Shown here: in pieces, positions 1 to 64,000 of the stretch
How the letters are laid out: every line of letters begins with the position of its first letter
Position numbering within the stretch: position 1 is the first letter of the stretch
Assembly (NCBI RefSeq): GCF_022271405.1
Contig: NZ_JAJNAL010000025.1
Span: 1-64,000, forward strand
DNA from: Rhodopseudomonas infernalis
GTDB taxonomy: Bacteria > Pseudomonadota > Alphaproteobacteria > Rhizobiales > Xanthobacteraceae
Reading direction: 5' to 3'
DNA: 64,000 nucleotides
Notes under the pieces: model-generated
What the model saw: the letters and a program-made list of their open reading frames with translations, nothing else
The model's database searches: none
What the model was told of the DNA's origin: nothing
Made by a program: the position numbers and the translations under genes

Positions 1-103
1 TCCCGCGAACCGTGACGATCGCGTGTCGCCCCTCTCCTTGGGACGGGATGAAGGGACTATAGTCCTTATAGGAATATTGTCAAGAGCGATTGTCGATAGT
101 CTG

Positions 104-181
104 TAGCCCGGATGGAGCGAAGCGTAATCCGGGGAGCGTTGTCGATGCCGTCCCGGATTTCGCTTCGCTTCATCCGGGCTT
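104..181. repeat. Palindromic intergenic repeat (AGCCCGGAT family)
   Basis: Two inverted arms beginning AGCCCGGAT and ending ATCCGGGCT face each other, each followed by GCGAAGCG-type sequence. Related short palindromes with ATCCGGG cores recur near 9.5 kb and 11.5 kb. The element probably folds into a long hairpin and has no coding content. Bases 1-103 upstream hold a 12-bp palindrome (GGACTATAGTCC, 55-66) but no gene I can support. Confidence 0.7.
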
Positions 182-194
182 CTGTAACGGGCCT

Positions 195-1530
195 TCGTTA
201 GTCAATCCCTTTTGCTTGGTCCTTTCGCCGGCGACTTGCTTCTGTCCGGGATCGGCGCTGTGGCCGTCACCTTTAGGGGTGCGTAAGAGGAGCCAGCCGG
301 CCAATCTACGGAAGCGTGGTTGTGAACCGACTTCCCGGATGGCGGCCTGACCGGATCCATCGTCCCGGCGAGGGGACCTCGCTCAAGAATGGCCTGGTGT
401 CGTGGCCTTCCCGAACTCGATTGTTGCTCCTCGTCAGGCCAAGGCCAGCTTGGCGTTGGGATTGAACGGTTTGGCGTCGGCGAGCATCCGGTGCAGCACG
501 ACCGCCAGCTTACGCGCCAGCGCCACCTTGGCCTTGCGCAGGCCGGCGCGCCTGGCGATCCGCGTCGCCCAGCTCTTCAGCTCGGTGCAATTCTTGATCG
601 GCTTCGTCAGCATGATGTGCGCGGCCTGATACAGCGCCTCGCGCACCGAAGCGTCGCCGATCTTGGTGATGCGCCCGGTGTAGTCGGTCTGCCCCGATTG
701 ATATTTCTTCGGCGTCAGCCCGAAGTGAGCACCGGCCGCTTTCGAAGACTTGAACCGAGCGGGATCATCGATCGCATTGGCGTAGGTGAGCGCCACGATC
801 GGACCGACCGACGGCGTCGTCATCAGCAGGCGGGCCTGCGGCTGCGCCTTGGCGAGCCGCAGCACCTGCTTGTCCAGCCCTTTGAACTCGCGCAGCAGCA
901 CGGCATGCACCGCCAGCAGCGCCTTGGCGATCGAAGCCAGCGCGGCGTGGCCGTTCGTGAGTTCTTCGATTCGAGCCGCAAAGCTTCGCTCGGTCGTCTT
1001 GCCGACCTTCAGGCCGAAGCCGCGCAGCACCCCACGCAGGCTGTTCTCGACGTCGAGCAGCTTGGTCTGCACCAGCTTGCGCGCCGTCAGCACAGCGCGC
1101 ACCTCCTGCGCTTCGATCGACTTGCAATGCACCGGCCGGAACCAACCGAGCCGCATCAGCTGCGCGATCGCGCGAGCGTCGTTGCGATCGGTCTTCACCG
1201 ACATCGCCTTGAACGCATCGCGGACGTGACGCGTCTCGAGCAATTCGACCGCCAGCCCGGCCTCGCGCAACGCTGCGTATAGCCACTGCGACAGAGGCCC
1301 AGCCTCCAGCCCGATCCGCTCCAGCGGCATCGCCAGCGAACCGAACCAGGCGATCAGCGCTGCAGGCTCGCTCGCCACCTTCGCTTCCCGCACGATCCGC
1401 CCCGTCCCGTCGACGACACAGACCGCAGACTGTTCCAAAGAGACTTCGATTCCGGCATAGTGGTGCATGGTCGTTCCTCGATGATGCTTGGAGCGGGCTC
1501 GCCCGACTCCGTTGATTGACACCATCAGTT
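195..1530 (-). mobile_element. IS110-family insertion sequence (approximate ends)
   Basis: The element is built around an IS110-type transposase on the minus strand. About 230 bp of non-coding sequence follows its stop, and a short non-coding segment precedes its start. A 7-bp inverted pair (GTCAATC at 201-207, GATTGAC at 1514-1520) may mark subterminal inverted repeats of the IS1111 type. These elements lack long terminal repeats and target duplications, so the ends are only estimates. By analogy with studied IS110/IS1111 elements, the long non-coding end may encode the guide (bridge/seek) RNA; that is inference. Confidence 0.5.
434..1468 (-). CDS. IS110-family transposase
   Basis: The protein has 344 aa when started at the ATG at 1468, which follows a GAGGA Shine-Dalgarno seven bases upstream; longer in-frame starts run into element DNA. 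The N-terminal half is the RuvC-like DEDD domain and the C-terminal half is the transposase_20 domain, with the conserved stretches DDPARFKSSKAAGAHFGLTP and a following GDASVRE. It would catalyse RNA-guided recombination of the element. The usual first catalytic Asp in the opening G-I-D-V-S motif is Glu here (codon GAA, residue 8), which may lower or abolish activity. The rest of the frame is intact. Family assignment is secure; activity is uncertain. Confidence 0.9.
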   Translation of the reverse strand: MHHYAGIEVSLEQSAVCVVDGTGRIVREAKVASEPAALIAWFGSLAMPLERIGLEAGPLSQWLYAALREAGLAVELLETRHVRDAFKAMSVKTDRNDARAIAQLMRLGWFRPVHCKSIEAQEVRAVLTARKLVQTKLLDVENSLRGVLRGFGLKVGKTTERSFAARIEELTNGHAALASIAKALLAVHAVLLREFKGLDKQVLRLAKAQPQARLLMTTPSVGPIVALTYANAIDDPARFKSSKAAGAHFGLTPKKYQSGQTDYTGRITKIGDASVREALYQAAHIMLTKPIKNCTELKSWATRIARRAGLRKAKVALARKLAVVLHRMLADAKPFNPNAKLALA

Positions 1531-1637
1531 TGAGGGACGACCACCCTTCCGCCAATTCGCCAAGCTACCTGCTCGGCCTGGCCGGCCCGTTACCCCATCT
1601 ACTGACGGAGTCAGTGCTCGCGTCGCCCTCACCCCCG

Positions 1638-1661
1638 CCCTCTCCCGCACGCGGGAGAGGG
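1638..1661. repeat. Short GC-rich palindromic hairpin
   Basis: A perfect 11-bp inverted repeat (CCCTCTCCCGC / GCGGGAGAGGG) is separated by two bases. Similar CTCTCCCC-type hairpins occur near 14.8-14.9 kb and 24.9 kb. It lies between the insertion sequence and the end of arsH and may also act as a transcription barrier; it has no T-run. Confidence 0.6.
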
Positions 1662-1719
1662 AGCGCGCTGCGATGCGGGGGGGAGTTATCGGAATCGCGG
1701 ACTGAACGACGGCGATGGG

Positions 1720-2430
1720 TCACATCGCGTTGAGGCGCGCCTGGTGCTGTCTGGCCAGGTCCTCTTTGCGTTCGCTGTAGCGATCCGTCAGATAGGGGGA
1801 CACTCCGCGCGTCAGACGGGTGAACTTCACCAGTTCCTCCATCACATCCACGATGCGGTCGTAGTACGATGACGCAAGCATCCTGCCGTGATCGTCGAAC
1901 TGCTCGTAGGCCTTGGCGACCGACGACTGGTTCGGGATGGTGATCATCCGCATCCACCGCCCGAGCACGCGCATCTGATTGACCGCATTGAACGACTGCG
2001 AGCCGCCGCTGACCTGCATGACCGCCAGCGTCTTGTCCTGCGTCGGCCGAACCGCGCCGAGCGACAGCGGGATCCAGTCGATCTGAGTTTTCATGATGCC
2101 GGTCATGGCGCCGTGCCGCTCCGGGCTGCACCAAACCTGCCCTTCCGACCAGGTCACCAGGTCGCGCAATTCCTGCACCTTCGGATGATCCGCCGGCGCA
2201 CCGTCCGGCAAGGGCAGGCCCGCGGGATCAAACACGCGCGCCTCCGCGCCGAAGGCCTGCAAAAGACGCGCTGCCTCCATCGTGGCAAACCGACTGAACG
2301 ACCGCTCGCGCAAAGAGCCGTAGAGTAACAAGATCCGCGGACGATGTTGCGCGTGATCGCCAAGACGCGCCGGATCCGGCGTTGTGAAGGCGTTTGGAAT
2401 GATGTGCGGAAGGTCTGCTGGATCGGTCAT
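1720..2430 (-). CDS. arsH: Arsenical resistance flavoprotein ArsH
   Basis: NADPH-dependent FMN reductase-like flavodoxin-fold protein of 236 aa. The sequence shows the phosphate-binding loop [14 protein letters not shown] typical of ArsH, followed by the central [20 protein letters not shown] segment that contacts the flavin. In the family ArsH is a cytosolic flavoenzyme that oxidises trivalent organoarsenicals and protects against oxidative stress. I chose the ATG at 2430 because GGAG lies five bases upstream; an in-frame GTG at 2457 has no such site. The gene is divergent from arsR and shares a 75-bp promoter region with it, so repression by ArsR is likely. Confidence 0.92.
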
Positions 2431-2482
2431 CGGGCTCCAGAAAGGTCGGTTGAACACAGCGACATTCTACTTGATCCGCGCT

Positions 2483-2508
2483 TATAATTCAATTATTCAT
2501 GAATCATG
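2483..2508. promoter_or_regulatory. arsH/arsR divergent promoter and probable ArsR operator
   Basis: A TATAAT box (2483-2488) is followed by the 10-bp palindrome ATTCATGAAT (2495-2504), which abuts the arsR start codon at 2506. ATTCA-type half sites repeat just upstream (2487-2498). ArsR-family repressors usually bind AT-rich inverted repeats overlapping their own promoter. No Shine-Dalgarno precedes arsR, so its transcript may have a very short leader. Confidence 0.55.
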
Positions 2509-2865
2509 GAAACACAACACGCGCTGAACGCCCTCTCCGCTCTGTCGCAGGAAACTCGCCTGGCGGTGTTTCGCATGCTGGTTCGTCGCGAGCCGGACGG
2601 CGTGGCGGCCGGCGATCTCGCCAAGGCGATCGGCGTGCCTGCCAACTCGATGTCGGTACATCTCGGCGTGCTGAGCCATGCCGGGCTCGTCACCTCCGAG
2701 CGTCGAAGCCGGTCGATCATCTATCGCGCCAACCTGGCCCGGTTCCGCGACCTGATGCTGTTCATGCTGAAGGACTGCTGCGACGGCCGAAGCGAGATCT
2801 GCGCACCGCTGATTGCGGACCTCACCACTCCCTGCTGCCCTTCGAAGGACTCCGTCGATGCCTGA
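2506..2865 (+). CDS. arsR: ArsR-family arsenic-responsive repressor
   Basis: 119-aa winged-helix repressor. The DNA-recognition region is around residues 37-65 (AKAIGVPANSMSVHLGVLSHAGLV). The C-terminal motif Cys91-Cys92 with Cys99 matches the ArsR subtype that binds As(III) through a C-terminal cysteine triad rather than the CVC site on the recognition helix. As(III) binding should release DNA and derepress the cluster. Its last bases overlap the start of the next gene (ATGCCTGA), so the two are translationally coupled. The divergent arsH probably shares the operator. Confidence 0.93.
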   Translation: METQHALNALSALSQETRLAVFRMLVRREPDGVAAGDLAKAIGVPANSMSVHLGVLSHAGLVTSERRSRSIIYRANLARFRDLMLFMLKDCCDGRSEICAPLIADLTTPCCPSKDSVDA

Positions 2866-3385
2866 TCGCGTCTTCAACGTGCTGTTTCTTTGCACCGGAA
2901 ACTCCGCCCGCTCGATCCTCGCCGAGAGTATCCTGCGCAAAGACGGTGGCGGCAAATTCAACGCCTTCTCGGCTGGCAGCCAGCCGAAGGGCGCGGTCAA
3001 CCCGATCGCCCTCAAGGTGCTTGCCGAGAGCGGCTACCCGACCGCCGGCCTGCGTTCGAAGAGTTGGCTCGAATACGCGGAAGCTGACGCGCCGGTGATG
3101 GATTTCGTGTTCACGGTCTGCGACAACGCCGCCGGCGAAGCCTGCCCGGTGTGGCCTGGGCAGCCGATGACGGCGCATTGGGGGATCGAAGACCCTGCTG
3201 CGGTCGATGGCTTGGATCTCGATAAAGAGCGCGCGTTCTATCAGGCGTTTCGCTACCTCAAGAACCGCATCGGTGCGTTCACGGCACTGCCGATCAATCG
3301 TCTCGACGGCGTCGCGCTCGGGACCAAACTGCGGGAGATCGGTCACCTCGACGGGGCCAGCCACGGCCGTCCGGAGGTGGCGTGA
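2858..3385 (+). CDS. arsC: Arsenate reductase, low-molecular-weight phosphatase type
   Basis: 175 aa starting at an ATG that overlaps the arsR stop by eight bases. The N-terminal loop LCTGNSAR (Cys12 to Arg18) is the CX5R signature of the LMW protein tyrosine phosphatase fold. Two further cysteines, Cys88 and Cys96, sit where the redox cascade of thioredoxin-coupled arsenate reductases is expected. The enzyme should reduce arsenate to arsenite in the cytosol for export by the Acr3 pump. It overlaps the next gene by one base (TGATG). A longer in-frame start at 2813 lies inside arsR and has no supporting ribosome site. Confidence 0.9.
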   Translation: MPDRVFNVLFLCTGNSARSILAESILRKDGGGKFNAFSAGSQPKGAVNPIALKVLAESGYPTAGLRSKSWLEYAEADAPVMDFVFTVCDNAAGEACPVWPGQPMTAHWGIEDPAAVDGLDLDKERAFYQAFRYLKNRIGAFTALPINRLDGVALGTKLREIGHLDGASHGRPEVA

Positions 3386-3810
3386 TGGACGTCGTAATCT
3401 ATCACAATCCCGCCTGCGGCACCTCGCGCAACACGCTCGGCCTGATCCGCAATGCCGGCATCGAACCACACGTCATCGAGTATCTCAAATGCCCGCCCAA
3501 CCGCGCCCTGCTGCAGCAGTTGATCGCGCGCGCCGGTCTCACGCCGCGGCAGGCGCTGCGCGAGAAGGGCACGCCATTCGCGGAGCTGAAGCTGGATGAT
3601 CCGTCGCTCAGCGACGGCGACCTGCTCGACGCGATGATCGCGCATCCGATCCTGATCAACCGTCCCCTCGTGGTGACGCCGAAGGGCGTGCGGCTGTGTC
3701 GGCCTTCGGAAGAGGTGATCGACCTGTTGCCGCCGCAGCGCGGAGAGTTCTTCAAGGAAGACGGCGAGCAGGTGGTCGACGCCAGCGGCCGGCGCGTGGC
3801 GACCGCTTAG
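3385..3810 (+). CDS. arsC: Arsenate reductase, glutaredoxin-dependent ArsC type
   Basis: 141 aa, thioredoxin-fold ArsC/Spx family. The opening motif HNPACGTSRNTL carries the catalytic Cys11 in the same setting as the plasmid R773 enzyme. Downstream arginines and the segment HPILINRPLVV are also family signatures. It reduces arsenate using glutathione and glutaredoxin, a chemistry unrelated to the LMW-phosphatase-type reductase encoded immediately upstream. GGAGG at 3372-3376 serves either the ATG at 3385 or the GTG at 3382; I prefer the ATG. The operon therefore holds two arsenate reductases of different ancestry. Confidence 0.92.
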   Translation: MDVVIYHNPACGTSRNTLGLIRNAGIEPHVIEYLKCPPNRALLQQLIARAGLTPRQALREKGTPFAELKLDDPSLSDGDLLDAMIAHPILINRPLVVTPKGVRLCRPSEEVIDLLPPQRGEFFKEDGEQVVDASGRRVATA

Positions 3811-3882
3811 ATCTCGACGCCGTAATCACGAGCCGAAGGTCGGCGCCGCACGACGACAGCCCGCAATTCGGCGCCCGCAACG

Positions 3883-3920
3883 AGGTGGATTGCTTCGTCG
3901 CTTCGCTCCTCGCAATGACG
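3883..3920. repeat. Single arm of the CATTGCGAG dispersed repeat
   Basis: The sequence GTGGATTGCTTCGTCGCTTC followed by GCTCCTCGCAATGACG is one arm of a dispersed repeat; a full two-arm copy is at 40541-40616. It lies in the 158-bp gap between the second arsC and acr3 and may separate transcription or translation of the pump from the upstream genes. Confidence 0.6.
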
Positions 3921-3968
3921 CAGAGGGTCAAGCAATCGACCCGCTCTCTGGCTGGAAAGTAGACTCTT

Positions 3969-5048
3969 ATGTCCACCTTCGAACGCTATCTCACCCTCTG
4001 GGTCGCGCTGTGTATCGTCGTCGGCATCGGACTCGGGCACGTCATGCCGGGCGTCTTCCATGCAATCGGCGCCGCCGAGATCGCCAAGGTCAACCTGCCG
4101 GTCGCGGCGCTGATATGGCTGATGATCATTCCGATGCTGGTGAAGATCGACTTCGCCGCATTGACCCGCGTGCGGGAGCACTGGCGCGGCATCGGCGTGA
4201 CGCTGTTCATCAACTGGGCCGTGAAGCCGTTCTCGATGGCGGCGCTGGCCTGGCTGTTCGTCGGCTGGCTGTTCCGCTCCTACTTGCCGGCGGATCAGAT
4301 CAATTCCTACATCGCGGGCCTGATCATCCTCGCCGCCGCGCCCTGCACCGCAATGGTTTTCGTCTGGTCGAACCTGACCAAAGGCGAGCCGCATTTCACG
4401 CTGAGCCAGGTGGCGCTCAACGACACCATCATGGTGTTCGCGTTCGCGCCGATCGTCGGCCTGCTGCTCGGCCTGTCGGCCATCACCGTGCCGTGGGACA
4501 CGCTGGTGCTGTCGGTGGTGCTGTACATCGTGGTGCCGGTGCTGATCGCACAGCTGCTGCGGCGGCAGGTGCTGGCGAGCGGCGGCGACGCGGGATTGCA
4601 GCGGCTGCTCGGCGTGTTCCAGCCGCTGTCGCTGGCGGCGCTGCTGGCGACGCTGGTGCTACTGTTCGGCTTCCAGGGCGAACAGATCATCAGGCAGCCA
4701 CTGGTGATCGCCCTGCTCGCGGTGCCGATCCTGATCCAGGTGTATTTCAATGCAGGCCTGGCCTATCTGCTCAACCGCTTCGCCGGCGAACAGCATTGCG
4801 TCGCCGGACCTTCGGCGCTGATCGCCGCCAGCAACTTCTTCGAACTGGCGGTGGCAGCCGCGATCAGCCTGTTCGGGTTTGAGTCCGGCGCGGCGCTGGC
4901 CACGGTGGTCGGCGTTCTGATCGAGGTCCCGGTGATGCTCACAGTGGTGTGGATCGTGAACCGCAGCCGCGGCTGGTACGACGCCCCCACGGCTGCGGCA
5001 CACCGCGCGACCGAGCCGGCGCCCCGATCCGGAATGCCGGGCGCATAG
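3969..5048 (+). CDS. acr3: Arsenite efflux permease of the Acr3 family
   Basis: 359-aa inner-membrane protein with about ten hydrophobic segments. The fourth-segment motif AAPCTAMVFVWSNL contains the cysteine that is essential in studied Acr3 proteins. It should export As(III) using the membrane potential, completing the pathway arsenate to arsenite to efflux. It is the last gene of the arsenic cluster, separated from arsC by a repeat arm, and is expected to be induced with it through ArsR. Often annotated arsB, but the sequence is Acr3, not the ArsB antiporter type. Confidence 0.93.
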   Translation: MSTFERYLTLWVALCIVVGIGLGHVMPGVFHAIGAAEIAKVNLPVAALIWLMIIPMLVKIDFAALTRVREHWRGIGVTLFINWAVKPFSMAALAWLFVGWLFRSYLPADQINSYIAGLIILAAAPCTAMVFVWSNLTKGEPHFTLSQVALNDTIMVFAFAPIVGLLLGLSAITVPWDTLVLSVVLYIVVPVLIAQLLRRQVLASGGDAGLQRLLGVFQPLSLAALLATLVLLFGFQGEQIIRQPLVIALLAVPILIQVYFNAGLAYLLNRFAGEQHCVAGPSALIAASNFFELAVAAAISLFGFESGAALATVVGVLIEVPVMLTVVWIVNRSRGWYDAPTAAAHRATEPAPRSGMPGA

Positions 5049-5299
5049 ACGCGAGGCGGTGGAAGCGAAACTGGAGGTAATATAGGAAGGGTAACCCGGC
5101 TGCGCGTTTCCGCGGCACGCCGGCTGCCGATCCGATCGCGGCTCCGGAAGCGAGGAATGATTGGCGCTTTGGCTCGTCTTGCAGTAAACGTTCCCGACCT
5201 CCCATCATCGCCTGCCGCTTGCGGCCGCGGATTGTCTCGGCTCGACTCGAGCCGTCGGGATTTCCCATTCGGCGTTATCGCCCAGAAGGTTGCCTGCCC

Positions 5300-7393
<2,094 letters not shown>

Positions 7394-7426
7394 GCGCGCG
7401 GAATTCACGTCGCGGAAGATACACGG

Positions 7427-7510
7427 AGGGTGGGCAAAGGCGCGCAGCGCCGTGCCCACCCCAATCCTCGACAAACTACGCGTGGGCACGCTTCGCTTTG
7501 CCCACCCTAC
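7427..7510. repeat. GGGTGGGCAAAG palindromic repeat
   Basis: Arms GGGTGGGCAAAGGCGCGCAG and CGCTTCGCTTTGCCCACCC face each other across about 45 bp, with internal GTGCCCAC/GTGGGCAC copies. It lies between the convergent ends of the helicase gene and the DUF2934 gene, where a foldback structure would limit read-through. Confidence 0.65.
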
Positions 7511-7571
7511 GACGACTGGCGATGCCCCCGTTGTTCGGTGGCACCCACCATCCACAGCGCGGCGCGCTGGC

Positions 7572-7778
7572 TTAGGCCGCCTTGCGCTTGCGCGAGTTGG
7601 TCTTCTTCGCGGCGGGCTTCGGCGCGGCGGTCTTGACGGTGGCGATCTGGGTCAGGGACTGCGTGAGCAACTCGCGCTGGGCGCTCAGCCAGAACGCATC
7701 GGCATTGCCCTCGGGCCGGCCGGCCTCGTTCCACATGTGATAGGCGCGCTCGCGGATGGCTTGGTCCATGTCCTGCAT
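7572..7778 (-). CDS. Small DUF2934-type protein
   Basis: 68 aa. Residues 8-30 (IRERAYHMWNEAGRPEGNAD, then AFW) match the short DUF2934 signature of an R-A-Y-x-x-W-E-x-x-G-R-P-E-G core followed by F/W. The C-terminal half is a Lys/Ala-rich basic tail (PKPAAKKTNSRKRKAA) like those of small nucleic-acid-associated proteins. The biochemical function of this family is unknown to me. The gene stands alone, convergent with the helicase gene. An upstream in-frame start exists, but ATG at 7778 follows an AGGAG-like site. Confidence 0.75.
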   Translation of the reverse strand: MQDMDQAIRERAYHMWNEAGRPEGNADAFWLSAQRELLTQSLTQIATVKTAAPKPAAKKTNSRKRKAA

Positions 7779-8021
7779 TGGAAACTCCTGTTGCGTTGCG
7801 GCGACGATGCCGCGACGCGGTTAACAAATCACCAATCGCAGCGCGGCCCGCACGCAAGTGATTAGTCCGCGATGATTTCGATCAAATGATATGCGCGCCC
7901 GCCCGATCACCACAACTCACTCGGCCCGGGGCTGTCTGCGCGGGCATCCCGGCCCGCCATATCAACGGCGTAAATCCGATCCACGCTGTCGCCGCAGGAT
8001 CAGGCCGCGTGGAGAGCAGGA

Positions 8022-8990
8022 ATGCAACGGTTGAACGTGGTCGTCGTGGCGGCCGTGCTGCTCGCCTCGACAGCGCCGGCCTCTGCCGATCCGGCGCTGT
8101 CGCTTCCGATCGCCTGCACGGTCGGCCGCGATTGCTACATCCAGAACTACGTCGATCACGATAGCACCGCCGGCTCGCAGGACTATCATTGTGGCCCCCG
8201 CACCTACGACACGCACAACGGCACCGACTTTCGACTGCCCGACACGGCCACGCAGCGGCGCGGCGTTGCGGTGCTGGCGGTCGCCGATGGTGTCGTCGAA
8301 CGAACCCCGGATTCGATGGCCGACATCTCCACCCAGACCACCGGCCGCGCGGCGGTGCGTGGCAAGGAGTGCGGCAACGGGCTCGTCATTCGCCATGCCG
8401 ACGGGTGGACATCGCAATACTGCCACCTCGCCCACACCAGTCTCGTCGTCAAACCGGGGCAACAAGTGAAGTCGGGAGACAAGCTCGGCCAGGTCGGGCT
8501 GTCGGGCGATACCGAGTTTCCGCATGTTCACGTCAGCATCCGCAAGGACGGCAAGATCGTCGATCCGTTCGCCTACCCGGACAGCGCGAGCTGCGGTCCT
8601 GGGCAGTCGCTCTGGCAGCCGGCGCTGCAGCCGCAGCTGCAATATCGCCCCACCGAAGTGCTCAATGTCGGCTTCTCGTCGCAGACCGTCACCATGGAGT
8701 CGATCGAACAGGGGCAGTCCAACGAGCTCTCCAAAGACGGCCCGATCATCGCCTATGCCCGAACCATCGGCCTGCGCGCCGGCGACGTGCAATCGTTGAA
8801 GGTGACGTTGCCGGACGGCAAGACCCTGGTGGAGCGGACCTTCCCGCCGTCGGAAGGCAACAAGGCCCAGGCCTTCATCGCGCTCGGCAAGCGCAACGCC
8901 GCCGTCACCGGCCGCCTCAGCGCGACCTACACCATCACCCGCGACGGCGCGGACGTGCTGCAGCGCAGTTTCGACGCCGACTTGAACTAG
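8022..8990 (+). CDS. Secreted M23-family (LytM-like) metallopeptidase
   Basis: 322 aa with a Sec signal peptide (residues 1-23, cleavage after SAD or ASA). The M23 zinc site is visible as H-x-G-x-D (THNGTDFRLP) and the later H-x-H (FPHVHVSI); an intermediate conserved block contains IRHADGWTSQYCHL. The family cleaves peptidoglycan cross-bridges in the periplasm or acts as a degenerate activator of amidases; here the zinc ligands are all present, so activity is expected. About 140 C-terminal residues form a second, beta-rich domain of unknown role. The gene is monocistronic and is followed by a palindromic repeat. Confidence 0.88.
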   Translation: MQRLNVVVVAAVLLASTAPASADPALSLPIACTVGRDCYIQNYVDHDSTAGSQDYHCGPRTYDTHNGTDFRLPDTATQRRGVAVLAVADGVVERTPDSMADISTQTTGRAAVRGKECGNGLVIRHADGWTSQYCHLAHTSLVVKPGQQVKSGDKLGQVGLSGDTEFPHVHVSIRKDGKIVDPFAYPDSASCGPGQSLWQPALQPQLQYRPTEVLNVGFSSQTVTMESIEQGQSNELSKDGPIIAYARTIGLRAGDVQSLKVTLPDGKTLVERTFPPSEGNKAQAFIALGKRNAAVTGRLSATYTITRDGADVLQRSFDADLN

Positions 8991-9019
8991 TCGAGGGGAG
9001 CTACCCCGTCCCCCTCTTG

Positions 9020-9066
9020 CGTCATTCCGGGTCTACGCCGCTGCGCAGCGCATTCCGGAATGACGC
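9020..9066. repeat. GTCATTCCGG palindrome
   Basis: GTCATTCCGG at the left and CCGGAATGAC at the right form a hairpin around a GCTGCGCAGC core. The same arm sequence recurs in the repeats near 9.46 kb, 11.4 kb and 45.34 kb. Confidence 0.65.
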
Positions 9067-9269
9067 ACAGGCTGGTTCCGGCTGGTGAGTGATGGCGGTG
9101 AGCCCGCTGGAGTTCGGATCAAGCGAAGCGAAATCCATGGATCGGCGGGCGTAACAGGCGCAAGGTGGAGCGATCGACGCCGGGCTGCGGCCGTGAGTCG
9201 TCGATGCGATGCCGATCGAACCGATCGCCGCCAAGTTACGTCCCGTTTCACATCCAACAGGAGACCGCT

Positions 9270-9407
9270 ATGGCCAAGGGCGAGCAAAAGGGTAATCGCG
9301 AAGTCAAGAAACCCAAGAAGGAAAAGGTCAAAACAATCGCCGCCGCGCCGAGCCAGAAGACCGGCGGCTGGCAGCCGACCCAGGGTGGGACCGGCAAGAA
9401 GAAATAG
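9270..9407 (+). CDS. Small lysine-rich basic protein
   Basis: 45 aa, about a third Lys/Arg, ending in Gly-Gly-Trp and GTGKKK-type residues. ATG at 9270 is preceded by AGGAG six bases upstream (9260-9264), a strong site that supports translation despite the short length. The sequence resembles small conserved basic proteins of rhizobial genomes; I know no function. It has no membrane segment and could bind nucleic acid. It sits alone between two palindromic repeats. Confidence 0.65.
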   Translation: MAKGEQKGNREVKKPKKEKVKTIAAAPSQKTGGWQPTQGGTGKKK

Positions 9408-9460
9408 CAGACGAGGTCGAGGCAATCAGGTCAGGGACGGATTCGCTTGCGACTTCTTGC

Positions 9461-9598
9461 TCGTCATTCCGGGGCGCGTCGCAAAGCGACGCGAACCCGG
9501 AATCTGTATTCACGGGTGAACGGAGCGATATCCGGGAGTCGGAAGCGCTTCGACGAGACTCCCGGGTGTCGCTTCGCTCACCCGGGCTGCGCTCGCTA
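9461..9598. repeat. Composite palindromic repeats (two families in tandem)
   Basis: The first unit has GTCATTCCGG with inner inverted GCGTCGC/GCGACGC and ends AACCCGGAAT. The second has GGGTGAACGGAGCGATATCC facing CTCCCGGGTGTCGCTTCG and CACCCGGG. Both lie between a small gene and the convergent O-methyltransferase gene and code for nothing visible. Confidence 0.65.
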
Positions 9599-9614
9599 GG
9601 GCTGCAAGCTGGCG

Positions 9615-10310
9615 TCATCCGACCCGCACGGTGAATTCGTTGCCGCGGCCTTCGTCGATGTCGAGCGACTGGGAGAAGTAACCGTTGGCGGGCGTGCGGA
9701 CGTAGTCGAGATAGTCCTGCGCGAAGGCGTTCTCCCCGAGGATCACGGCGCCGGGCGTCAGCCGTGGCTCGATCAGTTTGAGCATCGGCAGGTACAGCGA
9801 AAACGCGCCGTCGATCGATAGAACATCGACCTCGCCGCCGATATCCTTGAGCGTTTCGAGCGCATCGCCCTGGCGGATCTCCACCAGATCGGCAAGCCCG
9901 GCCGCTTCGAGGTGAGCCCGCGCCCGCGTCACCTTGGTAGGTTGCAACTCGGAGCCGATCAGCTGTCCGCCGCCATTGTCGCGCAGCGCAGCCGCAAGGT
10001 AGATCGTCGAGACCCCCATCGACGTGCCGAACTCGACGATCCGGGTCGCCCTGCGGGCGCGCACCATTGCGTAGAGGAAGCGGCCATAGGCCGGAGAGAT
10101 CGCCAGGAAATGATCGGCGTGATCCCGATACATCGTTCCGTAGTTCGCCCGCTCCTCGTCGATGAATTTGGCGGCCGCATCCTTCAGCGTTGCGCCGGCC
10201 GCCTCGACCTTCGCCATCATCTCGGCCATCAGGCCGCGATCGGCCGCTTCGGCATCGGCGTGGAGTTTGTCGAGCGTCTCTGCGACGCGCTTGCTGCTCA
10301 GTGACGTCAT
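9615..10310 (-). CDS. Class I SAM-dependent O-methyltransferase
   Basis: 231 aa. An N-terminal helical cap (about 75 residues) precedes the Rossmann domain: motif I VEFGTSMGVSTIYLAAAL (about residues 92-109), an acidic loop GSELQPTKV, then EIRQGDALETL and the motif IV-like VDVLSIDGAF. This layout matches the catechol/caffeoyl-CoA O-methyltransferase family (methyltransf_24). The substrate is unknown. It is divergent from an AraC regulator at 10447; the 136-bp space probably holds the shared promoters, so the AraC protein may control it. Confidence 0.82.
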   Translation of the reverse strand: MTSLSSKRVAETLDKLHADAEAADRGLMAEMMAKVEAAGATLKDAAAKFIDEERANYGTMYRDHADHFLAISPAYGRFLYAMVRARRATRIVEFGTSMGVSTIYLAAALRDNGGGQLIGSELQPTKVTRARAHLEAAGLADLVEIRQGDALETLKDIGGEVDVLSIDGAFSLYLPMLKLIEPRLTPGAVILGENAFAQDYLDYVRTPANGYFSQSLDIDEGRGNEFTVRVG

Positions 10311-10446
10311 GAAAGTCCCTTTCGGTGATGCCGTGACCGTTTCGGCCTCGACTATCCGTGTGCGTAAAGGGACGTCGTCCTGGCGTCATTCCGAAGTCTG
10401 GACAAATTGTTATCCAGTTACGCCAGACCGCATGGTAGATTGAACG

Positions 10447-11265
10447 ATGCCCATCCTTACAGACAGCTCCTCTGCGTCCGACTGGACCGAACCCGACGAG
10501 GTCGCGCGCCCGGTCGTTACCTACGGGATGGAATCGAACAGGATCAGCTCGTTCGAGCTCGACCCGCACTGCCATGCCAAAAGCCAGATCATGCTGGTGC
10601 AGCGCGGCGCGCTGAGTTGCCGGGTGGAGGGCGGGCTGTGGATCGTCCCGCCGCGTAGCGCGGTCTGGATCCCAAGCGGCGCGATGCATGCCATCACGGC
10701 GACCGGCACGCTCGAAGGCTACAGTGCGTTCGTCGCCGCCGACATCGATGCAGGGCTACCGCAACGCTGCTGCAGCGTCTCGGTGACGCCGCTGCTCCGC
10801 GAACTGCTGTTCCGGGCCGCCCGCCTGCCGTTGTTGTACGACGAGGGCGGCGTGAATTCGCGATTGATCGCGGTGTTGCTCGACGAGATCGCGGCTGCCG
10901 AGATCGAGGACCTGCATCTGCCGATGCCGGTCGATCCGCGGCTGCGCACCCTGGCCGACCTGATGATGACCGCGCCCGCCGACCGCGGCTCGCTGCAGGG
11001 CTGGGCGGAGCGCGCCGGGATGAGCGAGCGGACGCTGGGGCGGCTGATCAGCCGCGAGACCGGAATGAGCTTCGGGCGCTGGCGGCAACAACTCGGCGTC
11101 ATGCTCGCCGTGCAGTGGCTGGCCGGCGGCGCCTCGATCCAGCAGGTGGCCGCAGACCTCGGCTACGAAAGCGTGCCGAGCTTCGTCACCATGTTCCGCA
11201 AGACGCTGGGCACGTCCCCGGGCCGCTACATGGCGGAGCGCTACGCGGGAAGAAGTGCGGGGTGA
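10447..11265 (+). CDS. AraC-family transcriptional regulator with cupin sensor domain
   Basis: 272 aa. The N-terminal half is a cupin-like ligand domain (HCHAKSQIMLVQRGALSCRV and the following PPRSAVWIPSGAMHA). The C-terminal 100 residues are the double helix-turn-helix AraC domain: LQGWAERAGMSERTLGRLI, then IQQVAADLGYESVPSFVTMF and RKTLGTSPGRY. The effector is unknown. It lies back-to-back with the O-methyltransferase gene, its most likely target. Confidence 0.88.
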   Translation: MPILTDSSSASDWTEPDEVARPVVTYGMESNRISSFELDPHCHAKSQIMLVQRGALSCRVEGGLWIVPPRSAVWIPSGAMHAITATGTLEGYSAFVAADIDAGLPQRCCSVSVTPLLRELLFRAARLPLLYDEGGVNSRLIAVLLDEIAAAEIEDLHLPMPVDPRLRTLADLMMTAPADRGSLQGWAERAGMSERTLGRLISRETGMSFGRWRQQLGVMLAVQWLAGGASIQQVAADLGYESVPSFVTMFRKTLGTSPGRYMAERYAGRSAG

Positions 11266-11407
11266 TAGGCGAGCGTAGTTCGACCGCAGCGACCGGTTTC
11301 TGTCGCAACGTGCGGACGGGTGGGCGGACACGTAGGGCGCAGTTCGGTTGGTGAACAGATGGCGGTGCGTTTGGAGGGCCTGACCGCAATAGCGCCCGCC
11401 CCTCTTT

Positions 11408-11560
11408 CGTCATTCCAGGGCGCCCGCACTTGCGGGCGAACCCGGAATCCATAACCACCCGCGTCGCGACAAGGCGTAGGCCGGATGAGCGCAGCGATCC
11501 GGGGCGACGCATCTGAATCGAATCCCGGAGATCGCTGCGCTCACCCGCGCTAGGCTGGCC
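11408..11560. repeat. Tandem palindromic repeats
   Basis: Unit one has CGTCATTCCAGGGCGCCCGC and its GCGGGCGAACCCGGAATCC partner. Unit two has GGCCGGATGAGCGCAGCGAT facing CCCGGAGATCGCTGCGCTCA. They occupy most of the 372-bp gap (11266-11637) between the AraC gene and the antitoxin gene; I see no other feature in this gap. Confidence 0.6.
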
Positions 11561-11637
11561 AGCGAGAGCATTGGTGATTGACCACAACGGCCGGCATCCT
11601 ATTCTAGCTAGACTTCGAGCCAGATAGGTCCACCGAG

Positions 11638-11895
11638 ATGGCCGAGCGCAGCTGGTCAGTGCAGGACGCCAAGAGCCGCTTCAGCGAGGTCATCGAAGCC
11701 GCGCGCCAGAGCCCGCAAACCGTGACCAAGCACGGTAAGCCTGCCGTCGTTGTGGTCGACGTCACCGAGTACGAACGCCTGCAGCAACTCGACCGCGCCA
11801 GCGCGCCGTCGTTCGCCGATGTGCTGCTGGCCATGCCGCAGGACGATGGCGAATTTTCGCGCGACGCCGTCCGGATGCGCGATCTCAATCTGTGA
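11638..11895 (+). CDS. Phd/YefM-type antitoxin (orphaned)
   Basis: 85 aa. The start WSVQDAKSRFSEVIEAARQS and the following VTKHGKPAVVVVDVTEYERL are the classic Phd/YefM fold (N-terminal DNA-binding dimer). The C-terminal tail (residues 55-85) is the flexible toxin-neutralising part, ending ...DAVRMRDLNL, which is typical of partners of PIN-domain VapC toxins. Its stop overlaps a downstream ATG (TGATG), as in intact pairs, but that toxin frame ends after nine codons. The antitoxin is therefore probably an orphan that may still bind DNA. Confidence 0.88.
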   Translation: MAERSWSVQDAKSRFSEVIEAARQSPQTVTKHGKPAVVVVDVTEYERLQQLDRASAPSFADVLLAMPQDDGEFSRDAVRMRDLNL

Positions 11896-11924
11896 TGTTT
11901 CTGATCGACACCGGTATCGACTAG
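11895..11924 (+). pseudogene. Remnant of a VapC-like PIN toxin (first nine codons)
   Basis: The ATG overlaps the antitoxin stop and encodes M-F-L-I-D-T-G-I-D before TAG. M-F-L-I-D-T is the usual opening of VapC toxins, with Asp5 as the first metal-binding residue of the PIN domain. Homology ends where a palindromic repeat element begins (11929). No continuation of the toxin is visible beyond the repeat, so the gene was deleted or replaced from that point. Confidence 0.7.
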
Positions 11925-11928
11925 TTCG

Positions 11929-12020
11929 CAGGGCGGTTAGCCGAAGGCGTAACCCGCCGACAGCCGCAGGGGCTTGTCTCGGCGTAATGGCGGATTACGC
12001 TGCGCTAATCCGCCCTACGG
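11929..12020. repeat. GGGCGGTTAGC palindromic element interrupting the toxin locus
   Basis: Arms AGGGCGGTTAGCCGAAGGCG and TGCGCTAATCCGCCCT are inverted around a 30-bp centre, with inner GTAACCCGCC and GGCGGATTAC copies. The element begins directly after the ninth codon of the toxin remnant and ends eight bases before the next gene's start codon, so it lies at the junction of two unrelated sequences. Confidence 0.65.
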
Positions 12021-12028
12021 GTTGCACG

Positions 12029-13018
12029 ATGATCATAGTCCCTAATAACAATGACCGCTGGCAATTGCTCACGCCGCGCAACATCGCCGTAAGGCGGCTA
12101 TGGGGATGGGGCTATTCGGTGCAAAAAATACTCGCGGCATCAGAGCCGAAGCCTCGCGAAAGCGCGTCGCTCGTCATTGCGTCGGATTTTGGCGGTGAGC
12201 ACAAACATGCCACGCATCTCATCTACTGCTACCTTCTCGTGCGTGGTGGTATGCGCGATTGGCTGTCCTCGACAGCGGCTGTTCGCAGACACCTCACCGA
12301 CACACGTAGAATGGCCTACAAGCGGCTCGATGATCGGTTGCGGCAAAACGCACTTATACCTTTCCTAACCGCAGCTGCGGGACTCGATGGGCATCTCGTA
12401 GCAATAGCTATTGATAAGAGAAAGAAGTGGCTATCAACTGCGCCGGGCTCTTCGGATCGATTGCTACGCGAACTGAACCTGAACGCAACCTGGAACGCGC
12501 GTGCATTGGAGGGCATGCTCCGAAAAGTCCACATCACGGCGATCCTGCTTTCGCTTTGGTCGCGCCCCCATAGCAACGTCACATGGATCACGGACCAGGA
12601 CGAATTCGTTGCGAACGATTTGCGTCATGATGATGCTCTCTTAGCCGCTGCGCGGTACTCGTCGTTCTACATCGACCACCCGATGGGCGTCTTTCGCCTC
12701 AATACCACGGGGCAAGACGCGGATGCGGGCGACTTTGAAGACATATGCGCTGTTCCGGACTTGGCTGCTGGCATGTTGTCTGACGTTTCGACACGACTTC
12801 GAAACAGGGGGGCGGAAGACAGGCTCTGGAAGCTATCTTCGGACCTTCCACCTAAGGCCGAGGTCATCGCCGATTGGTTCTGGGACGACGCCATGGTGCT
12901 GCGAAAGACCCTCATCTCGATCGACGTGCATGGTGACAAGTTTGGGGTTCGCAAAGTGTCGATGATGATGCAATCGCCAGACGACCAATCGGCTATCTCT
13001 CCAAACGAACCGCTATGA
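12029..13018 (+). CDS. Uncharacterised protein, possible RNase H-like fold
   Basis: 329 aa from the ATG at 12029. The base composition is clearly less GC-rich than its neighbours (codons such as ata, tta and tat are common), suggesting horizontal transfer. I do not recognise the family. Three acidic spots are spaced as in RNase H-like or DUF3800-type proteins: ASDFGGEHKH on a predicted first strand (about 50), TWITDQDEF (about 190) and ICAVPDLAAGML (about 240), the last resembling the D-L-x-A-G helix motif of DUF3800. Proof of a nuclease fold would need structure prediction. No Shine-Dalgarno is obvious, and the start lies beside a repeat. Confidence 0.6.
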   Translation: MIIVPNNNDRWQLLTPRNIAVRRLWGWGYSVQKILAASEPKPRESASLVIASDFGGEHKHATHLIYCYLLVRGGMRDWLSSTAAVRRHLTDTRRMAYKRLDDRLRQNALIPFLTAAAGLDGHLVAIAIDKRKKWLSTAPGSSDRLLRELNLNATWNARALEGMLRKVHITAILLSLWSRPHSNVTWITDQDEFVANDLRHDDALLAAARYSSFYIDHPMGVFRLNTTGQDADAGDFEDICAVPDLAAGMLSDVSTRLRNRGAEDRLWKLSSDLPPKAEVIADWFWDDAMVLRKTLISIDVHGDKFGVRKVSMMMQSPDDQSAISPNEPL

Positions 13019-13145
13019 TTGCGGGTCTTTAGCCATTCTCTGTAACACTAAAAGTGTATGACCATTCCTTGTTCTTAGGCGCTCGACTGCAAATGGAAAG
13101 ACAATTCAGAGGAAGCGCACCTTAGGCATGCCTCGCCATACAGCA

Positions 13146-13174
13146 GAAGCCCCGGAGCATCGCTCCGGGGCTTC
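13146..13174. terminator. Strong hairpin terminator downstream of the 12029 gene and ahcY
   Basis: A perfect 13-bp inverted repeat (GAAGCCCCGGAGC / GCTCCGGGGCTTC) with a 3-base loop is followed on the plus strand by GTTTCTGT. It lies between the end of the plus-strand gene (13018) and the convergent end of ahcY (13270), so it could serve both; the T-rich side favours the plus strand. Confidence 0.8.
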
Positions 13175-13269
13175 GTTTCTGTCAGATGGATGGCCGCGCC
13201 TTCGCCCGGCCATGACGCTCTGAGCGAGTAGCAGCAGCCACGCCCTGCGCGACCGCCGCCCTCCCCGCA

Positions 13270-14685
<1,416 letters not shown>

Positions 14686-14762
14686 GCGGATGGGTTTCCT
14701 GATTTCGGTGTCAGACGAACTGAGCACTACAAACTAATTGGGGCACTTTGAGGCACTGCGCC

Positions 14763-14907
14763 TCTTCTCCCCGCTTGCGGGGAGAAGGGTGGGATGAGGG
14801 GGCGTCTCCGCGAGTCCGAACGGCTCGGCTACGCGGAGGCGCCCCCTCACCCGCCCGGCTTCGCTGCGCTACGCCGGGCGACCTCTCCCCGCTCGCGGGG
14901 AGAGGTT
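14763..14907. repeat. Composite CTTCTCCCC / CCTCTCCCC repeats
   Basis: Two hairpins (CTTCTCCCCGCTTGCGGGGA and CCTCTCCCCGCTCGCGGGGA) bracket an inverted GAGGGGGCG/CGCCCCCTC pair and a CCCGGCTTCGCTGCGC unit. They fill the metK-ahcY intergenic space together with the ahcY leader. Confidence 0.65.
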
Positions 14908-14928
14908 AGAGAAGGCGTCGTTGCTCAC

Positions 14929-16125
<1,197 letters not shown>

Positions 16126-16140
16126 CTAACAACCCCTTAT

Positions 16141-16157
16141 CCGCCGAACCCCGGCGG
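16141..16157 (-). promoter_or_regulatory. Hairpin in the metK leader next to its ribosome-binding site
   Basis: CCGCCG and CGGCGG pair around a 5-base loop about 15 bases upstream of the metK start codon and adjoin its AAGGGG Shine-Dalgarno. It could be a small translational control element or an ordinary leader hairpin. I tried and failed to match it to the SAM-II or SAM/SAH riboswitch consensus, so no ligand is claimed. Confidence 0.35.
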
Positions 16158-16184
16158 CGCTTTCGTGAATGTTATCCCTGAAAG

Positions 16185-17537
16185 TCAATCGCGCCGACGC
16201 GAGATGACGTAGGATTCGTCGTAGAACCAGAGCCCGCTGTGCTTGCGCAAAACCTCTCTGGTGGCCTTCAGATACTGGTCGCCCTGGGTCGTCTCCGTCA
16301 GCCGGTCGTCTTCGATCTGGGCGACATAGACTGCGGCATTCCAGGCTGCAAAGGCCGTCGAATTGCCGATCGACCCCGTGACCTCATTGGGTAGCGCCTC
16401 CATATCATAACGAAATATCGACCGGCTATCCGCGTAAGCGTTAAAGTTGAGGTCCCGGCCGGCGGCCCCCAACTCGTACTTCACGGCCCGCAGCAGCTCG
16501 TGGCGGCTGACCGAGAACGGATTTTCGTCCGGCCATACCGCCTGGACGATTTCCAACCCCGGATCCTGGCCGTGAGAGTGGATTCCGATCAGCCGGCCCC
16601 CGGCCCGCAGCGCCCGTGCGAGCGGCGCGATGATCCGCTTCGCCCGAAAGTTGACGCTGGATTTCGCCCGATACGGCTGCGAGGCGATGATCAGATCGAA
16701 ATTCGCCTCGGTCTTGCCGGCGCGCGGGATGATCGAATCCAGCAGGAAACGGTGATCTTCCCGGTACAGCACGATCGCCACCGGCCGCTCGTAGACCGGC
16801 ATGCCGGAGCGTGGGCTCACGGCGGCGCGCCAGTTTTCCTGCAGAAAAGGCGCCAGCTCGGCAATCTGGGTCTCAAATTCGCCCGACGACGCGCCGCGCA
16901 GCGCCACCTCGTGCCAGATCATGCCGGCGGCGGCGGTGGGCGAAGCCGGCGTCAGCCACGGCGCTTCGGCGTAATACATATTGGTGAAGACGAACACCGA
17001 CGCCGGGTGCTCGAACAGCCGGTCCGCCACCTTGTCCAGCGTCAGCCGCAGATCCTCGAGGCTGAGCTCCTTGCCGGCGACATAGAACGGCATGTGCGGG
17101 AACCGGCCGTGCATCGCCCGCAGCACGCGGGCCAGTACCGTGCCGTCGCCGCAGCCGGCGTCGAATACCCGCAGCGCCGGCGGTCGCGGATGAATGCTGC
17201 CGAGTTCCAGCGCGACGCGGTCCGCCACCACCCGCTTCTCGCTGCAGGTGTGAACGAACAGCAGATATTTCTGACGATTTTCGAAGAACCGGAAGTTGCT
17301 GCGCGGATCGCGCCGCTCCGGCGGCACCACAAGCCCGCGCGGCGGCGGCGGATTGCCGAGCCCGGCGGCGACGAAAGCCTCGATCCGGTCCAGCGTATCG
17401 ACCGTGATCCGCTTCCCCTCGCGCAACCGCTGCACCAGCTTGCCGTCATTGACCGCACGCCGACCAAACGTGGTCTCGGCCATCCCCGCCAGGCGGCAAT
17501 AGTCCGAGATCCGGCCGAGGAGCTGGTCGTTCTTCAT
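16185..17537 (-). CDS. HTH-domain class I SAM-dependent methyltransferase
   Basis: 450 aa from the ATG at 17537; longer starts run through the promoter. Residues 1-60 resemble a small DNA-binding helix-turn-helix (YCRLAGMAETTFGRRAVNDG, then a K-R-I-T-V-D-T-L motif as in repressors). The rest is a Rossmann methyltransferase with motif I VFDAGCGDGTVLARVL (about 140-156) and a later LIIASQPYRAKSS block resembling the catalytic [DN]PP[YF] region of nucleic-acid or protein methyltransferases. It lies directly upstream of metK and ahcY. A role in sensing or spending SAM is possible but unproven; the substrate is unknown. Confidence 0.72.
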   Translation of the reverse strand: MKNDQLLGRISDYCRLAGMAETTFGRRAVNDGKLVQRLREGKRITVDTLDRIEAFVAAGLGNPPPPRGLVVPPERRDPRSNFRFFENRQKYLLFVHTCSEKRVVADRVALELGSIHPRPPALRVFDAGCGDGTVLARVLRAMHGRFPHMPFYVAGKELSLEDLRLTLDKVADRLFEHPASVFVFTNMYYAEAPWLTPASPTAAAGMIWHEVALRGASSGEFETQIAELAPFLQENWRAAVSPRSGMPVYERPVAIVLYREDHRFLLDSIIPRAGKTEANFDLIIASQPYRAKSSVNFRAKRIIAPLARALRAGGRLIGIHSHGQDPGLEIVQAVWPDENPFSVSRHELLRAVKYELGAAGRDLNFNAYADSRSIFRYDMEALPNEVTGSIGNSTAFAAWNAAVYVAQIEDDRLTETTQGDQYLKATREVLRKHSGLWFYDESYVISRRRD

Positions 17538-17667
17538 AAAACCATGGTGGGCAGATCGCGATCGTAGGTCAACCCCACCATGCCTTTCCCACGACCAAAA
17601 GACAATGGGGCCCGCTGCGGCGGGCTGGAAAGGGTGGGACGATGCGGGGCGGTGGAGCGGCACGCCT

Positions 17668-17743
17668 TGGTGGGCCCGGCAGGACTCGAACCTGCAACCA
17701 GACCGTTATGAGCGGCCGGCTCTAACCATTGAGCTACAGGCCC
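17668..17743 (-). tRNA. tRNA with CAT anticodon (Ile2 or Met)
   Basis: 76 nt with encoded CCA. The acceptor stem GGGCCTG/CGGGCCC, D-arm GCTC...GAGC, anticodon stem GGCCG/CGGTC with loop CTCATAA, and T-arm GCAGG TTCGAGT CCTGC all pair. The anticodon CAT means either elongator Met or the lysidine-modified Ile2 that reads AUA. The short D-loop AATGGTTA resembles the Escherichia coli Ile2 tRNA more than its elongator Met, so I favour Ile2. It is transcribed in the same direction as the methyltransferase and metK genes. Confidence 0.93.
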
Positions 17744-18059
17744 CGCCGGGCGCCGCGAGGCGGCGGACGGTGCGGGGACGGCATACAATGGCGGGGTCGG
17801 CGCGGCAATGTTTGGCTAAGGCGAGCTGGAGCATTGGGTAACATCTGTGCGCAGAACAAAAATGCCTGGCGATTGAAGCCGGCACGAGCCCGCGGCAGTG
17901 ACCGAAGCACAGATCGTTCGAGCGGACTGGAAGAACGCCATACAAGGCACCCGACCAGTTCGGGCCCGGTGCACAGACTCGACAATGCGCCTTCGACAAG
18001 CCGAGGCAATGCGGCTGACGAAAGCCACCGTCGACGCATGTCCTGATTGGCGCCGGCCC
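17744..18059. other. Gene-free stretch between tRNA and aldoxime dehydratase gene
   Basis: 316 bp. Short open frames here run in several directions without ribosome sites or recognisable content. It should contain the tRNA promoter near 17750-17790. I see no repeat or terminator with a T-run. Confidence 0.5.
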
Positions 18060-19166
18060 TTACTCGACGGGCGAGAGTTGTCTCAGTCTTGACTCATACG
18101 GCAACAGGCCGCTGCCCGAATGACAGTTGAAATATTCGAAGCAGGGGTTGCTCGCATCGAGAATGAAGATCTCGTTGTAGGTGCGAAGCTGCAACGCATC
18201 CTGGAATTTCCTGCGTGCCGCCATGGCTCGCGCATAGATCGACAGATGGGTCGGATGATGCTCGGCCCACGATTCCAGATGACCGAGCGACAGGAAGTGG
18301 CCGAGCGAATAGGCCTCCGCCATCGGGCGGTCGGTGCCCTCCACGGCCACGACCTGGCGCAATGCCAAACAGCCGGTCTCCTGCGGATGATCGCGCAAAT
18401 AGGCCATCCCCTCATCGAGCTTCGGCTTGATGCGCTCGAAATAGTCCTTGAGTTGCTCGCCCTCGCAGGCCTGCCACGAAACCCCGGACCGGATCACGGC
18501 CAGATTGGCGGGCGGCTGGATCACCCGATGACCGGACGCGGTGGCGTTGCTGGCTGTCTCCCCGGCCGGCTGATCGAGCCGCGCGACGGCCGGCTCGAAC
18601 ATGTCGTCGGCCGATGCAGGGATCCGGTCGCGAGCCGCGCCCCAATAGCCGGTGCCCTCCGTGGTCTGCAGCCCGGACGCCGGGCAGCCGGAAACCCCGC
18701 GGCGAAATTCCTTAAACGTGATCGTTTCCGCACGCTGGGCGTTGACGATCACCGGCTCCCACCACACCCCGACCCGCTGCGTCAGAATGTGCTCGCGCCA
18801 CTCCGCAACGGGCGCGCTGCTCGACCAGGCGTGATAGGCGGAAGCGTCGAGCCAATACAGGGCCACGACATGATTGAGGTAGCCGCTCTTGTCGGTGAAG
18901 ACGGCGTCGTCCTTGTAGTCCGGCGCGTGTGGTGCAGCCTGAACAAGTGCACCGGATTTCGCCAGTGCAGCCCTGAGCTCTTCCGGATGCTGCGATTGAA
19001 TGCCGAGGAACAGCACGGCGATCCGGGACGACGGCGCAAGAGCCGCCGAGTATCGCGTGATCGGCGCCGTGTGGCCTGCGGGCCGCCGCAGCGGGAAGCG
19101 CCGCACCGGGCAACCGCCTGCGGCTGTGCCCGATGCCGTGCCACGATCGGCGTCAAGGTCGACCAT
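18060..19166 (-). CDS. oxd: Haem-containing aldoxime dehydratase (phenylacetaldoxime dehydratase family)
   Basis: 368 aa. It resembles the Oxd family, which dehydrates aldoximes to nitriles at a ferrous haem in the cytosol. Supporting blocks: VALYWLDASAYHAWSSS, GVWWEPVIVNAQRAETITF, GYWGAARDRIP, and the C-terminal SLGHLESWAEHHPTHLSIY, where the H-P-T-H motif carries the catalytic histidine and an upstream His is the expected haem ligand. The ATG at 19166 overlaps the stop of the binding-protein gene by one base, so it is the last gene of the nitrilase/ABC operon. Nitrile made here would feed the nitrilase encoded by the first gene. Confidence 0.85.
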   Translation of the reverse strand: MVDLDADRGTASGTAAGGCPVRRFPLRRPAGHTAPITRYSAALAPSSRIAVLFLGIQSQHPEELRAALAKSGALVQAAPHAPDYKDDAVFTDKSGYLNHVVALYWLDASAYHAWSSSAPVAEWREHILTQRVGVWWEPVIVNAQRAETITFKEFRRGVSGCPASGLQTTEGTGYWGAARDRIPASADDMFEPAVARLDQPAGETASNATASGHRVIQPPANLAVIRSGVSWQACEGEQLKDYFERIKPKLDEGMAYLRDHPQETGCLALRQVVAVEGTDRPMAEAYSLGHFLSLGHLESWAEHHPTHLSIYARAMAARRKFQDALQLRTYNEIFILDASNPCFEYFNCHSGSGLLPYESRLRQLSPVE

Positions 19167-20200
19167 CACTCACCGTTCGCGAAGGCGCGCAGCTTCGGAT
19201 CCTGATCGATCATCTTCAGAAAGCGATCGTCGATATAGGTTTTCGCGTCCGGAATGGATTTGAGTGTGCCGGTACTCACGAGATAGGCGGCAAGATCGTC
19301 GTTCCATTTGTCGACGGTCGACGGCCCCTTGCTGCGATCGAAGATCTGCAGCTCCTCCGCCAGCGTGAAGGTCTTGCGGCGATCATGGTCGATCTCGAGG
19401 AAGTGGTCGCTCAGCGAAACGCCGTTCGCCTCGTTGAACTTCTTCAAATAAGCCAAAGTCCCGGCCCGGTTCTTCTTCTGCCAGCCGACGGCCCGCAGAT
19501 ACACCGCGAGTGCCTTGGCGACCTGTTCGGGCTTTGCCTTGGCATATTCCGACGTGACGACGAAGGACGACGTGACGAACGCGTTGGCGAGCTGGCCGTT
19601 GCAGATTTCCTTGGCGTCGGCTTTGTCCTGGAGGACATAGGCGAATGGCGCCCACGACGCGGCGATGGTGCCGTTGCCGTTCGAGTATGCGGAAATCAGC
19701 TGCGGCGGCGCCAGGTTGACGATCTGCACGTCATCGCGTGTCAGGCCGAATTTCTTCAGACAGGCCAGCGCCGAGTACTCGCCGGTCGAGTTGGTGGTGA
19801 CGAGCAATTGCTTGCCCTTCAGCATCGCTGGATTCTTGAGGATCGCATCGGCGTCCGCCGCGCGGGCGACCGTCGCCGTCACTGCGGATTCGTCGGTCTG
19901 AATCGCGATCGACTGGAGGCCGAGCCGGACGCCGCCGAGGACGGCCGGGGGACCGCCGGTGCCGCCGAGGTCCCAGGACTGCATCGCCGAGATCTGCTGC
20001 GGCCCGGCGGGGAAGACCGAGAACTGTGGCTCGATCCCTACTTCCTTCCAGTAACCAAGCTCGGAGGCGACATAGAACGGCAGCGCCCAATACAGCGGCT
20101 GATACGAAATCCGCATCGGCTCCGCCCGGGCGCCGGCCACGGGACCGGTCGATGCGAGGACGAGTGCAGCAAGGCCTCCAAGAACGTGACGAAGCGACAT
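19166..20200 (-). CDS. NitT/TauT-type ABC transporter periplasmic binding protein
   Basis: 344 aa from the ATG at 20200 (GGAG eight bases upstream); a TTG at 20212 is less likely. Residues 1-27 form a signal peptide ending GARAEP. The mature part is a two-domain type II binding protein of the SsuA/TauA group: ISYQPLYWALPFYVASELGY at the start and the hinge segments LLVTTNSTGEYSALACL and IVNLAPPQLISAYSNG. The ligand is unknown; from the operon, an aldoxime, nitrile or related organic acid or amine is likely rather than a sulfonate. It is translationally linked to the aldoxime dehydratase gene. Confidence 0.87.
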   Translation of the reverse strand: MSLRHVLGGLAALVLASTGPVAGARAEPMRISYQPLYWALPFYVASELGYWKEVGIEPQFSVFPAGPQQISAMQSWDLGGTGGPPAVLGGVRLGLQSIAIQTDESAVTATVARAADADAILKNPAMLKGKQLLVTTNSTGEYSALACLKKFGLTRDDVQIVNLAPPQLISAYSNGNGTIAASWAPFAYVLQDKADAKEICNGQLANAFVTSSFVVTSEYAKAKPEQVAKALAVYLRAVGWQKKNRAGTLAYLKKFNEANGVSLSDHFLEIDHDRRKTFTLAEELQIFDRSKGPSTVDKWNDDLAAYLVSTGTLKSIPDAKTYIDDRFLKMIDQDPKLRAFANGE

Positions 20201-20221
20201 AAGGTTCTCCAATGAACGGGC

Positions 20222-21049
20222 TCAGCTCGCGATGGATAGTTTCCGACGATTGTCTGCCTGCGGTTGCGCAGCGCCGCTGTCGCGCAGCAGCCGCCAAACC
20301 TGGGTGCGGAGATGGACGAACGACTCCAGCTCCATCACGTCTTCGACCGGCTTGACGTCCCAGCCCTCGTCTTTGCGGACGCTCTGGACTTCGATGACCT
20401 CGCGAATGCGGCCGGGGCGCCCGGCCATCACCACCACGCGATCGGCGAGGTAGACGGCTTCTTCCACACTGTGAGTGATGAACAGCACCGTACGGCGACG
20501 CTCCGCGGTGACCCGGATGAGTTCTTCCTGCATCTCGATGCGCGTCTGCGCATCCAGCGCGCCGAACGGCTCGTCCATCAGCAGCAATTGCGGATCGAGA
20601 ATCAGCGAACGTGCGATGGCGACACGCTGCTGCATGCCGCCCGACAGCTGGTGCGGATAGCTCTGCTCGTGACCGGACAGGCGCATCAGGCTGACGTAGT
20701 GCGCGACCTGGTCGGCCGATTTGGCCGCAGATACCCCACGGCATTTCAGCCCGAACGCGATATTCTCGTTCACCGTTTTCCACGGCAGCAGAGCGAACTG
20801 CTGGAACACCACGGCACGGTCCGCGCCCGGCCCGGACACTTCCTTGTTGCCGACGATGACGCCGCCGGTGGTGGGAAAGTCCAATCCAGCGGCCATTCTC
20901 AGCAGTGTGGTCTTGCCGCAGCCGGACGGACCGACGATCGCGACGAAATCGCCTTCGGGAATTCTCAACGTGATCGGCTGCAGCGACTCGTAGTGACCGT
21001 TCTTGGTGTCGAAGCGTCGCGTGACGTTCTCGAATCGGACCTCGCTCAT
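20222..21049 (-). CDS. NitT/TauT-type ABC transporter ATP-binding protein
   Basis: 275 aa. Walker A is GPSGCGKTT (about 40-48), the Q-loop FQQFALLPW, the signature LSGGMQQRVAIARSL, Walker B LLLMDEPFGALD and the switch histidine in FITHSVEEA. This is the SsuB/TauB class. The ATG at 21049 overlaps the permease stop (ATGA) and has GGAGG upstream; the open frame extends far upstream but only inside the permease gene. It energises uptake through the two permeases that follow the nitrilase gene. Confidence 0.94.
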   Translation of the reverse strand: MSEVRFENVTRRFDTKNGHYESLQPITLRIPEGDFVAIVGPSGCGKTTLLRMAAGLDFPTTGGVIVGNKEVSGPGADRAVVFQQFALLPWKTVNENIAFGLKCRGVSAAKSADQVAHYVSLMRLSGHEQSYPHQLSGGMQQRVAIARSLILDPQLLLMDEPFGALDAQTRIEMQEELIRVTAERRRTVLFITHSVEEAVYLADRVVVMAGRPGRIREVIEVQSVRKDEGWDVKPVEDVMELESFVHLRTQVWRLLRDSGAAQPQADNRRKLSIAS

Positions 21050-21867
21050 CGTGCTGACGGCCTCCATTTGTGACCAATGCGGTCGGACGCGAATTGCAGG
21101 GCCCGATCGATGATCAGCCCGACAAGCCCGATCGCAACCATCCCGGCGAGAACAATGGGTGTTTCGAAGGACCCCTGGCCCTGCACCATCATGTAACCGA
21201 CACCCGACGACGCCACGATCAGTTCGGCACCGACCAGCGACTGCCAAGCGAGCGCCGCGGACACGCGCAGCCCGGCCATGATCGATGGCAGCGCGCCGGG
21301 CAGCAGCACATCGACGGCGAGCCGCCACGGGCTGGCTCCGAGCATCTGCGATGCTTCGAGCAGCACCGGATCGATCTGCCTGGCGCCGCGGAAGGCGTTG
21401 ATCACGCAAGGCGCGAGAGCGCCGGAGAACACGATCAGGATCGGGCCGCCGATGCCGGTCCCGAACCACAGCGCCGCGAAGGGAATCCACGCCAGCGGTG
21501 CGATGAAGCGAAACGTTTCGAAGAACGGCGTGACGACATGGCGGATCGGCGGCGACCAGCCCATGACGAGTCCCAGCGGAACACCGATCAGCGCCGCGAG
21601 CAGGAACCCGGCCGCAAACCGACCGATGCTCGACAGCAAATGAATCTGCAGCGTGCTTCCCGCGAACCCTTCCGTGACGAGTCGATAAGCCGCGCTCGCA
21701 ATCTCCCATGGCGGCGGCAAGACGCCCTTCGGAAGCCAGCCGGCCAGCGATGCCGCCGACCACGCGATCAGCAGCGTGCTTATGCTCAACGCAGACAGCA
21801 GCCTCAGGCTCATTGCGCGCGGATTGGTCGGACGCCGCCGGCGCACGGCCGGGAGAACCATCGTCAT
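21046..21867 (-). CDS. NitT/TauT-type ABC transporter permease (second)
   Basis: 273 aa with about six membrane spans and the binding-protein-dependent permease motif (EASQMLGASPWRLAVDVLLPG, the EAA loop). The start ATG at 21867 overlaps the preceding permease stop by four bases and has GGAGAG upstream. It differs clearly from the first permease, so the transporter is probably a heterodimeric permease with one ATPase type, unlike the usual SsuC homodimer. Confidence 0.92.
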   Translation of the reverse strand: MTMVLPAVRRRRPTNPRAMSLRLLSALSISTLLIAWSAASLAGWLPKGVLPPPWEIASAAYRLVTEGFAGSTLQIHLLSSIGRFAAGFLLAALIGVPLGLVMGWSPPIRHVVTPFFETFRFIAPLAWIPFAALWFGTGIGGPILIVFSGALAPCVINAFRGARQIDPVLLEASQMLGASPWRLAVDVLLPGALPSIMAGLRVSAALAWQSLVGAELIVASSGVGYMMVQGQGSFETPIVLAGMVAIGLVGLIIDRALQFASDRIGHKWRPSAR

Positions 21868-22652
21868 GACGCTCTCCTCGACCAGGGCATGGCTCGCCGT
21901 TCGATCACATCCAGTGCCTTCGTCATCAGCGCACCGGCGACAGCGACGCAAACCATGCCGACGACGATCATGCCCGGATAAATGTCCTGCGCCGCCATCG
22001 TGAGGACGCGGCCGAGTCCGAAGAACGCGCCGACCAGTTCGGCGGCGACCAGCGCCATCCAGGCGGCCTGCAGCGACAGGCGCAATCCGCCGAAGATCAT
22101 CGGCAGCGCGCCAGGGATCAATACATCGATCAGCAGCCGCCAGCCTTTGGCGCCATGCACCCGCGACGCCGCGATCAAGGTCGGATCGACGCCGCGGATC
22201 CCCACATACGTATTGATCAGGCTGGGGACGAAGGCGGTGAACCAGATCACGAAGATCTTCGCGCCGTCGCCGAGGCCGAACCAGATGATGGCCACCGGGA
22301 TCCAGGCAAGCGGTGGGATCGGTCTGACGAATGCGACGATGGGATTGAAGATCGCCTCGCAGCGGCGATCCAGCGCCATGGCTATTCCGATCGGAATCGC
22401 AGCCGCCACAGCGACTGCAAATCCCATCAGCGCGAGCCGCATGCTATATACCACGTGGGTCAGCAAAGTGCCGCCCGCATATCCCTTGACCGTGATCTGG
22501 TGCAGCGCCTCATAGAATTCGGCCGGTGAAGGAAAGCGGACCGGCTTGATCACGGCCGACAAAGCAAACCAGAGAACCAATGCGATGATGACGGCGAAGG
22601 CGCCGACCGCAATGCCGGTTCTGACGTGGCGGGCTTTGCTGGCCAGCGTCAT
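21864..22652 (-). CDS. NitT/TauT-type ABC transporter permease (first)
   Basis: 262 aa, about six membrane spans. The EAA-type loop reads AASRVHGAKGWRLLIDVLIPGALP, and PIPPLAWIPVAIIWFGLGDGAK is typical of the TauC/SsuC family. The start overlaps the nitrilase stop by four bases (ATGA) and the end overlaps the next permease by four bases. The tight chaining nitrilase-permease-permease-ATPase indicates one transcript and coupled translation. Confidence 0.92.
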   Translation of the reverse strand: MTLASKARHVRTGIAVGAFAVIIALVLWFALSAVIKPVRFPSPAEFYEALHQITVKGYAGGTLLTHVVYSMRLALMGFAVAVAAAIPIGIAMALDRRCEAIFNPIVAFVRPIPPLAWIPVAIIWFGLGDGAKIFVIWFTAFVPSLINTYVGIRGVDPTLIAASRVHGAKGWRLLIDVLIPGALPMIFGGLRLSLQAAWMALVAAELVGAFFGLGRVLTMAAQDIYPGMIVVGMVCVAVAGALMTKALDVIERRAMPWSRRAS

Positions 22653-23737
22653 CGCACGGCGGCCCCGTAGGTCTCGTCCACCATGGCGAAGGCCTGCTCG
22701 GGGTCCTGCGAGCGCGCCGGCAGCGGCGAATCGATCACCGCATCCTTGAGCCCCTGCGGACGCTCGCGGACGAGGCCGACCCGGAACAATTCTCCCCGGT
22801 GATAATACCCGGCCATGTCGTGATGTTGTTTCAGTTCGACGAGGCTGCGCAGATCGACCTCCGCGAACAGAAGGCCTTCTTCCCCGGGCGGCAGTTCGGC
22901 GATGATGTTGCCCATCGGACCGATCACCATCGAATTGGCCTGCGGACAGGCCCGCATGATCTTCTCGATCTCCGCGTCACCGGCGCTGACCGTCGCAATG
23001 GTCGGCTCGTCGAGTACGCCGGCGGCAACGACCGTAAACACCTTCGCTTCGAAGCTATGCGCTGCGGCGCGGAAATGGATTGCCTGCCGCAGATCGTAAG
23101 GCGCTGAGTCGACGGGATTGCGGAACGGCCAGATCGACGGATAGCACGCGCAGTGAATTTCCTCGGCCTCGCTCATCAGTGCGTAGCGGGCGAGCGGATT
23201 GTTGTTCTCGCCGCAGATCAGCCCACCGATCCGGCCGATCGACGTATCGACGACACGCAGGCCGGCGGCGTCGCCGCGATTCCACGACAGCTGTTCGTAG
23301 AACGTCGGCACCAGCTTGCGATGATGATTGATCAGTTCGCCTTGATCCGAGATCAGCGCCTGACTGTTCCACATGCAGCCGCGGCTGCGTTCGGACACTT
23401 CGCAAAAGCCGAGGCTGACGAAAATCCGGTGGCGCGCCGCAGCGCTCGTGATCTCTGCAAACAGACCGCCGCTCGGCTGCAACGCGTTGGCCGCAAACCG
23501 ACCGAAGAAGCTGTGCGCGTCGATCGGACGATAGAAGCCGTTCCAGATCGGAAATCCCGGCAGAAACGATTCCGGAAACACGATCAGGCGGGCTCCTCCC
23601 GCTGCGGCCTGCGCGATCAGCTCGCAGCACTTGGCTACTCCTGCCCGGATATCGAACAGCGGCGCGACGGCCTGGGCGGCAGCGACCACGACACGACCGG
23701 CCGGAGCGCTCGTCTGGAAATCGGCTTTTTGCAGCAT
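22649..23737 (-). CDS. Nitrilase (carbon-nitrogen hydrolase superfamily)
   Basis: 362 aa. The catalytic triad is Glu56 (FPESFLPGFP), Lys141 (HHRKLVPTFYE) and Cys175 (GGLICGENNNPLARY), in the true nitrilase (branch 1) context rather than an amidase. It converts nitriles to carboxylic acids and ammonia in the cytosol. Length and the extended C-terminal region after the core fit spiral-forming nitrilases. It is the first gene of the operon with an ABC importer and an aldoxime dehydratase, so it probably acts on the nitrile made by that enzyme. A LysR regulator is divergent. Confidence 0.93.
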   Translation of the reverse strand: MLQKADFQTSAPAGRVVVAAAQAVAPLFDIRAGVAKCCELIAQAAAGGARLIVFPESFLPGFPIWNGFYRPIDAHSFFGRFAANALQPSGGLFAEITSAAARHRIFVSLGFCEVSERSRGCMWNSQALISDQGELINHHRKLVPTFYEQLSWNRGDAAGLRVVDTSIGRIGGLICGENNNPLARYALMSEAEEIHCACYPSIWPFRNPVDSAPYDLRQAIHFRAAAHSFEAKVFTVVAAGVLDEPTIATVSAGDAEIEKIMRACPQANSMVIGPMGNIIAELPPGEEGLLFAEVDLRSLVELKQHHDMAGYYHRGELFRVGLVRERPQGLKDAVIDSPLPARSQDPEQAFAMVDETYGAAVR

Positions 23738-23806
23738 TTTCTTTCTCTTCTGGCGTTGAAATAATTTGATCGCTCATGCAGCATTTGAAAAGTCGGAACC
23801 AACAAA

Positions 23807-24775
23807 ATGGCTTCATCGGAAAATCTTAACAACTTTTCTCTGCGTGAGCTGCGATCACTCGTTACGGTTGCAGAGCTCGGCAGTATTTCGCTGGCCGCCC
23901 GCAAGCTGGGGCGCAGCAGCGCAGCGGTCTCCACCGCTATCTCGGACATCGAAGCCAAGCTTGGAATTCAGCTCTTTATCCGCAAACCCGCGAAGGGCCT
24001 TTCGCTGACCTCGTCGGGAGAAATCATCTCGATGGAGGCGCGCGGGCTGCTTGCCCATGCCGACGAATTCGAGATGATCGCAGGCGCTCTCGGCAGTGGC
24101 CTGGAAGGTGAGGTCTCGGTCGGATGCTTCACAAACCTCGCACCGATCGTGTTTGCGAGCCTGCTCGCCGCGTTCAACCAGGAATTTCCGGGCATCCAGG
24201 TGAGGATGCATATCGGCGATCAGGAAGAAGTACTGCAGGCGCTGAAGAGCGGGATGACCGAGCTCGCAGTGACTTTCGATCTGGATATCTCCGATCACTA
24301 TGACAGCGTCGTCATGGCTGAGCTGCCGCCTCACGCGATCGTGCCGGCGACACATCGATTGGCCCACCGCGAGGAGGTCTCCCTCTCGGAACTGATCGAC
24401 GAGCCGTTCGTGCTGATGGACCTGCCGCACACCCGCCAATACTTTCTGTCGGTGTTCTACAGCCAGAATCTCGAGCCGAAGATCCGCTATCGCTCGACAT
24501 CGTTCGAGGCCGTTCGCGCACTCGTCGGCAACAACCTCGGCTACGCGCTGCTCAATCTGGAACCGAAGAATTCGCAGACCTACGACGGCCGCGAAGTCGT
24601 CAGTCTCAGGCTTCGTGAAACCATGCGCCCGCTGAAGATCGTCCTCGTCTCCTTGAAGCGGACCGCGCGGCGGCGCATCGCGCGGACATTCCAGGATTTC
24701 GCGCGCGGCTTCGTCAAGACCTGGCGCGAAGAGCAGCGCCGCATTGTCGGTAGCCGCCTCTCCAAGGAGACGTGA
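23807..24775 (+). CDS. LysR-family regulator of the nitrilase operon
   Basis: 322 aa. The N-terminal winged helix (LRSLVTVAELGSISLAARKL, then GRSSAAVSTAISDIEAKLG) is followed by a linker helix and a two-lobe effector domain (VSVGCFTNLAPIVFASLLAA through to about residue 295). The gene is divergent from the nitrilase operon across only 69 bp, the usual arrangement for a LysR activator and its target. A pathway intermediate such as the aldoxime or acid may be the co-inducer; that is inference. Confidence 0.9.
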   Translation: MASSENLNNFSLRELRSLVTVAELGSISLAARKLGRSSAAVSTAISDIEAKLGIQLFIRKPAKGLSLTSSGEIISMEARGLLAHADEFEMIAGALGSGLEGEVSVGCFTNLAPIVFASLLAAFNQEFPGIQVRMHIGDQEEVLQALKSGMTELAVTFDLDISDHYDSVVMAELPPHAIVPATHRLAHREEVSLSELIDEPFVLMDLPHTRQYFLSVFYSQNLEPKIRYRSTSFEAVRALVGNNLGYALLNLEPKNSQTYDGREVVSLRLRETMRPLKIVLVSLKRTARRRIARTFQDFARGFVKTWREEQRRIVGSRLSKET

Positions 24776-24887
24776 GCGACCCGGCGGATCCGCGTGCATG
24801 CGCGGACCTTCCGCGGGCCACGCTCGCGTGGCGCCTGCGAGAGGTCTCGACTGAGAGTACTTGATGTGTCCTGCTGACCCGGGCCGC

Positions 24888-24910
24888 CCCTCCCCTTTTC
24901 GAGGGGAGGG
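24888..24910. repeat. CCCTCCCC hairpin between convergent genes
   Basis: CCCTCCCCT and AGGGGAGGG pair across a 5-base loop between the end of the LysR gene (24775) and the end of the LivK gene (24943, opposite strand). A TTTT run in the left loop edge might aid termination, but I treat it as a member of the dispersed hairpin family. Confidence 0.45.
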
Positions 24911-24942
24911 TGAAGCAAGGCTTGGTGCTGTGCCCTCCCCGC

Positions 24943-26094
24943 TTACTTGCTGATCAGCGTTACCTTGCCGTCGTCGATCTTGACCAGGTGGGTGACGGCG
25001 GGGCTCTGGCCGCTTTCCTTGCCGGCGGGACCGACCTTTTCGAACTTAATTTTGCCGGTGAGGCCGGCGTAGCTGACGTCCCACAACGCCGCGCGGATCT
25101 TTTCGGAGTCCGGAGCGCCGGCCTTTTCGATCGCCAGCGCCAGCACCCGCACCGCGTCGTAGCCGCGCGCGCCTTCCGGCATGCCGCCGGGCGGCAACCC
25201 GGCCTTGGTCCAATCGGCGATGAACACCTTGGCGGCTTCCGGGTCCGGCGCGGTCTCCGGAAACCACGGGGCGAACATCGCGTCGTGATACGAGTCGTTG
25301 GCCGCGGTGCCGGCCTGCGCGATCAGCTGATCGGGCAGCGTGCCGCCGGTGGTGACGATGCGCCGCTTCAGGCCGAGCGACTGCGCCTGCTTCATCAGCA
25401 GCGTCATCTGTTCGACGCCGGTGGTGATGAACAGCGTGTCGCTGTCGGTGCCTTTCAGGTTCGACAACTGCGCCGACACATCCTGCGCGGCGGCATCCAT
25501 CGTCAGCGACTTGTTCACCGTGAGGCCCTTGTCCTTCAGCATCTTGCCGAACTCGGCGGCAGCGCCGAGGCCCCAGTCGTTGTTGACGGTGAGGAAGTCA
25601 GCCTTCTTGATGCCGAGCGGCTCGACGAAGCGGGCGAAGCTCTTGGCTTCGGTGCCATTGGTCGGGCTGATGCGGAATACGTAAGGATTGCCCATCATGG
25701 TGATCTTGTCGGCGCTCGAGGTCTCGACCACCATCGGGACCTGATATTCGAGCAGCTTCGGCATCACCGCGAGCGTGTAGGTCGAACTCCAGGCGCCGAC
25801 CAGCGCCGGCACCTTGTCGCGCGTGATCAGCTTCTCGGCGACCGCGGCGGCCTCGGTCGGGTTGCTCTTGTTGTCCTCGATCACCAGTTCGAGCTTTTTG
25901 CCGAGAATGCCGCCCTTGGCGTTGATCTGCGCGGCGGCGATTTTGGTGCCCGCCGTCACCATGTTGCCGGCGGCCGCGACCACGCCGGTCAGCGGCTGAT
26001 TGACGCCGATCTTGATGACATCCTGCGCAGCAGCGGGGCCGCTGATGCCGACGACCACGGCGGCACACGCCATCCACGAACGTGACGAGTTCAT
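24943..26094 (-). CDS. LivK-type ABC transporter substrate-binding protein
   Basis: 383 aa from the ATG at 26094 (GAGGAGAG upstream). Residues 1-23 are a signal peptide ending SGPAAAQ. The mature protein is a type I binding protein of the branched-chain amino acid group: IGVNQPLTGVVAAAGNMVTA, then ELVIEDNKSNPTEAAAVAEK and VPALVGAWSSTYTLAVMPKL. Such stand-alone LivK proteins often bind aromatic acids or amides. It is divergent from the SDR/Rieske oxygenase operon (310-bp gap), suggesting that its ligand is the substrate of that oxygenase. Confidence 0.88.
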   Translation of the reverse strand: MNSSRSWMACAAVVVGISGPAAAQDVIKIGVNQPLTGVVAAAGNMVTAGTKIAAAQINAKGGILGKKLELVIEDNKSNPTEAAAVAEKLITRDKVPALVGAWSSTYTLAVMPKLLEYQVPMVVETSSADKITMMGNPYVFRISPTNGTEAKSFARFVEPLGIKKADFLTVNNDWGLGAAAEFGKMLKDKGLTVNKSLTMDAAAQDVSAQLSNLKGTDSDTLFITTGVEQMTLLMKQAQSLGLKRRIVTTGGTLPDQLIAQAGTAANDSYHDAMFAPWFPETAPDPEAAKVFIADWTKAGLPPGGMPEGARGYDAVRVLALAIEKAGAPDSEKIRAALWDVSYAGLTGKIKFEKVGPAGKESGQSPAVTHLVKIDDGKVTLISK

Positions 26095-26270
26095 CTCACT
26101 CTCCTCCTCTGCTGAACCAGGTTCGACGCTTCGCCGCGCGCAGCCGCGCTGCATTTTGCGCTAATAGCATAACTTTAGGATGTTTCCGGTCAACGGGCCG
26201 GGACGGCGATAATTCCGGCAGATGCTGCCCAACTTAGGCGCAGCGACGCCGTTGCGGTGTCTAATCCTAA

Positions 26271-26289
26271 TGTGCTATTTATAGGACTT
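26271..26289. promoter_or_regulatory. Possible GntR operator upstream of the SDR/Rieske operon
   Basis: TGTGCT-ATTTATA-GGACTT has the same 6-7-6 architecture as the perfect palindrome in front of the gntR gene (29541-29559), with one well-kept half (GGACTT against AGACTT). It lies about 115 bp upstream of the SDR start inside the divergent LivK/SDR intergenic region (26095-26404), which otherwise holds no gene. Confidence 0.35.
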
Positions 26290-26404
26290 ATTAGATACGC
26301 GCTCGCGCGGTGCTGCGCATCGCCCGGCCGGCTTCAGCTGCGGCGAGAGCCGCGCGGCAACGCCGGCCGGTCGGATGGCGCGCACACAAGGAGGAGACGG
26401 CAAT

Positions 26405-27160
26405 ATGGATCTCGACGGCAGCGTGGCGATCGTCACCGGCGGCGCGATGGGGATCGGCTTTGCAGCCTGCGAGGCGCTCGCGGCGCAAGGCGCCGCGGTG
26501 CTGGTGGCCGACAAGGCCGGCGCCGCGGATGCGGCGGAACGGCTCCGCAACCAAGGCTACCGCGCCGCCCACGCGGTCACCGACGTGGCCAGCGAAACCG
26601 ACACGGCCGCGATGGCCGAGGCCGCGCTGCGCGCCTTCGGCCGCATCGACATTCTTCTCAACAACGCGGCGATCTACTCGACGCTGACGTCGAAACCTTT
26701 CGAGCAACTGACGATCGCCGAGTGGCGCACCATTCTGGACGTCAATGTGATCGGACAGTTCCTGTGCTGCAAGGCGGTCGTTCCGCACTTCAAGGCGCAG
26801 CAGTCCGGCCGCATCATCAATATCTCGTCGGGCGTCGCCTTCAAGGGCAATCCCGGAATGTTGCACTACGTCGCCACCAAGGGCGCGATCGTGTCGATGA
26901 CCCGCACGCTCGCCACCGAGCTGGGCGACCATGGCGTCACCGTCAACAGCGTCGCGCCGGGCTTCACGCTCAGCGACGGCGTGCACAAAAATCCGGAGCT
27001 GGCGGGCGCGGTCGCGACGTTCTCGGTGCGGGGTCGCGCGCTGAAGCGCGACATGGTGCCGACCGATCTCGGCGGCGCGATCTGTTTCTTCGCCGGCCCG
27101 CATGCCGCGTTCATCACCGGCCAGACGCTGGTGGTCGACGGCGGCGCTTACTATCACTGA
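26405..27160 (+). CDS. Short-chain dehydrogenase/reductase
   Basis: 251 aa with the complete classical SDR set: cofactor motif TGGAMGIG (11-18), NNAA (86-89), catalytic Ser142 region (NISSG), Tyr155 and Lys159 (HYVATKGA), and the C-terminal ITGQTLVVDGG. Asp at the end of the second strand (VLVADKAGA) predicts NAD(H) preference. AAGGAGGAG lies upstream of the ATG. It is followed by a Rieske oxygenase gene after 37 bp, so it may oxidise a diol or aldehyde product of that enzyme. Substrate unknown. Confidence 0.92.
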   Translation: MDLDGSVAIVTGGAMGIGFAACEALAAQGAAVLVADKAGAADAAERLRNQGYRAAHAVTDVASETDTAAMAEAALRAFGRIDILLNNAAIYSTLTSKPFEQLTIAEWRTILDVNVIGQFLCCKAVVPHFKAQQSGRIINISSGVAFKGNPGMLHYVATKGAIVSMTRTLATELGDHGVTVNSVAPGFTLSDGVHKNPELAGAVATFSVRGRALKRDMVPTDLGGAICFFAGPHAAFITGQTLVVDGGAYYH

Positions 27161-27197
27161 CCGGCGACATCCGGGCATCCCCACGCAGGAGGCAGTC

Positions 27198-28289
27198 ATG
27201 ACCTACATCAAAGAGGCCTGGTACCCGGTGGTCTGGGCCGATCGCGTCGGCCGCGAACTCACTCGCCACACCGTGCTGGAGGAGCCGATCGTGATCTATC
27301 GGCTGCAGGACGGCGGCATCGCCGCGCTGCAGGACGCCTGCCCGCATCGCCTCGCCCCGCTGTCGCTCGGCCGGCTGAAGGGCGACGACATCGAATGCGG
27401 CTATCACGGCATGACGTTCGACTGCGCCGGCAAATGCGTGCTGATTCCGGGGCAGGACATCATCCCGGGCCGCGCTTTGGTGCGCGCCTTCCCGGTGCAG
27501 GTCAAATACGGGCTGGTCTGGCTGTATATGGGCGATGCCCGCAACGCCGATCCGGGCAAGATCTTCCACATCGAGCAATACAACGACCCGGCCTGGCACG
27601 CGGTGCAGGGCGACACGCTGCGGATCGAATGCAACTATCTCAGCCTGTGCGACAATCTGCTCGATCCGGCGCACGTGACGTTCGTCCACGCCACCACGCT
27701 CGGCACGCCGGCCGGCGCCACCGTGCCGGTCAACAACGAGTATCATGGCAACGAGATCTGCGTCTGGCGCTGGATCCGCAACGCGCCGCCGATCGGCGTG
27801 TTCGCCAAATTCGGCGGGCTGACCGGCATGGTGGATCGCTGGCACTACTACACTTACAGCACGCCGAGCTACTTCAAGATCGACATGGGCTCGTGCCCGA
27901 CCGGCAGCATTCCGGACATGGAGCGCCGCGCCGAGGGCACCCAGATGTACACCTGCCACGTGCTGACGCCGGTCGATGAGCGCACCGTGCTGCAGCACTG
28001 GTTCCACGTCCGCAACTTCCGCACCAACGAGTTCGAGATGGACGCCGACCTCAGCGCCAGCCTCGACATGGCCTTCCGCGAGGACAAGGTGATCCTCGAA
28101 CGGATCCAGCTCGAGGAAGAGCGCGCCCCGGGCTTCAAGCGCATCATCCTTGGCATCGACGCCGCGCCGATGAAGATGCGGCGGATGGTGGACAAGCTGA
28201 TCCAAGCCGAGGCCGCGGCCCCTCAATCGACAATGAGCACCAACAGCAAGCCCGCGAGAGTATCGGCGGCCGCCGAGATCCACGGATGA
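27198..28289 (+). CDS. Rieske non-haem iron oxygenase, vanillate demethylase-like alpha subunit
   Basis: 363 aa. The Rieske [2Fe-2S] ligands are Cys48-x-His50 and Cys67-x2-His70. The mononuclear iron site has His159 and His164 in DPAHVTFVH. Length and the N-terminal EAWYPVVWADRVG match the VanA/phthalate-type single-subunit oxygenases that demethylate methoxy-aromatics or hydroxylate aromatic acids. No reductase gene is adjacent, so electrons must come from a reductase encoded elsewhere. CAGGAGG lies 8 bases before the ATG. It is the second gene of the SDR operon, probably controlled by the GntR protein encoded nearby. Confidence 0.92.
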   Translation: MTYIKEAWYPVVWADRVGRELTRHTVLEEPIVIYRLQDGGIAALQDACPHRLAPLSLGRLKGDDIECGYHGMTFDCAGKCVLIPGQDIIPGRALVRAFPVQVKYGLVWLYMGDARNADPGKIFHIEQYNDPAWHAVQGDTLRIECNYLSLCDNLLDPAHVTFVHATTLGTPAGATVPVNNEYHGNEICVWRWIRNAPPIGVFAKFGGLTGMVDRWHYYTYSTPSYFKIDMGSCPTGSIPDMERRAEGTQMYTCHVLTPVDERTVLQHWFHVRNFRTNEFEMDADLSASLDMAFREDKVILERIQLEEERAPGFKRIILGIDAAPMKMRRMVDKLIQAEAAAPQSTMSTNSKPARVSAAAEIHG

Positions 28290-28423
28290 TCGAAACACAA
28301 GCAAGCTGCGAACAATTTATGCGCCGCTTGCCGCAAAGCAGCCTTGCCGCAGCAGGGCGTGCTCGTAGGATCGACGCAGCGGGAACGCGCTTTGGCTGAT
28401 CCCCACGGTCGCAGGAGCTCGAC

Positions 28424-28621
28424 ATGAATTTCGCTGACGCGCGGCCCGTCGTGCTCGACATCGCCGCATCCGCCGCTTCCGGGCTGCCGGTCTACTACCC
28501 GGCTCCCGACGTGGCGCAGGAGCCGCCCCGGCGAGCGTCCGGCGCGCAGGAGCCGCGGCGCAGCCTGCTCGGTCGCTGCCAGGCGCTGCTGCAGGCCCAG
28601 CTCACCAGCGCGCGCCGCTGA
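28424..28621 (+). CDS. Small hypothetical protein
   Basis: 65 aa. ATG at 28424 has GGAG seven bases upstream. The C-terminal part (RRSLLGRCQALLQAQLTSARR) looks like an amphipathic basic helix; the middle is Pro/Arg-rich. I do not recognise it, and no neighbour explains it. It could be a chance frame in GC-rich DNA, but the ribosome site and helix favour a real small gene. Confidence 0.4.
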   Translation: MNFADARPVVLDIAASAASGLPVYYPAPDVAQEPPRRASGAQEPRRSLLGRCQALLQAQLTSARR

Positions 28622-28658
28622 CCACCGCACGCGCCCGCATTGGTCGCGCGGCTGCTGA

Positions 28659-29426
28659 TCAGACGGCCTTGGCCAGCTTCCGCACAACCTTGCGCGGCTT
28701 CGGCACGAGATCGCGGCGCAACGCGAAGCAATTGCGCTGATAGTGGAACTCGGCGACGTAGATCGCCACATTGGCGCTATCCACCAGCACCAACCGGCAA
28801 TCCGCCGTCGGCTCGCCGAGCCCGACGCGAAGCAGATCAGCCGTTTCCCAATCGGCGACCCCGATCGTCACCGTCTGCAGCGCATGCGCGACGTCGATAT
28901 CGGGCATCTCCATGATGCGCGGCAGCGCCGGCTTGCGATTGAAGGTGCGGCGATCGCGCAGATAGATGTCGCGCGCGAGCCGCAGATTGGCGACCGCAAA
29001 CGGCTCGCCCCGGCTGAACTGCACGCTGCGCAGCTGCACGTAGTCGGCCGCCCGCACGCCCTCACCGTCCCGCAGCAGCGGCGCCGCGGCATGCTCGTCG
29101 ATGCTGACGATCTTGATGACGTTGTCGCGCACCGAGTCGATGACGGATTCGAGATCGTTGGCGAGATTGAACCAGTGCTTCTCCTTGGGACGCCCGGACA
29201 CGAACGTGCCCTTGCCGCGGATCGACTCGACCAGCCCATCATCGCGCAGCAGATCCAGCGCCTGCCGCACCGTGATCCGCGCCACCTTGAACTCCGCCTC
29301 CAGCTCCTCGATCGTCGAGATCTTGTCGCCCTCGCTCCAATGCCCACTCTCGATCCGCTGCCGCATCACCGATGCGACCTGCAGATACAGCGGCACACGG
29401 TTACGATCACGGTCTGGGTTGCGCAT
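28659..29426 (-). CDS. GntR/HutC-family regulator with UTRA domain
   Basis: 255 aa. The N-terminal winged helix contains LYLQVASVMRQRIESGHWSEGD and then the recognition region EAEFKVARITVRQALDLLRDDGLV, with the wing RGKGTFV. Residues 90-240 form the UTRA effector domain (chorismate-lyase-like fold). HutC-type regulators bind small acids or aromatic compounds. A perfect 19-bp palindrome lies 115 bp upstream of its start, suggesting autoregulation. The nearest likely target is the SDR/Rieske operon on the other strand. Confidence 0.9.
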   Translation of the reverse strand: MRNPDRDRNRVPLYLQVASVMRQRIESGHWSEGDKISTIEELEAEFKVARITVRQALDLLRDDGLVESIRGKGTFVSGRPKEKHWFNLANDLESVIDSVRDNVIKIVSIDEHAAAPLLRDGEGVRAADYVQLRSVQFSRGEPFAVANLRLARDIYLRDRRTFNRKPALPRIMEMPDIDVAHALQTVTIGVADWETADLLRVGLGEPTADCRLVLVDSANVAIYVAEFHYQRNCFALRRDLVPKPRKVVRKLAKAV

Positions 29427-29540
29427 GAAGGCAGCTTCTCGTGTGTCTTCGGGAACGATTGCGGCGACGTATCCGGCAGCGGCCCCGCTCGGCTGATCCG
29501 ATGTGCGACTATAACGGTTTCGCCGACCCGAAACATCCCA

Positions 29541-29559
29541 AAGTCTTTATAATAGACTT
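29541..29559. promoter_or_regulatory. Perfect 19-bp palindrome, probable GntR operator
   Basis: AAGTCT-TTATAAT-AGACTT is an exact inverted repeat with a 7-bp AT-rich centre, in the promoter region of the gntR gene. The TATAAT inside could serve as a -10 box, so binding would block transcription. A degenerate copy with the same spacing lies upstream of the SDR gene. Confidence 0.6.
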
Positions 29560-29620
29560 AATTAGGCTGGGGGCTCTTGGCGATCCCGCCCGGCGAGGGT
29601 GAGGGGACCATCTCTTCTTG

Positions 29621-29782
29621 AGTTATCACCCGCAGAAAATCACCGGGCGCTATCTTGGCGCGGCCATGAAAGACGAGGACAAGAACGGGATCATCGCCAA
29701 GACGAACGCCAGCAATCCCGGCATCGCGATCTTCCAGTGCAAGCGCGATGCGAAGGGGCGAGTTACGTCTGTGCGGGAGTGA
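29621..29782 (+). pseudogene. 3' remnant of an unidentified gene at the island edge
   Basis: An open frame of 53 codons without an N-terminal start reads SYHPQKITGRYLGAAMKDED and continues to ...DAKGRVTSVRE before TGA. An internal ATG at 29666 would leave 38 residues, but no ribosome site precedes it. The codon pattern and amino-acid content look like true coding sequence, so I read this as the tail of a gene whose front was lost where the low-GC island begins. I could not name the family. Confidence 0.35.
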
Positions 29783-29810
29783 CGGGGTCCAGGCTAGTTG
29801 CCTTCGGATA

Positions 29811-32438
29811 CTATGCAACTGCGATTTTCTGTAAGGCGGTCGCTTCGACCGTCGATACGGCGTAATGTGCGTTGCGGCCCAACCGCATTGCCAGCCAAAG
29901 ATCGTCGAGGGCCGACTGAATATCGGCGTCGTGGGTCGCAATCGTACCGAGATCCATTCCGCTGCAATAGGTCTCTGCCGGCGAACGAGGCATGACTTCC
30001 CAACCATGGGACATCCACAAGACCGAGCCGGCTTTGTGCAAGGCACTACGTCCGGCGCGCCCCGGATTGGCGCGGTCCCACTGCTGCAAGCAAGCCGTCA
30101 ACTTCGCCATGGCCTGCGCCAATACAGGAGCTCGTTCGCTTATCGCAAAGGTCGCACCGCGAATAATGACGTTCTGGGACAACATGGTTTTTTGGTCGGG
30201 ATGGGACATTGCGACGAGGTCTGTGCAGCGTTCGACTTGCGAGATCGCGTCCGCTTGTTGGACGAGGGCTCCGACCGATCGGGCCTCCGGCTTGGCCAGC
30301 GCGGCGAGGAGAACCGTGTTAAGTGCGCCGTCGCCCACAAATTTAAGAAATTCTTCACGCGGTTCACCGGTTGCGTACCGGGTCTGCACTTGCCGGAAGA
30401 GGCCCTTCGGTTTGCCGGGACCGTAGGGCTTTGAGAACATGATCTGAACGACGCGGCACGCAATCGATGCGAGCGCATCGTCCTGAAGCCACCCCTCTTC
30501 GCTCCCCTTGGCGCCGAGCAGAATGGGAAAGACGAGCGCCTGCGCCAACGTGGCGGGCGGGCATCTTTCTGCAAAGCTCGGCTTCGCCAAGCCAAACAGG
30601 AATGCCTCGATCTCCCTGCGCAAAGTTGCCATCGCCTCGGCATCGCTTCTCGGGACTGGCGTCTGCTCCGGCGGCGGTGGAGTTCCAGTCGGTTTCATCC
30701 CCGATGTGGCGCCATCTTCGTATTGCTCCGGCTCGTCGGCGCCCCATCTTTCCTGAGAAAGGTCGACTTCCGGATCGTCCTCTGAAGAAAAGAGAAGCGC
30801 TATTATCCCGCTCAGCGATACGCCGTGCATCTTGTGTTGGCCAGGCGCGTTGGTTACGTGCTTCCCAGCCTGATCGCTGATGCGGTAAGTCAGCTTCGAA
30901 GGATCGACAGGACCTGCCGCCTCCTCGTCTTCATCCGCGCCGGTTTCCTTTTCATTTGGTTCCCGGCGTTCCGGACCCAAGTCGGACAAGTCTGGCGTTT
31001 CGCAATTGAAGAGGCTCGTAGAAATCGAGTAGATCGCCTCCATGATCCGCTGCTCGCTCGCCCCTGCGAAGCCGCGGCCCGAAAATACGCTGTGGTTGGG
31101 ATCGGTCTCCCGGCCGCGAGCACCGTTTTCGATCGCACGGTCGTTGTCGAGCCAGCGTGATTGCGTCACGATGACATCTGCGTTCGACGGAATTTCCATC
31201 GTCCCGAAGACGGTCTCGGCCCCCAGCGATATCTCTTCGGAAAGTCTCCCGGTGAAGCGATTGTTGGATCGCTTCATGGGAACCCGATACTTCTTTCGGT
31301 CGATCTCGAAGACGAGTGTGGCGCTATCCTGATCCGGAGTGGGTTCGACGACGGCCTCGATCGTGCGTCCTGATTCCCTTAAACGGAGGCTTGTGAGGCG
31401 GTAGATCTCACCATCGGCGGCATTGCCGGGCAGTTCCTCCAGCTTCACCGGGGCAGTAAGAACATCCTCGGGCAAGTGTTCTTCGCCATCGAAGTCGGTG
31501 AGGAGCGGTACGAAGGCGGCGCGATCCGGCGTGTCGTACACGGTGATCAGTTCGATATTCCCGTTGGCGTGATTTGCGAGCCAAGCCGCTGCCGAGCAGT
31601 TCGCGGAACCCATCACAGCCGCATCGCCGTCAGATCCCGAGAACCAGCAAAGTTTTGCGTGCATGCGGCGCTTGGGATCACGCTGCACGAAGCGCACGTC
31701 GAGCGGTAGCTTGGCTAATTGCTTCGCATCGAACGAAGCGAAAGACGGCGTAACGCAAATGGTAGCTTTCTTCACCCCGAAGGTGTCATGTGCCCAGCGA
31801 AGGAACGCGCCGTCGACGTCGGTCGATCCGGTGTACATTTTGAGCGTTGCAAAGCGACGTCCTGACCATCGGCGCGCCAATTGCGGGGCAAGCGGGCGGC
31901 CCGGCATGCCGAGAAGAACAGGAGTTGCAGCGGCTTCCGACGCCGCTCGGCGTAACCATGGAAGCGATGCGCCGACTTCCTCGATCTGCGATCGGAAGGA
32001 TTCCGCGCCGGTCAAGCTTGCAACCGAACGCAATATATCGAATAGCCACGCACCGCTATCGGTCGAGCCAGGGCCGATCGGCCAAGCGACGGCAAGCTCG
32101 TGGTTGCCGCCCCAACCGGTATAGGTGAGATTGCCGGAGCCGATCCAGACTTTGCCACCCTCGGGCGAGAGGCGGACCATCAACTTCGGATGGAAAAGGT
32201 TCGAAGGATTCGCCTCCGCCAGCGTGTACTTCCGCCCAAGATGGAAGATCTGTCCCGCGCATCGCTGGATGGCTCCCCCGATCTCGGAGGCGTCACCCAA
32301 GACCAAAATGCGGCGCGTTCCGCCTACGCCCAGATCTTCATACGGGATGCGCTCGAAGAACAAGGGATCGAAGGCATAGGTCAAAAATATCGCGACGGAA
32401 TAACCGGGCTCCTTGCAAAAGTCGCGTGCACTGATCAT
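29811..32438 (-). CDS. PLD-superfamily nuclease-like protein, 875 aa
   Basis: Two phospholipase D motifs are clear: H83-x-K85 with G-S-G-N (100-103), and H260-x-K262 with G-S-A-N (277-280). As in nuclease-type PLD proteins, the usual Asp of the HKD motif is replaced by the G-S-x-N block. About 560 further residues follow the PLD core, including an acidic stretch near 480-500 (EPNEKETGADEDEEAAGPVD) and a helical C-terminus. Start ATG overlaps the upstream gene's stop by four bases (ATGA), so translation is coupled to the 533-aa partner. The lower GC content and the adjacent PD-(D/E)XK gene suggest a mobile, possibly defensive operon. Function not established. Confidence 0.8.
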   Translation of the reverse strand: MISARDFCKEPGYSVAIFLTYAFDPLFFERIPYEDLGVGGTRRILVLGDASEIGGAIQRCAGQIFHLGRKYTLAEANPSNLFHPKLMVRLSPEGGKVWIGSGNLTYTGWGGNHELAVAWPIGPGSTDSGAWLFDILRSVASLTGAESFRSQIEEVGASLPWLRRAASEAAATPVLLGMPGRPLAPQLARRWSGRRFATLKMYTGSTDVDGAFLRWAHDTFGVKKATICVTPSFASFDAKQLAKLPLDVRFVQRDPKRRMHAKLCWFSGSDGDAAVMGSANCSAAAWLANHANGNIELITVYDTPDRAAFVPLLTDFDGEEHLPEDVLTAPVKLEELPGNAADGEIYRLTSLRLRESGRTIEAVVEPTPDQDSATLVFEIDRKKYRVPMKRSNNRFTGRLSEEISLGAETVFGTMEIPSNADVIVTQSRWLDNDRAIENGARGRETDPNHSVFSGRGFAGASEQRIMEAIYSISTSLFNCETPDLSDLGPERREPNEKETGADEDEEAAGPVDPSKLTYRISDQAGKHVTNAPGQHKMHGVSLSGIIALLFSSEDDPEVDLSQERWGADEPEQYEDGATSGMKPTGTPPPPEQTPVPRSDAEAMATLRREIEAFLFGLAKPSFAERCPPATLAQALVFPILLGAKGSEEGWLQDDALASIACRVVQIMFSKPYGPGKPKGLFRQVQTRYATGEPREEFLKFVGDGALNTVLLAALAKPEARSVGALVQQADAISQVERCTDLVAMSHPDQKTMLSQNVIIRGATFAISERAPVLAQAMAKLTACLQQWDRANPGRAGRSALHKAGSVLWMSHGWEVMPRSPAETYCSGMDLGTIATHDADIQSALDDLWLAMRLGRNAHYAVSTVEATALQKIAVA

Positions 32439-34036
32439 GACTTTTCCAGCGTTGCGAGGGACCGGTCGAGAACGCGTTTGCCGGATTTCGTCAAGCCATC
32501 TTCCGAAGTGAGTTTGAGCTGTTCCAGCCAGTCAATCGACATCGGAAGGCGTGAGCCCGTGCGACCCGGCCTGAAGGCGTTGTTACGAGACCAGGCCTCC
32601 GTGTCGGCGATCAGAACAGACACATCTTTGCCGCGCAGCGCTGAGAAGCGGCTCCATGCAACGCGAAGATGCTGCTGCACCGTTCGCAGGACGAGTTCGG
32701 CCATGACATCGCGATAGCTACGGTCGTCGGCAAGAAACCCCGCGATCTTCGGACGTATCACGGCATCGATGCCGATTTGAAACGGGAAAATGCTGCCGAG
32801 ATTTACAGATTGCTGCGCGCCGGCATCGCTGTCCTTCAAGGCGCGCTGGCAGGAAAGACACCACACAACGGGTAGCAGGGCGACTGCCGCATCGCCCGAC
32901 GTTCCGGCATATTCATAAAGCTCGGTTTCGGACAAGCCACCTCGCCAACGGGCTATGCCGCTCGTTTCCACGCGGTCCCTGCGAGATCTTCTTTGTACGC
33001 GCTCATAGACTGTCCGAAAGGACAACTCATGGGCCGCTTCGCCATCCAACAAGAGGCGGAACGTACGCAGCGCCTCGTCCTTTTCCGTGGAGCCGGCGAC
33101 GAGGGATGCAACGACTTCGCTAGAGAGCGCAGGCGAGCACTGTATTTGGAAAACGCTGTCTACCTCGCGCATCACGGCCGCGAATACGTGTTCGTGACAA
33201 ACCGCGAGGCAATCTCGCACGACAAAGGCGAGGAAACCGTCCAAACTCTGAGACAGGCAGGTCGGAAGACCTTCAGGCGGGCGTTGTGACGCTTCGAAGA
33301 TATCGGCCTCCTCGATGGGCCGTTCGTTCTTTTGGGTCAACCATAGGAGCAGCGCATAGTGGCGCAAGCGCCGACGCTCTGCTGCATCCGCAGGTCTTTT
33401 TGGAACGAGAGCATCGATCAGAATGTTGCGCTCGCCGCGCGGTATCGCGATGATCGACATTGCCTCAGCAAGCTCTTCAAGTTCGTCGCGGTTAATTTCG
33501 TCGGTAGTCGGCTGTTTCGTGAGGCGCGCGCCATAAGCGGTCCCTTCCAACACTTTGTCGAACTCTTCGGCAAGCGCGATTCCTCGTTCTTCACTGAGCT
33601 CGTTGAGCCCGTGCTTCGCCGGGCGCGTGAAATTCAATTGACGACTCGACGCGATGTAGGCGTTTAATGCGATGTTTTGCGTAAGCCGTCTCAAGGGCAG
33701 CGTTGCCTCTTCTCGATCGATCTCTTCATCTGCACCGCCAACGCCGACGAGATTGTTTACGGTGCGATCCAATATCCGGTTCGCCATAACGAAAGCGCAC
33801 TCTTGCGCGGCTGCGAACTCGAAGAAGGACGAGCGTTTCTCGGGCAATCTTGCCTTGGCATAACGCCAAATGATCCAGGCGATTACGGACATGTAGCGCA
33901 GCTTCGGCGTGATAGTGGTCACCCCATCGAAAAGGCTATTTCCAATAGACTGAACTGGTGCGCGAAGCCCGAGTAAATCGAGGCCAGCCGTCTCGTCGGC
34001 GTTGTAAGAAACCCATTCCGGTACGGGTATGCTCAT
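32435..34036 (-). CDS. Unrecognised 533-aa helical protein, partner of the PLD protein
   Basis: Starts at the ATG at 34036 (an in-frame TTG precedes it by two codons). I recognise no catalytic motif. It is mostly predicted helix, and its last 50 residues (SIDWLEQLKLTSEDGLTKSG, then KRVLDRSLATLEKS) look like a winged helix ending. There are two Cys-x2-Cys-like spots (WCLSCQ near 400) but no clear zinc finger. The four-base overlap with the downstream PLD gene implies a fixed stoichiometry or complex. A sensor, adaptor or DNA-binding role is possible; nothing in the sequence proves one. Confidence 0.75.
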   Translation of the reverse strand: MSIPVPEWVSYNADETAGLDLLGLRAPVQSIGNSLFDGVTTITPKLRYMSVIAWIIWRYAKARLPEKRSSFFEFAAAQECAFVMANRILDRTVNNLVGVGGADEEIDREEATLPLRRLTQNIALNAYIASSRQLNFTRPAKHGLNELSEERGIALAEEFDKVLEGTAYGARLTKQPTTDEINRDELEELAEAMSIIAIPRGERNILIDALVPKRPADAAERRRLRHYALLLWLTQKNERPIEEADIFEASQRPPEGLPTCLSQSLDGFLAFVVRDCLAVCHEHVFAAVMREVDSVFQIQCSPALSSEVVASLVAGSTEKDEALRTFRLLLDGEAAHELSFRTVYERVQRRSRRDRVETSGIARWRGGLSETELYEYAGTSGDAAVALLPVVWCLSCQRALKDSDAGAQQSVNLGSIFPFQIGIDAVIRPKIAGFLADDRSYRDVMAELVLRTVQQHLRVAWSRFSALRGKDVSVLIADTEAWSRNNAFRPGRTGSRLPMSIDWLEQLKLTSEDGLTKSGKRVLDRSLATLEKS

Positions 34037-34123
34037 GAACAATCAGCCCACTCAGCGGCCGGACACCAAGCGAAGAGACGCCCTCGATCCCCCGTTACGA
34101 AGCCGAAGGCGACGGCCGCGTGG

Positions 34124-34588
34124 CTAGCGCAAACGTTCTGCGGTAGAGAATTCGAGGTCATATTCCCAAAGCTCGACTCCCTCCGGCACAAGATGGCCGT
34201 GAGTTTTCAAGTAATAGGCCGCAAGGCTCAAGTCTTTGCGGTAATGCTTCAACACAAAAAAGACTTTCCGGTATGAGGCCGGTGCAACGTGAAAATAGTA
34301 CATAGCCTCGTTCCACACGGTCATCTTCGCACTCGGCATGTTGCCGCCATGCGTCCATGTGTGGGATTTGCATTCGACAAGCATCGGCGGAGTTTCGCTG
34401 CCGAGATCGAAACGGTGAGATTTTTTCGCCGAGCCGACACCAACCGGCACCGCAAAATTCTTCGTCAGGACGATTCCCTGCGCTCCGAAAAACACCTTCG
34501 CCGCGGCCTCGAAGTCGTTGCCGGCTTGCGTGTTGCTGGTCGCGCCCAGTCTCTGGAAATTGTTATTGTCCATGCAGGCAGATGGCAT
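34124..34588 (-). CDS. PD-(D/E)XK-type endonuclease domain protein
   Basis: 154 aa. The restriction-endonuclease-like core reads Glu26 (GNDFEAAAK), Asp61 (SHRFDLG), then Glu72-Cys-Lys74 (MLVECKS), the D-(x)n-E-x-K active-site pattern on a helix-strand-strand frame. It lies 87 bp upstream of the 533-aa gene on the same strand and has the same lower GC content, so the three genes are probably one operon. A nuclease this small usually needs partners for target choice. An in-frame ATG at 34573 is an alternative start; neither has a strong ribosome site. Confidence 0.75.
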   Translation of the reverse strand: MPSACMDNNNFQRLGATSNTQAGNDFEAAAKVFFGAQGIVLTKNFAVPVGVGSAKKSHRFDLGSETPPMLVECKSHTWTHGGNMPSAKMTVWNEAMYYFHVAPASYRKVFFVLKHYRKDLSLAAYYLKTHGHLVPEGVELWEYDLEFSTAERLR

Positions 34589-35179
34589 CCTTCGGGAGGT
34601 GCAAGGGATAAAAGCACGCTTATATGGCAGTTGGAGCTAGCTACAATCTCGACTATAGTAACAAAGCATTGGCAGTCTCGACGGCCCCCGGGATCGGGGC
34701 CCGACAGCAAATTTTGTCGGCAAAGCCGAACGTTGAGGACTGCCCCGGGTCTCAGCACGGACCCTACCGGCAGACCAGGGCTAACGCGGCAGGATGGAGC
34801 GTTGGCCTATTCCGCGCTTATCAGGCCCCCCGCCGAGGGCACCAGGGAAATCTGACGTGGCGACATGGGATGCCACCTTAAATAAACTTACGGCGGCGAT
34901 AGTCTTCGATCCGGAAGCGGCCACTCTTTCAGGCAGCGTCCGGGATGCTTGCGGACTGCGGCTGCAAGGAGTGGCCAGTCTTCTTCGGAAAGCGTCATGA
35001 AGAACACTTGCAGGGCAAAGTCGTCGCGGACCGCGGTTAGATGTCCCAACACGTCGTACCACACGCGCCCCTCAACACGAATCCGGTGATGAAACTCGTG
35101 CCGGTGCGCCGTCGTTTTGTCAGTCCGTATCCAGGCAGCAAGCTCGGCGCCGTAGTTAGGCGGATCGGCTGCGCCGCCC
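34589..35179. other. Intergenic region at the upstream edge of the nuclease island
   Basis: About 590 bp of mixed composition. A minus-strand frame (about 34888-35205, GTG start inside the end of the MFS gene) encodes KTTAHRHEFHHRIRVEGRVW and continues ...EEDWPLLAAAVRKHPG; this has protein-like composition and may be a gene fragment, but I cannot identify it. The first 80 bp upstream of the nuclease gene are AT-rich and probably hold its promoter. Confidence 0.4.
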
Positions 35180-36424
35180 TCACGCCACCGCCACCCGCGC
35201 CCCACCCCGCCGTGACCTTAGCCATAGCGCGGTGACGATGGTGATGTTGACGGCGTTCCAGGCGAGGCCGTTGAGGAAGGCGGCGGCGTAGGAGCCGGTG
35301 GCGTCGAAGATGACGCCGGAGATCCAGCCGCCGAGCGACATGCCGATCACCGACGCCAGGATCACCAGGCCGACGCGGGTCGCGGCTTCGCTCGCCGGCA
35401 TCGCTTCGCGCACGATGATCGCGTAGGCCGGCACGATGCCGCCCTGGAACAGGCCGAACATCGCCGAGATCAGATACAGCGACGGCAGGCTGTCGAAGAA
35501 CAGATAGAACAGCAGCGCCGTGCCCTGCGCCACCGCGCCGATCAGCAGCGTCGGGATGCCGCCGATGCGATCGGCCAGATAGCCGGAGCCGATCCGGCTG
35601 AGGATGCCGAACGCCAACATCAGCGACAGCATCTCGGCGCCGCGCGCGACGCCGTAGCCGAGGTCGCCGCAATAGGCGACGATGTGGACCTGCGGCATCG
35701 CCATCGCGACGCAGCAGGCGATCGAGGCGACGCACAGGATCACCGTCAGGGTGTTGGTGGGCAGTTGCAGGTCGATCCGCGGCGCCGGCGCGGCGGCGTG
35801 GCTGTGCGGCGCGGCGGCGCGCATCCGGGCGCGCAGCAGCAGCAACGTCAGCGTCATGGCGACGACGCAGAACGCACCGATCGCCAGATGCGTGGCGCGC
35901 CAGCCATAGGTCTGCGTGCCCCAGTTTACCAGCGGCGGCCACAGCGCGCCGCCGAGATAATTGCCCGACGCCGAGATCGTCACCGCGAGGCCGCGGTAGC
36001 GCTCGAACCAGTGCGAGGCCTCGGCCATCAGCGGGCCGAACGTCGCCGAGGCGCCGGCGCCGATCACGAGGTGCATCAGGTTGAACTGCCATTGCGCGGT
36101 CGAAAGCCCGGCGGCCGCATAGCCGAGCCCGATCAGCAGCACGCCGCTGCCGATCGCCGCGACGATGCCGAACCGGTCGGTGAGCTTGCCGGTGACGACG
36201 CCGCCGAGCCCGAAGCCGAGCATCGCCATGGTGAAGGCCAGCGAGGCCGCGCCGCGGCTGGCGCCGAACTCGGCCTGCACCACCGGCAACACCACCACCA
36301 CCGACCACATCCCGACGCTGCCGATCGAGCCAATGGCGAGCGCCAGCGCCAGCCTGATCCAGGCCTGGCGCGAGTCGAGCACGAATGCCGGCCTTGTGCC
36401 GGTCGTTGAATAAGGCGTTTCCAC
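35180..36424 (-). CDS. Major facilitator superfamily transporter (OFA/MCT-like)
   Basis: 414 aa with about 12 membrane spans in two halves joined by a loop (residues 195-215). The A-motif in loop 2-3 is present as GKLTDRFGIVAAIG, and a second copy as GYLADRIGGIPTLLIG in the other half. The SRGAASLAFTMAMLGFGLGG region resembles monocarboxylate or oxalate-formate antiporters. The substrate is unknown, probably a small carboxylate. It stands alone, divergent from a methyltransferase gene. Confidence 0.87.
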   Translation of the reverse strand: METPYSTTGTRPAFVLDSRQAWIRLALALAIGSIGSVGMWSVVVVLPVVQAEFGASRGAASLAFTMAMLGFGLGGVVTGKLTDRFGIVAAIGSGVLLIGLGYAAAGLSTAQWQFNLMHLVIGAGASATFGPLMAEASHWFERYRGLAVTISASGNYLGGALWPPLVNWGTQTYGWRATHLAIGAFCVVAMTLTLLLLRARMRAAAPHSHAAAPAPRIDLQLPTNTLTVILCVASIACCVAMAMPQVHIVAYCGDLGYGVARGAEMLSLMLAFGILSRIGSGYLADRIGGIPTLLIGAVAQGTALLFYLFFDSLPSLYLISAMFGLFQGGIVPAYAIIVREAMPASEAATRVGLVILASVIGMSLGGWISGVIFDATGSYAAAFLNGLAWNAVNITIVTALWLRSRRGGARVAVA

Positions 36425-36661
36425 ACTGCAACTTTGCCGTGAGACGCCGCGCGGTCAAGAGACGCCGGTGGTGCCCCGCTATGCAGGGCGCCGGCCATCT
36501 TGCGGTAAAATGCTCTTGTTCGGCGTCGTCCAGACGGATAACCGCAAGGATCGCGATGCAGCGACTGGGCTGCAGCAGCAACCGTGCCGGCGCGCAGAGC
36601 CTGTCCGGCCGTCGCAGCGCGGCATGGGCACGGCTGGCATCATGATGTTGTGGAGGGTGTG

Positions 36662-37369
36662 GTGAGCAAGTTCGAGAATATGCTGGGCGGAATCGACCTG
36701 AGCGCCTCCACCGGACTCGAGTTCGGCCCGCTGACCTCGCCGATGGTGAGGAAGGGCCAGAGCAACGTCTTCTACATCGATCACGATACGACCGAAGGGA
36801 TCAAGCTCAAGTACAAGGACGATGCCAATGTCGATTGCGACGCGATCGTCCCGATCGACTTCGTCTATCGCAACGACCTGTCGCAAAGCGTCGAAGGCCG
36901 CAAGTTCGACTACATTGTCGCCTCGCATGTGTTCGAGCACATTCCCAATCCGATCAAATGGCTCAATGAATGTGCCTCGGTGCTGAACCCGGGCGGCACT
37001 TTGTGTCTGGCGCTTCCCGACAAGCATCTGACGTTCGATCGGCCCCGGCAGATCACCCAGCTGTCGGAATGGATCGGAGCGCTGCTCGACAAGCGCGATC
37101 GGCCGAGCCCCGCTTCGGTGTTCGAAGCCGCCCGAAGCGCCCTGATCGAGGCGGGATTGCCGCCATCCAGGTGGCCGTACGACCACGCGGCCGAAAGCCT
37201 GGAGCGCTACATCGACGTCCATTGCACGATCTGCACGTTGCAGACGTTCACGGACCTGATCGACGGCAGTCGTAATCTCGGTCTGCAGCCGTTCAGCATC
37301 GTCGCCGCCTTTGAGCCTGAGCCCAACTCGATCGAGTTTCAGGCAAGGCTGAAGAGCCTCGGCGCGTGA
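36662..37369 (+). CDS. SAM-dependent methyltransferase (type 11-like)
   Basis: 235 aa from the GTG at 36662, which follows TGGAGGG; upstream starts lack support. The post-motif I region FDYIVASHVFEHIPNPIKWL and LNPGGTLCLALPDKHLTFDR is typical of methyltransf_11/23 enzymes. The N-terminal GLEFGPLTSPMV replaces the usual E-x-G-x-G-x-G with only one glycine kept after Phe, so cofactor binding may be unusual. Such proteins occur near glycan or surface-polysaccharide genes; none are here. Its substrate is unknown. It lies just upstream of flhA. Confidence 0.75.
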   Translation: MSKFENMLGGIDLSASTGLEFGPLTSPMVRKGQSNVFYIDHDTTEGIKLKYKDDANVDCDAIVPIDFVYRNDLSQSVEGRKFDYIVASHVFEHIPNPIKWLNECASVLNPGGTLCLALPDKHLTFDRPRQITQLSEWIGALLDKRDRPSPASVFEAARSALIEAGLPPSRWPYDHAAESLERYIDVHCTICTLQTFTDLIDGSRNLGLQPFSIVAAFEPEPNSIEFQARLKSLGA

Positions 37370-37493
37370 TCGGCTGAACCTCCGTCCCGCGCGAGCGTCG
37401 CCACGACCACAGGGGCGATGGGCGAGCGGAAAAGCCCGGCGCCCATCCCGAAGCGCCCGAAATCCGCCCCGCGACGCCTGCCGCCGTACGGTC

Positions 37494-37518
37494 TTAACCC
37501 GCGTTAACTCTTTCCTAA
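37494..37518 (+). promoter_or_regulatory. CtrA-like box upstream of flhA
   Basis: TTAA (37504-37507), seven bases, then CTAA (37515-37518) matches the TTAA-N7-TTAA consensus with one change; another TTAA lies six bases before. It sits 156 bp upstream of the flhA start in a 304-bp gap (37370-37673) without other features. CtrA is encoded in this window and controls class II flagellar genes in relatives. Confidence 0.45.
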
Positions 37519-37673
37519 CCATAAACCCGGCAAAATTTGCCGAGTGATGGTGTCGTCGGCCGCGGTCCGGATCAGGGCCGCGGGCGTCAGTGCGGTGCTT
37601 CACCGGCCGGCGTGCCGCCTTTGTGGGCGGACGCGCGGGCGATCAGGGGCCGACACGGCGGGAAGAGGCGGAC

Positions 37674-39800
37674 ATGACGGATACCACGGTCGGCCAGGGC
37701 ACCGGCGGCGGTCTTCCCAGCTTCAAAGACATCGTCGAGATGCTGAAGCGCGGCGATCTCGCGCTGGCGTTCGGCGTGCTCACCATCCTGGTCGTGCTGA
37801 TCCTGCCGCTGCCGGCGATCGTCCTCGACCTGTTTCTGGCAATCTCGATCACGCTGTCGATCCTGATCCTGATGACGGCGCTGTTCATCCAGGCGCCGCT
37901 CGAGTTCTCGTCGTTCCCGACCGTGCTGCTGATCTCGACCATGCTGCGGCTGTCGCTGAACATGGCCTCGACCCGGCTGATCCTGTCGCACGGCCACGAG
38001 GGCACCGCGGCGGCCGGTCACGTCATCGAGGCGTTCGGCAACTTCGTGATGGGCGGCAATTTCGTGATCGGGATCATCGTGTTCGCGATCCTGATCATCG
38101 TCAATTTCGTGGTCATCACCAAGGGCTCCGGCCGCATCGCCGAAGTCGCGGCGCGCTTCCAGCTCGACTCGATGCCCGGCAAGCAGATGGCGATCGACGC
38201 CGACCTGTCGGCCGGCCTGATCGACGAGGCAACCGCCAAGACGCGGCGCAAGGAGCTCGAGGACGAAAGCGGCTTCTTCGGCGCCATGGACGGTGCCTCG
38301 AAGTTCGTCCGCGGCGACGCCATCGCCGGCCTGCTGGTGGTTTTCATCAACGTCATCGGCGGCATCATCATCGGCGTCGCCCAGCAGGGGCTCAGCTTCG
38401 CCGAGGCCGGCCACACCTACACGCTGCTGACGGTCGGCGACGGCCTGGTCACGCAGGTGCCGGCGCTGATCGTCTCCACCGCGGCAGGCCTTCTGGTGTC
38501 GAAGGCGGGCATCTCCGGCTCCGCCGACAAGGCGCTGATGAGCCAGCTCTCCGGCTACCCGCAGGCGCTCGGCATGGCGGCGGGCGTAATGCTCGTGCTG
38601 GCCGTGCTGCCCGGCATCCCGACGCTGCCGTTCCTGGCGCTCGGCGGAGGCGCCGCCTACCTTGCCGTCACGGCGAGCAAGCGCAAGACTGCGGCGAAGG
38701 GAGCGGCGGCTTCCGCAGCCGCGCTCGCCCCCGAGGCTGTCGCGGCGGCGGCGGCCGCCGCCGAGGAGCCGATCAGCGCGGCGCTGAAGATCGACGACCT
38801 CAAGATCGAGCTCGGCTACGCGCTGCTGCCGCTGGTCAACGGCCCGGACGGCACCGATCGCCTCACCGAGCAGATCAAGGCGCTGCGCCGCTCGCTGGCG
38901 ATCGAGATGGGCTTCGTGATGCCGGCGGTGCGCATCCTCGACAATGTCCAGCTCGAGGCCAACACCTACGTCATCAAGATCAAGGAGGTCGACGCCGGCA
39001 CCGGCCGGATCTGGCCGAACCAGTTCATGGTGATGGACCCGGGCGGCGAGCAAGTGACGGTGCCGGGGATCCACACCACCGAGCCGACGTTCGGTCTGCC
39101 TGCGACCTGGGTCGACGCCGCGTTCAAGGAAGAGGCCTCGCTGAAGGGCTACACCGTGGTCGATGCCGCCACCGTGCTGTCGACGCATCTGACCGAGCTG
39201 CTCAAGGGCAACATGTCGGACCTGCTGTCCTACGGCGAGACGCAGAAGCTGCTGAAGGATCTGCCGGCGGATCAGGCCGAACTGATCAAGGATATCGTGC
39301 CCGGCCAGATCACCGTGTCGGGCATCCAACGGGTGCTGCAACTGCTGCTCGCCGAGCGGATCTCGATCCGCGACCTGTCGACGATCCTCGAAGGCATCGC
39401 CGACGCGCTCGCCTTCTCGCGCAATCCGACGTCGATCGTCGAACACGTTCGCGCCCGGCTGGCGCGGCAGATCTGTGCGCAGAACACGTCCTACAACGGC
39501 TACCTGCCGCTGATCGCATTGTCGGCGAAGTGGGAGCAGGCGTTCGCCGAATCGATCATCGGCCAGGGCGACGAGCGCAGCCTGGCGATGGCGCCGTCGA
39601 AGCTGTCGGAGTTCATGATCGCCGTGCGTGACAAGTTCGAGCAGGCCGCCCGCGAAGGCGAGGCCCCGGTGCTGGTGACCTCGGCGACGATCCGCCCGTT
39701 CGTGCGCTCGCTGGTCGAGCGCTTCCGCGCCCAGACCACGGTGCTGTCACAGGCCGAAATTCATCCGCGCGCGCGGCTGAAGACGGTCGGCAGCGTCTGA
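37674..39800 (+). CDS. flhA: Flagellar export apparatus protein FlhA
   Basis: 708 aa from the ATG at 37674 (GGAAGAGG upstream). The N-terminal third has about eight membrane spans and carries the conserved FHIPEP-type region (SSFPTVLLISTMLRLSLNMASTRLIL). The cytosolic part begins around 330 after a low-complexity Ala/Lys linker (KTAAKGAAASAAALAPEAVA), and ends with the four-domain ring structure (MVMDPGGEQVTVPGIHTTEP, then VLQLLLAERISIRDLSTILE). It forms the nonameric ring that sorts export substrates with the FliI ATPase, whose gene lies at 42.8 kb. Confidence 0.96.
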   Translation: MTDTTVGQGTGGGLPSFKDIVEMLKRGDLALAFGVLTILVVLILPLPAIVLDLFLAISITLSILILMTALFIQAPLEFSSFPTVLLISTMLRLSLNMASTRLILSHGHEGTAAAGHVIEAFGNFVMGGNFVIGIIVFAILIIVNFVVITKGSGRIAEVAARFQLDSMPGKQMAIDADLSAGLIDEATAKTRRKELEDESGFFGAMDGASKFVRGDAIAGLLVVFINVIGGIIIGVAQQGLSFAEAGHTYTLLTVGDGLVTQVPALIVSTAAGLLVSKAGISGSADKALMSQLSGYPQALGMAAGVMLVLAVLPGIPTLPFLALGGGAAYLAVTASKRKTAAKGAAASAAALAPEAVAAAAAAAEEPISAALKIDDLKIELGYALLPLVNGPDGTDRLTEQIKALRRSLAIEMGFVMPAVRILDNVQLEANTYVIKIKEVDAGTGRIWPNQFMVMDPGGEQVTVPGIHTTEPTFGLPATWVDAAFKEEASLKGYTVVDAATVLSTHLTELLKGNMSDLLSYGETQKLLKDLPADQAELIKDIVPGQITVSGIQRVLQLLLAERISIRDLSTILEGIADALAFSRNPTSIVEHVRARLARQICAQNTSYNGYLPLIALSAKWEQAFAESIIGQGDERSLAMAPSKLSEFMIAVRDKFEQAAREGEAPVLVTSATIRPFVRSLVERFRAQTTVLSQAEIHPRARLKTVGSV

Positions 39801-40013
39801 TTCGCGGTTCGAGAGGGTGGCTCGCCGGCGCGACATTTCGGTCACATTCAAGCGGAACAAGCGCAAAACGATTGAGCAAAGGTGAATGGTGCAAATCTAC
39901 CTTCGCACTCGCAAAATAACTTAAGCGACTGAATTTAATAGAATAAATGGACGGCTCGCAAACGCACACTCGCGGCCGTTCACGTCTTATCACCGCCTTG
40001 TGATCGCATCTTG

Positions 40014-40039
40014 GGAACGAGAAACCGATGGACTACGTT
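40014..40039 (+). promoter_or_regulatory. EcfG-type general stress promoter
   Basis: GGAAC (40014-40018) and CGTT (40036-40039) are spaced by exactly 17 bp, the consensus for the alphaproteobacterial general-stress sigma factor EcfG. It lies about 80 bp upstream of a small membrane protein gene in the 320-bp gap 39801-40120. No other consensus promoter is seen there. Confidence 0.65.
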
Positions 40040-40120
40040 TGTTCGGCGAGTTGTTTGAACCTGCTTCGAGTTTGCGACTACCAATTCTCGAAGGTGGAGA
40101 AAGACACCAGGAGGCTCATC

Positions 40121-40321
40121 ATGAACCATTCGATCTATAGCGCCGATCGTTCGACCCACCTCAAGGTGGTGGTTGTTGCGCTGGTCGCTGGTATTGCAGT
40201 GGCCGGCCTGGGAATTACGGCGCGCATGGGCGCAGGCGATGGCTACACGCAGACGGCACGCGTCATCAAGGCCGACAAGCCGATGATGGTGACGACCACG
40301 ACGAATACCGCCATTCGCTAA
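40121..40321 (+). CDS. Small single-span membrane protein under an EcfG promoter
   Basis: 66 aa from the ATG at 40121, which has CAGGAGG eight bases upstream. A hydrophobic segment spans residues 16-35 (KVVVVALVAGIAVAGLGITA), followed by a polar tail (TARVIKADKPMMVTTTTNTA) likely to be periplasmic. Preceded by a perfect GGAAC-N17-CGTT promoter and followed by a strong terminator, so it is a one-gene stress-response transcript. Function unknown; a cell-envelope role is likely. Confidence 0.78.
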   Translation: MNHSIYSADRSTHLKVVVVALVAGIAVAGLGITARMGAGDGYTQTARVIKADKPMMVTTTTNTAIR

Positions 40322-40418
40322 GTCCGCTCCAAGAGGAATTGCATTCACGCGTTGCCTGTTAAGCCCCCAGGTTCATCGCGTGTGATGCAGCGATCCACTC
40401 GCCCCAAGTGGATCGCCC

Positions 40419-40453
40419 AGAAAGCGCCCGCTCCCCACGGGCGCTTTCTTTTT
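40419..40453 (+). terminator. Rho-independent terminator of the EcfG-driven small gene
   Basis: AGAAAGCGCCCG pairs with CGGGCGCTTTCT across a 7-base loop and runs into TTTTT. A second hairpin (GATCCACT/AGTGGATC, 40392-40413) lies just before it. Confidence 0.88.
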
Positions 40454-40540
40454 GCGCTCTCGTCAGCGCATCACCAGGCTGCACTTGCGACGCCGCAATT
40501 CCGCGCCCCTGCCCTTCCACCAAACCGTTAGTTAGTACCA

Positions 40541-40616
40541 TCATTGCGAGCGAAGCGAAGCAAGCCAGCGCGGTGGACTGCGCTGGATTGTTTCGTCGCT
40601 TCGCGCCTCGCAATGA
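40541..40616. repeat. Two-arm TCATTGCGAG repeat
   Basis: TCATTGCGAG at the left and CTCGCAATGA at the right are exact inverted arms, with GCGAAGCG/CGCTTCGC inside. The single arm at 3883-3920 is the same family. It lies between a terminator and the end of the anti-sigma gene. Confidence 0.7.
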
Positions 40617-40641
40617 CGCTGGCTGAGTGGCTTCGACGTCG

Positions 40642-41577
40642 TCAGGGCTTCGGGGGCATGGGCATCGGCGGCATGCTCTCGACCAGCTTGCCGGAGTACA
40701 CGATCGGCCCTGTCGCAACGCCGGTGGGCGAGCCGCCTTCGGGCTCGATCGTCACCGCGTAGGTCGCCTTGCTGACCATGTCGGGGTCGTAGGAGGCCAT
40801 CGACGGGTTCATGGTGAAGTCGTGGCTGCCGATCACGCCGAGTGAGCGCGGCTTCTGCAGCTTGTCCGACACCAGCCACAACTCGTAGCTCTTGCCGGGC
40901 TCCGGCGTGGCCGCGACCCGGCGCACCATGAACATCTTGTTGGAGGGATCGACGGTGAGGATGAAGGCCGGCGAGTTGCCGTCCTGCTGCAGCACCGCGA
41001 CGTATTGCGCCGGCATCGCCTGAGGCGGTGTTTCGACCTTGACGATCTGGGTGCGGATCGGGGGCCGCAGTCCGTTCGGCAACAGATCCGGCTGATACAG
41101 TTGCGCGCCAAGCACCAGCGCCAGCGACGCCGCCAATGCGCCGGCGGCGCCAGCGACGCGCTTCCACACGTAGGTCTGCTTGGCGAAGCGCACGACCCGC
41201 ATCGATTCCGGGCTGAGGCCGGAGCCGGTGTCATTGGCCGGCGTCGGCACAACGATCGGCGTCTCGGCTTGCGGCGAGGCTTCAGCAGCCACAGTGGCTA
41301 CCGACGGAGCAACGGCAGCGGCGGCCGGCAGTGCGAATGCCTGCTGCTCACCGGAGCCCCCGATCGCCGACTTGATCCGCTCCCACACCTGTGGCGACGG
41401 CTCGACGCCGCCGACCATCTGGTTGAGCGCACTCAGCCTGATTTCCCACGACTCCACGACGGCCGCGTAGTCCTTGTCGGCGGCCATCATGGCCTCGACT
41501 TGCGCCCGCTCGTCGGCATCGAGAGTGCCGAGCGCGTACTCCGCGGCGAGCGCGATATGGTCTTCGCTCATGGCCAT
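40642..41577 (-). CDS. Membrane anti-sigma factor (RskA-like)
   Basis: 311 aa. The N-terminal about 80 residues (DHIALAAEYALGTLDADERA, later SWEIRLSALNQMVGGVEP) are the sigma-binding zinc-finger-like anti-sigma fold without zinc ligands. A membrane span lies near 150-170 (VAGAAGALAASLALVLGAQL), and the C-terminal RskA domain (periplasmic) ends in a proline-rich tail. The start ATG at 41577 overlaps the stop of the sigma gene (TGATG), so the pair is coupled. It should hold the ECF sigma factor inactive until an envelope signal triggers release or proteolysis. Confidence 0.88.
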   Translation of the reverse strand: MAMSEDHIALAAEYALGTLDADERAQVEAMMAADKDYAAVVESWEIRLSALNQMVGGVEPSPQVWERIKSAIGGSGEQQAFALPAAAAVAPSVATVAAEASPQAETPIVVPTPANDTGSGLSPESMRVVRFAKQTYVWKRVAGAAGALAASLALVLGAQLYQPDLLPNGLRPPIRTQIVKVETPPQAMPAQYVAVLQQDGNSPAFILTVDPSNKMFMVRRVAATPEPGKSYELWLVSDKLQKPRSLGVIGSHDFTMNPSMASYDPDMVSKATYAVTIEPEGGSPTGVATGPIVYSGKLVESMPPMPMPPKP

Positions 41578-42125
41578 CAGACGAGTCCCAGACACTCCCG
41601 AACATCGAGCAGGCTGCGGCGAAGCCAGGTCTTGACCGTGTTCACCGGAGCATCGAACTTCGCCGCGAGTTGTTCGCGGCTCCAACCGTTGTAGTAAGCA
41701 AGCAGCACGAGTTTCTGACGGTCCGGCTCCAGCCGGCCGACGCATTCGAGCAGTTGCTTCAATTCTTCCGTCATCTCGCGGCGCGCCAGCGGGTCCGGCG
41801 AATCTGCAGCGGCCTCCTGTGCGGACGGCTCGTCCTCGATCGAAACCTCACTGCGCTTGCGCGCCACGTCGATCGCCCGGTTACGCGCGATCGACGCCAT
41901 CCAGGTAATCGGCGAAGCAACGCCAGGATTGAACGTTCCTGCGCTGTTCCAGATCTTGACGTAAGCTTCCTGGACGACTTCTTCCGCGAGATCCTGACGT
42001 CTCAATATACGGAGCACCACGCCGTAGAGTTTCGCGCGCGTCGCATTGTAGAGCCGCTCGAAGGCCGCCTGGTCACCCTTGGCCACAGCGGCGATCAGCC
42101 AGACCAACTCAGCCGACGTCAGCAT
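41577..42125 (-). CDS. ECF (RpoE-type) sigma factor
   Basis: 182 aa. Region 2 is clear (AFERLYNATRAKLYGVVLRI, then DLAEEVVQEAYVKIWNSA and SPITWMASIARNRAIDVARK), and region 4 is YYNGWSREQLAAKFDAPVNT followed by VKTWLRRSLLDVRECL. It pairs with the RskA-like anti-sigma factor encoded immediately downstream. The target promoter is not obvious; the preceding 130 bp (42126-42255) probably carries its own autoregulated promoter. Confidence 0.92.
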   Translation of the reverse strand: MLTSAELVWLIAAVAKGDQAAFERLYNATRAKLYGVVLRILRRQDLAEEVVQEAYVKIWNSAGTFNPGVASPITWMASIARNRAIDVARKRSEVSIEDEPSAQEAAADSPDPLARREMTEELKQLLECVGRLEPDRQKLVLLAYYNGWSREQLAAKFDAPVNTVKTWLRRSLLDVRECLGLV

Positions 42126-42254
42126 TCAGTCCCCACCCCGGCCGCCCCGCGCCGTCCCGGTCGTTCCGACCGATCGGCTCGGCCGTTGCCAGCATATCGT
42201 GCGCCGTCACGATCCGCCACGGCGCGGACGCTGCTCTTGTGGATACCCCGCGCG

Positions 42255-42281
42255 AAAAAGCCCGGGTGTGACCCGGGCTTT
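42255..42281 (-). terminator. Terminator of the fliI-fliJ operon
   Basis: AAAGCCCGGG and CCCGGGCTTT pair around a 5-base loop (42257-42281). On the minus strand it is followed by TTTTTCGCG, so it ends the transcript that comes from fliI and fliJ and insulates the ECF sigma gene downstream. Confidence 0.82.
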
Positions 42282-42315
42282 GCAGAGTTTTTCGCAATGG
42301 CTCGATGAACAGCCG

Positions 42316-42735
42316 TCAGGCAATGGCGCCGAGCCGCGAGCGCATCAGGCCGATGCTGTCCATGTCGGCCTGCTCGCGCGCGCCCTCCTCGGCGCGTTCG
42401 CGAGCCTGATCGCGCTCGTCGAGCAGTTCGACCTTCTTCAACTCGTCATAAGCTTCGGACAATTGCGCGCGAGCGTCCTCGAGCTGCACCCGCAGCTCAT
42501 CCGCCGACCGGGTGAGGTTTTCGCGGCGCTGGATCGCGGCCTTGGCGTAGGTGGGATAGGCAAAGTGGGTGGGATCGCTGATGCCGGCACGCTCCTGCTC
42601 GGTCAGAATTTCCCGCTCCAGATCCACCGACATGCGTTGGAAGTCCGCGATCATTCCCTCGATCTGGGCTACTCGCCTGCGCCGCTCATCGACCTGAAAC
42701 TTCTTCAAGCGGATCAGCGTGTCACGTGACTTCAT
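42316..42735 (-). CDS. fliJ: Flagellar export chaperone FliJ
   Basis: 139 aa, almost wholly coiled coil (heptad-rich from the start RLKKFQVDERRRRVAQIEGM to the end). This is the size and layout of FliJ, the rod-like stalk of the flagellar export ATPase that escorts rod and hook export chaperones. It follows fliI by 108 bp on the same strand and is followed by a terminator, so fliI-fliJ is one operon. The sequence alone is only weakly diagnostic; the context makes the call firm. Confidence 0.85.
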   Translation of the reverse strand: MKSRDTLIRLKKFQVDERRRRVAQIEGMIADFQRMSVDLEREILTEQERAGISDPTHFAYPTYAKAAIQRRENLTRSADELRVQLEDARAQLSEAYDELKKVELLDERDQARERAEEGAREQADMDSIGLMRSRLGAIA

Positions 42736-42843
42736 CGACTCGTACTCCCCAGAAGTCCCGATTCAACGCGGGACGTTGCCGGCATGCCACGGGGGGCCAA
42801 CCGGCAAAACGATTGACGTGCCAAGGATGATGACCGGACAAAG

Positions 42844-44169
42844 TTAGCGTTCCGTTTCCACGGACTTCAGGATCTGGTCGAGTTGGGCATAACCTGAGGA
42901 AAGGCTGGTCGCCTCGTCCTTGCCCTGGCGCAGAAACTCCTCGAGCGGCTCGTGCAACCGCACCGCCTCGTCGACTTCGGCGCTGGAGCCGGGCCGATAG
43001 GCGCCGAGCCGGATCAGCTCTTCCATGTCCGCATAGGTCGCCATCACCTGCCGGGCGCGCTTGATCACCGGCAGATAGGCCGGATCGCAGGAGCGCGGCA
43101 TCGTGCGCGACACCGATTTCAACACGTTGATCGCAGGGTAGCGGCCGCGCTCGGCGATCGAGCGCTGCATCACGATGTGGCCGTCGAGAATGCCGCGCAC
43201 CGCGTCGGCGACCGGCTCGTTGTGGTCGTCGCCGTCGACCAGCACCGTGAAGATGCCGCTGATGGTGCCCTCGCCGAGCCCCGGCCCGGCGCGCTCCAGC
43301 AGCTTGGGCAGCTCGGTGAACACGGTCGGCGTATAGCCTTTCGCGGTCGGCGGCTCGCCAGCCGACAGGCCGATCTCGCGCTGCGCCATGGCGAAGCGCG
43401 TCACCGAATCCATCAGGCAGAGCACATCCTTGTCATCATCGCGGAAATACTCGGCGATCGACAGCGTCAGATAGGCGGCCTGGCGGCGCATCAGCGCCGG
43501 CTCGTCCGAGGTGGCGATCACCACCACCGAGCGCGCGAGGCCCTCCTCGCCGAGGTCATCCTGCAGGAACTCCTGCACCTCGCGGCCGCGCTCGCCGATC
43601 AGCCCGATGACAGACACCGCGGCGTCGACGTTCCGCGCCAGCATCGAGAGCAGCACCGACTTGCCGACGCCGGAACCGGCGAAGATGCCCATGCGCTGAC
43701 CGCGGCAGCAGGTGAGGAAGGTGTTTAGAGCGCGCACGCCCAGATCCAGCGGCGCGCCGACCCGCCGTCGCGAGTGAGCGGGCGGCGGCGAATTGCGGAA
43801 CGCCATCGGTGCCGGCCCCTGCGGCAGCGGCCCCTTGCCGTCGATCGGCTCGCCCAAAGCATTAACGACGCGGCCGAGCCACGCCTGGCACGGCCGCACC
43901 TGCGCGGCCGAATTGGCGATCACTGCGCGGCAGCCACGGCGCACGCCTTCGAGCCCGGCGAACGGCATCACCATCGCGTTATTGCCGGTGAAACCGATCA
44001 CCTCGCACGGGATGGTCCGACTTCCGCCCGTTTCTACGACGATTCTGGCGCCGACCGACATCGCATGGATCGGCCCGGCGATCTCCACCATCAGGCCGCG
44101 GACCCCGACCACGCGGCCGTAGATGTTGACGCCGTCGAGATCGCCGATCTGTTCCGCGAGGGCCTTCAT
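42844..44169 (-). CDS. fliI: Flagellum-specific export ATPase FliI
   Basis: 441 aa, F1-beta-like hexameric ATPase. Walker A is [15 protein letters not shown] (about 160-174), and the catalytic region [13 protein letters not shown] and Walker [13 protein letters not shown] follow. The C-terminal domain includes VSRTMPRSC and [20 protein letters not shown]. It unfolds or hands over export substrates to the FlhA ring. A single CtrA-like box lies in the intergenic region shared with ctrA. Confidence 0.96.
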
Positions 44170-44208
44170 TGCGAAACCCTTAAGTTTGTGGGGACCGGTC
44201 CTGTCACC

Positions 44209-44223
44209 TTAACTTCGTGTTTA
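44209..44223. promoter_or_regulatory. CtrA-like box between fliI and ctrA
   Basis: TTAA-CTTCGTG-TTTA matches TTAA-N7-TTAA with one change, 40 bp upstream of the fliI start on its strand and about 315 bp before ctrA. The 368-bp gap 44170-44537 has no genes; another TTAACC lies near 44433. It suggests that CtrA regulates fliI and perhaps itself. Confidence 0.4.
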
Positions 44224-44537
44224 CCCGCATCGTTAATCATTGCGTCACTGTCTTTGGTGGCTGAACGCGCTCGTCCGTCAGAATGAAGGGTGAGTCGCGG
44301 GAGTCGGTTGACGCTGACTCTTAATGTGAAACTTGAAGAGGCCCGGTAACAAAAAGCTGCTTCTACGCAATATCTTACGTCGATTCTGCAAAAAATGCAC
44401 GAACAGACCTTGCGGACCAGAATCAGGATTTGTTAACCATACCTCGTCAGGATCCGAATCAGTTGTTCAGAGGCGTTTCCAGTGCCGCAGGTAGTGCGGA
44501 CGCCTGACGCCCGGAGCGGCGCTATAAGGGGACTGGC

Positions 44538-45239
44538 ATGCGCGTATTGCTGATTGAAGATGACAGCGCCACTGCGCAGTCGATCGAATTGATGCTCAAA
44601 TCCGAGAGTTTCAATGTCTACACGACAGATCTCGGTGAAGAAGGCGTCGACCTCGGCAAATTGTACGACTACGACATCATCCTGCTCGATCTGAACCTGC
44701 CGGACATGTCCGGCTATGACGTTCTCAAGCAGCTGCGTGTTTCCAAGATCAAGACTCCGATCCTGATCCTGTCCGGCCTCGCCGGCATCGAGGACAAGGT
44801 GAAAGGTCTCGGCGTCGGCGCCGACGACTACATGACCAAGCCGTTCCACAAGGACGAGCTGGTCGCCCGCATCCACGCCATCGTCCGCCGTTCCAAGGGC
44901 CACGCCCAGTCGGTGATCCAGACCGGCGACCTCGTCGTCAATCTCGACACCAAGACCGTCGAAGTCGGCGGCCAGCGCGTGCATCTGACCGGCAAGGAAT
45001 ATCAGATGCTGGAGCTGCTCTCGCTCCGTAAGGGCACCACGCTCACCAAGGAAATGTTCCTTAACCACCTCTACGGCGGGATGGACGAGCCGGAACTGAA
45101 GATCATCGACGTCTTCATCTGCAAGCTGCGCAAGAAGCTCGCGAACGCGTCCGACGGCCGCAACTTCATCGAAACCGTCTGGGGCCGCGGCTACGTGCTG
45201 CGCGAACCGAGCGAAGAAGAAGTTCGCATCCCGGCCTGA
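44538..45239 (+). CDS. ctrA: Cell-cycle response regulator CtrA
   Basis: 233 aa OmpR-type regulator. Receiver domain 1-115 with Asp51 ([13 protein letters not shown]), acidic pair Glu7-Asp8 and the K-P-F motif; the DNA-binding winged helix follows from 125 to 220 ([47 protein letters not shown]). These match CtrA closely. CtrA is phosphorylated through CckA and ChpT; a ChpT gene is 6 kb away. It activates flagellar, chemotaxis and envelope genes. It is a single-gene transcript with its own terminator. Confidence 0.96.
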
Positions 45240-45291
45240 CCGCCGCACAGCCTTTCAAGGAGCGCCCGGTCCAGCGCTCACCTCCCGACTG

Positions 45292-45319
45292 AACCCCGCC
45301 GCAAATGGCGGGGTTATTG
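45292..45319 (+). terminator. Terminator after ctrA
   Basis: AACCCCGCC (45292-45300) pairs with GGCGGGGTT (45307-45315) around a 6-base loop and leads into ATTGTTTG, a T-rich tail. Confidence 0.8.
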
Positions 45320-45340
45320 TTTGTGCGGACCTCTGCCCTT

Positions 45341-45462
45341 CGTCATTCCGGGGCGCGCGCACTTGCGCGCGAACCCGGAATCCAGAGGTTGGAGCACACC
45401 CCGACGTTGCAACAACTGCGAGATTCCGGGTTCGCGAACTGCGTTCGCACCCCGGAATGACG
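45341..45462. repeat. CGTCATTCCGGGG composite palindrome
   Basis: CGTCATTCCGGGG and CCCCGGAATGACG are exact inverted arms about 95 bp apart, with inner copies of GAACCCGGAATCC and AGATTCCGGGTTCGC. It is the same family as the repeats near 9.0, 9.46 and 11.4 kb, and sits between the convergent ctrA and cheR genes. Confidence 0.7.
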
Positions 45463-45497
45463 AATCACTGCGCCAAGGCAGCTCGACGCGTCCGGCC

Positions 45498-46376
45498 TCA
45501 GCCTACGCGCAGGCCGGCGAACTGGCCGAGCGGCTTCGCCGCCGGCACGATCGACGGCGACTTGGCGAGCGTGTTCGGCAGATAGACGCCGCGCCTTGTC
45601 GGATGGGGCTTGAAGACGTCGGTCAGGCCGACCACGGTTTCGGCGGCGCCGAGCGCCAGATAGCCATCGGGCTCGAGCCGTTTGGCGAGCCGCTCGAAGA
45701 TCGACACCTTGGTCTGCTGATCGAAATAGATCAGGACGTTGCGGCAAAAGATCACGTCGAACATGCCGAGCTGCGAATAGTCCTGCAGCAGGTTGAACTG
45801 GCGATGCTGAACCATCGCGCGCAGCTCCGGGCTGATCTCCCACAAATCGCCGGTCTGCTTGAAGTACTTGACCAGCAGCTGGATCGGCAGGCCGCGCTGG
45901 ACTTCGAACTGGCTGAACAGGCCCGATTTCGATTTCGCCAGCACCGACTGCGACAGGTCGGTGGCGACGATCTCGAAGCGCCAGCTGGCGACCGCCGGGC
46001 CCATCTCCTTCAGGCACATCGCGATCGAATACGGCTCCTGCCCGGTCGACGACGCCGCGCACCAGATCCGCAAGCTGCGCTTACCGGCCCGCGCTTGCAG
46101 CAGCGCGGGCAGGATTTCCTCGCGCAGATGATCGAACGGCAGCTTGTCACGGAAGAAGAAGGTCTCGTTCGTGGTCATTGCTTCGACCACCTCGGCGGTG
46201 ACCTGCTCGGCCCCGCTCTTCATCTTCTGCACGAGATCGCTGATCCCAGCGTGACCGAGCCGGCGCGCCAGCGGCAGCAACCGACTCTCGATCAGATATT
46301 GCTTGTCGGTCGATAGGTCGAGGCCGGAGCGCTCCTTGAGCGTCTTGCGAAGATAGTCGAAATCAGCCGGCGTCAC
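45498..46376 (-). CDS. cheR: Chemotaxis methyltransferase CheR
   Basis: 292 aa. N-terminal helical domain with [16 protein letters not shown], then the SAM-binding domain: [20 protein letters not shown] is the conserved CheR cofactor motif, followed by [20 protein letters not shown] and [10 protein letters not shown]. It methylates glutamates on chemoreceptors to adapt to stimuli, opposing CheB. Its start overlaps the cheB stop by four bases (ATGA). It is the last gene of the che operon. Confidence 0.95.
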
Positions 46377-47539
46377 GAACGATCTCCCGAGAACAAGCGA
46401 ACCAGCTTCGGCCCGATTTGATTGAGTGGCAGCACTGCGGCGCAGATGCCTGCGTTGGCGGCGGCGCCGGGCATGCCCCAGACCACACTGGAAGCTTCGT
46501 CCTGGGCGATCACGCTGCCCCCTGCGGCGACGATCTCCTTGCCGCCGCGCATGCCGTCCGATCCCATGCCGGTCAGCACCACCGCAAGAATTCCGCTCTG
46601 CCAGACGTCGATCGCCGAGGCGAACAGCGGGTCGACCGCGGGCTTGCAGAAGTTCACCGGCGGACCGTCGTCGAGCGCGATGACCGGATTGCCGCCCTGC
46701 TTGACGACGCGCATATGGCGGCCGCCGGGCGCCAGATAGATCCGGCCCGGCTTGACGGCTTCGCCGTCGATGCCCTCGTGCGCCGGCCGGCGCGCAGTGC
46801 GCATCAGATGCTCGGCGAGAATCGTCGTGAAGGTCGGCGGCATGTGCTGGGTGATCAGCACCGGATAGCGGTCGATCACCGGGCCGATGTCGGCCACCAG
46901 CGACATCAGCGCTTGCGGGCCGCCGGTCGACGAACCGATCAGCAGCACGCGTGGCGCGGTGGGGCCGAACGACCGCTTCACCAGCGCTGCCTGACTGGCC
47001 ACGCTCGCTGCAGCCGGCTCGCGGTGGCGCTCGAGCACCGGCGCGGCGGGAGCCAGAGAGGGCGCAAGGGCAGTCGCCTTGCGGCGAACCTTGCCGCCGA
47101 GGTGACGGATCTTCTGCAGCAAATCGTGCTTGAAGATATCGGCGGCGTGCGGCTCGCGCGTCGATTCCGGCTTGGGGATGTAGTCGGAGGCGCCGAGCGA
47201 CAACGCCTTGAAGCTGATCTCGGCGTTGCGGCGCGTCAGCGTCGACGCCATGATGATGATCAGGTCGCGCTTCTTGGCGAGCAGCTTCGGCAGCGCCGAA
47301 ATGCCGTCGAGTTCGGGCATTTCGATGTCGAGCACCGCGACGTCCGGCTTGACGCGGTCGATCTGATTGACGGCGTCGAGCCCGGTGCGCAGCGAGGCGG
47401 CAACCACCATGTCGGGCTCTGCTTCGATCCAGCGCGAGATCAGGCCGCGGATAACGACCGAGTCATCGACGATCATCACCCGCAAAGGCTCGTACTGCTT
47501 CGAAGTTGCGGTGGAACTACCTGCCAATGCTACACTCAT
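46373..47539 (-). CDS. cheB: Chemotaxis methylesterase response regulator CheB
   Basis: 388 aa from the ATG at 47539. The receiver domain has Asp-Asp 25-26 and the phospho-acceptor Asp71 ([13 protein letters not shown]). The C-terminal methylesterase domain shows the triad context [10 protein letters not shown] (Ser), [10 protein letters not shown] (His) and [12 protein letters not shown] (Asp). It removes methyl groups, or deamidates, receptors once phosphorylated by CheA. An Ala/Pro-rich linker joins the domains. It is encoded between cheY and cheR in one operon. Confidence 0.96.
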
Positions 47540-47612
47540 CACTCACCGACGCAACGCAACTTTCCCGCCGCGTCGGGTGACGCGGCGTCGACCACCTTTC
47601 GGCGGACTCAGC

Positions 47613-47978
47613 TCAGATCAGGCCGACTTCCTGAAATTTCGCCGTCACGATGTCCTTGTCGAACGGCTTCATGATGTACTCGTTGGCGCCGGCGTGCAGC
47701 GCGCGGGCGATGTGCGCCACGTCGTTCTCGGTGGTGCAGAACACCACCTTCGGCATGTCGCCGCCCGGCATCCGGCGCAGATTGCGCAGGAACTCGTAGC
47801 CGTCCATCACCGGCATATTCCAATCGAGCAGCACCGCGTCCGGCAGCCGCTCCTTGCAGACTTCGAGCGCCTTCTCGCCATCTTCGGCCTCCACGATCTC
47901 GAACTCGAGACCTTCGAGAATCCGCCGTGCGACCTTTCGGATCACGCTCGAGTCATCGACCACCAAACATGTCTTCAT
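47613..47978 (-). CDS. cheY: Single-domain chemotaxis response regulator CheY
   Basis: 121 aa, receiver domain only. Asp8-Asp9, phosphorylation site Asp52 (AVLLDWNMPVMDGYE), Thr at the VFCTTEND loop and the K-P-F lysine are all present. CheY-phosphate binds the flagellar switch to change rotation. It lies between cheW and cheB, separated by 63 and 73 bp, in the chemotaxis operon. Confidence 0.94.
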   Translation of the reverse strand: MKTCLVVDDSSVIRKVARRILEGLEFEIVEAEDGEKALEVCKERLPDAVLLDWNMPVMDGYEFLRNLRRMPGGDMPKVVFCTTENDVAHIARALHAGANEYIMKPFDKDIVTAKFQEVGLI

Positions 47979-48041
47979 TGTCTGCCTCTGTCAGTCAGCG
48001 CCCGAACCAACGGACGGTTGTTGTCGCCGGAAAAATCCGGT

Positions 48042-48542
48042 TTACGCGGCCATCCGCGCGTTCGAGATTTCGAGCACCTTGTCGACGTCGAGCACGACCA
48101 TCAGCTGGCCGTCGAGCCGGTGAACACCGTTGGCGAATGACGCCATCCGTGGATCGAGATTGACCGGGTTGACCTCGCGGCCTTCGTCGGGGAGCGTCAG
48201 CACCTCGCCGATCGTGTCGATCAGCAGGCCGTAGGACTCGCCGCGCAGATCGACGCCCATCGCCATCGGCGGTTTGCCGTCTTCGTTCCTGGGCAGGCCG
48301 AGGCGCGCCCGCATATCGATCGCGGTGACGATGCGGCCGCGCAGATTCAGCACGCCCGCGACATCTTCGGGCGCCAGCGGCACCCGCGTCAGCCGCTCCG
48401 GCATGAACACGTCCTGCACACGCGAGATCGGCAGCCCGAACAGCTGCCCGCCGATCATCGCGGTGGCGAATTGGGTGGTGTTGCCGCTGATGGCGTCGAC
48501 TTGCCGGCTCATCGTCTGGTGTCCTTCCTGGTCCTTCGTCAT
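48042..48542 (-). CDS. cheW: Chemotaxis coupling protein CheW
   Basis: 166 aa if started at 48542, where ATGA overlaps the cheA stop; an ATG at 48512 with AGGAAGG upstream is equally plausible. The CheW fold is evident: QFATAMIGGQLFGLPISRVQ, then APEDVAGVLNLRGRIVTAID (the conserved N-L-R-G motif) and SYGLLIDTIGEV. It bridges CheA to receptors. It is the second gene of the operon. Confidence 0.94.
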   Translation of the reverse strand: MTKDQEGHQTMSRQVDAISGNTTQFATAMIGGQLFGLPISRVQDVFMPERLTRVPLAPEDVAGVLNLRGRIVTAIDMRARLGLPRNEDGKPPMAMGVDLRGESYGLLIDTIGEVLTLPDEGREVNPVNLDPRMASFANGVHRLDGQLMVVLDVDKVLEISNARMAA

Positions 48543-51331
48543 GCCGCCTGCTGCTGCAGCGCGTCGCCCCGTTCATGGTTCACGGTCTGCTCTTGCAGCG
48601 CCGCGATCAGGCCCGGGCGGTCGAATTTGGCGACGTAGTCGGCGAGGCCAGCCTGACGTCCACGCTCGATCGCCGCCGGCGATACCAGCGAGGACAGCGC
48701 GATCACCGGCGTCGTCGAGAACTTGGCGTCGGCGCGGATCGCTTCGGCGAACTCGAAGCCGTTCATCTCCGGCATTTCGATATCGGTCAGGATCACGTCG
48801 AACTGCGCGCCGGTGCGCAGCACCGACAGGCCTTCGACCGCCGAGGTCGCGAGCCGCACCTTGTAGCCAGCGGCTTTCAGCACCGGGCCGAGCATGTTGC
48901 GGAAGAACGCGGAGTCGTCGACCAGCAGCACCGAACGGGTGCTGAGCGACTGTTTCATCTCCTTGCGCGCGAGCCAGTCCGAGAATGCCATCGGCAGGAA
49001 GTGCGCGACGTCGATGACTTCGGTCGCCTGCCCCTTGATCACGGCCGACCCCAGAATGCCCTCGCGACTGGAGCCGACCTGGATCTGCAGATGCTCCTCG
49101 ACGATGTCGACGATCTCGTCAACGACCAGACCCATGCTGCGGTCGTCGTCGGCGAACACCAGGATCGGCTGCACCCCGGTGGTGGCGACGGTGACGCCCT
49201 CCATCAGCACCAGAGGCATCAACTGATCGCGATACTGCACCAGATAGCGGCCGTTCGAGGTCTCGATCTTGTCGGCGGCGATCTCTTCGAGCCGGGTGAC
49301 CAGCGACAGCGGCACCGCCTTCGGCTGCGGCGAGCCCGAGCGAAACACCAGCAGCGAGGTGAGCTGTTCGGTCGAAGCCGCGCGCGTCGCCGCGCTCTGC
49401 TCGGACAGATCGTGCTGCGCCGACACGGAGGTGCCGAGCGCCTGCGCGATGCCGTTAGGATCGACGATCATGATCACCGCGCCGTCACCCAGGATGGTGT
49501 TGCCGGAGAACATGCCGATGTGCCGCAGCTTGGTCGACATCGGTTTGACGACGATTTCCTCGGTATGAAACACCGCGTCGACGACGATTCCGAAAGTCTG
49601 GCTGCCGACCTGGGTCACGACGATGAAGCCGTTCTCGGGCTCGGTCGAGCCGGTGCCGTCGTCGATGTGCAGCAGCTTCTTCAGGTGCATCAGCGGCAGC
49701 AGCTTGTCGCGCAGCCGCAGCACCGGAGTGTCCTTGATGCGCTCGATGCGATGCTCGGAATTGGCTCGCGCCCGCACCAGCTCGACCACCGCGAGCTGAG
49801 GGATCGCAAAGCGGTCGCCGCCGGCTTCGACGATCAGCGCCGAAACGATCGCCAGCGTCAGCGGAATTTTGATCGTGACGCTGGAACCCTCGCCGGCCAC
49901 CGACTTGATCTCGATGGTGCCGCCGATCTGATCGATGTTGGTTCGCACCACGTCCATGCCGACGCCGCGGCCCGACACGCTGGTGACTTCTGCAGCGGTC
50001 GAAAAGCCCGGCGCGAAGATGAATTTGTGAATCTGCGCCTCGGTCGTCCTCTCGACGTCGGCTTCGCTGACCAGACCGTTGGCAATCGCCTTGGCCTTGA
50101 TCTTCTCGGTGTTGAGACCGCGGCCGTTGTCGGCGATGCAGATCACGATATGGCCGCCTTCGTGATAGGCGGACAGGCGGATGGTACCCTGCTCGAGCTT
50201 ACCGTTTCGCACCCGCTCCTCGGGGCGCTCCAGCCCATGGTCGGCGGAGTTGCGCACCATGTGGGTGAGCGGATCCTTGATCAGGTCGAGCACCTGGCGG
50301 TCGAGCTCGGTGTCGGCGCCGTGCATTTCGAGTTCGATGTGCTTGCCGAGTTCGGAGGCGAGATCGCGTACGATCCGCGGCAGCTTCTGCCAGGCGTTAC
50401 CGATCGGCTGCATCCGGGTTTTCATCACGCCGTCCTGCAGCTCGGCCGTGACGGTCGACAGACGCTGCAGCGGCACCTTGAACTCCGTGTCCTCATGGCG
50501 GCGGCTGATCTCGAGCAACTGATTGCGGGTCAGCACCAGCTCGGACACCATCGTCATCAGGTGTTCGAGGGTGTCGACGTTGACGCGGATCGACTGGTTG
50601 GCGATGCGATCGCCTTCGGCAGGAGCGGCCTCCTGCTCGTTCGCCTTCTTGGCGGCCTTGACGGCCGGCTTCGGCGCAGGCTTGGCAGCCTCGGCGACCG
50701 GAGCAGCCACGGCGGCCGGCGGGTCGATCTCCTCCTCGGCGGGAGCCAGCGGCGGCGCGGCGACTTCGATCGCGGTTTCGCGGAAGGCGCGCTCCAGCTC
50801 GTCGAGCGACACTTCGCCCGGACGCAGCGGGCGTTCGAGCGTCTGCGACACCAGCGTGCCTTCGGCCACCGCGGCCTCGACGACGACTTCAACTTCGGCA
50901 GACGCTTCGGCCACGACCGGCGCAGCCTCGCCGAGCTCGGCAGCCAGCTCCTCCGGCGTGCGCATCGACAACCGTTCGAGCTCGCCGATCAGGTCGCCGT
51001 CCTCGCCAGAAGGCTCAGCTTCCGTGGCTTCCAGGCCGCCTAGAATGTCCTTGATGCGGTCGATCGTGGTCAGGATCAGCGTCACGGCTTCGCCGGTCAC
51101 CGGCATGCCGTCGCGGAATTTGCCCATCAGCGTTTCGGCCGCGTGCGCCAGAGCTTCCAGTCGCGGAAGGCCGAGGAAACCGCAAGTGCCCTTGATGGTG
51201 TGCACGAGGCGGAAGACGTTATCGAGAATCTTCGCGTTGTTCGGCTCTTGTTCGAAACGGACCAGTTGGTTGTCAACCGTATCCAGACTCTCGAAGGTTT
51301 CCGTCAAAAACTCCCGGAGAAGATCGTCCAT
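48539..51331 (-). CDS. cheA: Hybrid chemotaxis histidine kinase CheA with C-terminal receiver
   Basis: 930 aa from the ATG at 51331; an earlier GTG-type start is not needed. Domains in order: Hpt with phospho-His44 (LVHTIKGTCGFLGL), an Ala/Glu-rich linker (140-250), dimerisation and ATPase domain (MVRNSADHGLERPEER, then CIADNGRGLN and GRGVGMDVVRTNI), a CheW-like domain, a second CheW-like region (around 670-770) and a receiver domain at the end (VDDSAFFRNMLG, with Asp in DVILTDIEMPEMNG). The extra receiver makes it a hybrid kinase, longer than standard CheA. It drives CheY and CheB in this operon. Confidence 0.95.
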   Translation of the reverse strand: MDDLLREFLTETFESLDTVDNQLVRFEQEPNNAKILDNVFRLVHTIKGTCGFLGLPRLEALAHAAETLMGKFRDGMPVTGEAVTLILTTIDRIKDILGGLEATEAEPSGEDGDLIGELERLSMRTPEELAAELGEAAPVVAEASAEVEVVVEAAVAEGTLVSQTLERPLRPGEVSLDELERAFRETAIEVAAPPLAPAEEEIDPPAAVAAPVAEAAKPAPKPAVKAAKKANEQEAAPAEGDRIANQSIRVNVDTLEHLMTMVSELVLTRNQLLEISRRHEDTEFKVPLQRLSTVTAELQDGVMKTRMQPIGNAWQKLPRIVRDLASELGKHIELEMHGADTELDRQVLDLIKDPLTHMVRNSADHGLERPEERVRNGKLEQGTIRLSAYHEGGHIVICIADNGRGLNTEKIKAKAIANGLVSEADVERTTEAQIHKFIFAPGFSTAAEVTSVSGRGVGMDVVRTNIDQIGGTIEIKSVAGEGSSVTIKIPLTLAIVSALIVEAGGDRFAIPQLAVVELVRARANSEHRIERIKDTPVLRLRDKLLPLMHLKKLLHIDDGTGSTEPENGFIVVTQVGSQTFGIVVDAVFHTEEIVVKPMSTKLRHIGMFSGNTILGDGAVIMIVDPNGIAQALGTSVSAQHDLSEQSAATRAASTEQLTSLLVFRSGSPQPKAVPLSLVTRLEEIAADKIETSNGRYLVQYRDQLMPLVLMEGVTVATTGVQPILVFADDDRSMGLVVDEIVDIVEEHLQIQVGSSREGILGSAVIKGQATEVIDVAHFLPMAFSDWLARKEMKQSLSTRSVLLVDDSAFFRNMLGPVLKAAGYKVRLATSAVEGLSVLRTGAQFDVILTDIEMPEMNGFEFAEAIRADAKFSTTPVIALSSLVSPAAIERGRQAGLADYVAKFDRPGLIAALQEQTVNHERGDALQQQAA

Positions 51332-51527
51332 GTGCGCTGGCCTCTTTACGCGGGCGCACGGCAACAGCCGTGACCGAATTGTGCGGCCACTGTCTGCGGA
51401 AAGCGTTTAATATTAGTTGCGTATCGGGGCCAGGAGCTACCGTAAGAAGACGCGTCGAACGCGTACTAATACCAGGGAAATTTCCTTACCTGGTCTTTAC
51501 CATGCGCTCCCGGTGTTCAAATCCGGC

Positions 51528-52181
51528 TCAAACGGCGCTTACCACCAAAGTATCAGCTTCGGGCGCGAGAGTGACGGTCAATCCGCAGGCCTCGGCCAGA
51601 AGGCGCGTGTAGTAGGGCTGCACACCATGCGACTCGATCGGTCCGGCGTGCTTGCCGCTGAGCATGTCGACGACATTCTGCGGCGTGCGGACGTTGAGGC
51701 CGGCACTGATCACCCGGAACGACAAGGCCTCTCCCTCGCCGACCGGCTCGACGGTGAGCGTGCCACCGCGCGGAATGGTCTGCTGCGCGATGATCAGCAT
51801 ATTGAGCAGCAGCTTCACCCGGTTCTTGGCCAACAGCACGCGCGGCAGATTCCAGGTGATCTTGGTCTTGTCGTCCTCGAAATGGCCGCGGGCCATGTTC
51901 TGGGCGTCGCCGAGATCGATCTGGGCACCGGCGGACCCTGCGGCGCCGAACGCCAGCCGGCAGAACTGCAGCCGGGCCGACGCCGTCTTGGCGCTCTTGC
52001 GGATCAGGTCGAGGGCGAAATCCTTGTCTTCCTGCTTGTTGCTGTCGTCGAGCACTTCGAGGCCATTGACGATCGCGCCGACCGGGCTGATGAGATCGTG
52101 GCAGACCCGAGAGCAGAGCAGCGCGGCCAGTTCGAGCGCATCCGGTGCCGGAGCCTGGACGGGAGTGGGACTGTCGGACAT
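51528..52181 (-). CDS. chpT: Histidine phosphotransferase ChpT
   Basis: 217 aa. The dimerisation-phosphotransfer helix LAALLCSRVCHDLISPVGAIVNGLEVL carries His28, and the rest is a degenerate ATPase-like fold without ATP motifs, as in ChpT. In the CckA-ChpT-CtrA relay it passes phosphate to CtrA and CpdR. It lies next to the che operon, in the same orientation but separated from cheA by 196 bp, and about 6 kb from ctrA. The call is based on motif and context. Confidence 0.9.
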   Translation of the reverse strand: MSDSPTPVQAPAPDALELAALLCSRVCHDLISPVGAIVNGLEVLDDSNKQEDKDFALDLIRKSAKTASARLQFCRLAFGAAGSAGAQIDLGDAQNMARGHFEDDKTKITWNLPRVLLAKNRVKLLLNMLIIAQQTIPRGGTLTVEPVGEGEALSFRVISAGLNVRTPQNVVDMLSGKHAGPIESHGVQPYYTRLLAEACGLTVTLAPEADTLVVSAV

Positions 52182-52322
52182 CGGACTGCTCCTCGGAAGC
52201 CACGGGGGCGTTCAAACGGCTTGTTCGAAACGAATCAGCCATGGTGCTTGGCTTGATACACTGCGGTCGGTTGCGCTGCCAACATTGGGCCCCGCGCCAG
52301 ACCGGCCGGACAGGGAGACGGA

Positions 52323-53159
52323 ATGATGGGGAATGGGCACGCGCTGGAGCGAGGACCTTCGATGATCCGCGACACGGCTGCGGCCTGGTTGCAGCCGCTG
52401 ACCGATCTGGTGGTGCGCGCCGGCGCCGCGATCCTGGAGATCGATCGCTCCGGCAAGGTCGACCACAAGTCCGATGGGTCGCCGGTGACCGCCGCCGACC
52501 TCGCCGCGGACCGGGTGATCGCCGAGGGCTTGGCGCAGATCGCGCCGCAACTGCCGACGCTGTCGGAAGAACGCTGCGGCCTCGGCCGTCCTGATGCGCC
52601 GAGCTTCTTCGTGATCGATCCGCTCGACGGAACCAAGGAATACGTGTCCGGCCGCGACGAATTCACCGTCAATCTGGCGCTGGTGAGCGATGGCGAGCCG
52701 CTGCTCGGCATCGTCGGCGCGCCGGCGCTCGGGGTGATCTGGCGCGGCCTGGTCGGCCACGGCGCAGAGCGGCTGACGGTCGCGGCCGACGGCACGATCA
52801 CCAGCACCGAGCCGATCCGCACCCGCCCGCTGCCGCCGCCCGGCGCCCCCTGGACAGTGGCGATCAGCCGCTCGCATCTCGATGCGCGCACCCTCGCCTT
52901 CATCGCCGAACGCCCCGGCGCCGTGCAGGCCCAGATGGGATCGGCGCTGAAATTCGGCCGGATCGCCGAGGGCGCGGCGGACATCTATCCGCGGATGTCG
53001 CCGACCTGCGAATGGGACATCGCCGCCGGCGCCGCCGTGGTGATCGCGGCCGGCGGCAAGCTCACCGACGCCAGCGGCGCGCCGCTGCGGTTCGACGTGC
53101 CGCGGCCGAACTTCATCGTGCCGGAATTCATCGCCTGGGGTGACGCTGACGCGGTTTGA
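52323..53159 (+). CDS. Inositol monophosphatase-family phosphatase, CysQ-like
   Basis: 278 aa if begun at 52323; an ATG at 52362 with GAGGA upstream is an alternative. The metal-binding motifs are E-E in LSEERCG, D-P-L-D-G-T in VIDPLDGTKEYVSGRDEF, and W-D in CEWDIAAGAAVV. The G-T-K-E-Y extension is typical of 3'(2'),5'-bisphosphate nucleotidases (CysQ) that remove PAP from sulfate assimilation. It is divergent from chpT across 141 bp. Substrate specificity among IMPase members cannot be fixed from motifs alone. Confidence 0.85.
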   Translation: MMGNGHALERGPSMIRDTAAAWLQPLTDLVVRAGAAILEIDRSGKVDHKSDGSPVTAADLAADRVIAEGLAQIAPQLPTLSEERCGLGRPDAPSFFVIDPLDGTKEYVSGRDEFTVNLALVSDGEPLLGIVGAPALGVIWRGLVGHGAERLTVAADGTITSTEPIRTRPLPPPGAPWTVAISRSHLDARTLAFIAERPGAVQAQMGSALKFGRIAEGAADIYPRMSPTCEWDIAAGAAVVIAAGGKLTDASGAPLRFDVPRPNFIVPEFIAWGDADAV

Positions 53160-53181
53160 CCGCCGGACCGCGCTGAAGGCC

Positions 53182-53685
53182 CTATTCGGCCAGCGTCGTC
53201 TGCAGCGCCGGCCATTGCCGCCGGGCCGGTTTCAAGTAGCGCTCCGGATCGGCTGCGAAGGCCGCGCGGCTCTCCTCGCGGGCGAACAGGAACAGCCGCT
53301 GTCCGCTGACCAGCCACACCAGCGGATCCCCCGCCACCGGCACGCCGCGCGCAATGCCGACCGGATCGTAACCGCCGAATTGCGGGCCGTAGATCTCCGG
53401 GTTGGCAACGAATGCCGCCATGTTGGAGGGATTGCAGAACCGCCAGATCGCGCCGCTCGACGACGCCTCATGATCCGCTTCGCCCATTCGCGCCTCGTGG
53501 TCGGTAAAATAGGCGACGGGATCGAAACCGTCGATTGCCAGGCCCGTATAACGATCGACCACCACGCGCTCGGTGGTTGCGGCGACGAGGCTCTGCAACG
53601 GAGCTGCGGCGAGCAGCAGCGCGACGAGCCAGATCGTGGCGCATCCGAGGCGAATCCCGTTTCGTTCCTGCCGTTGTGCCGTCAT
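53182..53685 (-). CDS. Secreted or membrane-anchored YHS-domain protein
   Basis: 167 aa from the ATG at 53685. An N-terminal hydrophobic segment (LGCATIWLVALLLAAAPLQS) is a signal peptide or anchor. The YHS-like core is AIDGFDPVAYFTDHEARMGE, GAIWRFCNPSNMAAFVANPE and YGPQFGGYDP, with Cys and Tyr where metal contacts occur in related YHS domains. The family's role in the periplasm is unknown; a metal or redox task is often suggested. Convergent with the phosphatase gene. Confidence 0.82.
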   Translation of the reverse strand: MTAQRQERNGIRLGCATIWLVALLLAAAPLQSLVAATTERVVVDRYTGLAIDGFDPVAYFTDHEARMGEADHEASSSGAIWRFCNPSNMAAFVANPEIYGPQFGGYDPVGIARGVPVAGDPLVWLVSGQRLFLFAREESRAAFAADPERYLKPARRQWPALQTTLAE

Positions 53686-53796
53686 AGTTGAAATCGATAA
53701 GCTTCGAATCGTGGGGCGCAGGCGCCACACTAGCCGGGGCAAGTCAGCGTCCGGTTAAGGGATGGGCCGGGGATCGAAGACCCAGGGGTGAGTTGG

Positions 53797-54390
53797 ATGA
53801 CCATCGTTTCACGTCGTGCTGCGTTGGCGCTGCTTGCGTCGGCGGCCTTGATCGCGCCGGCTGCGGCGCAGCAGCAGCCAATGCCGCCGCGCGCGGCGGC
53901 GAGCCCCAACACTTATGGACCGGAAGAATTGACCGCCGCCGGCCATCGCTTCTTCGGCAACGTGTCGCGCGGGCTCGCCTCGGTGATCGAGCGCGCGGTC
54001 AGCCAATGGGGTCTGCCCAACGGCTATGTGCTGGGCGAGGAAGGATCGGGCGCGTTCGTGGCCGGCCTGCGCTACGGCGAGGGTACGCTCTACACCAAGA
54101 ACGCCGGCGATCTGCGGGTGTACTGGCAGGGCCCGTCGGTCGGCTTCGACTGGGGCGGCAACGGTGCCCGCACCATGACGCTGGTCTACAATCTGCCCTC
54201 CACCAACGCGATCTATCAGCGCTTCGGCGGCATCGACGGCTCGGCCTATGTGGTCGGCGGCTTCGGCATGACGGCGCTGACCGCGAACAATATCGTGCTG
54301 GTGCCGATCCAGTCGGGCATCGGCCTGCGGCTCGGCGCCAATATCGGCTACCTCAAGTTCACCCCGACGGCGACCTGGAATCCCTTCTGA
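53797..54390 (+). CDS. eipA: EipA-type envelope integrity protein (DUF1134)
   Basis: 197 aa. Residues 1-24 are a signal peptide ending PAAAQ. The mature part is a small beta-barrel-like periplasmic domain: YGPEELTAAGHRFFGNVSRG, EGSGAFVAGLRYGEGTLYTK and VGFDWGGNGARTMTLVYNLP. This pattern is the DUF1134 family, which includes Brucella and Caulobacter EipA, needed for envelope stability and linked there to CtrA control. CtrA is encoded in this window, but I see only a half TTAA site upstream (53755-53758). ATG chosen for the AGGGG upstream. Confidence 0.88.
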   Translation: MTIVSRRAALALLASAALIAPAAAQQQPMPPRAAASPNTYGPEELTAAGHRFFGNVSRGLASVIERAVSQWGLPNGYVLGEEGSGAFVAGLRYGEGTLYTKNAGDLRVYWQGPSVGFDWGGNGARTMTLVYNLPSTNAIYQRFGGIDGSAYVVGGFGMTALTANNIVLVPIQSGIGLRLGANIGYLKFTPTATWNPF

Positions 54391-54642
54391 GCGCAGCGGC
54401 TCCGGCCGCCCTCATCCCCTGCCGGGATTCACGTTAACGCCGCAACGCACTGGCGCTGCGGCGGCGCTCCGTGGCAATGTGCGGCCGGAATTTCCGGCCG
54501 GACGACGACGTTTGCCCGGCGCCTCGTTCGAGCACGGTTCGCCGCACCATCGGTTTCGCCCTCAGACGTCGCGCAGGCGCAATCGGCCCTCCCGGCCGCT
54601 CGCGCAGCGTCCCGCTTTTCGGATCTCGGGTAGGAGACATTG

Positions 54643-55896
54643 ATGATCGAGCAGATCATGTATCTGGCGATCGGCTTTCTGGCCGCGATGCTGCTGGCGC
54701 TGATGATCGCGCCGCTGGTGCATAATCGCGCGGTGCGGCTGACCACCAAGCGGCTGGAGGCGGCGACGCCGCTGTCGATGGCCGAGATCCAGGCCGACAA
54801 GGACCAGCTCCGCGCCGAATTCGCCATGTCGGCGCGGCGGCTGGAGATGAGCGTCGAGCAACTCCGCAACAAGACCACCAGCCAGCTCGCCGAGATCGGC
54901 CGCAAAACCGACGCGGTGAACCGCCTCAAGGTCGAGCTCGCCGAGAAGAACGAGGCGATCCTGACGCTGGAGGCGCGCGAAAAGTCGCTCAACGAGCAGC
55001 TCCGCACCACCGAGCAGGATTTCGCCGCCAAGATGCAGGAGCTGCGGAGCGCCGAAGCGGCGCTGGCCGAGAAGCAGGCCGAGCTGGCGCGGATCAACAC
55101 CGAACTGGCCGACCGCTCGATGCTCGCCGACACCCGCCAGGTCGAATTGGTCGCCGTGCGCACCCAGATCGAGGAGCTGCGCGGCCGCGTCAGCGAGGCC
55201 GAGCGCGAATTCACCGCGACCCAGACCCGGCTGGAAGCGCAGCGCGGCGAGTCCGCCAGCACCAGCCGCGACCTCACCGACGCCCGCGGCCGCGCCGAAC
55301 AGCTCGGCAGCCGCGTCGCCGATCTCGATCGCCAGCTGGTCGCGCAGGTCAAGGAAGCCGAACAGCTCGGCGGCCGCGTCGCGGCGCTGGAAGCCGAGAA
55401 TACCGGACTGCGCGCCGCCGCGGCCGCGGCCGATCAGGAGCTGCAGCAGCTGCGCGGTGGCAAGACCGCCTCCCCGGCCAAGGCCGGTACCGCCGATCTG
55501 GCCCGGCTGCAGGCCGAGAAGACGGCGCTCGAACAGCAGCTTCAACAGGCCCGCGACGAGCGCGCCGCCGCGCAACGCGAGCTGACCGCGATCCAGCAGC
55601 AGGCCGAGAACAGCTGGGCGACCGAGCGGATGGAGAACGCGCTGCTGCGCGAGCGCATCAACGACATCGCCGCCGAGGTCGCCAAGCTGGCGATGACGCT
55701 GGAGGGTCCGGATTCGCCGATCGAAGCGATCCTCGCCGGACAAGGCGCCAGCGCCCCGACCCCCGCCGCAAGGCCGGCCGCTGCGGCCCGCCCCAACGGC
55801 GCCGAAGCCCCTGCGGCCCCGGTCGCCGGCGGCACCCTGGCCGAGCGCATCCGCGCCCTGCAGTCCCACGCCTCGCGGGCGCGGCAGATCGGCTGA
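54643..55896 (+). CDS. Membrane-anchored coiled-coil protein
   Basis: 417 aa from the ATG at 54643 (GGAG seven bases upstream). An N-terminal hydrophobic span (IMYLAIGFLAAMLLALMIAP) anchors it; residues 45-360 are almost unbroken coiled coil with heptads (QADKDQLRAEFAMSARRLEM and onward). The C-terminus is Ala/Pro-rich. I do not recognise a catalytic domain; the layout is like chromosome or cell-envelope scaffolding proteins. It is a single gene between eipA and tRNA-Val, and homologues are common in relatives, though the function is unknown. Confidence 0.8.
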   Translation: MIEQIMYLAIGFLAAMLLALMIAPLVHNRAVRLTTKRLEAATPLSMAEIQADKDQLRAEFAMSARRLEMSVEQLRNKTTSQLAEIGRKTDAVNRLKVELAEKNEAILTLEAREKSLNEQLRTTEQDFAAKMQELRSAEAALAEKQAELARINTELADRSMLADTRQVELVAVRTQIEELRGRVSEAEREFTATQTRLEAQRGESASTSRDLTDARGRAEQLGSRVADLDRQLVAQVKEAEQLGGRVAALEAENTGLRAAAAAADQELQQLRGGKTASPAKAGTADLARLQAEKTALEQQLQQARDERAAAQRELTAIQQQAENSWATERMENALLRERINDIAAEVAKLAMTLEGPDSPIEAILAGQGASAPTPAARPAAAARPNGAEAPAAPVAGGTLAERIRALQSHASRARQIG

Positions 55897-56080
55897 CGAT
55901 CTATCCGGCTTTGCCGGCGGCCGCTCCGGAGCCGCCGTGAGAACTCGTGACCGCGGTAATTGCGTGAACGACACGGCAAATTCCCGGCTTGCCGCTTGAC
56001 ACCCCCGCCCCTCACTTCGTAAATCGCGCCTCTACGGTCACCGGGACCAGCCGCCACGCGGCCCCGTCCCGACCGGTCCC

Positions 56081-56155
56081 GGGCGCATAGCTCAGCGGGA
56101 GAGCGTTCCCTTCACACGGGAGAGGTCCAAGGTTCGATCCCTTGTGCGCCCACCA
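56081..56155 (+). tRNA. tRNA-Val (anticodon CAC)
   Basis: 75 nt with encoded CCA. Acceptor GGGCGCA/TGCGCCC, D-arm GCTC...GAGC, anticodon stem TTCCC/GGGAG with loop TTCACAC (anticodon CAC), and T-arm CAAGG TTCGATC CCTTG all pair. Its 3' half (from 56108) is repeated exactly at 58727, marking it as the attachment site of the adjacent mini-island. Confidence 0.96.
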
Positions 56156-56164
56156 TTTTTTGCC
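56108..56164 (+). repeat. attL-like copy (3' half of tRNA-Val)
   Basis: These 57 bases are identical to 58727-58783. They run from the anticodon stem of tRNA-Val through the CCA end into a T6 run and GCC. Confidence 0.85.
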
Positions 56165-56378
56165 CTTCAGCTGACATTTTTGATCGGCCTCGGATAAGCC
56201 AGAGGGCCTTGGGCTTTCAAGCTCGAACCAGCGCCGGAATATCCAATTGTGGACGTGCACGCACTCCCTGTCGATGGTCGTATTCCGGGGGCAAATCACC
56301 GATCGCGGGTGATTGATCAGCACTCAATCGGTCACATTCGTCTCGCAAATTTGTAATCTATAGATTACATTCACCAGC

Positions 56379-56675
56379 ATGATCGACGTTCGCGAAACGC
56401 CTGATTTCACCAACTGGCTGGCGGCTCTGGGTGATCAGCGCGCCCGCTTGCACATCGTTCGCCGGATTGAACGGATTGCGGCTGGAAACTTCGGCGACGC
56501 CAAGTCGGTTGGGGGAGCGGTCAAGGAGCTTCGTATCGATTACGGACCGGGATACCGAGTTTACTACACGCGGCGCGGTCACGTGGTGGTCATCCTGCTC
56601 TGCGGCGGCGACAAGCGGACACAGAGCAAAGACATTCGGAAGGCCAAGGAAATCGAAGAGGCATTGGAGGACTGA
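56379..56675 (+). CDS. RelE/HigB-type toxin (addiction-module killer protein family)
   Basis: 98 aa. The fold pattern DFTNWLAALGDQRARLHIVRRI, then GDAKSVGGAVKELRIDYGPG, YRVYYTRRGHVVVILLCGGD and KRTQSKDI is that of the small RelE-superfamily toxins with a DUF891-like layout, typically ribosome-dependent mRNases. The gene precedes its antitoxin by two bases, the HigBA order. It sits at the left end of the tRNA-Val island, where it would stabilise the element. Confidence 0.88.
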   Translation: MIDVRETPDFTNWLAALGDQRARLHIVRRIERIAAGNFGDAKSVGGAVKELRIDYGPGYRVYYTRRGHVVVILLCGGDKRTQSKDIRKAKEIEEALED

Positions 56676-56677
56676 GG

Positions 56678-56995
56678 ATGAAAGTCAGCAAGCTGAAGAA
56701 ATTCAATGCCACCGAGCATCTCCGCACGCCGGAAGCGCGAGCGGAGTATCTGAGCATTGTTCTCGCCGATGGCGATCCCACCGAAGTGCGTGACGCGCTC
56801 AATCTGGTCGCCCGAGCGCAGGGCATGAGCGCCGTCGCCAAGGCTGCTGGCGTCACCCGAGAGGGGCTTTACAAGACGCTCGGCGAAAACGGCAATCCCG
56901 AATTCGCAACAATCCTGCGCGTGTTCGGCGCGATGGGAATCCGGCTGACGGCAGAACTGGCCGAAGCCAAGCCGAAGAAGAATGCCGTGGCTTGA
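56678..56995 (+). CDS. HigA-like antitoxin with helix-turn-helix
   Basis: 105 aa. The helix-turn-helix is around residues 55-75 (MSAVAKAAGVTREGLYKTLG). The start (KLKKFNATEHLRTPEARAEY) is the family's toxin-contact part. It should neutralise the preceding toxin and repress the pair's promoter (AT-rich region before 56379, with inverted TATAGATTACA-like sequence). Ends in KPKKNAVA. Confidence 0.88.
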   Translation: MKVSKLKKFNATEHLRTPEARAEYLSIVLADGDPTEVRDALNLVARAQGMSAVAKAAGVTREGLYKTLGENGNPEFATILRVFGAMGIRLTAELAEAKPKKNAVA

Positions 56996-57078
56996 ACTGG
57001 CGGCCCGCAAGACGCGGCCACACTCAAAAGAAGGATCAGATCCTGGGCGGCCTACAACATGAGCGGCACTTTACGCAC

Positions 57079-57261
57079 ATGCCTCAGGCCCCGTTGGTCG
57101 AGACGATCAACAAGCTGCCGACGATCCAGGAATGGTGCGATAAGGACTGGATGCGCAAGCCGGTGAAGCTGGTCGGCCGCCGCGCCAAGACACGGAAGAA
57201 GGCCGAGCGCGAGGCTGGCGAGGCGGCATTCGAGACATGGCAGGCCCGGCGGGCGGCTTGA
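57079..57261 (+). CDS. Small basic hypothetical protein in the island
   Basis: 60 aa if started at the ATG at 57079; the frame is open from 56992 (TTG), overlapping the antitoxin end. It has Lys/Arg-rich helices (KPVKLVGRRAKTRKKAEREA) and ends with TWQARRAA. I do not recognise it. It could be a truncated gene, since no clear ribosome site precedes the ATG. Confidence 0.35.
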   Translation: MPQAPLVETINKLPTIQEWCDKDWMRKPVKLVGRRAKTRKKAEREAGEAAFETWQARRAA

Positions 57262-57285
57262 CGTGGAATCTGTTAGTGTGGCGCG

Positions 57286-58095
57286 ATGAAACTACGACGC
57301 AATGAGCCCTGCCCCTGCGGTAGTGGGAAGCGATTCAAACACTGCCACGGGCGTGAGTTCGGTCCACCCCCCGTTCCGATCCCGATCGCCGATTCCGTGC
57401 GATTCGTCTGTTTCGAGACGCATTTAGAGGACTTTCGCTATGCCACAAATGGCGGGACTGCCTTCATAGTACGCCGTAAGGGGATGTATTTCGGCATAAC
57501 CTGTCGACACGTGCTACAAGGGTTCAGCATCGACGATCTAGTGATAACGGATGCTGCAATGGGTCGAAAAGCAGCAAGCATTAGAGGGATGTACAACCCG
57601 AAGTCTCACGGCCAAAGTGAGGGATCGGACCTCGACGACATTTGCATCATCGCCTTCAACGATTCCGAGAAGGATTTTTTCGATGGGGTTTATGACCTCG
57701 ACAACGAACCAGCAATCGCAAGTGAGCCAGCCCATCGACTCATTGCCACAGGCTTTCTGAAGCAGAGAAGCCACATTGATCCACCAAACATTTTCGTAGG
57801 ATTGGGCTTTCTTGAATTTCGCGACGCTGGCGTGGCGCAATTTGACCACGCCCTGCGACGAGGATTGGCAACTTACACTAATCCTGGTTTTAGCAGCATC
57901 GCGGGAATGAGTGGATCGCCGGTCTATAGCCTCAACAACGAGGCGTTGTGTGGCATGGTGGCGCGAGGCGTACTTGAACCCAATGGAGGGATAATAGTCT
58001 ACTTCATCGACATTTTCGACATATTGCAGTTTCTCGATGCCGTGGTGATGGGATCACCAGACACCAGCTATACTAAAGACCCGCTGCAACTATAG
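57286..58095 (+). CDS. SEC-C zinc motif plus trypsin-like serine protease domain
   Basis: 269 aa. Residues 1-22 are a SEC-C motif (RNEPCPCGSGKRFKHCHG, Cys9/Cys11/Cys20/His21), a small zinc module that binds partners. From about 45 onward a chymotrypsin-like fold is visible: His75 in ITCRHVL, Asp118 in DLDDICII and Ser209 in GMSGSPV, in the right order and spacing for a catalytic triad. The combination is unusual. The AT-richer composition and the tRNA-Val island setting suggest a defence or addiction role, e.g. a protease set off by a signal, but this is inference. Confidence 0.78.
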   Translation: MKLRRNEPCPCGSGKRFKHCHGREFGPPPVPIPIADSVRFVCFETHLEDFRYATNGGTAFIVRRKGMYFGITCRHVLQGFSIDDLVITDAAMGRKAASIRGMYNPKSHGQSEGSDLDDICIIAFNDSEKDFFDGVYDLDNEPAIASEPAHRLIATGFLKQRSHIDPPNIFVGLGFLEFRDAGVAQFDHALRRGLATYTNPGFSSIAGMSGSPVYSLNNEALCGMVARGVLEPNGGIIVYFIDIFDILQFLDAVVMGSPDTSYTKDPLQL

Positions 58096-58170
58096 AGTAC
58101 CCCGTGGGAGGCGCTAGCGTTGAGTAGTCCGCCGTGCATTTCCCCCGCCCGCATCCCTCCATCTAGTCAG

Positions 58171-58590
58171 TCACTCCGCTAGCGCGTAGTGCAGTTTGCC
58201 GTGAATATCGTATATACAAGACACCCAATATTGATTGTCCTCGCGCCTTACGTAGACTGAATGCGCATTCGGCATCTCATCGTGCGGCCACGTCGCGAAG
58301 ACGTGCTTCGTCGGGATATACCAGCCGCCGTTACCCTTTTTTTGGGGCGGCCCGACGATTTTCTGCCAAGGCTCTGCGGCGATCAGCTTGGTTAGCTCGG
58401 CGGCCTCGGTCCCTTCGGACATAACGTTCTCGCTCTCTTGAATGGACACGATTGGCATGCCGTCATCATCCGTGAAATCTGCGACCCGCACCGCAGCGAC
58501 CTGTACGGGTGAAAATTGCTTGTTCTGCTCTGCCACAAAATCAGCGCGAGCTTGAACCTTTTCAAAGTCGGAAAGCTTCCGTCTAGCCAT
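58171..58590 (-). CDS. Hypothetical protein in the tRNA-Val island
   Basis: 139 aa from the ATG at 58590. An N-terminal helix rich in Gln/Ala (KVQARADFVAEQNKQFSPVQ) leads into a mixed domain with GGWYIPTKHVFATWPHDEMP and QYWVSCIYDIHGKLHY. I do not recognise the family. It is convergent with the SEC-C protease gene and is the only minus-strand gene in the island. Composition is less GC-rich than the core genome. Confidence 0.6.
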   Translation of the reverse strand: MARRKLSDFEKVQARADFVAEQNKQFSPVQVAAVRVADFTDDDGMPIVSIQESENVMSEGTEAAELTKLIAAEPWQKIVGPPQKKGNGGWYIPTKHVFATWPHDEMPNAHSVYVRREDNQYWVSCIYDIHGKLHYALAE

Positions 58591-58726
58591 GTGTCGTCGT
58601 CCTCGATCGAGGCTGAGCATGGAGGTTTAGAGTTCACCATTCAAGCGATGCCGTGCATGAGCCGTGCATAGCTGACTTATTGCCACCTATACCATTGAAA
58701 ATGCTCAACAGTTCATCCGCGACCCA

Positions 58727-58783
58727 CCCTTCACACGGGAGAGGTCCAAGGTTCGATCCCTTGTGCGCCCACCATTTTTTGCC
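58727..58783 (+). repeat. attR-like copy of the tRNA-Val 3' half
   Basis: Exact 57-bp match to 56108-56164; only the 3' half of the tRNA is present here, so it is an attachment-site duplicate, not a functional tRNA. Confidence 0.85.
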
Positions 58784-58929
58784 GCCACATAGTCGGGCTG
58801 GTCTAATCTTCCTTATTCACTCATCCTTCGCGCTTACTGCGGCCCGCAATCGCTTTTCAGGTCGACCTCACGACCAAAATATCTCTCTTAGAGATATTGA
58901 GAAATGAATTTTTATATGAGATTCTCAAG

Positions 58930-59182
58930 ATGGCGAAGGCGATCGCTTATACTGCCACCGCTGCTCGTACACTGCTCCGGCATGCCAACAAGGCCGAGGC
59001 TGATCCGGGACAAGATCGAGCAATACGCACAAGACCCGCGCTCGCAAGCCCACAACGTTAAACCGCTTGTTGGCGTCGACGCGAGTCGGCTCCGTGTGCA
59101 GAATTTCCGAGTCTTGTTCAATGAAACAATCGACACGATCGTCATTCTCGACATCGGCCCGCGCGGCGGGATCTACAATTAA
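58930..59182 (+). pseudogene. Frameshifted RelE/ParE-type toxin
   Basis: The ATG at 58930 opens MAKAIAYTATAARTLLRHAN in one frame, and the remainder of a RelE-type toxin (LIRDKIEQYAQDPRSQAHNV, later RLRVQNFRVLFNETIDTIVI, ending IGPRGGIYN) continues in another frame. Removing one G near 58999-59004 joins the two without a stop. The antitoxin downstream is intact. Either a disabling indel or a sequencing error would explain this. Confidence 0.8.
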
Positions 59183-59192
59183 GGAGCCGGGA

Positions 59193-59615
59193 ATGCCCGT
59201 CATGACCAAGTCTCCAAGCGGAGAGGATATCGTGATCCTGGCGCGCAAGGAGTATGACCGTCTCGTCGCCGCGGCCAGCCAGGATACGGCCGACACAGCA
59301 GCGGCCCGTAGCGCGTTGGCGCGGATCAAAACTGGCGAGGAAAGGACGCTGACGAGTGCTGAAGTCGATGCACTGCTCGCGTCAAAAAGCCCCCTCTCCT
59401 TCTACCGCAAGCGCGCCGGCTGGACCCAGGCGGCGCTCGCGAAGAGCGTCGGCATCGCCCAAGGGTTTTTGTCGGAGATCGAGGCCGGCCGCAAAACCGG
59501 TGACGTAAAAACGCTGCGCAAGATCGCCGACACGCTCGATCTCCAACTCGACGATCTCGTCAGTCCTAAGGACTGCATTCCGATCGGCCAATCAAAGCGA
59601 AAGACTTCGCGATGA
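59193..59615 (+). CDS. XRE-family antitoxin (partner of the broken toxin)
   Basis: 140 aa from the ATG at 59193, with AAGGAG directly upstream. The C-terminal HTH_XRE domain (YRKRAGWTQAALAKSVGIAQ, then GFLSEIEAGRKTGDVKTLRK) follows an N-terminal part (residues 8-55) that includes IVILARKEYDRLV, typical of antitoxins fused to a toxin-contact segment. It starts 11 bp after the frameshifted toxin gene, the usual toxin-first order. With the toxin dead, it may persist as a free repressor. Confidence 0.85.
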   Translation: MPVMTKSPSGEDIVILARKEYDRLVAAASQDTADTAAARSALARIKTGEERTLTSAEVDALLASKSPLSFYRKRAGWTQAALAKSVGIAQGFLSEIEAGRKTGDVKTLRKIADTLDLQLDDLVSPKDCIPIGQSKRKTSR

Positions 59616-59769
59616 CGGATGCGAAAGGCTTCCCAACAGTTTCGACTGGGTACGACGCTGGGAGCCCGATGAACTTCGGCCGGATTGTAACTCGAAATTC
59701 ACCATCCTCTCGCTCGCTTGGGAACGAACCAATTTGCTTCAAATTGTTTCGGTGACGACGGAGGGGATC

Positions 59770-59946
59770 ATGGCTCGCATCGACTATCTGAACGACCAGA
59801 TTTCGCGCGCTGAACGGCTGGCGAAGATGATCGCAGATGAGTTGACCGCTGCCCGGCTGCGGGCGTTTGCGGCGGAGTGCCGGGCGGAGCTGGCGGAGAC
59901 CGAGCAGCGCGGCGACTTTGCGGGCCTGAGGGTTCGGGCCGTCTGA
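59770..59946 (+). CDS. Small helical hypothetical protein
   Basis: 58 aa from the ATG at 59770, with GAGGGG immediately upstream. It is one or two amphipathic helices rich in Ala/Arg/Glu (SRAERLAKMIADELTAARLR, AECRAELAETEQRGDFAG). The composition has returned to the high-GC core type. I know no function; no partner gene is evident. Confidence 0.55.
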   Translation: MARIDYLNDQISRAERLAKMIADELTAARLRAFAAECRAELAETEQRGDFAGLRVRAV

Positions 59947-60164
59947 GACGGAGCCGAGCCGGGCCTTACCCGCCCCTCACCGTCTGGCCTAGCCCCGCAC
60001 GACGTTCCCGCTTGCTGCAGGTCTTGATGCGGCTGTGACACGATCCCGCGGTTAAAGCGGACTTGGGCACCGCACCAATTGATCCGGCACAATGCGGTCG
60101 CACCCGACCTTCGTTTAGCGGAGGACCAGATGGCCCACAGAGCATCGGCGGGAGGCGACGGACA

Positions 60165-60482
60165 ATGGCTCACACGCTTGAACAGACGATCAACGCGTTG
60201 CTCGAACAGGAGCCGGCGCTGCGCCAATGGCTCGAGCAGATGCGCGCGCTGATCCGCGATACCCGCGGGGTGACGGCGATCGCCGGGCTGACGCCGGCGG
60301 AGACCGAGGAATTCCTGCGACTGGATCCGCGGCTGCGCGCCCATCGCGGCGCGATGACGGCGGCCGAGTTCGAGATAGCGAGCGTGCGCCACGCCGAACT
60401 CAAGAACCGCATCGACGCCGCGTTGCAGGACGACGCGATCGAGAGCCTGAGCGATTGGGGCGGCGTCCCCGCACGCGGCTGA
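60165..60482 (+). CDS. Hypothetical helical protein
   Basis: 105 aa from the ATG at 60165; the frame extends upstream but without a good site. It is mostly helical (LEQTINALLEQEPALRQWLE and ETEEFLRLDPRLRAHRGAMT). I do not recognise it. A palindromic repeat begins 14 bp after its stop. Confidence 0.5.
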   Translation: MAHTLEQTINALLEQEPALRQWLEQMRALIRDTRGVTAIAGLTPAETEEFLRLDPRLRAHRGAMTAAEFEIASVRHAELKNRIDAALQDDAIESLSDWGGVPARG

Positions 60483-60496
60483 TGCAGATTTTGCCG

Positions 60497-60605
60497 TAGC
60501 GTGGGTTGAGCGGAGCGAAACCCACGGCGGTGGTCGGCGCAGGGCAGTTCATCTCGATGGTGCGACGCGTGGCGATGGGTTTCGCTGCGCTCAACCCATC
60601 CTACG
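60497..60605. repeat. GTGGGTTGAGCGG palindromic repeat
   Basis: GTAGCGTGGGTTGAGCGGAG at the left faces CGCTGCGCTCAACCCATCCTAC at the right (inverted core GGGTTGAGCG/CGCTCAACCC); GAAACCCAC and GTGGCGATGGGTTTC are inner inverted copies. It lies between two convergent small genes. Confidence 0.65.
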
Positions 60606-60643
60606 ATCATGCCATCCTGGTAACCTATCCTGCGGCGTGCCGC

Positions 60644-61075
60644 TCAGGCGGCCGCGTGGGTAGCGTGCGGGCCGACCGGTTTGCAAAACTTACTGACCAG
60701 CCAGGACGACAACACCGCCGGCACCAAGCCGACCAGGCCGTAGAGCAGCAATTGCACGGCCCCGGCGTCGGCGCCGCGGTTGGAATAGAGAAACGCGGTG
60801 AAGACGAAGCCGATCGTGCCGACGATCAGCAGCCGCAGCGGCGGCTTGATCACGCGGATGTGGCAGATGATGTCGTCGATCGCCGCCAGCATCAGCGCCG
60901 GCAGCAGGCCGAACAGGTAGCTGTATTGCAGCGACTTGAACATCACGACGAAGAACTTCTGCACCTCCCTCAGGTCGGTGTGCATCCAGTAGCCCGACAG
61001 ATAGCTGGTCGCGAACAAGAGCAGCAGTCCGCCGACGAACGGCCCGATTGCGCCGAAAATCAGATATCGCTTCAT
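60644..61075 (-). CDS. Small integral membrane protein (DUF5413-like)
   Basis: 143 aa from the ATG at 61075. Four hydrophobic segments (YLIFGAIGPFVGGLLLLFAT; YLFGLLPALMLAAIDDIICH; LLIVGTIGFVFTAFLYS; LLLYGLVGLVPAVLSSWLVS). It resembles an uncharacterised rhizobial membrane family I recall as DUF5413, with low certainty. No transporter motif is visible. Encoded downstream of the ThDP enzyme gene on the other side of a 90-bp gap. Confidence 0.6.
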   Translation of the reverse strand: MKRYLIFGAIGPFVGGLLLLFATSYLSGYWMHTDLREVQKFFVVMFKSLQYSYLFGLLPALMLAAIDDIICHIRVIKPPLRLLIVGTIGFVFTAFLYSNRGADAGAVQLLLYGLVGLVPAVLSSWLVSKFCKPVGPHATHAAA

Positions 61076-61165
61076 GCCAACTCCCTCGCGACTTCCCACG
61101 CTACGCCCGCTGAGCCGTCACCGACAACTGCCCGACGCGGCTCGACCGGCGACAAGCGACGACGG

Positions 61166-62710
61166 TTACATCCGCACTTCGATCAGGCTCGGTCCGCCGC
61201 CGCGGACGCCGGCCTCGAGCGCGGCGTTGAGTTCGTCGGCGGTCGACACCGCGCGGCCGGGAACGCCCATGCCCTTCGCCAGCGACACCCAATCCAGATC
61301 CGGCCGGTCGAGCGTCAGCATGTCCTCCGCCCGCTTGCCGGGCAAGCCGGCACCGACGCCGTCGAACTCGCCTCTGAGGATCTGGTACTTGCGGTTGGCG
61401 AACACAACGGTGGTGACGTCGAGATTTTCGCGCGCCTGCGTCCACAACGCCTGCAGCGTGTACATCGCGCTGCCGTCACCGACCAGGCAGATCACCTTGC
61501 GATCCGGGCACGCCACCGCGGCGCCGACCGCGACCGGCGGCGAGAAGCCGATCGAGCCGCCCATGTTCTGCAGCCAGTCGTGCGGCGCGGCCGCGGCGGT
61601 CGGCGGGAAGAAACCGCGGCCGCTGGTGATCGACTCGTCGATGACGATAGCGTTCTCCGGAATCGCGACCGCGATCGCCTGAGCGATCGACGCCAGCGTC
61701 AGCGTGCCGGTCGGCTTGGCGATATCGACCAGCGTCTGCGGCTGGGCGTCGGACGCCTTGGCACCGAGTGCGCCGGCCAGCGCTTCGAGCGCGCCCTCGG
61801 AATTGTCGCCGGCGTCGGTCATGCGATGGGCCTCGCAGCCCTCCGGCTTCAGCAGGCTCGGCTTGTCCGGATAGGCGAAGAACGCCACCGGATCCATCGC
61901 CTCGACCAGCACGATGTGGCGGAAATCCTTCAGCACCGGCAGCGCCGCCTCGACCACGTACGGGATGCGCTCGATCGAGGTGCGGCCGCGGCCGCGCGCC
62001 ATCCGCGGGTTGTAGGTCTGGCCCATCACCTTGCAGCCGGTCTTGCCGGCGATCCGCGCCGCCATGGCCAGCCCGCGCTCGGTGAGCGCGTTGCCGGATA
62101 GCAGCAGCAGCGTCGGCTCGCCGGAGCGCAGCACCCGCGCAGCGGCTTCGACCGCATGCGGCGAGTAGCTCGGCCGCTGCTGATCGGCCGGCACGTCGGC
62201 GATGCCGTCGGCCTCGTTCCAGGCGGTGTCGGCCGGCAGGATCAGCGTCGCGATCTGCGGCGGCGAACTCTTCGCCGCGGCGATCGCCGCAGCGCCGTCG
62301 CGCGCGACCGATCTGGCGTCCGGCGAGGTCCGAACCCAGGACGACATCGGCCGCGCCAGGCCCTCGATGTCGGAGGTCAGCGGCGCGTTGTAGTCGATGT
62401 GGTAGGTGGCATGCTGGCCGACGATGTTGACGATGCCGGAATTCGCCTTCTTGGCGTTGTGAAGATTAGCAAGCCCATTGGCGAGGCCGGGGCCGAGATG
62501 CAGCAGCGTGGAAGCCGGCGTCCGCTTCATCCGGAAGTAGCCGTCGGCCGCGCCGGTCACCACGCCTTCGAACAGCCCGAGCACGCAGCGCATGCCTTCG
62601 ACGCGATCGAGCGCGGCCACGAAGTGCATCTCGGATGTGCCGGGATTCGCGAAGCAGACGTCCACGCCGCCATGCACGAGCGTCCTCACCAGGCTTTCGG
62701 CGCCGTTCAT
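61166..62710 (-). CDS. Thiamine-diphosphate enzyme of the acetolactate synthase/benzoylformate decarboxylase group
   Basis: 514 aa from the ATG at 62710 (GGGAGAG upstream). The catalytic glutamate sits in GLFEGVVTGAADGYFRM, and the ThDP-binding G-D-G motif is VGDGSAMYTLQALWTQARE with a downstream N-R-K-Y. Length and the NPGTSEMHFVAALD opening match acetolactate-synthase-like or benzoylformate-decarboxylase-like proteins, often annotated as large subunits but acting alone. No small subunit gene is near. The reaction is unknown, probably decarboxylation or carboligation of a 2-oxo acid. Confidence 0.82.
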   Translation of the reverse strand: MNGAESLVRTLVHGGVDVCFANPGTSEMHFVAALDRVEGMRCVLGLFEGVVTGAADGYFRMKRTPASTLLHLGPGLANGLANLHNAKKANSGIVNIVGQHATYHIDYNAPLTSDIEGLARPMSSWVRTSPDARSVARDGAAAIAAAKSSPPQIATLILPADTAWNEADGIADVPADQQRPSYSPHAVEAAARVLRSGEPTLLLLSGNALTERGLAMAARIAGKTGCKVMGQTYNPRMARGRGRTSIERIPYVVEAALPVLKDFRHIVLVEAMDPVAFFAYPDKPSLLKPEGCEAHRMTDAGDNSEGALEALAGALGAKASDAQPQTLVDIAKPTGTLTLASIAQAIAVAIPENAIVIDESITSGRGFFPPTAAAAPHDWLQNMGGSIGFSPPVAVGAAVACPDRKVICLVGDGSAMYTLQALWTQARENLDVTTVVFANRKYQILRGEFDGVGAGLPGKRAEDMLTLDRPDLDWVSLAKGMGVPGRAVSTADELNAALEAGVRGGGPSLIEVRM

Positions 62711-62899
62711 CGTTTCTCTCCCTGTTCTGTCACATCCCTGACGATCAATCATTGTTGAACGCGTTCGTCAAAGGGGCGAACGCGCCGGACTGCGTTGCCC
62801 GGCAAGCCCCTAGATAGGGCGGTGTCACCACAACGACTTGCGCAAACGCCATGATTGTGGCCTGTCTTGGGTCGGACTCTGACGATTGCGAGGTTCACG

Positions 62900-63478
62900 A
62901 TGGTTCGCTCCGCTGCCCGCCTGTTCGCGCTCGCCGCTACGCTCGTTGCCGCCGCAATGTCCCAGGCTTCGGCCCAGGAAGACATGCGAGCCGTGATGGG
63001 GTTTGGGCCGTTCTTCCGCTCGGGGCCGGCCGCCAGCCCCATTCCGCGCGAACGCGTCAGCTTCATGGGCAACTACGCTCCCGGAACCATCGTGATCAGC
63101 ACCTCCGAGCGGCGGCTGTATCTGGTCGAGCCCGGCGGCAGCGCGCTGCGCTACGGCATCGGCGTCGGCCGCGACGGGTTCCGCTGGGCGGGCGTCCACC
63201 GCATCACCGCCAAGAAGGAGTGGCCGAGCTGGACGCCGCCGGCGCAGATGCTGCGCCGCCGCCCCGACCTGCCGCGCCACATGGCCGGCGGCGAGGACAA
63301 TCCGCTCGGCGCGCGGGCGATGTATCTCGGCTCGACGCTGTACCGGATCCACGGCTCCAACGAGCCGGAAACGATCGGCCAGGCGGTATCGTCCGGCTGC
63401 TTCCGGATGACCAACGAGGACGTGGTCGACCTGTACGACCGGGTCCGGGTCGGCGCCACGGTGATCGTGCGGAATTGA
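62900..63478 (+). CDS. L,D-transpeptidase (YkuD domain)
   Basis: 192 aa from the ATG at 62900. A signal peptide spans residues 1-26 (LFALAATLVAAAMSQASAQ). The YkuD domain includes GTIVISTSERRLYLVEPGGS and the catalytic motif IHGSNEPETIGQAVSSGCFR with Cys in S-G-C-x-R. These enzymes make 3-3 peptidoglycan cross-links or attach outer-membrane anchors. It is a single-gene transcript with a short hairpin after it. Confidence 0.92.
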   Translation: MVRSAARLFALAATLVAAAMSQASAQEDMRAVMGFGPFFRSGPAASPIPRERVSFMGNYAPGTIVISTSERRLYLVEPGGSALRYGIGVGRDGFRWAGVHRITAKKEWPSWTPPAQMLRRRPDLPRHMAGGEDNPLGARAMYLGSTLYRIHGSNEPETIGQAVSSGCFRMTNEDVVDLYDRVRVGATVIVRN

Positions 63479-63482
63479 CGCT

Positions 63483-63505
63483 GCGGGGTGTGCAGCCCCG
63501 CTTCT
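63483..63505 (+). terminator. Weak terminator hairpin after the L,D-transpeptidase gene
   Basis: GCGGGG pairs with CCCCGC across a 7-base loop and runs into TTCTTCC. The stem is short, so termination may be partial. Confidence 0.45.
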
Positions 63506-63552
63506 TCCAATTACGGGTTGTGCGCCGCGGCAGTTTCCGGCAGCGTTCGGCT

Positions 63553-64000
63553 ATGACGTGCGGTCGCACCAGGCGTTTTCTCGGCCCCGCGCTCGCGGCG
63601 ATCCTCGCCGTGGCAGCGGACTCGGCGCCGTCACTCGCCGCCGACACCACCGACATTTCCGCCAACCAGCGCGCCGACAAGCGCGACTTCACCGACAGCC
63701 AGATCTTCGACGGCTTCTTCAAGACCGCATTCGGCGCTGAGTATCACCTCGCCGGGCGGGTCGACCGCATCCGCAAATTCGAAGGCCCGGTGCGTGTCTA
63801 CGCCGAAGGCGAGACCCATCCGGATCGCCGCGCCCAGCTCGCCCGCGTCGTCGCCGACATCGCCAAGCGCATCCGCCACATCGACATCGCCATCACCGAC
63901 GATGCCGACGAGGCCAACGTCACCGTCCACCTCGTCCGCGACAAGAACCTGAACAAGACGATTCAGACCTTCTACGGCGCCGAGCGCGCCAAGGAGATCC
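63553..64000 (+). CDS. DUF2927-like secreted protein (truncated by the window end)
   Basis: The first 149 codons are visible from the ATG at 63553. The N-terminus (RRFLGPALAAILAVAADSAP) is a signal peptide. The mature start, FDGFFKTAFGAEYHLAGRVD, followed by IRKFEGPVRVYAEGETHPDR, is the pattern I associate with the DUF2927 family of rhizobial secreted proteins, of unknown function. The frame continues past base 64000. Confidence 0.6.
   Translation, partial: MTCGRTRRFLGPALAAILAVAADSAPSLAADTTDISANQRADKRDFTDSQIFDGFFKTAFGAEYHLAGRVDRIRKFEGPVRVYAEGETHPDRRAQLARVVADIAKRIRHIDIAITDDADEANVTVHLVRDKNLNKTIQTFYGAERAKEI

Follow-up and report, generated by a model that had tools for sequence, protein, structure and literature searches.

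A conserved gene pair, apparently a divergent relative of ZacA/ZacB, in a cassette inserted in the genome of Rhodopseudomonas infernalis

The window, by which we mean the whole stretch of 64,000 nucleotides analyzed here (Rhodopseudomonas infernalis, contig NZ_JAJNAL010000025.1, positions 1 to 64,000), carries three genes, NUC, MID, and PLD, in a cassette that is inserted relative to congeners. The features, in window coordinates, are as follows.

29562..35183, no strand assigned: cassette inserted relative to congeners G067 and G223 (blastn against L133, L134, and L135; right edge +/- about 25 bp)
34124..34588, minus strand: NUC, 154 aa, optional third gene encoding a small PD-(D/E)XK-like protein
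34367..34408, minus strand: NUC motif D61 to K74, from the alignment of 11 relatives
32435..34036, minus strand: MID, 533 aa from the ATG at 34036, probable distant ZacA/DUF6361 relative
32435-34042, minus strand: longest MID open reading frame, 535 aa from the TTG at 34042
29811..32438, minus strand: PLD, 875 aa, ZacB-like member of the PLD superfamily, its single chain holding two HxK...GSxN half-sites
32130..32192, minus strand: PLD half-site 1, H83 to N103, residues kept in 40/40 pair loci
31599..31661, minus strand: PLD half-site 2, H260 to N280, residues kept in 40/40 pair loci

The three open reading frames are real and lie on one strand, giving the transcription order NUC, MID, PLD. 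As the first-pass annotation of this DNA had it, two of the genes overlap (MID and PLD share 4 nt) and the GC content is lower in the cassette (0.55-0.61) than in its flanks (0.61-0.70, 1-kb windows). Its claim that helicase and methyltransferase are missing is right for the cassette, where none was found, and stops there, a Methyltransf_23 gene being present at 36584-37369, beyond the cassette in DNA conserved among congeners; the gene remnant that it placed at the cassette edge is unproven, the open reading frame at 34888-35205 having no Pfam match at 0.01. All three genes are maintained, since dN (0.16-0.26) is far below dS (1.5-2.1, which is near saturation) for PLD and MID, each compared with its relatives in loci L043 and L044, and for NUC, compared with L044 only. 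A promoter scan was uninformative (1 site vs 1.8 expected).

The GntR-type and MFS genes flanking the cassette are close together in congeners and about 5.6 kb apart in the window. The site could be compared in four genomes, the GntR gene being present at high identity in 4/16 genomes of the genus. In G223 the matching blocks lie about 180 bp apart, making this an empty site, G067 has about 0.9 kb there with a SnoaL gene, and in G207 the site is occupied by a gene in which both GmrSD domains are present (1.4e-33 and 3.7e-24; L134:7647-9452). That a sister species has a restriction gene in this position suggests defense-gene exchange. Together with the empty site and the defense genes found next to several relatives (see below), this finding supports the earlier suggestion of a foreign, probably defensive nuclease cassette. 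No integrase was seen in the cassette, and no long terminal repeats are among those listed for 29300-35400. Elsewhere in G207, on a different contig, there is a canonical Zac locus (L171). On a larger scale, the tRNA-Met stretch at 17668-17809 of the window and the sequence from 35170 onward match blocks that are 32 bp apart in congener L136, where the tRNA-Met stretch adjoins the MFS gene, so that the window from about 17.8 to 35.2 kb appears to have been gained or rearranged beside a tRNA gene. The window also has an IS110-type transposase gene at 434-1555 (Pfam Transposase_20 3.7e-21, DEDD_Tnp_IS110 2.4e-15).

Profile searches with both proteins recovered MID and PLD as adjacent genes on the same strand in 42 loci, the window and 41 others, among which the canonical Zac locus L021 is counted. 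Duplicate or short loci (L001-L009, L013-L015, L031-L042, and L069) were removed before the count, in which the near-identical pairs of L020 and L022 both stand. The genome_contigs scan comprised 26 loci, 20 of which show the pair; as to the others, the pair of L046 was seen separately (PLD reaches the contig end), L054 starts at a contig edge, and L065-L068 have PLD only. By longest-ORF coordinates the MID and PLD reading frames overlap in 40/42 loci, by exactly 4 nt in 24, and are separated by a 2-nt gap in two. The MID and PLD distance matrices of 40 loci correlate with r 0.977, a value reached by 0/2000 permutations (largest 0.29) and one that shared descent of linked genes would also be expected to give. 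The conserved unit is thus the MID-PLD pair and not the NUC-MID-PLD trio.

The three-gene unit proposed in the first-pass annotation was not borne out. NUC adjoins MID in one of the 37 other loci with enough flank, L052, L056, L064, and L088 having less than 0.5 kb before MID and therefore being too short to show it; otherwise NUC occurs alone, which argues against a general three-gene system. That single locus, L044 from a Hyphomicrobiales MAG, is the only one of these testable loci in which the complete trio was found. One could still suppose that NUC, MID, and PLD act together as a true three-gene system and that, where NUC is missing, the locus is reduced or draws on a different nuclease, in keeping with the conserved gene order in L044, where NUC is 78% identical, and with the purifying selection on NUC. 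This is improbable, however, given that the other 36 testable loci have no NUC beside the pair, including the closest relative, L043 (MID 74% identical). Among 296 genomes of the window's bacterial family, moreover, MID is present in 8 and NUC in 18, with only the window's genome and G204 in common, and the NUC match of G204 is a fragment on a different contig from MID. By profile, NUC was found in 2/396 genomes drawn from the phylum.

NUC has no significant family match in Pfam or NCBIfam, and is read as PD-(D/E)XK-like by its motif; weak scores among its 11 relatives are to SfsA (0.1 in 3/11) and Mrr_cat (0.25 in 1/11). The predicted D61, E72, and K74 are where the earlier annotation placed them and are, like E27, invariant in 11/11 aligned relatives, so that the D...ExK motif is conserved. 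Eight examined loci with NUC relatives (L098-L100 and L103-L107) have the gene in a repeated chromosomal place in one genus, in which 12 genomes matched. It stands beside a gene that we take, from its N-terminus, to be dprA-like, and in several of these loci close to genes that by our reading of them are presumably plsY-, pyrC-, and pyrB-like. The repeated place beside the dprA-like gene suggests a role of these relatives unrelated to the MID-PLD pair.

PLD belongs to the PLD superfamily, having two half-sites, a Pfam PLDc_2 match (1.9e-9, above the cut-off), invariant residues, and a matching fold in Foldseek. The predicted catalytic H83, K85, and N103 of the first half-site and H260, K262, and N280 of the second are at the positions given earlier and, with G277, S278, and E296, are invariant in 40/40 pair loci; in the window protein the classical HKD positions are without Asp. 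The model of PLD is of fair quality only (pLDDT 74.6, pTM 0.55), and its best Foldseek match is Tdp1 (2.6e-8), followed by polyphosphate kinase 1 and the restriction enzyme SauUSI (1.4e-4). At about 347-424 the model is mostly strands, forming a beta-sandwich with sub-threshold immunoglobulin-like matches, and residues 442-596 include much below pLDDT 50, as in a disordered linker; the remainder, including the C-terminal part, is mainly helical.

Like Tdp1, whose motif is likewise without the Asp of HKD, PLD has two half-sites in one chain. A Tdp1-like DNA repair pair that frees 3' ends of protein or other adducts, and for which islands are merely the carriers, would account for this resemblance. 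We give that reading very little probability because of the very patchy presence of the pair, its site that elsewhere holds GmrSD, its defense-gene neighbors, and its kinship to Zac, and because SauUSI matches too. In contrast to Tdp1, moreover, PLD is a bacterial protein of patchy occurrence with a beta-sandwich, a disordered linker, a helical C-terminal part, and a linked partner. With SauUSI (7clg) it shares the half-site fold and the HAK...GSSN pattern, the sequence match alone not being significant (E 0.77); SauUSI differs in having its own helicase in the same chain, whereas PLD has none and pairs with MID.

The MID model is confident (pLDDT 84.8, pTM 0.85) and has no structural match at E 0.001 in PDB or BFVD; the MID profile found nothing meaningful among PDB sequences either. 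The match of MID to Pfam DUF6361 (0.023) is below the cut-off of that model. MID had been described as unrecognized, which holds for its fold, with no significant match, and no longer for its sequence, by which it appears to be a distant ZacA/DUF6361 relative.

In PADLOC-DB, where Zac comprises ZacA (PDLC03828), ZacB (PDLC03829), and ZacC (PDLC03830), MID matches ZacA (2.7e-5, over about 63 residues only) and PLD matches ZacB (7e-14), the ZacB model being unspecific, with matches in 5/14 control genomes, and the ZacA model having matches in 0/14. PLD also matches PADLOC DrmC (2.5e-8), a likeness to DISARM that NCBIfam does not share, its DrmC model scoring PLD far under the cut-off (13.1 vs 133 bits). 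We rejected DISARM as the identity of the cassette: among its three proteins only PLD resembles DrmC, and no DrmA, DrmB, DrmD, or methyltransferase was found in the cassette.

A clear Zac locus is present in the window's bacterial family in L021 (ZacA 9.5e-136, ZacB 7e-172, ZacC E = 0), with a ZacC that is a helicase-type protein of 1059 aa. Of the 296 family genomes, 19 have ZacA matches, 12 of them strong (below 1e-40) and 7 weak, the window's being a weak one. Flanks were taken for ten strong ZacA loci besides L021, with G044, another strong match, left out; L167 stops at a contig edge, and ZacA, ZacB, and ZacC stand in a row in L021 and in 9/9 further testable strong-match loci. Upstream of the canonical Zac genes, L021 also encodes two further proteins, one a UvrD-type helicase and the other a second PD-(D/E)XK (PDDEXK_1) protein (L021:9614-15690), an arrangement reminiscent of AddAB, and a relative of this UvrD-type helicase is found near other canonical Zac loci as well.

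The window resembles these loci in the A-B order of its putative homologs, in an apparently DUF6361-related first protein, and in a PLD second protein with identical invariant half-site residues. It differs in that its proteins are longer (533 and 875 aa vs 392 and 686 aa in L021) and match weakly, and in that no ZacC helicase adjoins them: BLAST detected no ZacC in the 64-kb window, neither directly downstream of the pair nor elsewhere, and a helicase profile, which was built from five positives and found those five alone, had no match there. Over 39 loci of the window type, including the window itself, the ZacC BLAST found L019 (directly downstream) and L029 (weak), and the small helicase profile from five loci also indicates L018 and L027, the latter's helicase belonging to a Zorya locus; more divergent helicases could escape both searches. 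The ZacC matches of L019 and of L173, both of which are weak-tier ZacA matches, suggest a sub-branch that keeps the helicase.

Judged by sequence, the window type is predicted to be a longer, divergent Zac branch, mostly without a detected helicase. The earlier remark that no described system has this composition therefore needs qualifying: the pair has a database relative in PADLOC Zac, and it is indeed very divergent and without the Zac helicase. A literature search found no paper on ZacA/B/C or DUF6361; preprints were outside its scope, and one may well exist. The candidate system to which the pair is related is known here from a database alone, and the window holds a variant of it that is real and under-described, not a new three-gene system.

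The pair is patchily distributed, with MID in 8/296 genomes of the family and, by profile, in 10/398 of the phylum. Plasmid records include a MID relative in five cases and a PLD relative in 22, 8 of which are typed conjugative or mobilizable. We rejected a phage-borne origin, since nothing in 50,697 phage records matched PLD at 1e-5 or NUC at 0.01, and viral_contigs yielded no confirmed MID or NUC relative.

The named defense neighbors of relatives were picked by eye, with no matched control. They include GajA/GajB (Gabija) alongside L044, which with L043 is one of the two closest relatives, Qat genes in L011, type I RM in L025, a DrmD-type helicase in L018, and ZorA, EH-signature, and SNF2 genes (Zorya) in L027; some pair loci, for example L010, show no clear defense gene. 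PADLOC scans covered 136/506 called neighbor ORFs (on each side, two of at least 180 aa, for loci other than the window, L022, and L046), and the most often matched models, again with no matched control, include RM, GajB, WYL, ZorD, and DrmD, the DrmD and ZorD counts of 3 probably being the same few helicases hit by several models. In the closest relative an SspA-B-C-D phosphorothioation operon is divergent from the pair, with SspA about 250 bp from MID.

L043:1749-8149 and 8403-12661, divergent blocks: pair/Ssp region, with SspA-B-C-D beside the nearest MID-PLD relative

This arrangement would fit a pair that serves as the restriction effector of a separate DNA modification system such as Ssp phosphorothioation, as would a DndC-like gene about 5.6 kb away in L090. 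HKD nucleases near Dnd genes have been described (PMC10853773). Such a role is nonetheless decidedly improbable, Ssp being one close case in 41 other loci; SspC, besides, was not found in the window's own genome, in a search in which 14 controls were equally without a match.

An AbiEii-type gene near L030 is in keeping with an abortive infection module, in which a phage signal would cause the nuclease to kill the host. A nuclease effector with a possible sensor is a common design. We regard abortive infection as a rather unlikely account of the pair, one that the present data do not separate from direct restriction.

On balance we favor, with some reserve, an anti-invader module of two genes that is mobile and belongs to a distant ZacA/ZacB branch, usually without a helicase, in which the PLD nuclease would be licensed by MID. 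The genes themselves, their linkage and co-variation, the conserved active sites, the insertion site, and the neighborhoods are observed; we infer nuclease activity, the targeting of foreign DNA, a sensor role for MID, and any anti-phage effect. PLD would be a phosphodiesterase whose single chain carries the HxK...N half-site twice, as Tdp1 and SauUSI do. In the PLD superfamily two His residues act by way of a covalent phosphohistidine intermediate, for which no metal or ATP is required, and PLD would be expected to cut DNA in this way. MID would be its obligate partner, probably the sensing or DNA-binding subunit, by which PLD would be licensed only where the DNA is foreign or abnormal; NUC, upstream of the pair in two loci and not part of the core, would be an accessory nuclease where present. 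As the cassette has no motor, selectivity must come from MID, from the C-terminal part of PLD, or from an outside signal. More tentatively, and with less than even likelihood, the pair may represent a widespread undescribed family of helicase-free two-gene restriction systems, with a Tdp1-like nuclease independent of metal and ATP and gated by a foreign-DNA sensor of new fold, canonical Zac being the branch in which a motor was gained (or kept).

In several restriction-like systems, namely SauUSI, PbeA, and canonical Zac, the PLD nuclease works with a helicase; for a linked, co-varying PLD pair that has no motor, one must ask how the nuclease tells foreign from self DNA. For this discrimination the obvious candidate is MID, whose confident model has no significant match in PDB or BFVD. 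With its two genes the pair is a compact test case, and natural relatives of it occur across many bacterial groups and in one archaeal MAG, the labels among the 26 genome_contigs loci including Hyphomicrobiales, Janthinobacterium, Rhodocyclaceae, Bacteroidales, Hydrogenedentota, Calditrichia, Neomarinimicrobiota, Clostridium, and an Archaeoglobaceae MAG. The label of L043, "Frankia sp. RB7", is doubtful, the same genes being present in G204, which is assigned to the window's family.
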